Part shown: in pieces, positions 1-64,000 of the stretch
Numbering within the stretch: the stretch's first letter is position 1
Layout: each line of letters begins with the position of its first letter
NCBI GenBank assembly: GCA_008360955.1
Contig: LUCM01008442.1
Span: 74,440 to 138,439, forward strand
Origin: Fasciolopsis buskii
Lineage: Eukaryota > Platyhelminthes > Trematoda > Plagiorchiida > Fasciolidae
DNA length: 64,000 nucleotides
Reading direction: 5' to 3'
The notes under the pieces: model-generated
What the model was told of the DNA's origin: nothing
Databases searched by the model: none
Seen by the model: the letters and a program-made list of their open reading frames with translations, nothing else
Made by a program: the position numbers and the translations under genes

Positions 1-1492
1 CAACGCGCACGTGCTCACGATCCGTGTTATTCAGGTCAGGTTGTGTTCATTGTAGATTTAACTTGTGTACATTTCCATCATTATCCCCAAGTGTCTCTCA
101 TTCCAAGGCGGGAGATTCAAAATCTAGCGAATAGGAATCATCCGGAGGCTTCGAGCACTGACGTAAGATAAGACGTGTATAAATTTCGCACACAGTGGCC
201 ATTGGGCATCTGATCCACCTATTCAGCAACGTTTTATGCATGTCCGACTGATTTTTGCGGCCGACAGCCAAGGCGGAAAGTCGTGCCCCTACAGTGTCAT
301 ATATGCTCAGTTTTGATAGATCAGACCATAGTGCTTCTGGAAGACGATATGCCTAATCGGATTTCCGTCACCGTGATTTGGCCAACCACAGCCTAGAAAC
401 AGTACTTCGTAAATGACCTTTTACAAATTGCGTGAGCCAAGATGCACGTGTTCTAATCAGTCATTTAAAAGAAAACTGACGAATTGCAAGTTTAGTTTCA
501 AAAATAGCTTTACTAGTGTGGACTCACACGCAGGCACACGTCACCTGGTAATTAACCTGTACGAAGCCTGACGAATGCTGTCACTTGTCTGACTATTAAT
601 CCGATGTTCGAGCGTAGAGACAGCAGTGGTAACCTATTAATAACAAGGCTCGTCGAGATTCTGCACAGGAACAGCAATTCCACTGTTTAACAAAATGCTG
701 AATAAATACAGAAACAAAGACGGAGGTGCGATAGGTCCATAACGAAATTACTGTCCGTGTTCCGTTATCATTTTGTCGTAACATGGGATGGATACCAAAA
801 ATTTCGTATTTAGGCCTGTTAGAGGATTAGTGCAAGCCTAAAACGAATTGGCCGTCGTGTTGAAGGAACGTTCACAGGCCCATGTATGAACGTTTCCTCA
901 GTTATTTGGTTGTAAAACTTGCCTTGAAAAAAACTATTCACGGTAGTTGAAAGGCTGGCTAATTACATCTACCAGCAATGCTGTTATTAACATTATATAA
1001 TTCCCAATGCTCTTTAGTACGTTTCATATGGGCATAGAGCTTGATTTATTATTCCAGTAGGCGATTGTCTTAAAATTCCTTGGCCTTATCAGTTTTCGGT
1101 TGTAAATAGCTAGTCGAATCTATGTCCGAGCAGTAACCTCCTGTTTTCTTCATCTCCAGTCTACCATTCCCGCTAGCTTTGGCTAGAGAACCAAAACCAA
1201 ACTATTATGAAATCTGGGTTGCTTATTGAAAACTTCTCATATTCAAGAGAGAAACGATCCTATGTGGCCACGAATGTCATCACTGCCTTTCCAAGTCACA
1301 GCCTAACTGCTGACGTTAGCATTCCATCGTAGTGATTCTATCATGTAAACAGTCCCTGTCGAAGCCGATTTTTTTTATTGAATTCAGGAACCAATATACT
1401 GATTTGAATAAATTACCTGAGGAACTTGGGCCGCTGCCTGCCAATTTCATTTTATAGTTTACTATTTTCACGTTATTTTAAAACTAAGTCAG
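1..1492. other. non-coding stretch, nothing recognised
   Basis: No frame on either strand is open beyond about 65 codons, and none resembles a known domain or ends in convincing splice borders. I see no repeat shared with other parts of the window. It may be intron or intergenic DNA. Confidence 0.5.
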
Positions 1493-1705
1493 AAGTTTTC
1501 CGACTTGCGTGAAAAATATTCGGCAATGGAAAAAAATTATCTCAACTTGACAGGACATGACAAAGTTACGTCTGCTCGCAGATTGCAAGACAGTGCGCAG
1601 ACAGTCATTGTAACTAAGGCCATCTGTTTGCAAATGTTCCTACGTGAAATGGAACATTTTTCCAACCTATTTGAATGGGATCTCAATACACTAGCCGGAC
1701 GATAG
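1493..1705 (+). CDS. candidate terminal exon, unknown protein
   Basis: I do not recognise this product. A splice-acceptor-like CAG at 1490-1492, preceded by a T-rich tract, opens a frame in phase 0 that runs about 70 codons to a TAG at 1703-1705. The peptide begins KFSDLREKYSAMEKNY and is rich in Lys, Glu, Arg and Leu with no low-complexity run, which looks more like a helical segment of a real protein than chance translation. A weak GTAACT inside could serve as a donor and shorten the exon. There is no partner exon with a matching phase nearby, so both the gene and its function remain open. A chance open frame is the main alternative. Confidence 0.25.
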   Translation, partial: KFSDLREKYSAMEKNYLNLTGHDKVTSARRLQDSAQTVIVTKAICLQMFLREMEHFSNLFEWDLNTLAGR

Positions 1706-2883
1706 TACTGAATACTTCCGGCGAAATCCCCGTTGGTTTTGACATGATTATGAAAATAGTGTGATGCAAGGTGCAGAATTCAGTGTTTGGTTTTGCTTAT
1801 CCTTATCATATTTCATTAACCAACCGATGTTAATCACGATTGGTCACTATTATTCACTCTACCTCTGGCACACTCTTATGTAAATTCGGAACCTATTCCG
1901 AACATGCATCATGCTGAGCTCAAAGCCATGCTATTCCGTCGTCTGCAAATTTCTCCATCTGATTTATTTTCCTTTGGAATTTTTGTGTCAAATACAAAGC
2001 AGGCCTAGGACTAATTCGGACTGAATTGTCTAAGCACCGAGCATACCAATAATAAGTGAGAATGCAGATAGGCAATCAATGAATGGGTTTGCGGTATTTT
2101 GCGAAGCCCACCACTAATGGGGTGCAAATCGAGTTACGTGGTGTACCCTGTCCAATCACATTACACTCCCAACGAACTGAATAGCCCTAATTGTGTTTGG
2201 ACTTGAAACAGAGCCAAGACTGAAGCTGTTCGGACGCGAGATGATGCAGTCAGGAGTCGCGAAAAAAATCACAGCTGCTGAAAAGCATTTTAAGATCTGC
2301 ATAGAGCTTATCCGAATATACATATGCAACATAACCCAGTGTAATTGATGCATCACCTTCCGACCAACTGAAATCGTCGTATTTAGTCTTTGCTTGTACC
2401 TGCCAGTGCAGGGTCCATCACAAGCTTAACCTAACTGGCTTAGTTCTGGCTGGCCATTTGGAAGTCGGAGCGCACTGTAACACTTAGGTTCCAAGTAGAC
2501 TCACCACTAATTCACGGTGCGGATGGTTAACCTGAACAGTTAGATGTCTCTCTATCGCATGACGACTGTCAGATCATACTGTCTTGGACTGACCCAAAGG
2601 TGGATGGCGCTGTGTAGGTGGGCCAGATGGCATTCTGTCGGCAATAGGATTTTATCTGTATTTTTAACTAAAGAACAATGTTGTTACTCGAGTTTGCAGC
2701 AGTAAGAGATCTGGTGTGAATTTCCAAGTGATTCGCTGCCAGATCGTAAGGCTCAGTATGGCTCTACTTTAACATTTTTGCGTCCAAACAGGGAAGTTCG
2801 TCCTCACCCCCGAAAGTCGTTGATCTGGTATGTTTCAAAGTAGATTGCAAAATCCAATCATAGATATCGGCGCTATATCATAT
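1706..2883. other. non-coding stretch, nothing recognised
   Basis: Only short chance frames are present. The one minus-strand frame of 66 codons near 2156-2356 has no splice borders or domain character. Confidence 0.45.
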
Positions 2884-3112
2884 AGTGTTCATGTCCGATG
2901 AGCAGTTCACAATCAGCCCGACTTGCGTAATGGCTAAGGAGGTCGACTCGCAATACTTTGTGGCGAGTTGGGGTCCAAGTTCCAACGTGATCCATATTCA
3001 CTGCACATGATTTCCGACAACAATTACACAGCTGTTCGGTGCTTTCACTATTTCAAGTGTCAAGTTGGATGTTAAAACTACACCAGAATCATTTGGAAAT
3101 CCACATTAAATC
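2884..3112 (+). repeat. tRNA-derived SINE-like repeat, copy 1
   Basis: This 229-bp segment has a clear second copy of the same length at 43462-43690. The pair shares long blocks such as GAGCAG(T/C)TCACAATCAGC, followed by CGACTTGC(G/C)TAATGG, and CACATTAAATC near the end. In both copies TAATGGCTAAGG resembles a pol III A box. About 30 bp on, the second copy keeps GGGTTCGCGTCC, a B-box-like sequence, while this copy has the eroded TTGGGGTCCAAG. A tRNA-like head followed by a non-tRNA body is the structure of a SINE. The Penelope-like remnant begins just downstream. Confidence 0.55.
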
Positions 3113-3159
3113 TTCTACTGCTGCAGTAGGACCAAAGACTTCAGCCGAAAAGTGAATGC

Positions 3160-4122
3160 GAATTGGCAAAGCCGCGCCACCAAATCTAACTCAAGTTAGA
3201 AAGTAAATTCCATGAGCAAATTGAAGGAACCTCAATGGGTTCACCAATGTACGGCTTTGTTGCAGAAACCGTAGTGAACAAACTGGGGGAACGATTCGGC
3301 CAAAAATCAAGCCAAAACCATGGCTGCAGTATGTATTCAACACGTTCGTAACCACTAAGCTGCTTGAATTGCAACCAACCTTCGGAGCCATCAGCGAAGT
3401 CTTCAGGGATATTAAGTTCACCATGGAGACAGAATAAAACAAAAGCCTACCGTTTCTAAGTGTTCTTGTCACAATAACAAGTACATGCAATTTCACAGTA
3501 ATCACTCAGACTGCCATGTGAGAAACTGAACCAAGACACTTCAAAATAGCACAATTCTACTGCAGCACACAGAACTGAATAAAACGAGAAGATAAATACT
3601 TTTCAAGTGTTCCAACCCAACAGCTGCATCCGAAACTTCATTAGACGAAGCGCTAACCAGACACTACACAAAGACGACCACCGAAGATATCATGAAATAA
3701 ATAGTCTTGCAATACATCAAAAATCATCGCGGAAATGACAAGGAAACTACTCAGACCTTACAGAAATAATGTTGCCCTCAAGTCAACAAAAGCCTTACGG
3801 AAGGATTTATCGAAAAAACAGAAGAAATGGAATATAAAAATTGAACCATTGTGTTCGGTTTAACTGATTACTGAAACTGTGAAAAGCGCTGCATTGAGCA
3901 AAATTGAAAGAAACAGGAATTCACGAGTACCAGTTGGCAACAAAAAGCGATTCACCCTCTCTTATCTCGGTCTACTATGATCGCGAAGGGCATGAAATCA
4001 ATTTGGAAAACGTGAAAGTCATCGCCCAGAGCAAACCAAAATACTCGGGAAAATTTCTGGAAGTTTCACACTCCTCAGAGAGACACATCTACTTGGACCG
4101 CTTTTATCTGCCGATGCAGTAG
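3160..4122 (+). mobile_element. dead Penelope-like retroelement: RT and GIY-YIG remnant
   Basis: Penelope-like elements encode a reverse transcriptase followed by a GIY-YIG endonuclease domain. Remnants appear here in the right order across shifting plus-strand frames. From 3205 a segment reads EQIEGTSMGSPM, the typical RT block before the catalytic motif. From about 3318 another reads PKPWLQYVFNTFV, where the family has a YVDD motif; here it is YVFN (3330-3341), so the catalytic aspartates are gone. Then come FRDIKFTMETE, a stop, NKSLPFLSVLV, and later NSCIRNFIRRS and RKLLRPYRNNVALKS. The last open piece (3904-4122) carries IHEYQLATK, REGHEINLENVKVIAQ and HIYLDRFYLPM, matching the GIY-YIG end. 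Frameshifts and several stops make it non-functional. The 5' part of the element is absent or unrecognisable. Confidence 0.75.
3904..4122 (+). pseudogene. GIY-YIG C-terminal fragment of the Penelope-like element
   Basis: This is the longest intact frame of the dead element, 72 codons ending in TAG. It covers the part of the protein that follows the RT, with the usual pattern of a His-containing LHEHQLA-like stretch, an acidic GHEINLENVKV segment and a final Leu-Asp-rich tail. The start codon of this frame is incidental, since the element was translated as one long protein. It lacks the GIY-YIG signature itself, which would lie in the decayed 3830-3900 region. Confidence 0.6.
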
Positions 4123-4433
4123 GAGGACCAATCATCACAAACTGATAAAAACGGAAGTTGATTCATCCCACAACGCATTAGCCGTAGGCGATAATGAAAA
4201 AGTCAACTGGGCAGGGCCTCTGCAGTACCTCCCTCCCATAAAGCAGTCAGTCAGCATCAATTACAGATGACTGGACGACGGACATATGCAGGAAAATGCA
4301 TGTAGGCGTACGCCAGAAGACCATAGCACGGATGATGTCACCTAGGCTGTTGACAAAATGTTCGTAATCAAATTGCCCAGCTCGGCTAACAAACCAGTCC
4401 CATCTTGTTGAATCTGAGTTGCGAGAAAGGACA

Positions 4434-4503
4434 TCATATATATATATTTAGAGTTGAAAAGGCGTACACTGAGTTAATACGTTTATATATATATATATAT
4501 ATC
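4434..4503. repeat. AT dinucleotide microsatellites
   Basis: Two TA runs (about 4436-4451 and 4483-4502) are separated by about 31 bp of ordinary sequence. Confidence 0.9.
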
Positions 4504-4599
4504 GCGATGTCCCTAAAGAATGTATTCCTTTCCTAATTCAGTAAGCGGTTTCACTCCGGATTTATTCTGTCATAGCATATGGGCTGACACTTGCCAAAA

Positions 4600-4745
4600 G
4601 CTCAACACCATGTTTGAAATTGAGGGTTACGGGTTCGAATCCCATTGCCGTTCGGCTTTACTTGGCAGCCATCTGTTGACCATGATCCCCTTTCTGTAGA
4701 CCACATGGGTTGTCATTTCACTAATAAGAGGAGCAATAGGCGAAA
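4600..4745 (+). repeat. SINE-like repeat with B box
   Basis: GGGTTCGAATCCC (4639-4651) is a perfect pol III B box. It is followed by TTGGCAGCCATCTGTTGACC and, near the end, TCATTTCACTAATAAGAGGAG. The same downstream order (TTGGCAGTC, then a tail with ACTAATA or ATTAATAA) occurs near 33610, 53955 and 22650, which supports one dispersed family. There is no acceptor stem, so it is not a tRNA gene. Confidence 0.5.
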
Positions 4746-5455
4746 AACTCCACAAAAAACGGTAATTGCTCTAGCCCCGTCCACTAGACTATGATGAAGT
4801 TGGTTTTATTCTTATAAGGCTTGTGCCAAAATCACCGGCAGTGTTCAAAGTTTTCAACAGCATCCAATAAACACTATAGTGTCAATACCTATTCGTCTGC
4901 ATTAGTATGAACCTCGGCAGTACTGTCCCCTAATGAACTTTGCGAAATTAACGGACCTCATTAAATGGTTAGGCATTAACCCGTTAAGTCAGTGATGAAT
5001 CCATTTTCAAAAATATCCGTCCCGTTCTTCCCACGGTTTAGTGACCGGACGCCATTTACCCTGATTGGTTCACACGCAAATGACAATATCAAAACGTAAA
5101 ATGCTGATGAGGATAGATTAATTTTGCTTGCCTCTTTGCATTTGTGTGTGTGTGAGTTTCTATGTTTACTGTGACCTGAACAATGCATTGTGAGGATATT
5201 CAGTGTTGGATTAGCAATAGATGCGTTTTCTTCCCACCAAATTGTTTGTGCTTGTGTGGCACAAGCGCATTGATCCGACTGTTTCGTATAGAACATCAGA
5301 GGACGCGAACGAAGCGCCACGAGCGTTTGCATATATTAACAACCACAAGACTGGCTGATTATCGAATCAAATTTGGCGGATTGTGTGGCAGAAGGCGGGG
5401 TGACATTACATCAAAGATGCACGCTGTTTGTTTGATATAACCGACTAACACGCAC

Positions 5456-5492
5456 TCATCCACACACACACGCACGCATACACACACTTTTA
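5456..5492. repeat. CA-rich microsatellite
   Basis: Imperfect (CA)n with CACGCA variants. It causes the Val/Cys-rich open frame seen on the minus strand over this stretch. Confidence 0.85.
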
Positions 5493-5499
5493 AAGGGTA

Positions 5500-8400
5500 C
5501 AACCAGGTCAACTTAACGATAGCGCAATCAACATCGTACATCCAGTCTTTCTTCGGCCTGAACCAGTGCCCGATATACGGATAAGTCGGTCCACACTCCG
5601 AAGAATAACCCGGATTTGGTGTGAAGAAGTCAAGTGAATAGGTCAAGAATAAATGCCGTGTTAACTACACGGACAATCGAGCATTCCGGAGAAAAAAGTA
5701 CAATTGTGCAAGTGGAAACAGACAGCTGGGAAATGTTGATTTCACGTGCACTTATGCATTTGCACATTATTTTCCTCGTTACTATCGGTAAGTTACTGTG
5801 GCCGAAAGCAAGCTGGATGAGGAAATTACAGGTAGCAGAAGTTTACCTTTGTATTTGCATGCCAAGCTATCCCATACTTTCTGAAGTTCAGAATAGGGCA
5901 ATGACTGCTGGATTTCGTATTAAAACCCTATGTTTCAGTCCAGCTAGGTAGGCTTATCAGCTGCAATGCCAGAATGAAAGGATGTTATATCAGGTGTTGT
6001 TGATACATGATAAACCATTGAAAGCCGGCTGAGATTTTTGTGAAAAGTTTGAAGCCTGAGTGCAGTGGATGGAACAGTTAACATGGAACCTAAGGTCTAC
6101 TACTTGTTGAGGAGCCGACAACCTTAATCCTGAAACTTAGAGTGATGTAGAACCAAATAAGGTTAGGTGTAGCAATGAGCCGGTAAACGGCGAGTTGGCA
6201 GCTACCACATGGTTAAGGCGTTCGAGTGATACTAATCTGCATTGCTTTTTAACTTATTTTGGATTACGGTAAAGTTCTAGTGTTAAGGTTTCCTAACAAG
6301 AATAAGGCTATTGTACATTAGGATGGGGTTACAACTATACAAGCTGTCTTACAAAATGTAACCGGAAATGAAAAACCCGCTCGTTTTCAAGGCAGGTTTT
6401 GAAAGCCAATACGCGCACGTGAAAGGCCTATCGTTTACACCCCCTGCTGCAATAAGGTCACATGATCCGTTCAACAGTTGGGCCAAGTGAAGATGCTGAG
6501 GTCCGGATCGAGCGTAAAACGTAACGGGGTGAAATCAATGCATGCTCTGGGCATAACGATGAAGTTGATGAAATTAACTTACATTTGGTCCTGACTAGCC
6601 CATCACACGAATCCAGCGCTGACTACGTAACGGCTTGTTAAAAGCCAGCCCGGAGGACCCTGTGGTCAATCAAAGTTTCAACCCCTTTGGGAAAATGTTA
6701 GTAAATTTTACTAAGAACAACACTTTTGTAGTTAGCCTAATGTTGATACATCGCGATGGAGTATTTTAAAATGAAACCATATCTATTATTAGTTAGCGTG
6801 TCAACAACGGCCAACCAGTGCGCATAAAACGCACGAGGTTCCATATGATCGGTACCAGGATAAACTCGCCCAGTAACTGAACCACCGTACAGTTGCTACA
6901 GAAAACCAAATATGAAGTAATTTATAACAGGTTTTGTGGGGAATGATAAGAGATGGCAGTCAAACATGGTCACAAAACTTAGAATTAACAAAGTATATGT
7001 TGGAAGTTGAGCTGCGTTTATGCTAGATCCGGAAAATTCTAGTTGGACTGTGTTTAAGTGCGAGTGGTTATTTATCAGATAATAGCACAAACTGGGATTT
7101 CAGTCAAGTAGTACGGAAAAGCGACTCAAGATCGCCTTATTCAGGGATCGTATTACGAAACAGTCGCCAGCAATGCATAAACCATATGCACGCATCAGCG
7201 ACCAAACAGAGCAGTTGTCACTTAACCTCTATTAGTGCGACCAGAATGGCAGATCAATTCACGGCCAGTCATAGTTCAGGATGATAAGTCCATGTGATAC
7301 ATGAAAAAAAAACGAAAAATCTGTCATAATCAGACATACAATGCTGTTAAATTCTACCGCTTCTGAGCAAATAGGCTGACATTATTTTGGTTCCGTGAGA
7401 AAAGCATGAGATAGGTAATATCACCAGTCACTAATGGAATGCAAGAAGCTGAAGTTCAAACAGAAAGCCAAACATATTTGTTGCAACTTTTGCACGGTTT
7501 TCTAACATTTTTCTGTTCTACTGAGTATTCACCGTTTTAAATTTCTTCTGTGATGTTCTCAGGTTTTCATGCCACCTCGGATCTTAATCCAGTTAATGTT
7601 CATGTAGTAACGTACTTAATCCCGCCCAGAGTACAGGTCATTTACAAGAGAAACCGGGATCTACCTTTCAAGCACTCCAAACCTATCAATTAAACACTAT
7701 GGTTATCTCATGCAAAAATAGAACAGTCACATCTGACGTCTAATTCGAATGGGATATAAATGGGCAGAAATACAGAATCGTTTACCTTGTTTTTGTACTC
7801 AGCGGTAATAATACATTAACTGGGCAGCAGAATGTTAAAAGCAAAGTGGAGTCATACAAATGAATGAATAAACGAACGTGAGTATATCCTATGTATGCCA
7901 ATATATGCATTCGTTGTAGTTCGTTCCATAAAATACTGGCATCAAGTAATGCTCTCAATTATCGACAACGGTGTGTGGACAGGGGATGAGGAATATGGCT
8001 AGGCATTGATCTTTTAAAAATCCTCAAGGGATCTTGTTGATTCTTATTGGATCCTTAACAATCGCTATATGACCTTTGAAAACAGGAAAACCTGTTACAA
8101 GCCACGACTGAGCTGCTCTATCAGTCACTGGATCTGACTGGCCACAGATAATTAAATAACACATGGTTGCAGTCTACGTTTAGTTTTCTCCGTCCAGTAA
8201 GCCGTTGAATACCGGCCCGGATACTCTATCAGTTATGAGGATCGATTCACAGACCGGTTTCCTGTCCGAAGTTGGTGGAGATGGATCAGCACTGGTGATG
8301 ATCACAAACAAGGTTGTACGAACTGCACAGTTAGTGTTTCCATCGTTTTCTATGGCAAACTAGAGATCGTCCACAGACTGTCAAAAATTTGGGAGTCGCA

Positions 8401-8958
8401 CTAATGTTCCTACGAATGAATGGACGTGGAATAGTCCTGTACTACATGTACCTTCTGCCCACTCGTGTTAGCTCACCGCAATTCCGTCAGACTAGGCAGT
8501 ACAGTCAGGATGGTCCGAAAATAGAGGGAACTCTTTGTCCATTTCCATCACTGATTCATCTCAGCAACGAAGGCTTAGGAAAACAAAATCACGACAACTA
8601 TTCTCAATTTGGTCACTTTGTTCTATCTCCTAATATTCCAAAAACCGGGTAAACGGTCATTGGCCTTCCTTTTTTCGCGAACTTCGCTGACGGAGTCAAA
8701 ATTAGTAGACTCCTCTTCGACAGATCACCCTTACAACCACTTTCAGTTCTTCCTCTCGAAGGAGTAATCATGAACCATCGGATGCCCATGTTGACAAATT
8801 CAACCGTTTATGTAGCTGTTTTGTTTGTGGGATTTGTTTGGTCGTCTGAATTTCGGCTCTCTGACAGAACGTTACAGTGCTTCCAGCCTCTCTAACAAGG
8901 GCATGCAAATGAGCTGATGAAGTAAACGCAGAGACTACTCATAACAGAGGAGGATCGA
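5500..8958. other. long stretch without recognisable genes
   Basis: Several plus- and minus-strand frames of 60-105 codons exist but none shows domain character. Examples are 5634-5951(+), 6896-7090(-) and 8389-8652(+). A run of eight A near 7303-7313 is the only simple tract of note. A TTGGCAGCTACCACATGGTTAA block near 6195 could be an eroded SINE head, but I cannot support that. Confidence 0.4.
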
Positions 8959-9162
8959 TCAGAGGTACGAAATCTTCGGGTGATCGTTATCATCATTATC
9001 TTCATCGTACGCATTACCATCCGAATCACTAATATTCATCCGAATTTGGTTACGGGGACCATAGCCGTGAGTTTGGTTATTGAAATCCCCACTGTGTTCA
9101 GGTAGGAATTGGTACAAAGGAAATCGGATATCGAAGTTGCTAATCATCAAACATTCTCCTAT
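8959..9162 (-). CDS. candidate terminal exon with acidic tail
   Basis: On the minus strand a TTAG acceptor-like border immediately above 9162 opens a phase-0 frame of 67 codons ending at the stop at 8959-8961. The peptide starts IGECLMISNFDIRFPLY and ends in an acidic stretch with the pattern DSDGNAYDEDNDDNDH followed by PKISYL. The mixed composition with an acidic C-terminus resembles the last exon of a cytoplasmic or nuclear protein, but I recognise no domain. No upstream exon with a matching phase could be assigned. The GAT/ATC-rich DNA that encodes the acidic run could also be a simple-sequence accident, the main alternative. Confidence 0.33.
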   Translation of the reverse strand: MGECLMISNFDIRFPLYQFLPEHSGDFNNQTHGYGPRNQIRMNISDSDGNAYDEDNDDNDHPKISYL

Positions 9163-12100
9163 CTAACTTAAATAGGGTAGGATACGCTTGATTAAAACAA
9201 TCCCCAAAAGAAGGCGAAGTAAATTTTGTGTGCGCCTGATAACCTTGTTTGCTATCTGAAAGATACCAAGCATTTCCAGCAGCTAAAGACTGAACGAGCT
9301 GCCTCTGCTAAAAAGAACAAATTTTGTCATTCATATTCACTGCATTATTTATACTGGATACGAGCTTAAAGAAAGAATATTCAAATCAAGTTACCATGCT
9401 GATTCAGTGCTCATCAAATTCACGATGCAACTGATCCACGTCAGGAATATGCAAAATTAATAAACACCAGGTGAATCAATGATCTAGCAGAACCTGTACT
9501 ATTCCCAAATACGGAGGCCAAAATCAAGGCCTGTTCTCAATCCTTATTGTTTGGTGGCAATTTTTTTTTACTAGATGAAAATTCCAGCTAGCGGCAACCT
9601 GAATTCTAGATCTACGGTCGAGCGGGTTCGCCACCATAAACTGTTGTCTCATTTTTTGCGCCGATGGTGAAAGCTGGGGGGGAGGTATTTTTCTAGATGC
9701 ATTACTGCAACTGATAACAGTAGTCAATTTATGGGCATTAGTGGATTCCGATATTTTGCATTAAACATTTTTAGGGCTGGAATGAGGAAAACCACTAAAA
9801 TTGATACACTTCGATCAACATAAACATCAGAAATGGTCACTGAATATTTCCGCTCTTGATATGATGATAGGATAGGCTTCAGACAGTAAAAATTAGATTC
9901 TGGTGAAATGCACCAATTCGGCATGTGCAAATGTAAGGAAAGTGCCGGGTATGCACACCTAACGAGAGGCAATAACAGCGAAACTGGTCGTCCGTATCTG
10001 GGTAGGTTTTGTTCACTCACCTAGATATTACAATATATATGTAAACGCATGTTCACATAAGACTTCGATTGTAGGTTGATACGAAGCCCACATCGAAAAA
10101 GCAAAACGTGCTTTTGTTAATTTTTCCCAACAATATAGTGTTCCTAAGCTCAAGTTTTGACGGTCTATAGGTTCTGCTCAAAACCGTTTGAGGCACTGAG
10201 ACCGACAATACTTTAATTCATCTGATAAGAAGACTAAAGTTATTAATTCAATTGACAATGAAATCGTAGCGTTCATCTTACTCTGTGATCCGGGCCGTAA
10301 TTATGTCTCGGATCAAATTAGAGATAAGCTAATCACCGCAACAATTGAGGCAATCATACGGAAAACATTTTCGGCCATTACTCCAGTAGTTGTTCAGTGC
10401 AGTTGGTTTTCTCGATGTTGGGGCTAACTCTACATTCAGCGGACTGTGATTAAGATTGTGCTTCGTTATGTATTATTTGTAGTCATATCTCCAAGGTTAA
10501 AATAATTTTCAAGGTGAGATTTAGATTGAATGCACCCAGCGAACCTTATCTCACCGCGGTTGAAAATCTATTTTGTCAATATCACAAAGTGAACAAACAA
10601 GCATCTAAGATTACTTGGAATGTCAGACTCAGATGCGTAGTGGAAGACCGCATTGTCAAAGAATACTATACCACATGGGGTAGATTTGATGTCTGAGAGG
10701 TTGATTCAGATGAAGAAAAACAAAGTGAAACAAAAGTGATGTTAATTATTAGGCAGTCCAATATAGTGTCCGCATCACCTGATACATTTGATTGACAACA
10801 CAACCCGTTTGCTGACAATTACGGGAGCAACGTATTGCTTACTCATGCCCTACTTTATTTATAAAAAAGGATGAATCTTCTGAAATAAAACGTTACTGCA
10901 GAGGGCGCGACTGTCTTCCTACAAGTGTCTGGTAGAAACTTGATTAGACCGAACACCACAACTGTTCACCTTCATGTAGTATGAGAGCCGATATTTGTAG
11001 GAGCATTCGTGACATTTTAACTAACAAAGATCATGCTAGTCTTGATGATCAAGTATGAGACACACTGATCCATATAATGTTTGTCGTTAAAATTTACCAC
11101 TCGTCTCTCTCAAGGTCAATGCGGCCTATCACCTGTCGACGAGGTTCGCCAGTTAGCCTATCGATCGGTTTTGTAGATGTACTGATCACTCTTCTGTCGG
11201 CTTAAATCCAGTTGACCTTGATTCTGGAAGTGGTGGTAAATCATAGACAATGACGCACCCGATACAATTACCTAGGAAGGTGAATTGTGAGCCTGGCTTG
11301 ATGCAACCTTTTACTTTATTCCTTCGTATTTTCCAGTCCTGATTTTCTAAATGTGGTCAGCTATTCTATTGTCACTGGGTCGTCTTCTTAAAACATGTTT
11401 TATGTTCAACTGTTTTGGATTCGTTTTCTACAACTACTGACCCTTTACACATGTGCTCTGATTTTCGTCGTTTTCTAGTGACCGTGGGTAATGGTGAATG
11501 AAAATTCCTAATAATATAAGTCAGACAACTCTTAGAGAAGCGGAAACATTGCCAACGCGACAACGCCATTCACTGCTGCAGTTAGCCATGTCCCCTAGGG
11601 TCACCACTCATCGCGTTGGGGGGATCTTGTCGGGCTCTGCGTCATTATCTGGCTGGACTTATTTTGGATAGTCCATTGGCTAAGGCTTTCGTGACTGTAG
11701 GCCAGATGATAAAATACCGAGCTCGATGCATTACCCAACCATTGCCGACGAAATCAATCTACGAGCATGCGTAACGCATGGCCTAATCAACTTAACCTGT
11801 TCAACTTCAGTGCTTTCCCAGTATGACTTTACTAGAACTATTACAAATGCGACTTCCATTCTGAGCAACTAAACAGAATTGGGGGGGATTCTTCATGTAC
11901 CATTAGTGATCAACTCAGTACTAAAAACCTCGGGAACACTTCCTGTTTCATATTAAACGGAAGTCATTACAAATACATATTTGCTGCTTCATCACCGTGG
12001 TGTAGACCCGGGACAAACGATCGTCAGTCGAATGTCATGGGTCTTAAATTATCGAAACTAAACGTTTGATCTGTTGAACACTACTATTGCATGTCAGGGC

Positions 12101-15100
12101 GCTAATATCCGCCAGTAAATGTTGAGGTTTAAGGATCAGTGTGCCCCAAGAAGTGGACTTCTTCTCGACTGGAAGTAGAGATTGGAACCTGACAGAGATC
12201 TGCAGCATACTAGTTGTCACGGTCAGCGGATTGGGGTTTTGAAATGATTCAGTACGACGTTCCAAATCGTAGTTTGGCGTCATTTATACCAACTGTGGAA
12301 CGACTTAATATTCTACTTACCTCTTTTTTACAATATGCTCGATACACGTAGTGCATTAAATACCATCTGACGGACAAAATGAGTCTTCTCCGATACATTC
12401 AGATAAGGAGGATTTGAAGGTAACTTAGTAGATCTTCTTTGCACACAAGCTCCCTGCAGCTATGTCATACACGAATGAATTGATCATTGTGAGTAACCGT
12501 CACTGGCCCCGAAAAACCAGTGATAGACGGGCACTGCACCATGTAACATTACATTTTAACAAACCACTGTTAGTTCAAAGGCGAAGATGTTCAACTAGCA
12601 GTCGTTTGTTCCCGGTTTATATCTCTGATCCGAAGCGAGAAATACGTGGTTATGCAATGTTCCCATTCTTTTCGACGGTCGTCTGGGAGTTGGCATTTCA
12701 CTAGATCATCAACTACCGAATGCTTAAAGGTATCCTCAAACGTCATGTGAATGAAATCACTGCCGGTATCCAGGTCTATTACAGACGATAATCACTGGCC
12801 TTGTATCCCTGTTTCTTTCGCAATCAACGCCCATCGGACGATGACTGATTCCATCCGGAAACCAGAAAATACCATTCATGCAGGTCACCGATTAGTAGGA
12901 ATTTTTTGTTGTTCTATCACATTGACTTACTTACCTTCTTCTACCACTTTTAAAGACTAACTCATATACACTGCGCGTCAATGAGTGCTTCGCTTAGTAT
13001 GGAAATAATCATATCAAATGGGCCTAAACAAATTAGATCAAATTTGGCTCTTTCATAAACGAACCGGATGGTGTTTGACTGCCCACTCCTCCGTTCGACT
13101 GCTCACTAATATAAACCTCGACTCAGTTCATTGAATTTCTAGGACAATTCGAATTGATCAGTAACTTGGGTGGCCAAAAAACGGGGTAGTTCACCATGGA
13201 AAATTCATCGAATTATTTTGGTTGTGATTTCAGTACCAATGGAAAATTGTAGTGCAGCCAGATTAAGCAGGCGACAAAAGGTCACCTTGTGTTTTCTTAC
13301 TCATTATACCAATTCCCATATTGATTCGGAACCATGTCAAAAGCATTCGAATTATCTCGACGAATATTCGAAAATGTCACCCAACTGGTTTATTGGGATC
13401 TCGGTTACATAAATCTGACACGAGATCCACTTTACCTAGGCACAATTTTTGTGCGCATGTGCTGTACGGTGCACCAATTATGCACTGCTGCACAATCTGC
13501 GAGTAAATTTACTTGTGAGAGTACTTGTGTAACGGAGGTGTGCTTTTAGTGCATTCCGAATTTTTTTGACAAAAATCCGGATAACTTCGATACAATTCCG
13601 AAATAACCCGGAAAACGGTCGGGTAGACCAAGAGCCGTGAAATCATGTAAATGGCAACTGGAAATTAACGTTCAACATTATCTTCAAACGATCCATTTCC
13701 ATTAGTCTTAACTGGACTTTGTTTAAATTCACTGGGTAATACAAACTGGTCTCGAATCATACTGAACTATGGTTGTCTGATCGTTCTCAATTTACTTACG
13801 AAACCTCATATTAGTACCCTTGATGGGGTATTTTAGTTAGTGCATTGCACTTATAAATCACTACACGGCTTTGTAAGGTTTTCGAGGTACACTCCTTGTT
13901 TACCACTCTGTTTTCGAATCCACCTCCAGATCGTTTCAGCTCTTCTGGGTGCCCAACTTCTTCGCAGTTACTATTTAGACGGCGACTTTCGCCCACTTTA
14001 AACAACAAGATATTTCGGGAAATACGTGAAACTTCCTGAACACCGAACTCGGGTGTTTTTCGGAGTACTTACATGTCACTTTTTAATCTTCGATCAGTGA
14101 CGTCCTGTGTAACTAGTCTGGTTCGGTGGCTCATTATGCACGTGACTAGGTCCCATGCCAAGCTGCATCAAACTGCAATGAAATCACCAACCCATCTTCA
14201 AATTTTCAAAATACTGTGATTTTTCAAATCCTAGTAATTTTCCACTCAACCCGTGCAGTTGTATTGACCATATTCTCTATTATTCATGTTTAGTTTTATT
14301 TCCCGCTGGAAACCTTGTACATCATACGGGACATTCGTTTATCCAAACTGTCCGCGAAATACCCGGTTGCGCCAAAATTCCCAAATTTGGTTAGTCAATT
14401 CTCACTGTCCAGTGCACGTCCAATTACAGACAACTTTCTATTCAAACTCGAGAGCCTAATGCTAGTTTGGGCTTTTTCCCGACTTCCTGTACCGTTGTCT
14501 TTTAGTAATCTGGTTTGTACCAAAGAGGGTGCACTTTAAATTGTTGCGCCTTAGTAATCTTTTGACAGGTCATACTTGTTTCAGTGAGCTTATTCAGCTG
14601 AATAACTCTGTGTCATACACCAAAATACATAACTTGAAAAAATCCATGATTCTTGCAACCTTCAGCATGACAATCTCTGTAAGTGCCACTCAGACTCCAA
14701 GACTCTGACCAAGTTCAATATGATTTCCTCAAAAACTGAGATGTACTATGACTGTCCTTATGACATAAGGCTGTCGTGCACAAGTGAACGAAAACGCTCG
14801 ATCACCGGCGAACATTTTCTGATTTAGGTTGTACTGATTCAAAGCATTTTCTTAGCACTAATTACGGTGTAACAGTGAGAGATTTTACCGCTGAAATGTT
14901 AGCTTGGTGCTTGCAAAAGCTCTAAAATACGGTACCACAAAATTCTGCTCGTTTTTTCCGGTACTGTAACTTAGGAAGGACACAAACAACAGGTCCCCAA
15001 AGGTCGACTGTGATCATTGGGTCTCACACATGTCTCAGATTTTTGTTCTTTAGACAGGCTTTTTTTGACATACTCGTGGCTGTTTGCCCTGCTATTGGAA

Positions 15101-18076
15101 TTTGTGAAAGTGACGAAGTTATCAGCAATGTTTCTAGGTCCCGTTACACAACTACTAGGCAACCTTCATGACCTACCGAAAAAGTCCCTGCTAGCTTCCA
15201 CGTAGCCGGTTTTCATTTACCCTACCTTATATTTTATTTCTCTTAGGCATCACAGTAAAGAAATAGCCATACGGACATTTGACTTGGCGTACGAAAAAAC
15301 ATAAGGCAACACATTTATAAACTTTGTGTTCCAAAAGTGAAACAAAAGCCCCGGAGTTTGCGCAGGTGGCGCAAATTTTCCAATTTATAATCCCCAAGTG
15401 AACTCGGTGGTTGAGGTTACTAAAGTACATAAACTTGTTTGACATTAGCTGTTGGAATTATGGGCTAGAAGACAGCAGCAGGAGGAGGTTGTATCCTTTA
15501 GGCACTTGGAGGATTTAGGCAAATCTTTGAGAACCGGTCTTGCTGCCACTTGATTACCGCCTTACTGGCGGACAGAGAGACTACCAAAAACCGTGGGGCT
15601 TGAATCAATCAGTGGCAAATTGAGTGCGCCAAGTGCACCACAGATGGTCAGCTGAATCTCAGTAGGGACTTTATCACACTGGCTGTTTACAAAATATGCA
15701 ACTCCACAAACTATGAAAGGGATTCAGCAATGCTCACATTACCCGAAATCGTGCACGCTTACTGATCAAGACAAATAATATTTTGTCTGCAAAGACGCTG
15801 AGTGGCATATTAAACATAAATTGTGAAACTTGTCAAGTTAGCTTTTTCATCTCTTATGGCCGCATTTTTTCCGATTTCTGAGACTAACTATGGGCAACTC
15901 TTTTTCTAAAGAAAGCACGGAATAATACCAAGCGATTTGCTAGTACATCTGTTTCTGCACCCATTCACAAAAATTTTTAAACTGATTGCCGTTTAATCTT
16001 GATGACATCAACTCTGCGAACAATAAACCATCACATTTAACTAATTTATATTCAAGGAACGGAAAAAACTAGGGTCATTGATTGGTATATTTCCCCCGGG
16101 GAAATGTTCCCGAAACACGATAATGAAGAACAATTAGATATGGTCTGCAATCTATGGAATTGGGAGCCGATTTCTTCCACTAAGTGCCCTTAGATCAAGA
16201 AAGTTTATTCCCTTCAATTGTGGCTAAGTTGACAGATAATAAGTTAGTTATGGTCACTCGTGAGACGAGGGTTAAAGTAATCGAATCGCTTCATTTCGCC
16301 AAAGCTGCCCCATCATCCAGCTTCCAGGAAAAAGTGTATATTCCTTTTTGCGTCCATTATTACCGAGACGGTATTCGGAAATCTTTCCAGAACTGATCAC
16401 AGGATCTAATTTTAATTTTTTGTCTTCTTTAGTAATTAAAATCAAAATGTACATCGTTTCTCTTGGAGTAAATCAATTCAGTCGATTTAGGATGGGGGTT
16501 GAGTGAAGAATGGAACTGCCTGCAGGCAGCCGTTTTATCCCTTCGGAGGACGTCGCTTAGTTACCAGAATAGCTGTATGGAACAGTAATAAAGGTAGTTG
16601 TAACGTCCATCTGACACGCAGGTATGAAAATCCATCCGCTGACGTTGTTTATTTGCCACTGTATTACCCGAGTTGTGTCAGTATTTCTCAGTTCTTACTC
16701 CTGAACCCACCAGACTTGTTAGTTTGTTTTGTCGCATAAAATTGACGAGAGGCAGGCACATTTTATCTCAACTATGCACCGCACTGGGTGCGTTAAAGTC
16801 GAACATTTATTGGACCGTTTGACCCCGCTCCCTTGCTTGCTTCTCCCGATCGGATACCGCTGAAATACGTGCTGTTTTCATTATATTACATTACTATTTA
16901 AGATAATTTTACCTCAGTTTGTTTAGGATTAGTCTCTTGGTTTCGATGGGGTTTGTTTTGGGCTTCTCATTAATCAAGTAGTTCGAAAGAAAGGCACAGC
17001 ATTTAAATCAGAAAATAATCAGGGTGAAACAATACGCAAGTCCTTTGGCATTGTACTACCATGCAGTGAACATCATTCTCGCAATCATTCTAAGTCCACG
17101 CAAGACATTACGCCCTGCTTGAGAGTTGCTGACAACTTTTCTGTTACATTATCTGTGACCGTCACTACATATACGCTGGTTTTCGTCAATATGGTAGGTA
17201 CTTTGAGTTCGGCACCGCCGTATCTGTGCTGACTCTCAAACGTCTTGGTTGCTGCATCTGGTGCTTACGTCGTGATCAGGTCATTATCAGCCTGGGTTCC
17301 AAATTCAATATTTAAGGTTAGAAGCAAATTGCGAGCAATGAAATCGAGCTTAGAAATCGAATTCCCACCCGTAGGTATTGTTACTGGACGTCAAAATATC
17401 CCCAAAAATCATTGTCATCAACACGTCCTGGTTATCTAAGAGGTCAAATTCAGATAAATGAACTTATATTTTGTGGATTAGAATACAAATAAGATGAGCT
17501 GCCAATAAAAGTTTCCCATGCCGCTTTGCGTGAGATGATCCCAAGCGGTATTCGGGATCGATAGAAGATTGCAAAGTACGCACAGACAGTTTAAAGTGCA
17601 ATAGCTAACAGGTGATGTCAAACAAGATTTTATGTGCAAAATTCAATATAACGCCAATTTGTCCTTCACTAACATTGCTAATCAGAAAGGAAAGAAGAAC
17701 CCTCAAAATCTGACTGAACTTTGTCAAAAACCCGAGCAGGATGGAAAAATGTCCGAAGTGAAGAGCAACAGAGTAACGAGTGGACACAGTAATGGAGAAA
17801 ATTGCCAACTTCTCGAAAATTCAGAGCCCCAAAATTGTTTGATTTCATTCGTTTTCGTCAGAAACACATATTTATTTAGGATTTTCCTAATGGTGGACTT
17901 TTGTGTGCGAACAATTCTATTCCGGATGTTGTTGTTGGTTGGATTGGATTAGGAACAGATAATTCACATTTTATGCTATTTTCAATGGCTTCACATATCT
18001 AGACGATATTGTGCAGAGAATTAAATTCTCATTGTTTACTCGAATTTTCGTTCCTTTTCCCTTGATTGAATATTAG
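9163..18076. other. long stretch, mainly non-coding
   Basis: No gene could be supported in this stretch. The most protein-like open frames are 9724-10020(-), 10514-10696(+), 13334-13549(+), 16184-16396(+) and 17632-17952(+), none of which has a known domain or paired splice borders. Part of it, especially 17-18 kb, may be 5' intron or upstream sequence of the Shisa-like gene, whose signal-peptide exon is not identified. Confidence 0.4.
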
Positions 18077-18230
18077 AAGCTGCAGAAAGATGTCTAATCA
18101 AAGATGAGAACGGTGATCGGATGTTCGTTTTGTGTCCGGATTATTGTTGTGGTAATCGGACTTTACAATACTGCTGCAACAATTGTTGGGCGAGTGCAAA
18201 CGGGATTGTCTGGTGTAGTCAAACTGCCAT
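18077..18230 (+). CDS. exon A: Cys-rich ectodomain of the Shisa-like protein
   Basis: The exon follows ATTAG at 18072-18076 (alternative acceptors at 18079 and 18085 keep the same phase 1) and ends before GTAAGT at 18231. It encodes eight cysteines with the order C..., FVLCPDYCCGNRT, LQYCCNNC and VWCS. The CPxxCCG...YCC spacing is the hallmark of Shisa/WBP1-type ectodomains. A second frame is open from an ATG at 18104 and looks like a signal peptide, but its exit phase (1) reads into a stop in the next exon, so the Cys-rich frame is preferred. Confidence 0.6.
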
Positions 18231-21200
18231 GTAAGTTTCTATTTCTATCCAACCATGCTTGAGACAAGTTTCACGTGCCTGGTTGGACTGACTAGACGAT
18301 ACAAAGGATCCGTTTGTTGGAATGCACACTCCATTCTTTCAAATGATTTTTACCCAAGGTTGCAATATCGCTACACGTTTTTTTAGGTGAGCAGAAAATC
18401 ATGTAATGCGAAACCTATGCTAATTTTCGGACTTGTTTTACACTCGGTCTTCAGTATGAAAATGCAGTTGACGCAGTATTCCTCTCCGTCTTTCTCTTTA
18501 CTGCCTTCTTATGGTTTGTGAACGGTCTTTTTGCTATTCCTCAACATGCGCCACGTGTGTCGGTCGGCCACATGGCGTGATTTGAGACAAGGATAAATTT
18601 CTATTACCAGGCTGCGCATTTACGGCCTTATCGGTTTCAGTTCCGTTGAAGTCTGTCTGCTTAAATAAGTAGATAAATTTAGAAAACCAACTATCGAATG
18701 GTCTAGTGAACTGCCCACGTGGACAGACTTTCAAGAACTCTGCTGTAATGCATTCAGTTGTTCTTTGCCCAGACTCTCGGGACATAAAAGCACACCTGAC
18801 AAGAACCATACTGGAGTACTTTACATTAGTGCTCCACCTAATCCGGCAGGGTAGACTTCATTGCAATCGAGAATTGATTTAGACAACATACAATCGCCAT
18901 GACGGCTAGTATGCCTTCTAAACAAAGGTGAATGTGAATAATGAATAAATCAGACATGTAATAATGGAGTGCATTTTCTAGAATCTTCACTTTGATGAAA
19001 CTTCAAATAATTTTTGTTGACGGCTTATTTGGTCTATCCAGTGTAATCCTATTTGCTAGCATGGAAACTTTGACTGGCAGTTCGACAGTCTATTGGTCGT
19101 TTGATGAGAAGTCTCCGTCCATACATGCGTCTGTCCGATTGAAGATACGTCAAAAATGCCTACATTTTTCTAGCCTTTCTATTATATTTCTATTTTACTG
19201 TCTTACATTCATTCAGTATGCCTCTATTTTCTTCGCTTTATTAGCCACCTGTACAAAACAAAGTCTGTCGCCTGCTTTCCACGATTAAGTTTTAAAAGCG
19301 AAAGTTGTAGGAAGATATTTTTGAGTTTAAACAAATTGGTCTCATTCAACACTTGACATTCTTCCTCCTATCGCTATCGTCATCAACATGCACGTACAGT
19401 GTCTCCGGTTTGATCCTACTATTTGTCGGGGTCCTACTCGTCCTTCTACTGGTCTCAGCTTCGGCACAATTCGACAAAATCACAAGCTGGACTGGACAAT
19501 GTTTTGCCTCTCCACGCTGTCGAGTCGCAGCCGGGATGGCCGAAAACGAATCCGGTGTAGCGTCGACCGGGACGAGGAACATGGGCGGTAAGTAAAGCTG
19601 CTCATTATGCCCTAGATCACATTCACGATATGGTGTCGTCAGTACTGTGCAACAATTTACTAAGTTAATGGCGAAATAAGAAGCATAGCACATCCCCGGC
19701 GAGCTTTTTTACAAACGAGTTTCTTGAAAACTAAATCAGATCAAACAGTTTGTCGATATTGCTCCTACTGAGCTGACCTGATTAATCAAAATAGGGAAGT
19801 AGAAGAATAAAAAGCAACAAGTGATGAAACAAAGTAATTGAAAGGAAAGAATTGATTCAAACACTCGATCATCGTCACCATTGCAGCACTTTTATTTTAT
19901 GGAAAAATTGCCTACACAAATTCATCCAGAAGACTAATTTACAATCACATATTAGGGCTTAACGGGACTGGTGCGACAGGCCTGTTACTTAATGCCCGAT
20001 TATACTCAAGGGCGATTTCATGCAAACCAGTTATGAATGATAGATAGATTTAGTAGAGAGCCTCAACAATACTCACTCAATAGCATGACACATAAAGGTC
20101 AACCAAATTTTGGAGTGATCTATGAAATAACCACAAAGGTTGCGTAATGTCTATCGAAATCGTAGTGAAGAGTTGGAAATTAACCATGGCGAACGAAAGT
20201 GAATTTTAGAACAAAACAAAAACACCTGGCGAAATCAAATACGGCTTATTTCGAAGCCACCTTGGTTGGTGGATGTATCCTACGTGTGTTTCCTGACAAC
20301 ACGCTACACATTTCGCCGATTTCGTTAAGCAATGATCTTCGTTTTACTCTCCACAGTATATCACACTGTAAAAAACTCCTAGCATGAAGCCGTCCTTACA
20401 CCGACCCCCTCCCCCAAACCACGATTTCAACATTCTGAATGTCGTACTTTATCTAGCAATGAATACATTTCTAGGGGTGGGAATATGAATGTAGAATGAT
20501 CTCATCGCCCACACGCATTCCTCATGGCTCAGTACCAGAAGTGGGCAAATATAAGAATTTACGAACGAGTTGTCTTCACGCGCACGTGTCTGAAAGGCCA
20601 CAGTGATCACGAAGCCGGCTGCATATGGCCTGGACACTTCTGTTCTATCGTTCGCATGTACTTACATGACAGTGACCTCGAAGTATGTCACAAGACAATT
20701 TTTGATTGAATCAGCATCATTAGCTTCGACTGACTTCGCTGACTGCCACTGGCAAACCTCGAAACCGTAGGTTTAGTTTTGCATTCACGGTTTTGGAGTT
20801 TCTATGCCAGGCTTACTGCTGTTCGCACCACGTCTTTCACACACAAGTCACTGTTTATCCGGTCAACTTTAAGCTCGGGTAGCACTAGGTGGGAGTTCTG
20901 CTCTCAGTGGAGCCCATCAGCGGAGTACATTCACCATTTGACCTTTAGCCTGAACCCGACCTTTCCAAATGGAAGGCGTGCAAGTTACCACTAAGCCATC
21001 AGTGTCCGTTCAGGTTAGTCGGAATTATCCATTTTAGATGACAACCTCAGTGACGTAATTATCAGTTGTCCCGAATTTTGTTCTGGAGGAGAACTCATAA
21101 AGCTGACCGTTCAAAAATAAGTACAAAAACAGAACATGTCGGGGATACCAAGCAAACAATGGCTTTTTACGGCTATTAACGAATAGTCCGTGCTAACTAT

Positions 21201-22177
21201 CCTCGCTCTGGCAAGAAAGCACAAAAAAGCGCCAAAACTGGACTCGATGAACGTTTATTTTGTGTAAAATTTCATAAATGTATGTGAAAGGCAAACCGCA
21301 TTCAGACAAGAACGCACACTTTTCAAACTTGGAATGCGTTCAGAATGCTAATCACTAGAACAACACCTGAATATCACATATCATGTGACGAATCTAGTGA
21401 GGGTCGCCTCGGAGTGTTAAGTTAACAGAAGCACCGGTTCACTGATTAGTCTGCAGTGAGGCTGAGCAGACAGAGAGCGCGCTGTACGTATAAGTATACA
21501 CTGGGTTTACTCCTTCAATGTGCTTGCCGTTTATGATATGAATATCGAATTGACAAATAACGGTGGTTTGTAGAGTATCTCATAGACCATATCACTGTGT
21601 ATGTTCACGTGCGTATCGCATTCAGTGTGGTCGTTTTGTGATCCTTAAAAGCGAATTGATCGGAAAGGGTGATTTGAAAGTTTGGTGATATACCAGTAAA
21701 ACTACCTCCTTGCCACTGTCCCGGTATCAGTTTCGGTTATTCTAATCACTAATTGATTGCACACATTCCTTGAACTAATACTATCACCAATGACGAGGAG
21801 CGTAGAAAGACCAAATGATGAATTGACGGAAAACACTCTTACTGTTTAACGACAGCGAAATTTAAAAAACTATCCTACCTTTGTTTTCAGCGGCCACCGG
21901 GAACCCAACCGATGCGGCTGGCTCACTGTCACTAAACCTGGTCCCGGCATTCTTGCTCCCAAAGCTACCAACATATTCAGAATGCACTCCGTCAGATCCA
22001 CCACCGCCTTTTCAACTTGTATCCAACCTGCAACCACCAAATTCCGAGCAGGACAGATCACACAGGAGCCGCGTGGTGCCCGAGCCGAGAACGCCGCGGA
22101 TAACTAGGCTGGAAACACCACCACCCAATTACGAATCTGTAAATCATTCGAAGCTAGCGAGAAAAGGACAAGATTGA
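18077..22177 (+). CDS. Shisa/WBP1/VOPP1-like membrane adaptor gene (3 exons, 5' end missing)
   Basis: Three exons join with exactly matching phases: 18077-18230 (ends phase 2), 19400-19587 (2 to 1) and 21891-22177 (1 to stop). All borders are canonical (ATTAG acceptor, GTAAGT donor; CAG, GTAAGT; TTTTCAG). The roughly 209-residue product has a Cys-rich ectodomain with CC pairs, one membrane helix and a Pro-rich tail with LPTY and PPNY. That order is typical of the Shisa-like superfamily of single-pass adaptors, which includes WBP1 and VOPP1 and binds WW-domain ubiquitin ligases through PY motifs. By inference it sits in endosomal or plasma membranes and links cargo to a NEDD4-type ligase. The signal-peptide exon lies further upstream and was not found. 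The family is assigned on architecture and Cys pattern, not on alignment, so the exact subfamily is open. Confidence 0.6.
19400..19587 (+). CDS. exon B: transmembrane helix of the Shisa-like protein
   Basis: The exon runs from the ACAG acceptor (19396-19399) to GTAAGT at 19588. Joined to exon A it reads a hydrophobic segment beginning VSGLILLFVGVLLVLLLV, about 22 residues and long enough for one membrane span. A juxtamembrane region with two cysteines and basic residues (CFASPRCR) follows, consistent with a cytosolic side that may be lipid-modified. The frame stays open into the intron only to a TAA just after the donor, as expected for real splicing. Confidence 0.6.
20770..21005 (-). repeat. 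SINE-like repeat in an intron of the Shisa-like gene
   Basis: Read on the minus strand, ACTGATGGCTTAGTGGTAAC (near 21000-20980) gives a perfect A-box-like TGGCTTAGTGG. About 30 bp on, TCCATTTGGAAAGGTCGGGTTCA contains an eroded B box. The minus-strand copy at 60460-60655 has the same TTTGGAAAATTCAGGTTCGA block with an intact B box. The body extends toward 20770. Confidence 0.45.
21891..22177 (+). CDS. exon C: Pro-rich PY-motif tail and stop
   Basis: A textbook acceptor (CCTACCTTTGTTTTCAG) precedes 21891. The exon adds about 95 residues ending at TGA 22175-22177. It contains LPTY and PPNY, both fitting the (L/P)PxY consensus for WW-domain ligands, plus SDPPPPFQ. The PPPNYESV context is close to the PPPPYE ends known in this superfamily. 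A basic patch (RSRVVPEPRTPRITR) lies between them. No AATAAA was seen within the next 120 bp, though AT-rich variants near 22290 might serve. Confidence 0.6.
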
Positions 22178-22504
22178 CCCCATTCTGTTTTCAAAGACAA
22201 ACTTCTGCTGTGAAGAATATTTTCAAAATCGTTGTGCTTTCACTCGTATATATTTCAAATACTCATTCAGAGATACCATATAATATTATGTAATTTTTTT
22301 ATCCAGTACTGCCGAGTTCAAAGCATTGTTTTCATTGTAATATGAAATGAGAACTGTTTCTTCTACTACATTCTGAACATCCATGTTGCCAACTTTAGCG
22401 AATTCGATTAGTCGTCTCGTATCCCTCCAGATTGATAAAACAAGGACGACCAAAATGGTTTCTAGCCGGCTCGTACGGAGTTCGTTAGTTTTATTTAAAC
22501 TGGA

Positions 22505-22685
22505 TCTGCTTAGGTTGAAGCTCACTGGATTGTAAACACCGGCTGTGATAAACAAATAAGATTTTGGATTCAAAACATGAAGATCGCGGGTTCGAATCAT
22601 CGCAGCGACGGATAATCCTCCAATTTGTACGCGGTTATTGTTAAAATACAATGTACATTATCGTTTCACTAATAGGGGAAGTAAA
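22505..22685 (+). repeat. SINE-like repeat downstream of the Shisa-like gene
   Basis: CGGGTTCGAATCATCGCAGCGACGG near 22588-22612 contains a B box one base from perfect. The tail GTTTCACTAATAGGGGAAG matches the tail of the copy at 4600-4745. The long minus-strand frame over this stretch (22286-22651) is its antisense shadow and is not taken as a gene. Confidence 0.5.
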
Positions 22686-23010
22686 AGCGATGATGAGATG
22701 ATCATCTCGGGCTTATCATCTGTTTTTTATGGTTCAACTACCAATACAAAAGATCCCTTTACGATTCACACCAAACTCGGGTGAATCGCTAAATCTAATA
22801 TTGCAGTCCAACTCCTAGTGAACCAGATACGAACCTATCTCTAAAATGACCGCCGCAAAATAGTCTGCCAGTCGATTCTATATTCCGAATAGAAATCTCC
22901 TTCAGTAGGGAATGACCTAGGGTAACATACAAGTTTGCGAGTATGACAGCAGGAAAAGATTAAATGATCTCATCAAATAATTCACCGTGCGATATGATCT
23001 TTCAACTCAC

Positions 23011-23160
23011 TATTAAGATTGCATGGAAGCACTAAGCACTGTACAGCTGTTTCATCCTTGTTAGGAATAATCAGCGGTGCATATCCATTGAGAACCTGCC
23101 CGTTGGCGTAATTAATACCTAAGGTCATGTGCAAAGCCTTCGTCGCATTTTTCATGCTAT
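23011..23160 (-). CDS. 150-bp internal exon, unknown protein, with paralogous copies
   Basis: On the minus strand CTTCTCTGCAG (just above 23160) is a strong acceptor and GTGAGT (just below 23011) a strong donor. Between them lie exactly 150 bp, phase 1 at both ends, so the exon could be skipped or duplicated without shifting frame. It encodes MKNATKALHMTLG, NYANGQVLNGYAPLI, PNKDETAVQC and LVLPCNLN. I do not recognise the family. A diverged but in-frame copy with the same donor lies at the window edge (63942-64000), and noisier copies lie at 26.75, 27.22 and 28.13 kb, all in the same orientation on the minus strand. Repeated preservation of frame and donor suggests a real exon from a duplicated gene or domain. 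The GGCCGT-rich sequence upstream gives an artificial His-Gly run in the unspliced frame. Confidence 0.45.
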
Positions 23161-23198
23161 CTGCAGAGAAGTCATCAATCGGTCGGGGTCGACTGCTG

Positions 23199-23236
23199 TG
23201 CGGTAGCGGCCCGTGGCCGTGACCGTGGCCGTGCAA
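23199..23236. repeat. GGCCGT short tandem repeat
   Basis: Imperfect tandem copies of a 6-bp unit (GGCCGT/GACCGT), translated as alternating His-Gly on the minus strand. They lie just outside the acceptor of the 23011-23160 exon. Confidence 0.7.
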
Positions 23237-23308
23237 ATCAGTGACTGATAGGTGGAACATGATCATGTGGTGAATTTGAACAAACCGTTCAGAGCCGGTT
23301 CGGTACTT

Positions 23309-26300
23309 GGCTTGAAAGCTAGCGTAAGATTATTTCGTTTTTGTTTAGACTTCTTTTCTTCAATATAACCTAAAAAGTATAATGTAAATCACTGTTGCAA
23401 TATGACCGTTAATTTTACAGTGGTCAAATAGTAAGGAATTACAATAACCAGTCAATGCGGTCTACCGAAACCAGTTGTTTTTGTAGATTCATCATTGGAA
23501 AACAGTAATTTTTACTTTATATTCGGCGCAGAATGAACACTTCCACCGATCGAAATTGTCACTCACGGTACGCCGAGAACGTCGACTGATTATCATCCAT
23601 CTTTTTCGTATGATGTTTGGCTGCCGAATAGCAAACAACACCGCACATATGTTACCAATCGATTGACTCACCACACCAAGATGCTGAACAGCCCATTGCT
23701 TGGTATGGAATTAAGTCGAAAAACAAACGATTTTCGGGGTGATTTGATTTGGAGCCTTTTCGTTGTAATCAGATCGACTGCATTCTCGCTTCACCCGCGC
23801 GCTCCGTTCAGGGCTTTACTGTTCCGAATTGGATAACACAGTCACTTTGGCCGATAGTGAGCAACACGAGCGTACAATCACCCGAACGTGTCAGGTGGGA
23901 AGTGGTTTGGTTGTGCAACAAAAACTTAGGACGCCCGGTTGCCGTCAGTATCTGTCGCCGAACCAGCGCCCACATCGTTGCCTCATCAGCCTTGGTTGTG
24001 TAAGATGCTACCCCTGTGTCACAGCATGTTCACAACTATTCAGAGATCCACGGACACGGAAACTAAGAGGCATGTCAGATGAGCATAATGACAAGCAGCC
24101 ATTGGCGATCCTATCGATTGGAGTCACCATGGGTCTTTGTTGCTGCTTGCTTGCTGCAACCCTTTTGACGGATGGAGAGAGAGGTTAGTTGCCAACGAAT
24201 AAACCACTTTTTCGGGACCAAGAATTAAGTGTGGTCATTGTTACTATATTCTGTTGATTTTTCATTGTGAGTCAAAGGTAACTATTGCCAAACCGGGTTG
24301 AGCAATGAGGAACTTGATGAAAGTTGGATCGGGAATTCGTTTGAGAACTTTGACCCGACTCACTGACCACCGTAAATATGTTACTAATTTCTTCGTCAGA
24401 TATTTGTGTGTTATGTTTAACCTGGTGAGAGACTGAACTTCGAGGTCCAGCTACGTGAACCTCGGTTTTGAATTTTTAACCACCTAAAGATAAGGTCATG
24501 AAATTCGGAAAGCACACGTCTTTTGCTGTTATTGAGCTACCACCCTGTTTGTCATGATCTGGGACTATTGAGATCTTTGGCGAATTCGGTTAGTTCATGT
24601 TTCACAGAAATAGGAAACGTTGTTTATGCAACGGGAACGAAAAGCTTCGAGGATTTTTCTGATGCTTATGTCCAAACAGTTTAGATGCGACGGCTGTACT
24701 TTGTGCCCGTTCCTACAGAGTGGCGGTTAGTTTTCTAACTTATTTTACAACCATGTTAAGTCTATGCGTCACTGCATGCTTGTCATTTCTATACCTCTGT
24801 TTTTCTATGGATTTCCCTCATGTTTCTCACGTTATCAGTGGCTTAGTTTCTAATTGGGCTACTTTAATACTTGCGTCAGCATTGTGTCGTGTTTGCTGTT
24901 ACGTTAACTCTGCATATTCTGATAGTTGCCTTTTTCATTTCTCTCGCTCTCATTTTTACTGTCATATTGTCTATATTTCCTAAGGTTTTAATAGCATAAC
25001 TCAATCGATATTTTCAGTTAACAACCCGATTCATTAAATTTCGATTTCGGCATGGTTTTTGCCTATCTCTTGACTGTGATTGCTGCTTTCATGATCAACC
25101 CGGTGCAGACACTGTCTAACAGGCTTTCAGTGAGTAATCACAAAACCGGCCCCATTTCGTTATCATTCCGATAGGCATTTGTGCACAGCCTTCAAACGTC
25201 TTGCCCGTGGATTTTATCTCTGTTCCTAATCTGAGCTAGTTGCGACCTGTCTATTTACATCACTTCCACCAACAACCGAAGAATATGTTCTGTCTGTATT
25301 TGGTATTCTTCTGTGATCATTGAACCACCTGCGTGCAAATTTGAGATTCCGAAAAATATCTGTATTAAGCGCCACTACTAAAAATCCTTGCTAGTAGGCA
25401 GGACCGACTTAAGAACAACATGAAGTCGGCCTTAGGAGGGGACTGGTAGTTGATGCTCCCTTTTGCCTGCTGTTTGTCGCCAATTGCCTTATATTCTAGT
25501 CTACTGAATGAGGATGACAATCAGTTGGCTTCGGTTCTTCAGCGTACTATTAGGAATCTAATTTTGCTCACTGAAGTGATACCGTTAACCTTCCGTGTCA
25601 ATTTGTTAAAGTTGTGTCTTGACGGGAGAGCGTGCTAGAAATCTGCTTTGATATGCTAATCAGCGATTCACGCAACAAACACTGAAGCTTCCTGACTGTG
25701 AATGCAGTTTAGCGGAGGAGTTGCTTACTCTAAACCTTAGTGTCAGGGTGTGGAAAGGTCCGCAGATTTTTTTTCGACTACTCGTCTACAGTCTTTGTCA
25801 TTCGGCTGGCGCCCTATGGATATCCGGCAACCACCTCCCTGAAATATTGTTGAACTGTATTTATATCAACAAAGGTAAAGCGACTTAACGGACGGATCAG
25901 AAGCTACGGATCAGTATTTTCGGAGCCGCAATGGGAATCAGTTTTTGCTCTTCATTGAGCTAGTAATTCAGGTCATGATTGTTTAACTTCTTTCAATGCA
26001 TACCGAAATTGCCCAAGTCGTTACTACCAACTTTGTTAGGCAAATTCGTCTTTCGTTTACCAGCTAACGCTAAAATGATTCTTTCCAAGCTGTCGGGTTG
26101 TCCACTATTCACATTAAAAAGCATATTACGTACTATTTAAATTTTGGTCGGAATTCAAGGGGCAACAGAAACGGCAGTGGTAGAATACCATTTTGCCTTA
26201 CTATTTTCGCGATTTGAGTCTTACGTTTCTGTCAGCCGATGAGTGAACCCCCGAAATTTTTGATTTTATCAAGCTACTTATTTCCAAGTTGCACTATAAG

Positions 26301-26812
26301 TCAAATTTCGGATTTAGCGAGTTCAGGGGAACTGTTTGTTCTTCACGTTCTGACTGTAAATTAGACCGCGTGTGTTAAACGAGTTTGATGATAGTACTGA
26401 CATCGTCACCCATGGCGCTACTCCCTAAATTTGAAAATGAAAACTGACTCGTTGATAAACATGGTACTATAAGCGTTGCAACACATTTCCACATGTAGAT
26501 CCGTGTCGTCCGTCATTTGGTTCCTTCATTCCAAGCTTATCGGATAAGCTACCACCTTGATTTTTCGCTCAACTAGTAGTTAGAGGATAATCTGGAAATG
26601 GTCAAAGCAAGTAGGGCTATTATGCATCCGATCCTGCAGAAGGTGCGTGAGAGTCACCATGATCAGACTGCTAGTTGAGTTGGTCTGGTGATGACAGAGT
26701 CAATAAATCTGTACGAAGAAAGTGTTAGTAATAGCAAAAATGAATGGCTCATCAAATAATTCAGCGTGTGATATGATTCTCTCAAACTCCCTATTAAGAT
26801 GTGCCATGGAAG
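23309..26812 (+). repeat. 3.5-kb segment, left copy of an inverted duplication
   Basis: Almost all of this stretch reappears in reverse complement at 28213-31550, and its end (26020-26812) also reappears directly at 27443-28189. The copies differ by many single-base insertions and deletions, often in homopolymers, plus substitutions. The left boundary coincides with the end of the block around the 150-bp exon. The inner end carries a further, degraded copy of that exon. The differences look more like uncorrected long-read errors than old evolutionary divergence. Confidence 0.7.
23829..24188 (+). CDS. possible exon with membrane-like segment, unknown
   Basis: A frame of about 119 codons contains a Cys cluster (CLISLGCVRCYPCVTAC) followed by a hydrophobic segment (LAILSIGVTMGLCCCLLAA) and a GTTAGT donor-like site near 24183. 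Cysteines before one hydrophobic helix could mark a small membrane protein. A competing frame is also open over the first part (23749-24003), and in the inverted copy (30700-31110) both frames are broken by indels. I cannot name a family. A chance frame is about as likely as an exon. Confidence 0.2.
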   Translation: MDNTVTLADSEQHERTITRTCQVGSGLVVQQKLRTPGCRQYLSPNQRPHRCLISLGCVRCYPCVTACSQLFRDPRTRKLRGMSDEHNDKQPLAILSIGVTMGLCCCLLAATLLTDGERG

Positions 26813-27432
26813 CACTAAGCACTGTACAGCTGTCTTTTCCTTCTAGGAGTCTGATGGAGCTAGTGCATATGCACCCGATGCCCGAACTGGGACCACGGAA
26901 ACCGGCAAGTAATATAGACTGTTTTCAGTCGGACGCCTTTCATTCGTAAATACGTACCGAACCGGTCTGAACGGTTTGGTTCAAATTCGCCACTTTGATA
27001 CATGTGTTCCATCCTACTCTAGTCACTTGATTTGGCACCGCCACGGGCGCGCTACCGCACAGCAAGTCGACCTTCGGGACGCGGTAGGATGACTTCTGCG
27101 TGCATGACTAACACGATCGGCTAATTCCACGGATATTGTTGACACATGACCTTAAACAGAGCTTGCCCTACTTGGATTGTATGTTCGTTCTGATGGTGTA
27201 GGGTAGCAGATTGATGTTCTCAGTCAAATAATTCACCGTGTGATATGTATCGCTCAAGGCTGACTATTAAAGATTGCATGGAAGCACTAAGCAACTGTAC
27301 AGCTGTTTTTCTTCCTTCTTTGGAATCATGAGCGGGCTGCATAGTGCACGTGCCCGAGATCTGGGACGCGGAACCCGGCCGAAGGATCAGACTGATTTTC
27401 AGTGCGAAGCCGCTTGCCATTATGTAAAGTAC
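26747..27432. repeat. degraded tandem copies of the exon block next to the gap
   Basis: Starting at 26747 and again at about 27222 the sequence repeats CAAATAATTCA(C/G)CGTGTGATATG and GGAAGCACTAAGCA..CTGTACAGCTGT, which also mark the 23-kb exon. The two starts are about 475 bp apart. Between them, 26954-27085 reads the reverse complement of about 23310-23180 (CCGAACCGG, GAACGGTTTG, CTACCGCACAGCA). Forward, inverted and forward pieces in a row beside a sequence gap point to fold-back at a contig end. Confidence 0.55.
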
Positions 27433-27442
27433 NNNNNNNNNN
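27433..27442. other. assembly gap (10 N)
   Basis: Ten Ns join two contigs. Coding frames read through the gap are meaningless. The true distance is unknown. Confidence 0.98.
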
Positions 27443-28189
27443 GTTACTACCAACTTGTTAGCAAATTCGTCTTTCGTTTACCAGCTAACGCTAAAATAGT
27501 TCTTTCCAAGCTTCGGGTTTCCACTATTCACATTAAAAACATATAAGTACTATTTAAAATTTGGTCGGAATTCAAGGGGCAACAGAATCGGCCAGTGGAT
27601 AGAATACATTTGCCTTACTGATTATCGCGATTGAGTCTACTTTCTGTCAGCCATGAGTGAACCCCGAAATTTTTGATTTTATCAAGCTACTTATTCCAAG
27701 TTGCACTATAAGTCAATTCTGATTAGTCGAGTTCGGGAACTGTTTGTTCTCACGTTCTGAGGTAAATTAGACGCGTGTGTTAACGAGTTGATGATAGTAC
27801 TGACATCGTCACCATGGGCTACTCCCTAAATTTGAAAATGAACTGACTCGTGTAAACATGGTAACTATAAGCGTTGCAACACATTCCACATGTAGATCCG
27901 TTCTCGTCATTTGGTTCCTTCATTCCAAGCTTATCGGATAAGCTACCACCTTGAATTTCGCTCAACTAGAGTTAGAGGAAATTCTGGAAATGGGCAACAA
28001 GTAGGCTATATGCATCCGATCCTGCAGAAGGTCGTGAGAGCACCAGATAAGACTGCTAGTTGAGTTGTCTGGTGATGAAACTCAATAAACTGTACGAAGG
28101 ATAAGTGAGTAATAGCAAAATGAATGTTCTCATCAAATAATTCACCGTGTGATATGATCTCTCAACTCACTATTAAGATTGCATGGAAG
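27443..28189 (+). repeat. left arm of a perfect 747-bp inverted repeat
   Basis: This arm is the exact reverse complement of 28213-28959 as far as I compared it. The two ends are equidistant from the centre with no net indel. It is also a direct, diverged copy of 26020-26812. The arm begins at the first base after the gap, so it may be longer in reality. Confidence 0.85.
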
Positions 28190-28212
28190 AAACAGCTGTA
28201 CAGTGCTTAGTG
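28190..28212. repeat. 23-bp spacer at the centre of the palindrome
   Basis: The 23 bases continue the right arm only. They are the reverse complement of what follows GCATGGAAG in the 23-kb copy (CACTAAGCACTGTACAGCTG, then TTT). So the right arm is complete up to the turn, while the left arm stops 23 bases short. Confidence 0.8.
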
Positions 28213-28959
28213 CTTCCATGCAATCTTAATAGTGAGTTGAGAGATCATATCACACGGTGAATTATTTGATGAGAACATTCATTTTGCTATTACTCACTTA
28301 TCCTTCGTACAGTTTATTGAGTTTCATCACCAGACAACTCAACTAGCAGTCTTATCTGGTGCTCTCACGACCTTCTGCAGGATCGGATGCATATAGCCTA
28401 CTTGTTGCCCATTTCCAGAATTTCCTCTAACTCTAGTTGAGCGAAATTCAAGGTGGTAGCTTATCCGATAAGCTTGGAATGAAGGAACCAAATGACGAGA
28501 ACGGATCTACATGTGGAATGTGTTGCAACGCTTATAGTTACCATGTTTACACGAGTCAGTTCATTTTCAAATTTAGGGAGTAGCCCATGGTGACGATGTC
28601 AGTACTATCATCAACTCGTTAACACACGCGTCTAATTTACCTCAGAACGTGAGAACAAACAGTTCCCGAACTCGACTAATCAGAATTGACTTATAGTGCA
28701 ACTTGGAATAAGTAGCTTGATAAAATCAAAAATTTCGGGGTTCACTCATGGCTGACAGAAAGTAGACTCAATCGCGATAATCAGTAAGGCAAATGTATTC
28801 TATCCACTGGCCGATTCTGTTGCCCCTTGAATTCCGACCAAATTTTAAATAGTACTTATATGTTTTTAATGTGAATAGTGGAAACCCGAAGCTTGGAAAG
28901 AACTATTTTAGCGTTAGCTGGTAAACGAAAGACGAATTTGCTAACAAGTTGGTAGTAAC
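28213..28959 (-). repeat. right arm of the perfect inverted repeat
   Basis: Exact reverse complement of 27443-28189. It contains minus-oriented Y-segment sequence and no convincing gene. Confidence 0.85.
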
Positions 28960-31550
28960 GACTTGGGCTAATTTCGTATGCATTGAAGAAGTTAAACATC
29001 ATGACTGATTACTAGCTCATGAAGGCAAAACTGATTCCCATGGGGCTCCGAAAATATGATCGTAGCTTCTGATCGTCCGTAAGTCGCTTTACCTTTGTTG
29101 ATTATATAAGTTCACAATATTTCAGGGAGGTGTTGCCGATATCCATAGGCCACCGAATGAAAGACTGGTAGACGGTAGTCGAAAAAAATCTGGGACTTTC
29201 ACACCCTGACCAAGGTTTAGAGTAGCACCTCCTCCGGCTAAACTGCATTCACAGTCAGGAAGCTTCAGTGGTTTGTGCTTGATCGCTTGATTAGCATATC
29301 AAAGCAATTTCTAGCACGCTTCTCCCTCAAACAACTTTAAAAATGTGACACGGAAGGTTAACGGTATCACTTCAGTGAGCAAAATTAGATTACCTAATAG
29401 TTACGCTGAGAACGAGCCAATGATTGTATTTACTTGGTGACTGATATGGATTGGCGACAAACAGCGGCAAAAAGGGAGCAGCAACTACCAGTCCCCTTCC
29501 TAAGGCCGACTTAATTTGTTTTAATCGTCTGCCTACTAGCAAGGATTTTAGTAGTGGCCTTATAATGATATTTTTCGGAAATCTCAAATTGCACGCAGGT
29601 GGTTCATGATCACAGAAGAATACCAAATACAGACAGAACATATTCTTCGGTTGTTGGTGGAAGTGATGTAAATAGACCAGGTTCGCACTAGCTCATTAGG
29701 AACAGAGATAAAATCCACGGGCAAAATTTGAGGCTGTGCACAAATGCTATCGGAATGATAACGGAATGGGGCCGGTTTTGTTGAATTCCACTGAAAGCCT
29801 GTTAGACAGGTGTCTGCACCGGTTGATCATGAAATGCACAATCACAGTCAAGAGATAGCAAAAACTCATGCCGAAATCGAATTTAATGATCGGTTGTTAA
29901 CTGAAAATATTTCGATTGAGTTATTGTCTATTAAACCTTTAGGGAATATAGACAAGATTATGACAGTCAAAAATGAGGGATGCTGAACAAAATGGGAATA
30001 AGGCATACTTTCAGAATATGCAGAGTTAACGTAACAGCAAACACGAAATGCTGACGCAAGTATAAAGTAGCCCAATTAGAAACTAAGCCTGATAACGTGA
30101 CGAAACATGAGGGAAATCCATAGAAAAACAGAGGTATAAAATGACAAGGCATGCAGTGACCAAGACTTAACATGGTTGTAAAATAAGTTAGAAACTAAAC
30201 GCTCACTCTGTAGGAACGGGCACAAAGTACAGCCGGTCGACATCTAACTGTTGGACATAAGCATAGAAAAATCCTGAAGCTTTTCGTTCCCTTGCATAAA
30301 CAACGTTTCTATTCTGTGAAACATGAACTAACGAATTCGCAGATCTCAATAGTCCAATCATGACAAACAGGTGTAGCTCAATTATACAGCAAAGAGTGTG
30401 CTTTCGAATTTCATTGACCTTATCTTTAGGTTGGTTAAAAAAATTAAAAAACCGAGGTTCACGTAGCTGGACTCGAAGTTCAGTCTCTCACAGGTTTACA
30501 ATCATTACGAAGATTAGTAACATATTTACGGTGGGTCAGTGATCGGTCAAAGTTTCCAAACGAATTCGATCACTTTCATCAGAGTTCCTCATTGCTTCAA
30601 CCCGGTTGGCAAATAGTTACCTTTGACTAACATGAAAAATCACAGAATATAGTAACATGCACACTTAATTCTTGGTCGAAAAGTGGTTTATTCGTTTGCA
30701 ACTAAGCCTCTCTCCCATCCGTCAAAGGGTTTCAGCAGCAGCAGCAACAGACCATGTGACCCAATCGATAGGATCGCAATGGCTGCTTGTCATTATGCTC
30801 ATCTGATCATGCCTCTTAGTTCCGTTGTCCGTGTTGATCTCTGATTAGTTTGTGACATGCTGTGCAAACAGGGGTAGCATTTACACAACCAGGCTGATGA
30901 GGCAACGGATGTGCGCTGGTTGGCGACAGATACTGACGGCAACCGCGTGTCTACAGTTTTGTTGTTGCACAACCAAACCACTTCACTGACACGTTCGGTG
31001 ATTGTACGCTCGTGTTGCTCACTATCGGCCAAGTGACTGTTTATCCATTCGGAACAGTAAAGCCCGACGGAGCGCGCGTGAGAGAGAATGCAGTCGATCT
31101 GATTACCAACGAAGGCTCCAAATCAATCACCCCGAAAATCTGTTGTTTCGAGCTTAATTCCATACCAAGCATGGCTGTTCAGCATCTTGTGTGGTGAGTC
31201 AAACGATTGGTAATCACTATGTGCGTGTTTGTTTGCTATTCGGCAGCACAACATCATAGGAAATGGATGATAATCAGTCGACGTTTCGGGTACCGTGAGT
31301 GACATTTCGATCGGTGAAGTGTTCATTCTGCGACAGATTCATAAATAAAAATACTGTTTTCATGATGAATCTTACAAAAACAACTGTTTTCGGTAGACCC
31401 ATTGACTGGTTATTGTAATTCCTTACTATTTGACCACTGTAAATTAACGGTCATATTGCACAGTGATTTACATTATACATTTTTAGGTATATCTGAAGAA
31501 AGAAGTCTAAACAAAAACGAATAATCTTACGTAGCTTCAAGCGCCAGCTC
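28960..31550 (-). repeat. diverged inverted copy of 23309-26019
   Basis: Read in reverse complement it follows the left copy base by base with frequent indels. Examples are the pair at 24010-24185 versus 30705-30890, and AATAATCTTACGTAGCTTC near 31530 versus GAAAGCTAGCGTAAGATTATT near 23320. Homology ends at about 31550, at the same boundary where the left copy begins. Beyond it the sequence is unrelated to the left flank. Confidence 0.75.
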
Positions 31551-33460
31551 ATGAGGAATAGGTATTGATCAAGCAACACAAATAATACCTAAGTTTGGAG
31601 ATCCATTTGTTTTTCCGGCGGGTGCACGGCAGGATTAGGCTGACAAGAGCTTGATTCACAGGGGCAACTTTTCATCGCAGTTTTTCATATCCACCAAAAT
31701 ATTGTGGTTCCATCCAGCTTACTAAGTCGGACTGCGACTGAACACAGGTAACCGTGCCATTCTGCTCAAGTTAAATATATTTAAACTTGTCCATGTTTTA
31801 AGAAAATCATTAAAAAATGTTTTTAGCCATTAAAAGTGCCCTGTTAAACTGTCCACTATCCCGCATAGTGCAGCTAACTCAAGTTTTATTAAATTTTGAC
31901 CAAAATAAGTATTCGCTCAGTGTTCATTATTATACCTCTAAGATCAGGAAAAATTTCAATCAATTTATCCTATTCCCACCGGAGGTCAGTGTGATTGTCA
32001 AGTTATTCTTAACCTCAAAAGGCTGGAGAACAGGCTTGTACCTAACGCAGATTCCGTTCTTTACGGGAGTCATATTATCGCTTATGAGCATTTGGGTCTC
32101 ACCTATTCGATACGGTTAGGTTTATAGAAACGTGTCCTGGAATGAAATGAAGGCGCAGTTATTGGCTAAAATCACAGCAATTGTCAACACACTCAATGGT
32201 GACGAAGCTAAGTTGACGGATCACGTAATTCATCCGTGACTTATACATTTGCGGTATACTTTGTTCGAAAATTCGTGGTTATCCAGCTCATGGATGTTAA
32301 AAACAGCAGGAATCTAATGAACGATAAAAAATCAACGACCAAATAATCAAGTGTTACAGACGAGGAGGGAACTGTACGTTTGTTTCATTTAATTTGGCAA
32401 AAGTGACACAACAGAGACAGAATTTGTGTTTACAGTCAGTCTTATTACACTTTTAAGTTTTTTTTTATAGTCAGAAGCACTAGTCGGTTTCCAAACTGAA
32501 CGTATTTTTCATTGGACCCCAGAAATGGAGAGCTACGCCAACACTATATCGGGGTATGTGAGGCTTTCTGTAGAATGTACTGAGAAACCGGTCTTCAGAA
32601 GCAACTTGACTACCCTGAAAAGCATCATAGCCAGATAACTAACACGAGCCCGGAGAGGGCGTCAGTCCGTCGACAACCGTGGGAAGCAATGAAGCCAGTA
32701 GGACGACCACGTGTTTGCACGCCACATAGGTGACAACGTATTTGATCTGCTCATTGACCAACAAATTTTACTATCTCCTCACGCATATGAGCTCTAAGAG
32801 CTTACATGTGATCCAACGAAAGCCAATGTTCTGTCTTTAGAATGTTGTTATTCGCGTGACCAGAGGGACCATTGCGAAAATTGTTAACAATGGGTCCAGT
32901 TGAATTTCACGTGTGACAATCTGTTACTGTATGCATGCATTTGCAATCTGCTCCAGTGTAGAATAGATTGTGCACAGATATGAAGGCGGCTGCCTCGAAA
33001 ACGTGATGCATTAATTAGTTAGAAACCCGAGACCCGGATGATTCGTAACGGAATACCAATTATTTGGTTGTGATCTGTGTGTGATTATTCGGGTGTACAA
33101 ATACGCATTTTCCTAATCGTGGCTTTCTAAAGATGAAGGGCAGATACTACCCGTTTTCACACAATAGAGGAAGATTCTTGTTCTTCACTCTCTCAGATGT
33201 GAACAATCACCACAACGTTCCAGTATTCGTGTATGCAAAAAACAAGATTTTTTCAAATCGCTATTAGGTTTTATTTGGTGAGGTGTGGCAAACAAGAAGT
33301 CAAAGAATACACGATGGGATTTATTTTGGATTCGTCCTGACCCACTGAACACAAATGGTGATGGGTTTTTGTAGTAGTGTGGATTAACTGCCATGTTGTA
33401 TACCCATTACACATTGCTTCACGAACTTACCTCGACGAGGTAGACAAATAAAGAAGCGAA
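31551..33460. other. no recognisable gene
   Basis: Frames such as 31817-32119(+) and 33185-33394(-) have no domain or paired splice borders. A run of eight T lies near 32460. Confidence 0.45.
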
Positions 33461-33464
33461 ATTC

Positions 33465-33700
33465 ACCGATGCACGGACCCCAGTCTTCAGGTTCAACACT
33501 CTTGAACTTTTCGAGTAATCACTTGCGAGATGGTGGTTCAGACATCAACATTGTGGCGTCCCAACCGGAAGGTCACGGGCTTGAATCTTCCCACCGCAAG
33601 TCAGCTTCTCTATTTGGCAGTCGTCAGGTCGTTACTCCCTACTCGAAGATCAAGTATGTTGTTCCTACAATTATAAATGAAGTGAAAAATGAAGGGTAGG
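33465..33700 (+). repeat. SINE-like repeat
   Basis: The order GATGGTGGTTCAGACATC, GGAAGGTCACGGGCTTGAATC (eroded B box), CCCACCGC, TTGGCAGTCGT and a tail with ATTATAAATGAAG parallels the copy at 53870-54035 (GACGGTGGTTAAGAGGAT, TTGGCAGTCAT, ATTAATAAATGAAG). The frame at 33469-33699 reads through the repeat and is not considered a gene. Confidence 0.5.
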
Positions 33701-33951
33701 GAAAAGAAATGCGCTGTTGTAACCAGCTTTTACGGCTTACTCTAGACTTCTCATGCGCTACTCTAAAGTGGGGTCACACCTAAAACATTACGCCTTATTG
33801 GCTGGTTTGAACAGGAGGGCTTGACCATAAGTATTTGGGTAGTTTGGTTGTCAAGCCCTCTGATCGGTTACTGATGGCAATGACGCGAAAATTCGGAAAT
33901 AATGTTAAGAGCATCTTTAAAACTCTCGGGTTGACACTTTGTCCTCTTTAG

Positions 33952-34112
33952 TAAACCACCGCTCAGTGAATGTTCGGACCGAATCACGGGAAATGTTTTT
34001 AGTAAACTATCGATGCGTTTTATGTTTCACTCATTGTGAATGCAATATCCACAACACAATACGGCTTGTAGTTGCTGAAATTCTCCACAATTCTCGTTAT
34101 CTTATGAGACAG
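33952..34112 (+). CDS. candidate internal exon, unknown protein
   Basis: A pyrimidine-rich acceptor (GTCCTCTTTAG, ending 33951) and a donor-like CAG followed by GTGCGC (34113) bound a 161-bp open frame that enters in phase 1 and leaves in phase 0. It encodes NHRSVNVRTESREMFLVNY, then CVLCFTHCECN with four cysteines, then IRLVVAEILHNSRYLMRQ. The composition is protein-like. I do not recognise the domain, and no neighbouring exon with a compatible phase was found. Confidence 0.3.
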
Positions 34113-36823
34113 GTGCGCAGAGAGCGTTGGAACAAATTTGCTATAATGTTAAACTATTGGAATCCACTACTTTTCGTCTCATTCCAGTCGGCAATGTACC
34201 CGTTTTAGAAAACTTAGTCCCGCCATGCATGAGGATTTGAAATCAATCACGATGGTTTGTCGGAAACAGGAAGCCAAGGAAACATAAGAATCAAAAATGA
34301 GAAAGTGCAGACAATTTCTGGAAGGTCATTTGTGTGTCTGTAGGTCCTCGCCTATTTCATCAATTGTGTCGGAAAATTTGTGCACCATTCGGAATGTGGT
34401 ATATTCAGTAACACATTCTAGTCGAAACTGGTTAGCAGACTATTAACATTTTGGTTAACAGTTTCATTCGCTTGCAAAATGGCGGTTATGAGAATGTTTT
34501 CCCATGATATTTCTTCAAGCGCACCTATATATGTATATTTTGCTCTAATCTGAAACCAGGCAATGCGCCATCGGAAAATAAAGGAAGACAAAAACAACAA
34601 GTGAGACAGAAGAAGACAAAAGAAGTAATGTGCATAGTTCACGAGATATGCTAGTTTTTCTGTCCTCCATTTCCGCATCGGCTACCATCTACCAGGTTCC
34701 ATAATTTCTCCGTGAGCTTCATACTACCCGTTTGCCCAAACCAAAGTAGAGGTTTAGCTTAGAGGACCTCGGCCTGAGCCTTTGACCAAATGGCCTGATT
34801 CACGAAGCAGCTGGACAATGTCAAGGTCGCGCAGCTTAATGGGGACCGGTACATAACCGCTCAGTTCACACACCCTTCGGCTGGGATTAGACATCCTGAG
34901 TGTTCACTACACTCCTCTTCCGAATTTGCCGGTGAGCATACTTGTATAGGCTTCGTATGCCACCAGTGGTTAATGTGGAGTCAGTGTTTAGCCAACTCAT
35001 CTAAAATGATTATAAAAGGCCAGTCAACTCAGTAGAGAGTCCCGGGAATTCGTCTTTTCTTCATCCTATAGTAGTCACACCACCAAGAGAAGGCAGTGCG
35101 TATGACTTCTTCATCAAAGGTAATCTGGGACTCACGGTAGTTTGTGAACATCTCGTGCGGCATTTAGAATGAGCAGTCGATTTGGAGCATTAAAAACCCA
35201 CCTCCAATCAGGTAATTATAAAATATTCGCAGGTAAATCGATTCAATTTTGCCGCGAAATTGGTTATGGTGAAGTATAAAACTACGCCATTAGCAAACGA
35301 TAAAATATCAATAAAAACCTGGTAAAATTCTTTGGAGAAACAAATGGAATTACCTTTTCATAACATAGATGACCCAGAACTGTGTGACTTAGATCTAATT
35401 CCCGCTTGAGACCTGAACATATCATTTTGACAAAACAATAAATTATGACAACCGAATTTAAGAATGCATTTTGAAACCAGATACTTTCAAATGCATTCAG
35501 TATGCATGAAAAAATAGACAGTGGATGAATTTTATTTTTCGCTGTGTTCAACTTTTTCCATAAAGGCCCCAGTAGCAGAGTAACAGATATTTTGGCGAAT
35601 ATTTCTTATCACATTCTGAACTATGTCTGAAGTGCCTCTACAAATAAAAATTATTTCATTTTGAAGTTTCAGTGGTTTCTGAGGTTTGTGTTAGATCCCA
35701 TGGAATACTAGCTGCTGACCTTGGATTACATGTCGATAGCAGTAAACCATCGGTTATGCTGATGTTGCCAATGTTTCCAAAATTTCACTTTTGCGCGGTC
35801 TATGAATGAACAAGTTAACAAGATTTATCGATTACCTGGCCGAGCATCTTTCATCCTTTGTGTGACGCCATCGGTAACTAATTGCTAAAGCCTGATACTC
35901 TCTAAACACCATTTGTGAAAGGAGTATTCCGCAGCAATAATTTGACGGTTTATACAGGTCTAGCATGCCCAGAAGCAGAAAGTATTGCCATCTTGAACGA
36001 TGAAACTTGATTAAAAGCCGCCTTTGTTAAAGCTCATGTATCAGTCAGACAATGAAGACCCAGCGTTTGGAATAGTTCCTATTCGTAACACTACTGCTAT
36101 TATCATCTGAGGCGTACGTTGAGCTTGAGTTTTCACTGCACACTTGTGCTGCTCCTAGGCTGTAGAAATGCTAATGGATGGTTAATAAATCGCAGATAGT
36201 CACTTGGTGAAAAGGACTATCATCACTCCAGACAACAGTTTCCGACTATTTGACAAATAATCTGATAAAATGCCCTTAAGACCACGTGTTGAAGTCATTT
36301 CGTATCATTCATCAACGCTCGTTTTAGTGCGAATAGGAGTTTAGCGAGTCACGCAGCCTACCGGCGAATTCGCACAATCTGTTGGCCAGTATTCACCAAG
36401 AATTTTCGACACAGGTAGGACAAATGGCGTGCGTTATCGAGAACAAGACTTTGATTCCATGGAATGTTAGCCAAATTTCCCTTGAGTCCAACTTGTGAAT
36501 TACTAGACGTGTTTGGATTTTCCAGCCATCACTGAAGGAATATAATTGTCCGGTGTTTGAATTTATGCTTTAAAGGCTAACCCGCCGATTGGAAAAGAAT
36601 GCATTTTAAGTCACTGCCGATTCCCGGGCGCTGATTGGCAATCTGGGAACCCTCGCCTATCCATTCAAGCCATGTTAGTAGTGATCTTTCAAGTATGGGT
36701 CACATAAACTGAATTCTGTCTATCAATAAGGCTACGTCAATTCTATTGATCTGCCCGTCTTTGGTGGGTTCCAGTCTACGACAGAAGAATTTGTGTTTAC
36801 TTCAACAACACTGTTCTTTTCAG
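34113..36823. other. no recognisable gene
   Basis: Minus-strand frames at 34418-34678 and 35282-35551 are hydrophobic and AT-driven. Neither has an initiating context or splice borders I would trust. Confidence 0.4.
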
Positions 36824-36985
36824 TTTGTCATGCTGGACTGGTTGTCTTTCATACTAGACCACTCGAGTACAAATGTCATAACATCCGGTCAGTTGGACAA
36901 CCGGGAAGCACCAAAATCGAGTTCTGTTCTCATCAGGGCTCATCAATGGCGCACATTCAAAAACAAACACCGGGTTTTCTAAGTG
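36824..36985 (+). CDS. candidate 162-bp phase 1-1 exon
   Basis: A strong acceptor (CTGTTCTTTTCAG, ending 36823) and a modest donor (AGTG followed by GTACGC) enclose 162 bp that are open with phase 1 at both ends. In that frame it reads CHAGLVVFHTRPLEYKC, VGQPGSTKIEFCSH and IQKQTPGFLS with three cysteines. Phase 1-1 exons are typical of extracellular modules, and the YKC...G...C spacing vaguely recalls a sushi module, but the match is too weak to call. A second frame (phase 0) is also open until just before the donor, so frame choice is uncertain. Confidence 0.25.
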
Positions 36986-39900
36986 GTACGCGTCTGTATC
37001 GGTACTGCACCATTAACTCTAGTCTAAGCTAATAATTTTTTCCTGATTTCATACCCATCGTTTGTATTTCCGGATAATTTTTTGTCAAAATGGGGATCCT
37101 AAATAGAACTCTCAGCACGGATGCACACTATCGAATCAGCTGCAGCCAACCTATCCAATGAGCAGGGGTGGGTCGAACGTTGAAGATTTCATGATTTTTA
37201 AAGCCAATTAGGTTGGAGGCATTCATTGTGCGATGTGTCCCTTGTCGTCAAACGATCCAAGCGTTATACTATACCTTCCTTAATTTCATTTGGTGTAAGC
37301 CTGTAAGGACCTTGCCTATTTTATCCAGCCGCCAGAATCATAATTACTTGAGGGCCACCTAACAAAACGGCGTGCCGCTATCCTCAGGGCACTATACCCG
37401 TAGGAAGTGATCCACCTTCAACTGAGTAAGCAATATGTTAGAATATCGTGGACGTTTTTTATGGGGTACACTGATGAAACCTAGTTGAATCTGTTAACTT
37501 CAGAGGCCGACAAGCACAACAGTGATGCCTTTTAAGAACAAGACAATGAGACAATAAATCTTTAAATAATTCATTTTATATGCTACCTGAGAAATGGTCG
37601 CTCTTTTATCATCTACTTTGATTATTACACTAGCTAGATATCTGCTTTTTGGTTTAGTGCATTGCCCCATAGGTTGAGAAGCAAGTGTAGGGAATGGTGT
37701 CTTGTGGTCTGTGAGCCTACTAATTCGTGCGGCGGCTTCTCAGGGACGTATGATTACTTTCCAGAGTAAAACAGGGTATTAAATCCTACGTCTATGTAGC
37801 TTCGGCTTATCAGTGACAAACTTATCTCCATCTTTACTAATACAGTGACCAATTCCAGGGATCCAAATGTCTGATCACCCTACATTCGACTTGGACCATC
37901 ATCTGGCAATCTGGAACCGAATTTCTTGTGACCTCTATCGATACTCCAATTGACCACAATTACAACCTTAGACTGAAGGGCCCATTCTAAATAAGCCTTT
38001 GTTAGTTGAGTGAAAACAATCAATCAGACAAATCATAGAATATACTTGTCTAACGGATTAGAGAATATATAATTGAAGCATTTAGCTGTTTAAGTAGGTC
38101 ATACTAGTCGTGCAGAACCAGTTGGTAAGTGGAACAGAATTCTCGTTACTAGCTATTCAAATATCTTTATTATTTTGTTAGAGGTCGCATTATTTATCCG
38201 ACATATACTATATGCGTAGATTTTATCCAAACGTGAAAATTATTCAAACTCGTTGAGATTGGAACCCACAATCAGACATAATTCACGCATTTTTACCGCA
38301 TATTTTATATCTTTGGTATTACCAGGCCGGACCGAACAGTATTTGGGCACTTCGCTCATGGGTTATTGATTAGCCTCTCATATTAAACCAGAATATACCA
38401 TCCCACTTCAGTGAATTTTCTGTATTTCGATCGCGACCTAAGTGCTGCCGTATGAATCAAACAGAATTCACGGATCAGACTTTACAATAGTGATCTGTTA
38501 CAAATTTTGGCAGATTTGGTGTGTGGGAAATTGATCTAAATGTGAAAGAGTATCATCCGCATCAGCGCTGGGTTTTAGTAAGAACAAGACAGTCATCCGG
38601 CACTTCGGTAACGCAATATTGTCTGTATGCGTTTAAGGCCACAATTATAAAGTTATTAGTCTTCAAGATGCTAATTCAACGACAGAACAATGAGGATGCT
38701 GCTGAAAACAATGTGAGTGAGTGTCGCTTGTCGAGGAGGCAATCTTAAGTTGCCCACGCCTTTGGTCGGGGTGCGCTCTATCAGCCAAGCTACAAGTCCA
38801 CGCCAGTTGGGCGTTGAGACATTCTACCACAGTATGACCACCTGCCACCTAATCGCGACCATGATTTTTAACTGGTAGATGTTAGGTAATACATAGGGAC
38901 ATCACGCTCTGATAACGTGACCACAAGAATTTCGCTGTGATGGATGCCGTATGCTTTTGTGAATCGAACAGGTGGTCAAAAATCCTTAATTCCAATGTCC
39001 GAACACATCATCTTGGTCTCGTAGCTCAAATGGTAGAATATATGTAGTACAAAGAATGCGGAGGATATCGATACGTGATTTGCAATTCCGATTTGGTCAA
39101 CGTTTTTACACTTGGTTCGACTTATCACTGACTAAATCTCTCGGATGTCCTCCTTGGCAAATTTAAAGATGCTGCGGGAGCCGCAAAGCGAAAACCGGCA
39201 GTTACACAGTCTGAAGTAAGCACAGTGAGACTGACGGTGGAGAAACACGTTATTTATAGGAGGCGGGTAAAGGATTGTCATGGTGAGAATAATCCAGAGG
39301 TCTGAAGTTCTCGTGGTCTAAACACCCAACTGTGCCTGTCCATCATTGTCAAAGGCAACAGAAATTGGTTCCATAGTGGATTTAATGGATTTAAAAGGTA
39401 GCAAATCTTTTCCGGGGGAGAAAAATCTCTAATCATGGTGGCTGTCGATTTTTTAACCATCACCCTTGGTTCCCCTGTGACCGAGGTAGAGCCCGGCTGC
39501 ATGAAGTGAATCAGGAGACTGCAGTAGGGGACTAGCCGGAAATTTGTTCAGATACCTGATCTGAAAACCAAAGCACGGAGGAAGCGTTCTCCAAACCTAA
39601 ACCCTTCAATGCAGTCTCCTCGCGATGGAGTCAAATCCAGTGCCAAAATTTACCGAGGCAAACAAGGGCCTGCAACTTTGTTCTATAATATCATATTTGT
39701 TGCATCACAAAGCTGTAGCTGGTTTCTGCTTGCTTCTATTGGAAAGAATGCTTTCCGGGCAGAAATGCGAAAATTCCTCGACACTTCCATTGCTGGTCTG
39801 GGGCTACATATACAGTGTGCCTGAGCCGAGATCGATCACGCCTAATTACGAATTTTTGACCGTTCTCCAACCGCAAACTGGGGCCATACTAGTTTTTGCA

Positions 39901-41056
39901 TACAACGTTTGTGCTTTGACGAATGACGTATGTGGGTCTCTTACATTGTGAAACCATTCTTGAATTGAATAGGTCATTAAATGCAATGCTCGAAAGTAGT
40001 TCGGAAGTTCCGAGATTATCCTGATAAATTTTTTGCAAAGAAATTATCCATGTGATATAAATTACGAATAAGAAAGAAAGAAATATGGCTCACGAAGCTC
40101 TATGAAGAACTTTCATTTTTCACAGAAACTGAGCATAGAGTAATAAAGTTTGAACGATGGTGAGAAAGTGCAGCATAACAATTATCATGGAATCTATGTT
40201 TAAACCGGAATTATAGAAATCGATTATCTGTGGAAAATGTATTCAATCAGTGCTTAAGGCCGTTGACCGATAAACCCAAAGGGAGGTTGGACTAACAGGC
40301 TCTTCGGGTCGCCTGGATACTTTGTAATACCTGTAGGAAACATTTGTGCGTCAATGCAAAATATTTAAGTATTTGGAAAGCTACTTAAAATGCTGACCAC
40401 TCGGTCAGTACGTTGTCAACCAAGTCACCTGCTATCCTCCTATACTACAGATGATAATCGTGCACGGAATACCGTTTTCTGAGCCTGAACAGAGGATACT
40501 AATGGTCCACCAAGGTTCAAGGAGGCTACCTACATCCACTCGAAAGACAGTAGGGTAAGATCTGAAGGAGTAAAGTAGAATTAGACAAAATATTTCTGAT
40601 AAGATGTCAGTATCCTGTTATAGAATTTATAAATCGCTCACCCCGTGTTTCTAGTTGAATTCGATTGAACTTCACTTCCGATTCTATAGAGATTCGCAGA
40701 TCGGATAATTCCAATCCAGAACTGATTAAAAGCAGTTGACCTTCACCGGTTTCAAAATGGTATTAGGTATGCTTCTTCATCGCAGGAATGTTTTCAACGT
40801 CCTTCGCTAGTATTTTTTAAAGCATTTCGCAATCTTTCTGATATTTCCTTTGTAATTATTCAATTTTTGTCGATTCGTTGAGCGTCCAAAGAGATATTTC
40901 CATCGCCATCAAACTTTCCAAACTCCACCAAATCGCATGCGTCACTGTCCGTAAAATCAAAAAAAAACAATGGCCGTTCTTGATAGCATCTGGCATATTT
41001 TACTCCTCAGTATGAAAAGAAGCATGCGGTTCCTCGTCTTTCCGCGGGCTTTCGTG
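36986..41056. other. no supported gene
   Basis: A pair of overlapping plus-strand frames at 39609-39951 has no domain character. Near 39018-39060 GTAGCTCAAATGGTAGAA resembles a pol III A box, and on the minus strand near 38795 GTAGCTTGGCTGATAGAGCG does too. Neither has a convincing B box, so both could be eroded tRNA-derived repeats. Confidence 0.4.
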
Positions 41057-41101
41057 CATATATACATAATATATATTATATATTTATTATATACATATTA
41101 A
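41057..41101. repeat. AT-rich microsatellite
   Basis: Imperfect TATA/ATTATA array of about 45 bp. Confidence 0.85.
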
Positions 41102-43461
41102 CTCGTGGGACCATAAAGCGGATTCGAAGGCAAGCCTATTTTCGGTTATTCGGTTCTCAAGTTAATGCAATCACATTCTACGTGAGAATTAGCCGATAAC
41201 TTTTTCGTTAGGAAGGATAACTTGGATTGTATGCATATGAGTTTGCATAACTAGGGCGGTTTTGTACCGGTTGGTTGCTAGATTGTGGTGTCACCCACGC
41301 CTAGAGGCGTCGGCCTTTTGATCGCAGAAGATGGTAGGCTTGAATTTATCTTCTATTCGCGTATAAAGCTGATTTCAAGAGACGAACAGCAGTGGCTTTG
41401 TGGTGGGCTAAAGAATTACAGCGTATTCGCACAGGGCGTGTATCACCACGTGACACTGAGTTAATACCGGAAAGCATTATAGATAATTATTTGCGACTAC
41501 GCGCTTCAAGGAGTTCACGGGATTTCGGCTCTCGGCTGTCCAGGGTGGCCTTCGGTGAAAAATCCTGATATCCCGGACCCGTAGACTTCATTGCGCGTCC
41601 TGCGGCTTCACCATTTGTCGATAACCGAAACCTTGTTGCTTTTGACGCACATTTTGCGATACATTAGATAACGTAAGAGGTTAAATGAGCCCCGAATTAG
41701 ACACCAATTTCGACCGGTTGCGTAACAAGAACCTCCGGTGTGGATGACCTTGATTGATATTTGGTGCTAGCTGTCGGACTGTAGTCGCACCACAGGCGCA
41801 CTGGAATCAATAAAAGGGGAATAGTGAGGTCACCAGGAGAACGGTCTCTCTCTGCCGTTCCAGAATCAATCTAGATTTTGTTTATTAGCGAAACGGTCAG
41901 TGCTCATTTGTGAAAAAATTAGCGCGATTGTCCTGAACCAATACCACAAGCCTTAATGTCTGACCCAAATTTGGATGAACGAAAGAGCTCAACCTTTGTT
42001 TCATGCTCGTTACCCACTGTGTGATAGTAACTGTTGACATATGATCCCATTCTTAATATGTACTGCTTTTCCTCTCACGAGAGCTTTATATCGCCCCTAT
42101 GAATCGACTCCCTATGTGACTTTCCAAAACATTTTCTTCTATCCAAATCGTCTACACCCATTGTTCGTCTTTCCAAACACACCACCTCTTGGTTCACTCT
42201 AAAAAGCTATTTTCTTTGACAATCAACCAGTACTTATCCAGAAGTACACGTTCTTCCTGAAAATCTGCGTTGTCTGAATTGACGGAATCCTGTGAGGATT
42301 GGAATAGTGCGACTTAGTAGGTCAAAGACCATAATTGCATGGACTGAACCGTTCGAAATAAATGTCACGGAGTACCAGCATCACCATTTCCTGGTCCTTC
42401 TCTCCAGCTTGTTATCGACAGTCAGCTGCATGTCCATTCAGCTGCTCTCTGTCGTTTTGGAAGGATCAAAGCACTTTATATCGGGTAATTCCACAGCTCG
42501 ATTTTCACTTAGGGTTGTGGCATTTCGACCGCAAGCTAATCGACTTTCTTCTAAGTGGACATCAATTGACCCCAAATGGACGAGATAAGAATTGGGCTGT
42601 CAGACTGCGAAAGGCATCAGTTGAAAAGTATACTTGGTTTCCGTTGTTAGTGCAACGGTAGGTTCCATTGCATAAACCAGCACCTGAGTTGGTTTTAACG
42701 AAATCTTCTTAAGTGAATATGTGCAATCTCTGGTTCACATACAATTCACAAAAGCTCTGTTCTGCAAGGCGGTGTAGTTGTGTTGACGGCAAGCGCTCAG
42801 TAATGCTGAGAAAACGAGGCATCTCTTAGCATTGTCAAAATTTACCCCATTGTATTAGTCAACGTTCTACTGCCAATATCAGCTCCAAATTCTCTTTCCA
42901 GTGGGAACGTAGAAAACAATGCTTCCTTTTTGTAACCCTTGGCATTTTTTCTAGAGTCTTCCGGTCATCCCTGTTTGCTCCAATAAACTGTTCAGGTTAA
43001 GTATCTTCTATTTATAACCTAATGTGCATTGTGTTCCTCTGTGGTTCACTCTCTAGAACGGCCACTGAAACCAAGTAGACTAAAGTGGTTGGAGAATGCT
43101 TTACACTTGCCTTGCCCCTAATCCAAGGGAGGAAGTACCTGGACGATGAATCGAAGTGGCAAGTTGATTACATGGTGTTAAGGTACCAAGAACTTACCCA
43201 ACGGAATGACTCATGTAGGTTTATTTAAACGTCCTGGTTGGAGGCCACGAGGGCCGCCCAATAGACATTTGAAGACAGAAAATAATATGGATCAACTCGC
43301 AATTAATGACATCCCTGGATTCAAAATATTCTTTCTTTTATATTGCTCTTCAACGTACTACAGTACAGTTGATCTTCCAGTATCTCTAAAGTACTCTTCA
43401 TGCAGTGTCAACGTCCAACTTGACATTAAAAATCGTGGAAGAACCGTGCAGTTGCGTAATC
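41102..43461. other. no recognisable gene
   Basis: Two overlapping plus-strand frames (42292-42588 and 42362-42661) are open, but no domain, signal or paired splice sites support either. Near 42000-42200 the plus strand is unusually pyrimidine-rich. Confidence 0.4.
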
Positions 43462-43690
43462 GTGTTCATGTCCAATGAGCAGTCCACAATCAGCCCGACT
43501 TGCCTAATGGCTAAGGCCTTCGACTCACAATGCTTCTTCCCGGGTTCGCGTCCTAATTCCGGTGCGATCCATATTCACTGCCCATGATTTTCAACAACGA
43601 TTACGCAGCTGTGAAGTGCTTGCATGATTTTCAATGCCAAGTTAGATGTTGACGCTGCATGACGAATCATTTGGAAATTCACATTAAATC
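43462..43690 (+). repeat. tRNA-derived SINE-like repeat, copy 2
   Basis: Same family and same 229-bp length as 2884-3112. Here the head is better preserved: TAATGGCTAAGGCC (A-box-like), then about 30 bp to GGGTTCGCGTCC (B-box-like), followed by GTGCGATCCATATTCACTGC in the body. Confidence 0.6.
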
Positions 43691-44357
43691 CCCGACCACA
43701 GCAGACTTTCATTGTTTCTCCTTCTGCTTTTCCCTTTGAATAAATGGTATTGTCAGTTAATGATCAAATCCAGGGCACATTGGTGCTAAGTTAATTCGCG
43801 CAAGCCTGAAACGAAACTGAACGAAGGTCTTCATGATGTGCATGCGCCTAACCTTACACAAATACAAGGCATCAGGTTGGGTCAGCAACCAAGTGGGGCA
43901 CAGCTATGAGAGTTCGTGCACTGATCGTTCAGTGTCTCTTTGAAACGCATTCTTCTTCTTTCGAGTGAGGCGCTAGAAAAGTAACTCAGTTAAATTTTGA
44001 AAAGCGAATAGCAGTTTTTCTCTCTCTAAGGGGATGAATTTCGATGGAAAGTAACTTGCATTGAAATCACGGATCTAAGTCAGGTTTATTTTTTTCATTC
44101 ACAAAACGACATCTTATCGAAAGTTGTTATGAAATTTATCCCTTTATCTGATGATTGTGTCACAAGTTTCCCTTTAAAAACTTCAAACCGACATGTCATC
44201 TTTACCACCAAGAAGCACTGTTTCAAATAAACCATAGATGATGCGCTTCCGGGTTTGGTTATCAAATACACAATCTACATGCGGCTCAGGTAGCAGCAAA
44301 CCACTCCCCGAACAAGTTAGCTAATGTGATATCAGATTTAAGATGTGAACTAAGAAA

Positions 44358-45225
44358 ATGTGTACTTCTTGCATGCAGTCATTTGGGGTAAAATTTACAA
44401 AGAACCTAGTTCATGGTCAAACCATATCTGAACTTGTCACTTTGCTGTCGATCAGTGGGATTTTTTGTACTAAAGACGATGTAAAGCTGACGATTATGTG
44501 TAAATTGTGTGTGGAGCTGGCGTTTTCTGTGCTTAGCTTACTGGCTTTCGGGTAGTCCGAAAGGTAACAAGCCAAGCATAGAAACTCATAACTAATCAAT
44601 CCTTGTTTTTCTGATTCTCTCTAAATGAACTAGTGTGGCTAAACAGCATGCACTCGGAATTCGACCTTTCTGAGAGTTACTTCCCTATTCTAGATGACCC
44701 AGATAACAGTTTATGTGTAACTGTTTACATTTGTGATCTTTTCGCTTATCAGAAACCGAGGTGTTGCAAGAACCTGGAACTTGAGTTGCAGAAGATATGC
44801 GAATTGTGCTTTGATTATTTTCAGCTCTGTTTAGACCGCGGGCTTACGCTAAACAAAGATTATTGATTTTAATAAGGGGGAGTTATACTCGTGCCTAGTT
44901 ATGGACATAGAGCTGGCTAGTGAGCATTCACAAAATCGTTAAAAATTTCACAATTCCAGTGGCAGTACACCTTATTCACCGTGACATTCCCCTGGGTACG
45001 TTTAACTCCGCGATAATGAATTCAACTGAGCTGAAAATATTTCAGTCTAAGCTATTAAACCACACGAAATTGCCCTTTATGGGATTGCTCTCTTGGAGCT
45101 CCCAATGGTGGGATCATTCCCAACACTTCTGCGTTATGTCCAAATACACTATCTCCTACTTTCCAGCGTTAAATAGCAACGACTGGAAATTCAAGGTGCG
45201 TCGAGGAACCGCATTTTATCTTTGA
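44358..45225 (+). CDS. cluster of protein-like open frames, possible exons of one gene
   Basis: Three plus-strand frames follow each other. One opens after a CTTGCATGCAG acceptor (exon from 44379) and contains KDDVKLTIMCKLCVELAF. It could leave at a weak GTAGTC donor near 44553 in phase 2. A second can start after CTAAACAG at 44647, also in phase 2, and reads FDLSESYFPILDDPDN and then KICELCFDYFQLCLDRG to a stop at 44866. A third (44920-45225) includes NSTELKIFQSKLLNH and WSSQWWDHSQHFC, with AAG followed by GTGCGT near 45196. Phases of the first two agree, but the donor is poor and nothing is recognisable, so this is a tentative group. Confidence 0.2.
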
Positions 45226-46009
45226 TCTGAGATTGCGATATCATTGTGTTCCCAGCAGTTACTCAATCTTTTTTCAACGACTATGCATAGTTGTGTGTTT
45301 CATAGCTTAGGTTGCTTAGACATACTCGCTTATGAAAGTCACATCGTTTGATGAAGATGAAACCTGTACCACCTAAAAGTCAAGCTCAGTGTTTATCAAT
45401 CTTCGAAAAGTTTCGCCTTCCGTCGAACAGGCGTTTGATATGACGAGCTGGCCATTCAGACCAGCAGATGAATAGGCAGTCCAGATTTGTGGAAATTAGG
45501 TAACATGGAGATGGCGGATCTAGGCTTCCGAAATGACTGAATTTCATGTGGCCCGATACTTCGGGATTCATAAAACATACAACGCCTCATTTTCTGACTT
45601 GGTTTGTGTGTGTAAGAGAATGTTTGTCTACGGCCTGTGTCGGAAGAAACGACTCATCAAGGAAATTATGTGGTGCGGCTTTATCCGTCACAGCACTGCC
45701 GGATACTTCATTTTGAGGACTAAGCTTTAATTTTCTATGTTTGTCGAAATGCCTTCTTGTTAGTCGTTGAATTATGGACTTAACAACGCCAGTCCCGGTA
45801 GCATACCCTAACTAGTGAGGACCTGTAATGTTCTCAGTCTTTCTTCTGTTTAACTGTTCATTGAGCAGTTCACCCATGCAAATTCTTAAAAAGTTGAACC
45901 AAAACCAATCTAACTATTTGGGCACACAATCTGGAACCGGAAGATATAATCTGATGTAAGTAATAATTTATGCATTCGGCTGTTCAATGTGTTGCTGACA
46001 ACTGTTCGT
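45226..46009. other. no recognisable gene
   Basis: One plus-strand frame (45533-45730, with the piece MTEFHVARYFGIHKTYN) is open without splice support. Confidence 0.4.
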
Positions 46010-47100
46010 TTGCCCAGGAAATGGAGGAGAGCTGTCATTATCCCCCTGTTCGAAGATCGTGCGAAATATCTTTCTGTTTACAATAATCTTGTCGGTCTTA
46101 AATCATTTTCGGGCACAGTGTACCCAATCAGTTTCTTTCCACATATCCACACCATTTCGGAACAGTGAATAACATCTAGCCAATCTCTTGATTGACGCCA
46201 AGACGGCGCGCCGCTCGATGGGTGTCTTTTGTGTGAAATTTAGAAAATGCTTCGTTAAGGTATTGAATTAAAAGTTGTCAGTGAAGCTAAACGTCATGGT
46301 AATGATGGACTCACTGGTAATCTGACTAAGAGATTTCTTGATCGACTGGACCACCATGGTTACTATGACATGAATCTTTTATTCCGCAGTACTTTTCGGA
46401 TCTGTTCTTGGACTTCAGTTACTTATGAGGAATATAAAGCCCTTACAATTGCTCTCAACTGTCCGTGCCTGATATGCGCTGAAGACCTATAAGTTTGAAA
46501 TCCGACTTGCCTTTCTGACTGATGCTAACTAATTGAGCAAGTGTTCGGATAGATGGTCCTTGTGTGATAATGTTGTAAAGTGGGTGCATATGAATGTCAG
46601 TCACGCTGATGATTCCGGTGTCCTATAGAACCTGTTTCATGCTCATCTTTGCTCCCTTGCGTGTATGGAGTGCTGTATTAGTTTTCGCTGAGTACTAGAA
46701 GACATACTAAGAGGGTCGTTACCTCAGAGTGAGAGATTTCGGAAGCCATTTGTCGGACTTTTGTTTGGCTGTCTCAGCGGGTTTTCGAGGGCTTGGTCCC
46801 ACGCGTTTCCACCGAAAGTATAGTGGTGTTACCCGGCTCGCTACCATACCTAAACTACTGAAACCTCACGTGGTTCTATATCACTTTAAGTCTCAGGGTA
46901 ACAATTACTGGTTCCCCTACCCCGCTCCGTGTAGTGGGCTCCAGTGGCTATGGGGCGTGTTCATTTCACCACATACATGCCTGAAGCACGCCATAAAACC
47001 GAATGGATTAGAGGGCAAGCTCCTAGCACTAAATTCATGCGTGAATTGTTATAGGAAACGCTGCGGATTACGTTTAGTGTGCTTTCGTTAATGAGATCCT
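46010..47100 (+). mobile_element. degraded CR1-like LINE reverse transcriptase
   Basis: Pieces of a LINE reverse transcriptase appear in order on the plus strand. KWRRAVIIPLFE from about 46019 matches the WkxAvixPlfkkG block. GNDGLTGNLTKRFLDRLDHHGY and CSWTSVTYEEY follow. NCPCLICAEDL near 46457-46489 stands where CR1 elements have a CPxLLFADDL motif. SKCSDRWSLCDNVVKWVHMN corresponds to the LsxWsdxWxLpFNxxKCxxM block, and RDFGSHLSD near 46732 to the rDLGVxvs block. Stops interrupt the chain, and FADD has become CAED, so the enzyme is dead. The endonuclease half and both element ends were not found. The open frame 46729-47091 is largely part of this decayed element. Confidence 0.6.
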
Positions 47101-48049
47101 CTGGACAGTTGCAGCCATGAAGATTCCGAAGGCATTTATCTGGAACTAAAGAAGTTCCCTCAGATCTCAATGAAGCTATTTGGTCCTGTCGCTGAACGGC
47201 ACGACTGTTCTCTCTCTCTATTGCTTACTGCGTCTGTAAACCCAAATCATAATAATTATTATGACTTTTTGCTACAGAATGCCTGCATTGAGTTTATCAG
47301 TATCTGGGGCATAAGGTATCCTGTTTACAAATTAAACTTTATTATGCGATATCAGAGCCTAATTCAGGGGTGAGAAACATGAAAACTAAATGCAGCTGGT
47401 GAATCTAGTTTTGGCTAAGGATAAACAAATCCTGGGTGCATCCGCCGTAACCCTGAATGGAACAGCAATTCGAGTGGGATGCTCGAGTGCGAATCGGGGA
47501 ACAAATAGCGCTAATCATTTTGCCCGAGATGCGTTTTTACACAACATCCTCTAGACGAAACTAGAAACTACCTGGTCAAGATCGCAAACCCGTTGTCTAA
47601 ACACCCGAATTAATTTATCAACTGCTTTTGCCCTGAAGCAAAACCTCTGACCATGATGCGTTAAATCGAAGTCCTGAAACAGTCAGAAGTCAACTAATTT
47701 TCTCATGAGCGTATTTCTGAACCGATTTGTGTATTAACGCTGGGGGAACAACTTAAGAGTTGTGACGGTAGTAAAACCCTAGGTATCGCAGCTGTAGTGG
47801 TGTCAGACGCCTCACGCTAAATTGAATGGAGTCGGTTCTAGAGATATGTACGTAATATTGAACTAAATGACCCAGTTTGCATGTATAGCACATGTTCTAT
47901 CGGCCAGTTTCTAATTTAATTCACTTCAGCTCACTTCCGTTTTACAAAAACTAACCTAGCAATAACGTGCTCTGATTTTGGTCGCCACCTCAGAGCACCA
48001 TCTACAAGGAAAAGGAAAGCAATGTGGAGAACGTTAAGGGATCAACTGT
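47101..48049. other. region between the two LINE remnants
   Basis: No gene was recognised. The first 300 bp may hold the decayed C-terminus or 3' end of the CR1-like copy. Confidence 0.35.
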
Positions 48050-48599
48050 AAAATGATATAAGTTCAACAACTATTCAGGAAAGACAACAATTCAGACTCG
48101 GGAACGCCAATGAATGTGAGAGTGAGGCATATTACCTAGTATCTCTAACCATCGTCTGGTAGAAAATTGGGGACTCCTACTGGGCAGAGTAACTGCACTG
48201 ACATGGTCCACTACATTACTAAATGTTTCCGTAACTTTTCAGCATATAACAGCAAAAATCTCGACCATAACTGCATCAGAGAACAGCACACATCGACCTC
48301 CGTGGATAGGTAAACATGACCCAACTAGCCCAATCAATTTGATTTCGGAGATGCTTCCATAGATGAACCGAAGGTCCGGTAACTTACTCTAAACGTATGA
48401 GATATTCATGAAATTCTCCAAAATAATCCGCGAAGGACAAGGATGCGACGGCGATCGAACGGCAATGGACAGTGTCCAAGGTTCTGGGCAGCAGAGCAGC
48501 AGCGACAGCAATGATGTAGTTAAAGCTGGACTTCTAATTGTTACGGAGACGCTGCGCATGTCTCAAACTAGCAGATGCTATTCAAATCTTCTGCATGCC

Positions 48600-49870
48600 T
48601 GAAGACATCTCCCAATATGCGACTACCACGTGAGAGCAAACCACCCATACAACCAAATATTATTCATCACAACCAGTTGCCACCATGCTAGAACAACGTT
48701 CGGCTTCGAACCAATCCAGTCAAACAACAGCATTTTATACTTCTAAGGTACAAAACATCTCAAACCTAAACATATTACAATTTAGACGATCGAGAAAACT
48801 GCAATTCACTCAAATCTTCACTCAGTAGCACAACATCGTACGCATATTTTAATTCAGACAAATTCCTGCCTAGACGAATGACAATGCCACTATTTTTACA
48901 TGGGGATTGGGCTATCTACATAACCACTCGGATGACAAAGTGAAGGAGGAAAGGTAGAAGAGGACACCAAATGAAACACCACTTCTCGTAGTGAATTCGC
49001 GTGGAATATTGCTGCAGGCGCAAACTCAGCTTCGGCTGTTCACATACATAGACAGAACGCATGAAACGAATTTCTCAAACCCATCTTCCAATGATGGACA
49101 ATGCCAACGAACTACGCGATCGAATGACTGGAACTACACTTTCAAATCAAGAAAAGCAGAAATCGTGGGTCTATGAGGTATGTTTCTATGTTCCATGGTC
49201 TGTCGCAAAATGAAAATTTGGTCAATACAACCCCAACCATGACGGAACGTGACTCAGTTCTCATGCACACACCACTCGTCAGTGTTAGATAGCCGGTGGA
49301 GAACAGCGACCGCGAGCAATTTGGATGTGATAACTATTAAACCAATTCCTCTCTAGTATTCACATGAACATCTAAAGTATTTTCGCCTTAATCAACGCAA
49401 TCACCGATTCACGTCAGTTCTTAGGATTCTCTCCCCTCTTCCAGATTGGCCCAACGAGTTTTGTTAACACCTATGTTAACACTTTACAACAACCCTTGCA
49501 GAACGATGATCACAGTCCATCTGGTCCAATTAATTTATACATCTTAAGAATATCTATCCCCATCAGCACCTCCATTTTGAATGGGGGACCAGTATCTACC
49601 TGCACTGGTTCATTTGTGGGAATAAGTGGAAAGTCGACTGTGACTGTGGACCAAGTAAACTGTGCCCTAAAGTGCGCCATGTCAACTCGACAGCCGACGG
49701 TCCCCAGAGTGCATCCGTGTGTTTTCGGCTTCCTTCATCAAATCGCTTACACTTGACTTTCATAGACCAATATTCTTGATCAATTGGCAAGAATTGTGAC
49801 CGCTTTAGACAGCCCCAACCTTTCCATTTCCCCATACGTTCCAATCCACCATTACATTTGGTCATTTAAC
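48600..49870 (-). pseudogene. reverse-transcriptase domain of the minus-strand LINE
   Basis: This part carries the polymerase core. FLDLKV, a stop, then FQSFDRVVRWHC corresponds to the FLDFKAAFDSVDR block, where the first catalytic aspartate lies in FLD. SGVSFGVLFYLSSFTLSSEWL replaces the SGVRQGCPxSPFLF block. YAYD replaces YADD, so one of the two central aspartates is lost. Single-base indels shift the frame at least twice. The overlapping plus-strand frames (48991-49176, 49496-49756) are shadows. Confidence 0.75.
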
Positions 49871-50199
49871 AGACTTTTGCTCAGTTGACATATAAGGGAT
49901 CTATGCGTCTCATTGTGTTACACCCGGAAGAACCGATTTGTGAGCATCTAACATCGCAATTGAAATCGAGGATATTCATCATCCCTGAGATTTGGATTGC
50001 CTGGAGTCCTGTGTGGCCTTAGTTCTTGAGTGCCGAGCTTCCTTGGTCTGCTCCCAATGTTCACTCGGATCCTGGATATTTTGTTCAGACGGCAACCGTA
50101 CTGAGAGTTCCCAGATTAATTGCAGTCCGCGGTTATCGTCTAGAATCAGATGTGCAGGACAAGAGCTGGACAAAAGCAAAGGCGATCTCGAAGCAAAGT

Positions 50200-50960
50200 A
50201 TGGTTTGAGTCCACGGTCGAGGACCTAAATGATCGGTGATCGATGGCAGTGTGATTGATCTGAATCCAGTGCTATGAATGCGCAGAAGAACGTTATGTGA
50301 GCCGACGTGGCATTTTATGAAAAAATCGTGTTCATCAGAAATAATCTATTGTCAGATCATAATTAGCTGACATAACTTTTGTCGTCCACCGGGTCGGCTG
50401 AGCAAAATATCGGCTTTTACGTCTCCGCTATACAGCTACCTTGGTTTTTAAATCAATCAGCGGCGATCACAACATCCTTTCAAGGCTCACTACGGAGTAA
50501 TCGAGACAACCTCGCGCAGAACTAGTCTTTGGTATCTGGGGCTCTGGAGTCTTTGGGCGCTTACGCAGATATGACGAACAAACAACGATGCTTCACTCAT
50601 CTCCCACTGATAAGTACTGACCCGACAACCGAACTGCACACAAACAGTTGTTGACTTCGATCCAGTTTCACAGCGCACGCTCCACTCACATGTTCGCATT
50701 CATCCAAAGGCCAGCCTGACCACCCGAGCTGGAAACCAATTCACCGGACAAGCGAACAGTGAGGCAAGAGAATGACACTGTATCTGGGCTACAAACAGTG
50801 ATCATGGAAGTGGTGTCCTGCCTGCATACTTAGAACTTTCAAGAGTTCTAGCTATGCAAGCCCGTCTCTCTATTTGGTTCAGCCTGTGGTCTGATAGCGA
50901 CCAATTAAACTGAGCATGAGTAATGTGCAAACTATTTCTTCCCTCTCCACTAATGATGAC
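50200..50960 (-). pseudogene. APE-type endonuclease domain of the same LINE
   Basis: The N-terminal half of the LINE protein is recognisable by RACIARTLESS, the CLCAVRLSG strand with an upstream basic patch, CLFVISA (family: CLFVxSAYAPTD) and SDNRLFLMNT (family: CSDxxLFLxNTxFRHK). The catalytic Asp/His motifs near the end of the domain (RWTQIDHI, SDHALV) are disrupted by stops and frame changes. Confidence 0.6.
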
Positions 50961-51000
50961 ATTGTGCAAACCTTTCCAGTCACCGTTCTTCGCGTTAACC

Positions 51001-53860
51001 TACGCGATCCGTATATCAAAAGAGCAGGAATTAATGAGGTATTCTATATGATGGGTGCTGGCAGTAATTTCTAATGCACTGGAATTTTAAGCTAAGCAAA
51101 ATATTGAATACTTTTATTGTTCGAATTAGCCGATGACCTATTCAATCGACTTGAAAAATGAACTGAATGTCAAAAGGGAAGCACATTTATTTTTTGTTGC
51201 CATAGAAGTGCGCATGGTGCAACGATCCGAAGAACGACTGTCTTGTCAAAGGTAAAAATTGCTGGAATAGAAGCGGGGCTGCACGACGGTGACAGTGCAA
51301 CAAAAAGTTTGCGTATCACTCAAGTTTCATATTCTGTCAGATAAAGCACTGTGAAAATAACATTAATTCTTTATTCTCACCTAAAGATGTAGCTTGGATT
51401 TGCAGCCCCACTGATCTTCCAAATGAAGGTGCATACGCGCACACACACAGATACAAAGAAAAATCTGATGCAAATACAACTCCTGCATTGTAGTCAGTTT
51501 AGTTTTTTCGAAGCTTGCATTTATTTGATGACTGCCAGTTGACATACCAGCCCCGTATATTCTTATGTGTTCTCCTAGCTATGTCATACCAACTTGGGTT
51601 GAAAATATCCCGTCCGTTTTCGCTCTTCTGTCATCACAACTCAACGTTAAACGAATTATGGGTCATGGTTGGACCATTGTAGATCATGGCTCAGAACGAC
51701 TACCAAAAAATGGAGGCCTTCGCATCGACAAGAAGAGCAAGTGCCTATCTTCCAAACTATCCAAGTGACTCATAACCAAGAAACCAGTTTTTTGCTTGTA
51801 TTAATTTTAGAACAGGAAATAACAAAAATAAGTAAGTGAGATAAAGTTCCATTTGACGGGCATTTGTTTGCTTGAGCTGATGTCCTTAAGCTTGCTCGAA
51901 TTCTATGAACGTTGTCAGTCGTGCTTGTTTGCTTGCTCCTTAATTAATCCGTTTGACTGATTTTAGCACACGTATGTCACAAACTGCAAGCAACCGGTTG
52001 CTGGTCACGTATTACTACTGTTGACTGACGCCCGCTTCGATCTAATTTCAATTAAATCAGGCCGGTTCAGGCCAGTTCAGATCAACTGATGATATGAACT
52101 ATTTGTCCGTCCAAGTGTAAGTTTCTGGTGCTAGGCTGGTTTCCGCCATTATTAAAAGACATTTTTGAAAATTATCGATCGTTTATTTGTTTACCACAAT
52201 CCCCTTCAAAAGCTGACTGAAAACTAAGTTCGACAGGTGTACTGTGAGTTATTTACTTTCCACCTGATCGGTGTCACTGATCGCACTAAAGGGGTGATAT
52301 GCGGACGTGACTGTCACGGGTTTCTTGAATCAAACTCCGATTAAAATTTTGAACAAAGATAAAGTAGGCATATATTCGAAGTGAAAAATTGCCGTTTTTT
52401 GTAAGTATTTTTAGATTTCATGAATTTTCGAAATAATGTCCCGGGAAATAATATTTTTTGATGTCCGATCGACTGAAATTCACATGCTCCGTCTTCACGC
52501 GAACCCGTGGTCACGTGACCTGATCAAACTCATGTAGACCCATGTCATTGCATGCATCCGAAAGGGTGACCAATCAGAGCTGGCGGTCCGGGTTCATGTG
52601 TCACCCATAGAATTTTTTCTGACATTCGCAATCAGAGATCTGCCTCAGAGTTACACTATATGACGGATATAAAAATTCGCCGATAGGACGATATGATTTT
52701 TCTCTCGGACACAAATGAAGATGAATATCAAGTGGGGCTTGTCGATCGCCTAGTGTGAGTTGAATGATTAGTTTTTAACTCAAAAATGAAGTATTCCACT
52801 TGCCTTCAAGCGGTAGTACAATTTTGTTGGTAATTCTTTCCACTAACGGTGTTACTCCTTATTAGTATTGATGTTTTTCTCAATTAAAAATGGATACGTA
52901 GCTGATGCATCCTGTACGGGATATTCTCGGAATTTATTGGTCTGCTTAAATACATGAATGACTCATACATTCCACAATCCAGAGACCTCTTCCGTGTAAA
53001 TGACGTACATAGGAATCCAGGAAATCAGTGTATGATCCAGTGTTTTCGTCTCCATCCAGAAGGAATCCTGTCAGAATGCGATCCTATCTATGGCTGAACT
53101 TAATAAGAAGTCAGAAATGTGTCCAACATAATAGGGTATACATATGCTTTTGATAAAGTTGAAAATTTCAGTTGAATTGATTTCCACTTTAGCTCGTTAA
53201 GAAGTCCAAATTATTTGTTTTTATTTGTCATCACCATCAGTTATTCCTTTAAAAGGTATTGAGTTGGGCAAAAGTAATACACTAAAACCAACCTTTCCCA
53301 AAGATGTGATCATCAAAGTGACTCGAAGCTGCCATCATCCATATACACGTGATTTCCTTTGAAATGAAGAGAAATCAGCTATATTTACTTTGGGGGTGGA
53401 CTGATGTGAAAGCACATTAGTCGGAACAGTGCATCGTTTGTCAAACCGCAGTTATTTCACTTAGAATTAAAAAGACTTATGCTTTATTTTGAGTTTTCTG
53501 GTAGGAGATTTTAGTTTTTATTCTGGATTAATCGACTGTCTGACGGATAATCGCAGCTCACATTACAGCCGAAAACGACGTATTCATCCAGTTCATTTAT
53601 CCCACGAAGTAAAACAACATAAGTGTATATACACATTTTGAACTGATATGCATGCATATCTCTAAAAACTCTACTGTCCTTGAAATCCCCGGGATTTTGT
53701 GTACATAGTACCGACACGGCCAGTGCCATGTTTGCATTATTCCTGGCCGAAGCAAACAGGATTCATGGCGCATGGTGAGAAAATAGGTAGTGTACATATC
53801 ACCAACTCTTATCCGTGTGGCGGAGCCGGGATCAACCCGATTCTTAATTACATCATATGC
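51001..53860. other. no recognisable gene
   Basis: Short frames only. A plus-strand frame at 51565-51768 is open without known domain character. Overlapping minus-strand frames at 53511-53797 also lack support. Confidence 0.4.
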
Positions 53861-53869
53861 ATTTCAATG

Positions 53870-54035
53870 ACTGACGGTGGTTAAGAGGATAGAGTCGTGG
53901 TTTCTGGATGTGAAGGTCGCTGGTCCTATTTCTCCCACCACCGGTCAATTTTCTCACTTGGCAGTCATATGTCAGCCACGGTCCCCTTCTTGAAAATGAT
54001 GTACACTGTTATTCCATTAATAAATGAAGCAACAA
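53870..54035 (+). repeat. SINE-like repeat
   Basis: GACGGTGGTTAAGAGGATAG (A-box-like head) is followed by GATGTGAAGGTCGCTGGTCC (an eroded B-box position), CCCACCACC, TTGGCAGTCAT and a tail GTTATTCCATTAATAAATG. It pairs with 33465-33700 in the same orientation. Confidence 0.5.
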
Positions 54036-56063
54036 GTACAACATTAAACTTCAGAAGACCGATGAGAGCTTATCAAGCTACTCTTTTGCGGCCGGTTAAT
54101 CGATCTTCCTCCTAGGTCGAACATTTCGGGAAATCAATCAGGTTAGAATGGCCCAGGACTTTACCAGACGTAACCACCTGATTTGTCATTGATCGGTTAA
54201 CAGTACGCGATAAATATGAACATCGATAAAACACTAAACGATAACATCTTCTGTCGAATTAGGGTTTTCACGCCAAGATAACAAGGCTTCTGGCCGTGAA
54301 GGAAGAACTGGTAAAGATAAAAAAAGAACCACAGAAATACGATAACTTATGCGGTCGCCTAGCTTCATAAATCCGGTACCTTTTGCAGGCATACAGGACC
54401 GTTTGAAAAGAACACTGACTCTGGTGAGAACCTACCGCTTGTTCACTCAGAAAATTGCCGTAAGAGCACATGAAGACGAAATGTCAGTAACACTTTTCCG
54501 TCGACCGATATCAGCGGACCATGAAGAATCGGCCTGATATTAGCCCCGCGGTCGAAGTAGTGATGCCCAAACTTCCTACTTTCTCCAAATGTGTTATAGA
54601 TCCTATGTTCTCTCAGCATAATAATTATTTAACGGATGAGCAAATTTGCAGTTAACAAAGAACCAATACAAATCACGGAATCGAGGAGGTAATTTCTCCC
54701 TTCCTCTGCTTCTGCCTCGTTCTGTCTTTCCCCGATATGTGTAGATATATGTGCATGAATTATAAGTAGCATCTGGTTTAACGAACAAAATTTCGCTGAA
54801 AGCAGACTACGGGTTTCGCGGTTGTTGCCGCTCTTCAGGAAAGCTTGCCCGGTACTCGCTGTTCCAAACATCCATACACTTGCACATGTGTATATATATA
54901 GATATATAGGTTAAATAAAATGGTAATTTGTCGTCTATCGTTTTCCGTCATCCAAAAGACCGTCACACTTTGAACGGATCTCATAAAATTTGAGGAAAGT
55001 CAATGAAATGTAGGTAAACTCAACTGGTTAATCGAATCCTAACACAGAATGACAAACAATTCAGGCATTATTTTGTATAAGTTTGCGCTGGGGGTGTCAC
55101 CCATGGTAGTCACAGAGCTACGAGAGATGTTACGCAAATGATCATTGACCTTCAGTGGCATGTGGAAAGCATGTTTCCAAGACTTGCACTGTTGGATTGC
55201 AAACTGTTAACCAGTTGATCAGATCCTGGAATGAACGGTTTAGAAGATGACTATCAGATACAACGGATGGATGGTTTCTTAAGGGTGTACTGGTGAGGTA
55301 AAGGATTTACTAGTAATCTCCCATTCTTGGTCACAGTAACCCATTTACCTAATGAAGATTGTTCTCACAATCATTTATCCACCTACAGTGTGACTGGTTA
55401 ATGCAAGCCGATCTCTCGAGTACACAAGCGTTTTAAAAGTCCCCATCACCTATATCTTGGAGCAGGCCAAATCGATCGCGAACGGGTTTTGCATGCACGC
55501 GCATGTACTCCAGGGAAATCACAAAAGTCACAGTGATCTGTAACACCAGAAAAACTTGATTGCAAGCCAATCCATAGGACTGAGACTACCTTGTAGCATT
55601 AGGCTTCCGTATTAACAAGCTGTGTTATGTTCACAAGCGCACTTGGAACATGATTCCTTTCTGAGGTATTTGTGCTCGGGGAAGTACAAAAAGATTGGTC
55701 TGAATCTGCCTTGTTTAGTACTCGAGATAGCAGCTCACTTCGTTAGGAGACACTGTGCAGCCTGCATGGAAGTAAACTATGGTTATATCACAACTCATCA
55801 AACATGTCATAAAAGACCAACAGCAGATTGATACCAAAGGATAATAACAAAACTATGGCTTTCCCAGTTACTTTGAGCATCTCATTGTCCTATTGAATTC
55901 AGATTGATGGGAGACTCGGAATCCTCGGAAATCAGTTGTTTCGGTGAACCGCACTCATTACTTGATCCCGAAGGAGATAAAATTAGTGAGGTTGAGTACT
56001 GGCAGAAGTGGTCTCCATTGTGCTCAGGATATGTGTAAGTTCGCGCTTCGAGTTCGGTCTTGT
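54036..56063. other. mostly unassigned sequence
   Basis: A Cys-containing frame at 55622-55831 (with FLRYLCSGKYKKIGLNLPC and HFVRRHCAACMEV) looks protein-like and ends in a stop, but no splice borders or family can be given. Near 54888-54910 there is a short TA microsatellite. Confidence 0.35.
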
Positions 56064-56318
56064 ATGACCGATCGCTTGCTTGCGGTGACAATGCAGGTGT
56101 TCACATCCTTATTGGTGTTTGGGTGTTGTTTTGCTTTTCCCACACGTCTTACTATTCTTAATGCTCATAACGGTGACAAAAAGCGAAAATTACGTCAAAT
56201 GGATAATAGCTTTCGAAATATACAAAACATATTGACTCCCACTAGTACATTTAATCGCTTCAAATGTGGAGCATTTGAAAGTTTTACCGACGCCAATTTC
56301 ACTGAATCAGCTGCAATC
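56064..56318 (+). CDS. candidate first coding exon of a secreted protein
   Basis: Two in-frame ATGs (56064 and 56091) precede a classic signal-peptide core, LLAVTMQVFTSLLVFGCCFA, with likely cleavage after AFP or nearby. The mature part starts with a basic stretch (NGDKKRKLRQMDNSFRN) and goes on to TSTFNRFKCGAFESF and FTESAAI. A strong GTAAGT donor at 56319 ends the exon in phase 0. Without splicing, the frame stops at 56345. The product looks like a small secreted protein or propeptide, and KKRK could be a dibasic processing site, but I recognise no family. A possible terminal exon in the same phase lies at 57577-57810. Joining them is speculation. Confidence 0.38.
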
Positions 56319-56407
56319 GTAAGTCGAGTGCTGAAAGCTAGTTGAGATAAGGTGGGCCGTCAGGCACATCACATGATCGAAGTACGCCTCGTTTGTGTAT
56401 GCTGTAT

Positions 56408-56452
56408 TTATGTATATATATATATATTTATATATATATAAATATATATAAA
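56408..56452. repeat. TA microsatellite
   Basis: Imperfect (TA)n of about 45 bp interrupted by TTTA and AAA. Confidence 0.9.
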
Positions 56453-57576
56453 TTCAATACGGATGTATATTTGCACAAGCTAACGTATACCTTATTGGAC
56501 CATTACAAATTAATTTGCTAGTGTACTCTCCGGTGTGCGGCCTAACAGACCGAAAACTGAGCATTGCATTTGTTTTTAATGAACAAATGCGAATCGATCA
56601 CCGTGGTGACTAGTTCTGGTCTATCCGATTTTGTTTGGAGTGCCTTGCTTGAGTATCTTGGAGGTACGGTAGCTAAAGTACATTCAAAATCGAGTAGGAT
56701 GAGTTCGAGATTTCAAGGTCATTCGACTAGATCATTCTATCGTTTCACCGAAATGATCATATATCTGCCTAATTTTCATGGATGTCGTTTTGGTTGAAAA
56801 CCCAAGTCACGCTGTAAGTTTTCCCATGCATATCATCCTTCCGCCAGTTCCAAATCGTTCGTTATGCATTGATAGGGAAGCAACAACTTTAACTAGAGTA
56901 TCCATGAGGACAGTAATCACAGAAATACTTGGCAGGTTATTCCGTGATTTAGCAACCTTTCATTGCCCCTTAGTAATGGTATTGTCACATTGCACATCAG
57001 GTCATTTGGAAACTTTACCAAATCAGCTGTAGCCCAAAGATATTTCGAACCACATCTGAAGGTTAAAATCCCACTATATTGTGAAACATTTTTTTTAAAA
57101 TCGTTCCTTTGGTGGGTTTAGACTATTATTTTCGACTTTAACTAACGAAAGTATTCAATCCCAATGCACTGCAGCATCCCACCTTTCTCTGAGAAAAAAG
57201 AGCTAAGTTCACGTCAACTGTATGTATGTAGAACAAAATCTTTGATACTTTCAAGTCTCTAGTCCGGAAGAACCCAGGTGACCTTTTGGTGACCATGACA
57301 TTGACCTGAGGTCAACAAGTATAATTGTTCACAATCCGCTTTGACGAAACCAAAATCGATTAGGCAACATCAGTCGATCTCTCAACAGATCGTTCATGCA
57401 CGGATTGATCTAATGGATGGCTTGCCAAGATCAGACATTTCAGAGAGCGAAATTGTGCCGTGAGTCTACTTCCGCTATTTGGTTATGATTCGACCATTTT
57501 ATCTTGATGGCGCGACCAATAATCCTAATCAGAACAATCCTGATTAGAGACTGTCTGTTTTGCTGCTGAAACGCAG

Positions 57577-57810
57577 ATATTCCTGCAGTGTTTTATTTAT
57601 GTTACCTGCATTTTATATCAATTGCCGGGAGAGAGTGAACCGTTTTCGATTCCTCATTTTATCCCTAGTTCGTTTGTTAAGGAAATCATTTTCGATCACA
57701 GCTTTCGTTTTCTTCATGAAACATTTTTAGAAGATAGACCAAATACTTTGCATTCGTCCGACTTGATTAGATTAGAAGACGACAGTCTCCGGGCCGAAGC
57801 CTTGATTTAG
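57577..57810 (+). CDS. candidate terminal exon, unknown protein
   Basis: ACGCAG at 57571-57576 (or CTGCAG ending 57588) could be an acceptor, and both leave phase 0. The frame then runs to TAG at 57808-57810 and includes LPGESEPFSIPHFIP, FVKEIIFDHSFRFLHE and DLIRLEDDSLRAEALI. The mix of charged and hydrophobic residues with no repeats is typical of real coding sequence. No domain is recognised. The entry phase fits the donor at 56319, which makes a two-exon gene with the signal-peptide exon possible but unproven. Confidence 0.35.
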   Translation: MFLQCFIYVTCILYQLPGESEPFSIPHFIPSSFVKEIIFDHSFRFLHETFLEDRPNTLHSSDLIRLEDDSLRAEALI

Positions 57811-60290
57811 TCTCATTTGAAAAACATTTGAGGCAGGCAGGCCGCCCAAATGATTAAGGATACATTAGGTTGCCTGTCAGATAGAAAGATAATAACGGCC
57901 TCATGTTATGAACAGCAAATATTGACCGAGAGGCAATCACAGGTTTTGCGATAAGTACACTAAACATCCACTGATGTTCTCAAAGAAAAAGCTCGCTGGC
58001 GATTGTAGATGTCATAATGACAGCGGTCCCATGCTTACTTTGCCAAGTCCTGTCCTCAGATCTATTTTCATTAGAGCATGGTACATAGTTTCGTTTCGAA
58101 ATTCCAAATTGGGATAGCTGGTTTTTATAAAATGATTCTGTTTCAGAGTGCAGAAGCGGGAATATGGTGGTTAAACGAGGGTCATTTCCTTATTTTTAGT
58201 CGCTAACCAGAATTATTCCAGACACTGTTTGCTATGAATGCAGTCAGCATCCTGGCGCATGGACCCTTAGATTCTGGGTTTGAACTTACCCGTGAACATT
58301 CTCCGTCCCTCGTTGGGCAGCTTTCAGCTGATCCCAGTCTCATCCTTAAGTGTTTTCAGCTCTGTATGTTGCTTTCGCACTCATCACTGGACGGATCAAG
58401 TAGATATCAGAAAATCTATGGTGGTGAGCTAAAAAAGACTGGGATGATATCCTTAAAATGCCTCATGGTAATTCATTTGTGATCCAGTGTAGCAACGGAT
58501 TTTCTTAAACCAAAGGCCCTGAAAGGTAACGGTTCGTTCACTCAAATGCAACGTGTGTAATACTCGTATTTGGTGCATGATTCTTTCACACGCAGGATTA
58601 GTGACAGTTCTCTGCTCTTCCCAATCACCCTTGACAGCTTCTCACGAAATTTAAACGCAGAGTCAACAGACGAGCTAGGTTAGGATCAGTACCGTGCCGA
58701 CAACGGTCCGCTTTTGAGGAGATCGACGTATCTGTGAAGCCCATGTTGCCCTACATGGTTTGTGGCAACACTATGTGAGTGAACGTCAATGAGAAAGATT
58801 GGGCACGTATACAGAAACCTTTATGTCAGCAATATCGGGCAGTCGAACAGATCTGCAAACTGAGCGAGCACCGTGAGTAGCCCGCATTATTCATCTTAAC
58901 GGGTAACTCTCGTTCATTCAGCTCCTCTATCCATTGTTTTCCCTTCCTTTAATAATGGATCGACAATCTACATCATTTTAGGAAGGCGGCCGCCGGTAAA
59001 AGGGGCTATCAAATAGAGCTGACGAGTGGCGCAAGGATTGGAATTCTCGGCAGTCCTATCCAGAAGCCGTCACCTTATCTGCTTAGTAAAACCCTATTTC
59101 TTAGGACCTCCTTGATAGTTTTGATTATTCAGTGACCAACGTTTAGGAACCTTTTACGGTGTGCAGTTTCGACGCAGTTATACAAAATGCATTTCTGGAC
59201 TCCACCAAACACCAAACTTGTTGATAAATTGCGCGGTTAACTACATCCAGAACCACTTTCGATCTACCGGAATTGCCATAAATTCCGAGATATACAATGA
59301 AGCCATTAGACTGATGGCTGAGGTTGCCTGAAACGTCTTCATCACATGCCAATTGTGAGGATATCTTTGGATTAGTACTGAACTATTAAGCCTGACAATT
59401 ACTCAAACAGAAAAGACTATTCCATTATTCGACTGGTGGAACAGTTTAAAAACAAATGTGATAATCCAACCTAAATGCACAAACACATAAGGCAACCACA
59501 CCAAACGCTGCTTGTCTGAGTGAAGTTAGCGGATTGCCATTCTGAACTGCCAGTTGAAAATCTTGTTAAGCTTTCCATCACGTGCCCGCACACATGACTG
59601 CGGCACTTACCCGTAGACTTCTTCCGTATGTCATGTGAGGTCGCCTCAGTGTGATGAACCACGGGAACGCTAATTGACTACTGTATATGAAATCCCTGGC
59701 AAAACTTACATAGCTATTAGCTGAAAGATAACAACTGGTGGACTATGCATGTTACCGATTTTGATCAGAGTCGTCTGGATGATTTTAAGGGTGGTAGAAT
59801 GTTTCTTGTCATCTGGTAAGCCCATCGAATATTTCCCCCGTTCTTCTAACACATACCTAACACCGCCGTTCTATTCGGCACAAAAGCTATCTGCGAAGAC
59901 TAAACTAAACTGTGGATGGTGGGGAACATAGTTGTATTACCGATGACAGTGAAGGTTTACACTTTCGAATCAGACAGAGTTATCCGGTTTGAAAAGGGCA
60001 TCGAATTGGTAGTGAAGTAGACCATGCTCAGAATCCTCATAGGTATTGCCTTCTGACGATGACGGATATATTGGCCAACGATTCATCATCAGATGTGCCA
60101 GTTGTCAGCACAATAATTGGTTTGAAAAGAGAACCGTCCATAACCATTCCATTAGGAGAAAGAAGATGGGTTTTGTTAAGTTCACGATGACTGGCTGCTT
60201 AATAATTGTGGCGTTACCGTCATGAATGATAAAAGTCCAGATATAGAAAAGAAATATAGATGGTAAAAAAATAATGATATCATAGTCCCC
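57811..60290. other. mostly unassigned sequence
   Basis: The plus-strand frame at 58234-58482 contains a TCTGGGTTTGAAC block like an eroded B box and may be repeat-derived. The minus-strand frame 59143-59352 vaguely recalls a piggyBac-type transposase segment but is too short to call. Confidence 0.35.
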
Positions 60291-60298
60291 ACAGAAAC

Positions 60299-60445
60299 GA
60301 CAACAACAACCGCCGATATTGTTGCCAACAAATGATTATGTTTTTGTTGTTTTTCATGATTCAGTTGACGACGGTGACTGAAATGATAACGCCAATGGCG
60401 ATAATTAAACTAATAATAATAATAACGGTAATAGTAGTAATGACA
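60299..60445. repeat. trinucleotide-rich tract
   Basis: Patches of (ACA)n near 60300, (AAT)n near 60410-60425 and (GTA)n near 60430 form a low-complexity stretch of about 150 bp. Confidence 0.75.
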
Positions 60446-60459
60446 GCAACACCTGAAAT

Positions 60460-60655
60460 TTTAGTCCCAGGTTAGGTTGGCCACCATTCGAAGTCCATTT
60501 TTCACGCACAAACCTCAGGGTATCCGTTCTCACTGTTATTAGAGTTGATCATTGGTGCATATCCTTCGTCGCTGCCAGGGTTCGAACCTGAATTTTCCAA
60601 ATGTAAGCCGCGTCAACAGCTCCCGTCTATACTAACCAGAATTATCCGGTTAAGT
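60460..60655 (-). repeat. SINE-like repeat with intact B box
   Basis: On the minus strand GGTTAGTATAGACGGGAGC (A-box position) is followed by CATTTGGAAAATTCAGGTTCGAACCCTGGC, which contains a perfect B box (GGTTCGAACCC). The body runs to about 60460. It shares the TTTGGAAA..TC.GGTTC block with the copy at 20770-21005. Confidence 0.55.
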
Positions 60656-63060
60656 TTGTTCAGATGCTGCCCTTAATAGCAGCCAGCAATGCTCGATAGC
60701 CTCAAAGAGAGACGCGGTGCCTGTCCCCTTGATTTCACCCGAATCCTGTGTTTTGATGCATTTAGTGTCTAAATATAAAACTTAACCATCAGGAGCATGT
60801 GATGCCATGCTTGTACAGTTGCCAGTCAAGCAAAACTTTCTCTTCTAGATCACTGGTAACATGCATTGACTGAGTATATTAGGTTGTTAATTGATTTAAG
60901 CGCCCAGATGATTGTTAGTTGGTAGTTAGTTTATCAGACATAGAGTCGGCGTCAGCACCGTAGATTTGACTGCCGATCACCCAATTGCGGCGTCCACGGC
61001 AACGGCTTTACATCTTGTTATCAGTCAGAGATCAGCTTCACTCAACGACAATAGGGTCAATCGTGCCATACAGCTCGTTTTGTGGCAGAATCTCGTTTGA
61101 ATCACTAAGAGTGTCCGTGGATGGTGAGCTCTTTTGCAACCACAACATTAACTTGTTGGTGGTCTTCGTCCGTTAGACAAAATAACATGCAGAAAGAGGA
61201 CAAATGGTCCTAAGTTTTTATTTTTAATTGTATGTAACATTATAAATGAATGAGAAGACAACTTTCTCTTAGTGATTCAAATGGGATTCTAGTGGGAAAA
61301 CCAATATCAGCTTGTACAGGTATAGGGTTGGTTGAACAGGAAAGTACCGGGTAGGTATATTTGACCAGCAGCGAAACCGTTCATATACTTTTGAGGAAAT
61401 TTCGTTCTATCATTTATAACCGGTACTACTACTACTACGGTACTACTTGCAACCAGCAGCATGACCGTTCAGTAAAGAAGCTATGGCAATACTGCCGGCG
61501 TTTACATGCTGTGGTCTTCGCAGTACTGGTAGGATGTGTTGGGGGTTCTCTATTACTCAGAAGTTGGGCGTAATACACTGGGCCCTGGAATTTAATCTTC
61601 AAAAGAAGCAATGAATCATAGAAGGTTTAAAGTGGTTGACTAACGCTTTGCACATACCTTGTGGTGGTGTATAGTGGTGGCCACTTGATGACATGCTAGG
61701 AAATTAGGAGAACCTAAACCAGCGGTTTGGCTGGGTACATGCGTTTAGAACGGCGGATCTATAAATTCCCCAAAACAATAGTTGTATATAACAGATGCTA
61801 TGGCTCAGTGCCCCAGTCAGTTGTTTTGTACCATTTGAGAACTTTCTTCTGCTGTAAGTAGACGATGCAATGAAGCAGCAACCAAAGCCAGAACACTTTG
61901 GTAGAACTTAAGTGGTTGTAAAAACTGCAAGGAATTAGCATCGAATAGGTGTATGCTTGTAAAAAGGATTTTATAACCGGTATCTGGCAAGTAGTTTTAT
62001 ACTCCCTGGTTAATCGCAGCGCTTATTGACATGGTCAAGAATTTATCGGGTTATAAAAAATATTGCATAGATGGATGTCCAGACTACATTTGCGCGGCTG
62101 CCAACACGTTTCACGATCACTAAGCCTCAGTTTAGTCCGTGAGCGACCCAAAACACTAGTTCAACTAATCCACACCAACATTCCAGCTTGTACAAAGAAC
62201 GCTATGAGAAATAGAACAATAAATTTATCTTTCTTTTTATCCTGGAAATTTTCCATCTAAATTAACGACCTTCGAGATAATTTGGAATTTGAAAGTAATA
62301 CGCGGGGTTTAATTTCTCTCAAATTTCATGCTTCATCGTTCCTGGATAAAAAAGAATAGTGCTGGGTATTGAACAAACATGAATCAAAGAGAAAATCGAA
62401 TTTTCGTACTGAGCACTTCTGGTCGTCGGCGTGTCAAGATCGCCGTTGCCTAAGGCCACGCAACGAGGTATCTGGTAACTTCCAATAAATGGAACTCATC
62501 GGTGTTCATGTGTAAAATATCATAAACCCATTCAGTTTCTCCTTATGCACACATGGTATTTATTACCGTCGCTAACTACGATCTGGAAGCCAAGAATAAA
62601 TGAATATGACTAATCATGAATCGGTCCTAGTAACTTTGGTCAGTACTTGGCGCAAATCTTTTATCAAGCCGAGCTGAGACCATGAAGTCCGTTTGACTTG
62701 CATAAAAAACAAAACGGAAATTTTTATCGCAGAAACCTCGTTTAGCCTGAGAATGTACGGTAGAATTTTGTACTGTGGTCAGCTTTCAAACTATCTCGGA
62801 ACTGTTAAATGGCTTGGAATTACCTCGGAATGAATACGCAGCTCCATACCACAACGTCCTTCTCACCCATATTTATTTCCAAACTGATTTAATGAGAAGA
62901 CAGCCAGTGCTTCTTGCATTACCAGTGTACGGATATGTATGTGTCAAAAAGCCATTTTTCAAGGTAACGGGGATGAGATTTCAATAATTCATCACGATAA
63001 AAATACACATAATTTAAACATAAGTGCGGAAAATTTGAAAAATGGCATAGTTGAAATTTC
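60656..63060. other. no recognisable gene
   Basis: Several frames of 60-70 codons (60985-61176, 61361-61573, 62063-62260, 62775-62987, all plus) lack domain and splice support. A short (ACT)n run lies near 61425. Confidence 0.4.
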
Positions 63061-63074
63061 GTCCACGGGAATGG

Positions 63075-63345
63075 CGCTTTTCCCTGGGACGAGCCCTGTT
63101 CAAGTGGATTAGGCGTTTGTCAACTCCAAAAGGTCATAGATTCGAATCCCAAGTTTGCCGATCTCTTTAATGGTAGATGGCTATTCGATGGCGACCAGCT
63201 CCTTATGATGTCTGTTCTTTTGGGATCCCATGTGTTTCTATGCCGATTCAACTTCATTTGATTCTGGTCCCCCCACCTGTCCGTATGATGGACTCCACAG
63301 GTCATGGAAAACGCCTCAACTGCACTGATGCATGAAGTATGCGAT
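63075..63345 (+). repeat. SINE-like repeat
   Basis: AGTGGATTAGGCGTTTG (A-box-like), then about 30 bp to AGATTCGAATCCC (a near-perfect B box), is followed by a body with GATGGCTATTCGATGGCGACC. The minus-strand frame at 63120-63371 is its antisense shadow. It is a different subfamily from the copies with the TTGGCAGTC body. Confidence 0.5.
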
Positions 63346-63941
63346 ATAAAAGGAGGATTCGCTTGAAGCACGGTTTAGGGACGACTATATGGGAGTTCGA
63401 TTGTTGTTTGTTAAAATCAACTGCATCAACCAGGTCTATTTTCCTAGATAGATTTCTGCATTAGCCCGGTTTTGTCATCTTAACATGCTGAATACTGTCT
63501 CACCCGAGATTTTTCTCTTAATTTCCCTTTGAACCTATTACAATCCGCCTGTCAATTAATTGTCCGAAAAGTGTCTTCTGATAAGAGCTTCAGCTTCTTA
63601 GAACCGCAATTAACAATTGGGAAAGTGATGAGAGATAAAGAGTTGAGAGATCTGCCAAGAGGCTCGACATCCCTTAGATGCTCAACAGTACCCTGCGTAA
63701 ATAAGCACTCAAAGGCATGATATCACAAGTGCCCGCTAATGAGTAGTAGCATGCCGGCCAACATTAAGGTCCAATTGCTTCCCAATCCATTTGAATCGCA
63801 CAAATCAGTTGATATTAGCCAAACTGCTCTGAATGGTATTTTTAACACCAGATTAAACAAATCTATTTTTTATATTTTAGTAGCAGGAGATTGAATGTTT
63901 TCATGAGATAAGTCATCATGTGATATCATTGTTCAACTCAC

Positions 63942-64000
63942 CATGAAGAAACCATGGAAGCACTGTACAGCTGTTTCATCCTTGTTAGGAATCATGAGCA
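63942..64000 (-). CDS. partial paralogue of the 23-kb exon, cut by the window edge
   Basis: On the minus strand the sequence from the window end reads in frame LMIPNKDETAVQC, matching the 23011-23160 exon. It then differs (FHGFFM instead of LVLPCNLN) with a 6-bp deletion that keeps the frame, and exits at the same GTGAGT donor position. In-frame change with a kept donor argues for a true paralogous exon. The rest of the exon and its acceptor lie beyond position 64000. Confidence 0.45.

Follow-up and report, generated by a model that had tools for sequence, protein, structure and literature searches.

False duplications at assembly gaps are a familiar category of assembly fault, that of overlapping contigs left unmerged. 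Raw PacBio CLR sequence carries about 10-15% or more errors, with insertions the commonest class and mismatches the fewest. Inverted self-copies with a short centre are described for siameric or missed-adapter PacBio reads and for fold-back chimeras in PMC4580222, PMC6218980 and PMC12870357. PMC4580222 puts PacBio read accuracy at 80-85% and reports that PBJelly-type filling 'overfilled' a 20-bp gap with 779 bases, which its authors attributed to structural variation. According to PMC12870357, fold-back reads are virtually absent from HiFi data and amount to 0.03% in Iso-Seq, neither of these being CLR.

Herein, we describe a palindrome in a window of 64,000 nt (the whole stretch of DNA that was analysed; C4972:74440-138439) from an assembly of 703 Mb in 6974 contigs. 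The palindrome is present in the sequence but very probably absent from the genome, and we are highly confident that the palindrome and its neighbour form a two-layer assembly artefact, namely a fold-back contig end and a misplaced, apparently reversed raw-read patch. Like false gap duplications, the palindrome consists of perfect copies of otherwise single-copy sequence that abut a gap exactly, and such copies recur at other N runs. Unlike the direct false gap duplications at C4972:222148 and in locus L030, its copy is inverted, for which C4972:7550-10764 provides an inverted parallel. An inverted self-copy and a short centre are shared with siameric reads and fold-back chimeras; the locus differs from these in that no adapter was found, the centre is asymmetric and the arms are error-free. 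As in PBJelly-type gap filling, read sequence adjoins a residual gap, but the patch here is apparently in reverse and repeats 3.4 kb of the adjoining sequence. The features of the locus are the following.

22957-23308, plus strand: end of the left contig, clean and lying within a dispersed repeat (U0 then V0), aligning to C4972:191930-192293
23309-27432, minus strand: raw long-read patch, apparently inverted; a reverse copy of 28185-31542, then U1, V reversed and U2
26748-26937, plus strand: repeat unit U1 in the patch, passing the fold point unfolded
26954-27154, minus strand: repeat unit V in the patch, reversed, matching 23120-23306 reversed at 74%
27204-27432, plus strand: repeat unit U2 and tail in the patch
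27433-27442, no strand: gap of ten Ns, presumably a placeholder between overlapping unmerged pieces
27443-28189, plus strand: left arm, the presumed false mirrored contig end, with 0/747 mismatches to the reverse complement of 28213-28959
28190-28212, no strand: spacer, whose minus-strand reading is the natural continuation of repeat U
28213-28959, plus strand: right arm, part of the presumed genuine clean locus, continuous with otherwise single-copy sequence to its right
28185-31542, plus strand: clean template of the patch, which is its noisy reverse copy

The two arms are 747 bp each and identical in reverse complement (747/747), with no further matching base either outward or inward, an agreement that cannot be due to chance. 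They are separated by a 23-bp spacer, AAACAGCTGTACAGTGCTTAGTG. The ten Ns are the sole N run within the window, and the base that follows them is the first of the left arm. The perfect inverted repeat, its spacer and its start at the gap, as claimed by the initial annotation, were thus reproduced. The centre is asymmetric, 23 left-arm bases being skipped at the fold. A genuine palindrome is expected to have ungapped unique flanks on both arms; here, the left arm is bounded by the gap and has no flank.

The left arm was searched against the 703-Mb assembly, with the best 40 of 721 candidates scored. In that search, the arm body was located at only three places (both arms and the patch), and the other 46 of the 49 matches listed all fell inside query positions 651-747, which are a dispersed repeat. 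The arms therefore have the pattern of a gap-abutting false duplication: 0/747 differences between the copies and no other copy of the body found. With 28960-32400 as the query, three candidates were obtained and all were scored: the query itself, the patch (88%) and one 116-bp match at 72% that covers only bases past 31542. Besides itself and the patch, 28960-31542 had no copy in the assembly. The fold turn, GCATGGAAG beside AAACAGCTG, occurs a single time assembly-wide. A fold copied from another site of the assembly was rejected, since the fold-junction 25-mer was found once in 703 Mb, here; it is possible that the source of the fold lies in a place missing from the assembly.

What does repeat is the palindrome's edge, which is made of two units, U and V, that occur at many sites, either in inverted pairs or in tandem with units of ~392-404 bp. 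In sequence, the spacer is an ordinary part of the repeat. The motif AAACAGCTGTACAGTG is present at 31 other distinct sites in the examined sequence, and it is preceded there by AAGGA(A/T) at 31/31 sites and by GCATGGAAG at 0/31. The U/V units contain a stretch that we take to be tRNA-like from its appearance; ARAGORN detected no tRNA in the window. Clean U/V tandem arrays with a unit of ~392-395 bp were seen at L028 1241-4513 (C6157) and L029 2247-3693 (C1781), with copies >99% alike, and the U/V unit in L025 is 404 bp.

A fold-back at a 5-bp microhomology (GGAAG/CTTCC) was also considered and is not established. It was made attractive at first by one natural copy near C4972:54470, which reads AAGGAAG directly before AAACAGC; GGAAG stands at the site in 1 of the 31 copies examined. 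The patch, which is the only unfolded copy of the site, fits the C4972:45920 copy (AAGGAAA directly before AAACAGC) better than the C4972:54470 copy, with scores of 106.5 versus 52 that also reflect differing flank lengths. Given this fit and the 1/31 count, no microhomology is claimed.

A third copy of the arm had been reported at 26020-26812, with about 46 bp of net indel difference, and our alignment agrees. These 793 bp lie in the same orientation as the left arm and share 724 identical positions over 803 columns, the differences being 13 mismatches and 66 indel bases (56 extra, 10 missing; net +46). Overlooked in the initial annotation was the inverted similarity that reaches past the arms: the sequence from 28185 to 31542 recurs in reverse over 23310-26840, with 88-89% identity. 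When the right copy is taken as the template, its 3358 clean bases are represented in the patch with 263 extra, 90 missing and 42 mismatched bases, which corresponds to 7.8% insertions, 2.7% deletions and 1.25% mismatches, and 164 of the 263 extra bases are the same as a neighbouring base. Measured over 23310-26840, the patch (23309-27432) thus has the error load and the order of error classes of raw PacBio CLR sequence, and judged from these letters its differences look like those of one uncorrected CLR read.

The right-hand copy was judged clean from the repeat at its left end, which was compared with three further clean copies. Clean pairs of this repeat (four comparisons) differ by 4-8 mismatches and 0-2 indel events; over 112-125 columns, the two repeat copies inside the patch show 7-8 indel events together with 5-6 mismatches. 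The noise is limited to the neighbouring copy, and the palindrome itself is clean sequence. At the palindrome's turning site, patch positions 26801-26900 cross without turning, with the best match among three natural copies being the one near C4972:45920. Within the assembly, the patch is the only independent witness of the fold point.

The left contig breaks off at CGGTACTT, position 23308, within a dispersed repeat, and its clean end at 22957-23308 aligns to C4972:191930-192293 over 364 columns that hold 7 mismatches and 2 indel events. On the examined scaffold, the other V copies that carry CGGTACT (4/4) continue into AATGGCAAAGGCGTTCGACTG within ~10 bases, whereas past 23308 the window leads into mirrored sequence. 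As placed, the patch shows continuity at neither end. Its far end, reverse-complemented from 27432, opens with GTACTTTACATAATGGC and takes up the repeat where it was interrupted at 23308; beginning GTACTTTACATAATGGCAAGCGG, this reversed end aligns to the repeat from C4972:192288 on and overlaps the stop point of the left contig by 6 bp. Because its reversed far end continues the repeat where the left contig breaks, the patch appears to lie in inverted orientation, and if reversed it would seemingly continue the left contig, pass through the repeat and enter the right contig. The 6-bp register alone could be chance within a repeat unit of ~400 bp (a few per cent, by our estimate). Reversal of the patch leaves the left arm in place, and a second, separate error is needed for the latter.

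We looked for this fault elsewhere. The 258 kb of scaffold examined contained five exact matches of at least 700 bp, making four duplicated pairs, and three of these four near-perfect pairs directly abut an N run, against ~0.0005 abutting ends expected by chance. Ten further 5-kb stretches, picked for U/V copies and not at random, added three N runs of at least 10; loci L031-L035 added none, L031 being the present gap again. Of the seven N runs of at least 10 examined, four, the present one included, are abutted by a perfect duplication that is not satellite and measures at least 600 bp (inverted, 1136 and 747 bp; direct, 1247 and 607 bp), where the seven include N runs of 936, 1675 and 2097 that may not all be assembly gaps. 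Of the rest, two abut satellite (tandem-array) copies (L025 and L027) and one has nothing abutting.

Both 10-N gaps examined carry the fault. At the only other one, C4972:222148-222157, a 1247-bp exact direct duplication abuts both sides (C4972:220901-222147 and 222158-223404), and in L030 a 607-bp exact direct duplication (111-717 and 886-1492) lies on either side of a 168-N run. These direct duplications are probably overlaps that were never merged. Outside the window, at C4972:7550-10764 (L001 and L002), a second palindrome lies beside an N run, with inverted arms of 1136 bp (7550-8685 and 9629-10764), the right of which ends exactly at the N run 10765-12439. Its outer 1136 bp are identical and its inner ~470 bp hold 27 mismatches and 7 gap positions; such perfect outer and diverged inner arms are hard to square with a real palindrome of a single age.

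Several other arrangements were recorded on the examined sequence. An inverted 1810-bp pair with one mismatch, its copies ~8 kb apart, occupies C4972:12631-14440 and 22470-24279, outside the window. It consists of two exact stretches, 907 and 902 bp long; an interval of 191 bp separates it from an N run, which it does not abut, and the outer 62-65 bp of its alignment are weakly alike on each side; it is either a young mobile element or another assembly duplication. A second stretch with CLR noise lies beside a gap at C3481:24680-26392, inverted relative to its clean array neighbour, and the part of it at L025 3381-4997 shows 14.5% extra, 3.2% missing and 2.0% changed bases. This stretch belongs to a repeat array, a setting in which copies may be naturally inverted. 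Single Ns occur at C4972:2908, 65905 and 70036, L021 2541 and L024 2624; several are in or beside short repeats or palindromes and are possibly joins of a different kind.

As to further content, there are 10 stop-to-stop frames that reach 110 aa. Eight of them were searched and gave no Pfam family at E 0.01; the other two are 22982-23329, which covers the V0 repeat, and 23769-24188, in the noisy patch. No Rfam family reached its gathering score, and no tandem array was found at the palindrome site. Elsewhere in the assembly, at C753, a COX1-like piece of flatworm-like appearance had many weak relatives (at least 120, the ones listed out of 2275), mostly with coverage below 60% and without a close named one among them. 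A direct repeat of ~232 bp, 80% identical and unrelated to the palindrome, is present at window positions 2882-3112 and 43459-43690.

Collectively, we favour the two-layer assembly artefact, which may have arisen as follows. The right contig would truly run leftward to ~28190, inside a dispersed repeat rich in inverted copies, and its end would have been extended by 747 bp into its own reverse complement, giving a fold-back contig end. The fold itself may stem from a chimeric read or template switch, or from a contig-graph error. A single uncorrected PacBio-CLR-like sequence, 23309-27432, would then have been inserted, presumably by a gap-filling step and in this order of events, between the left contig, which ends at 23308, and the right contig. 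It would have been placed reversed, and a 10-N placeholder would have been written because the pieces overlap instead of abutting. The patch matches the false arm directly (26020-26829 against 27443-28203), and the false arm may for this reason have recruited the read in the wrong orientation.

The initial annotation had attributed the locus to a single folded-back long read placed at a contig end. An artefact, a contig end, a fold-back and a noisy read are all retained in our reading; one read explaining both the palindrome and its neighbour is not. That both arms come from one raw long read folded back through a missed SMRTbell adapter or a library hairpin is very unlikely, because two raw passes carry independent errors and would not agree at 747/747, whereas the only raw-looking sequence here has ~12% errors. 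The independent raw-read errors that a missed adapter would leave in the arms are missing, and since the arms are identical, raw passes are excluded. The proposal of a missed hairpin adapter also fails on the adapter itself, the 45-nt SMRTbell sequence not being found in the window at up to 3 mismatches, substitutions only. Moreover, a fold that skips 23 left-arm bases is not symmetric about an adapter. Few PacBio fold-backs are reported in PMC12870357; such reads can be rare, and their rarity counts against the artefact reading as well. It is possible that a fold-back read had been error-corrected, in which case this explanation merges with the preferred one.

A real, recent palindrome, in which a broken end was repaired by folding back, or a template switch took place at the U/V repeat, to create an inverted duplication, is extremely unlikely. 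On this view, the arms would span a minimum of 747 bp and perhaps 3.4 kb, and they could be confined to one haplotype, with the patch read from the other. Zero divergence would fit a very recent event, the U/V repeat makes natural inverted pairs elsewhere, and folding back at short inverted repeats has been described as a mechanism. PMC11724301 speaks of insertions mostly 5-34 bp long, and the fold-back topic is also taken up in PMC7999016. However, the left arm ends exactly at the gap; the outer boundary at 23308 is the exact break of a clean contig inside a repeat, which the reversed patch end completes; and the patch, as the assembly's sole independent sequence of the site, passes the fold point without folding. 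Other perfect duplications abut N runs too, two of them direct rather than inverted. There is accordingly only the faintest chance of a young, possibly haplotype-specific fold-back inversion in the inverted-copy-rich U/V repeat that is real and for that reason broke the assembly; if it were true, the U/V family would be a hotspot that seeds palindromes in the genome.

On the preferred reading, that of a fold-back contig end beside an apparently reversed raw-read patch, 10-N gaps in this assembly seem to mark unmerged overlaps, and stretches of raw read remain next to gaps, where they can be in reversed orientation. Assemblies of this kind may yield false calls of palindromes and segmental duplications, which would be flagged by a simple screen for perfect repeats whose boundary falls on a gap edge. 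The palindrome serves as a warning about this assembly and should not be read as biology.
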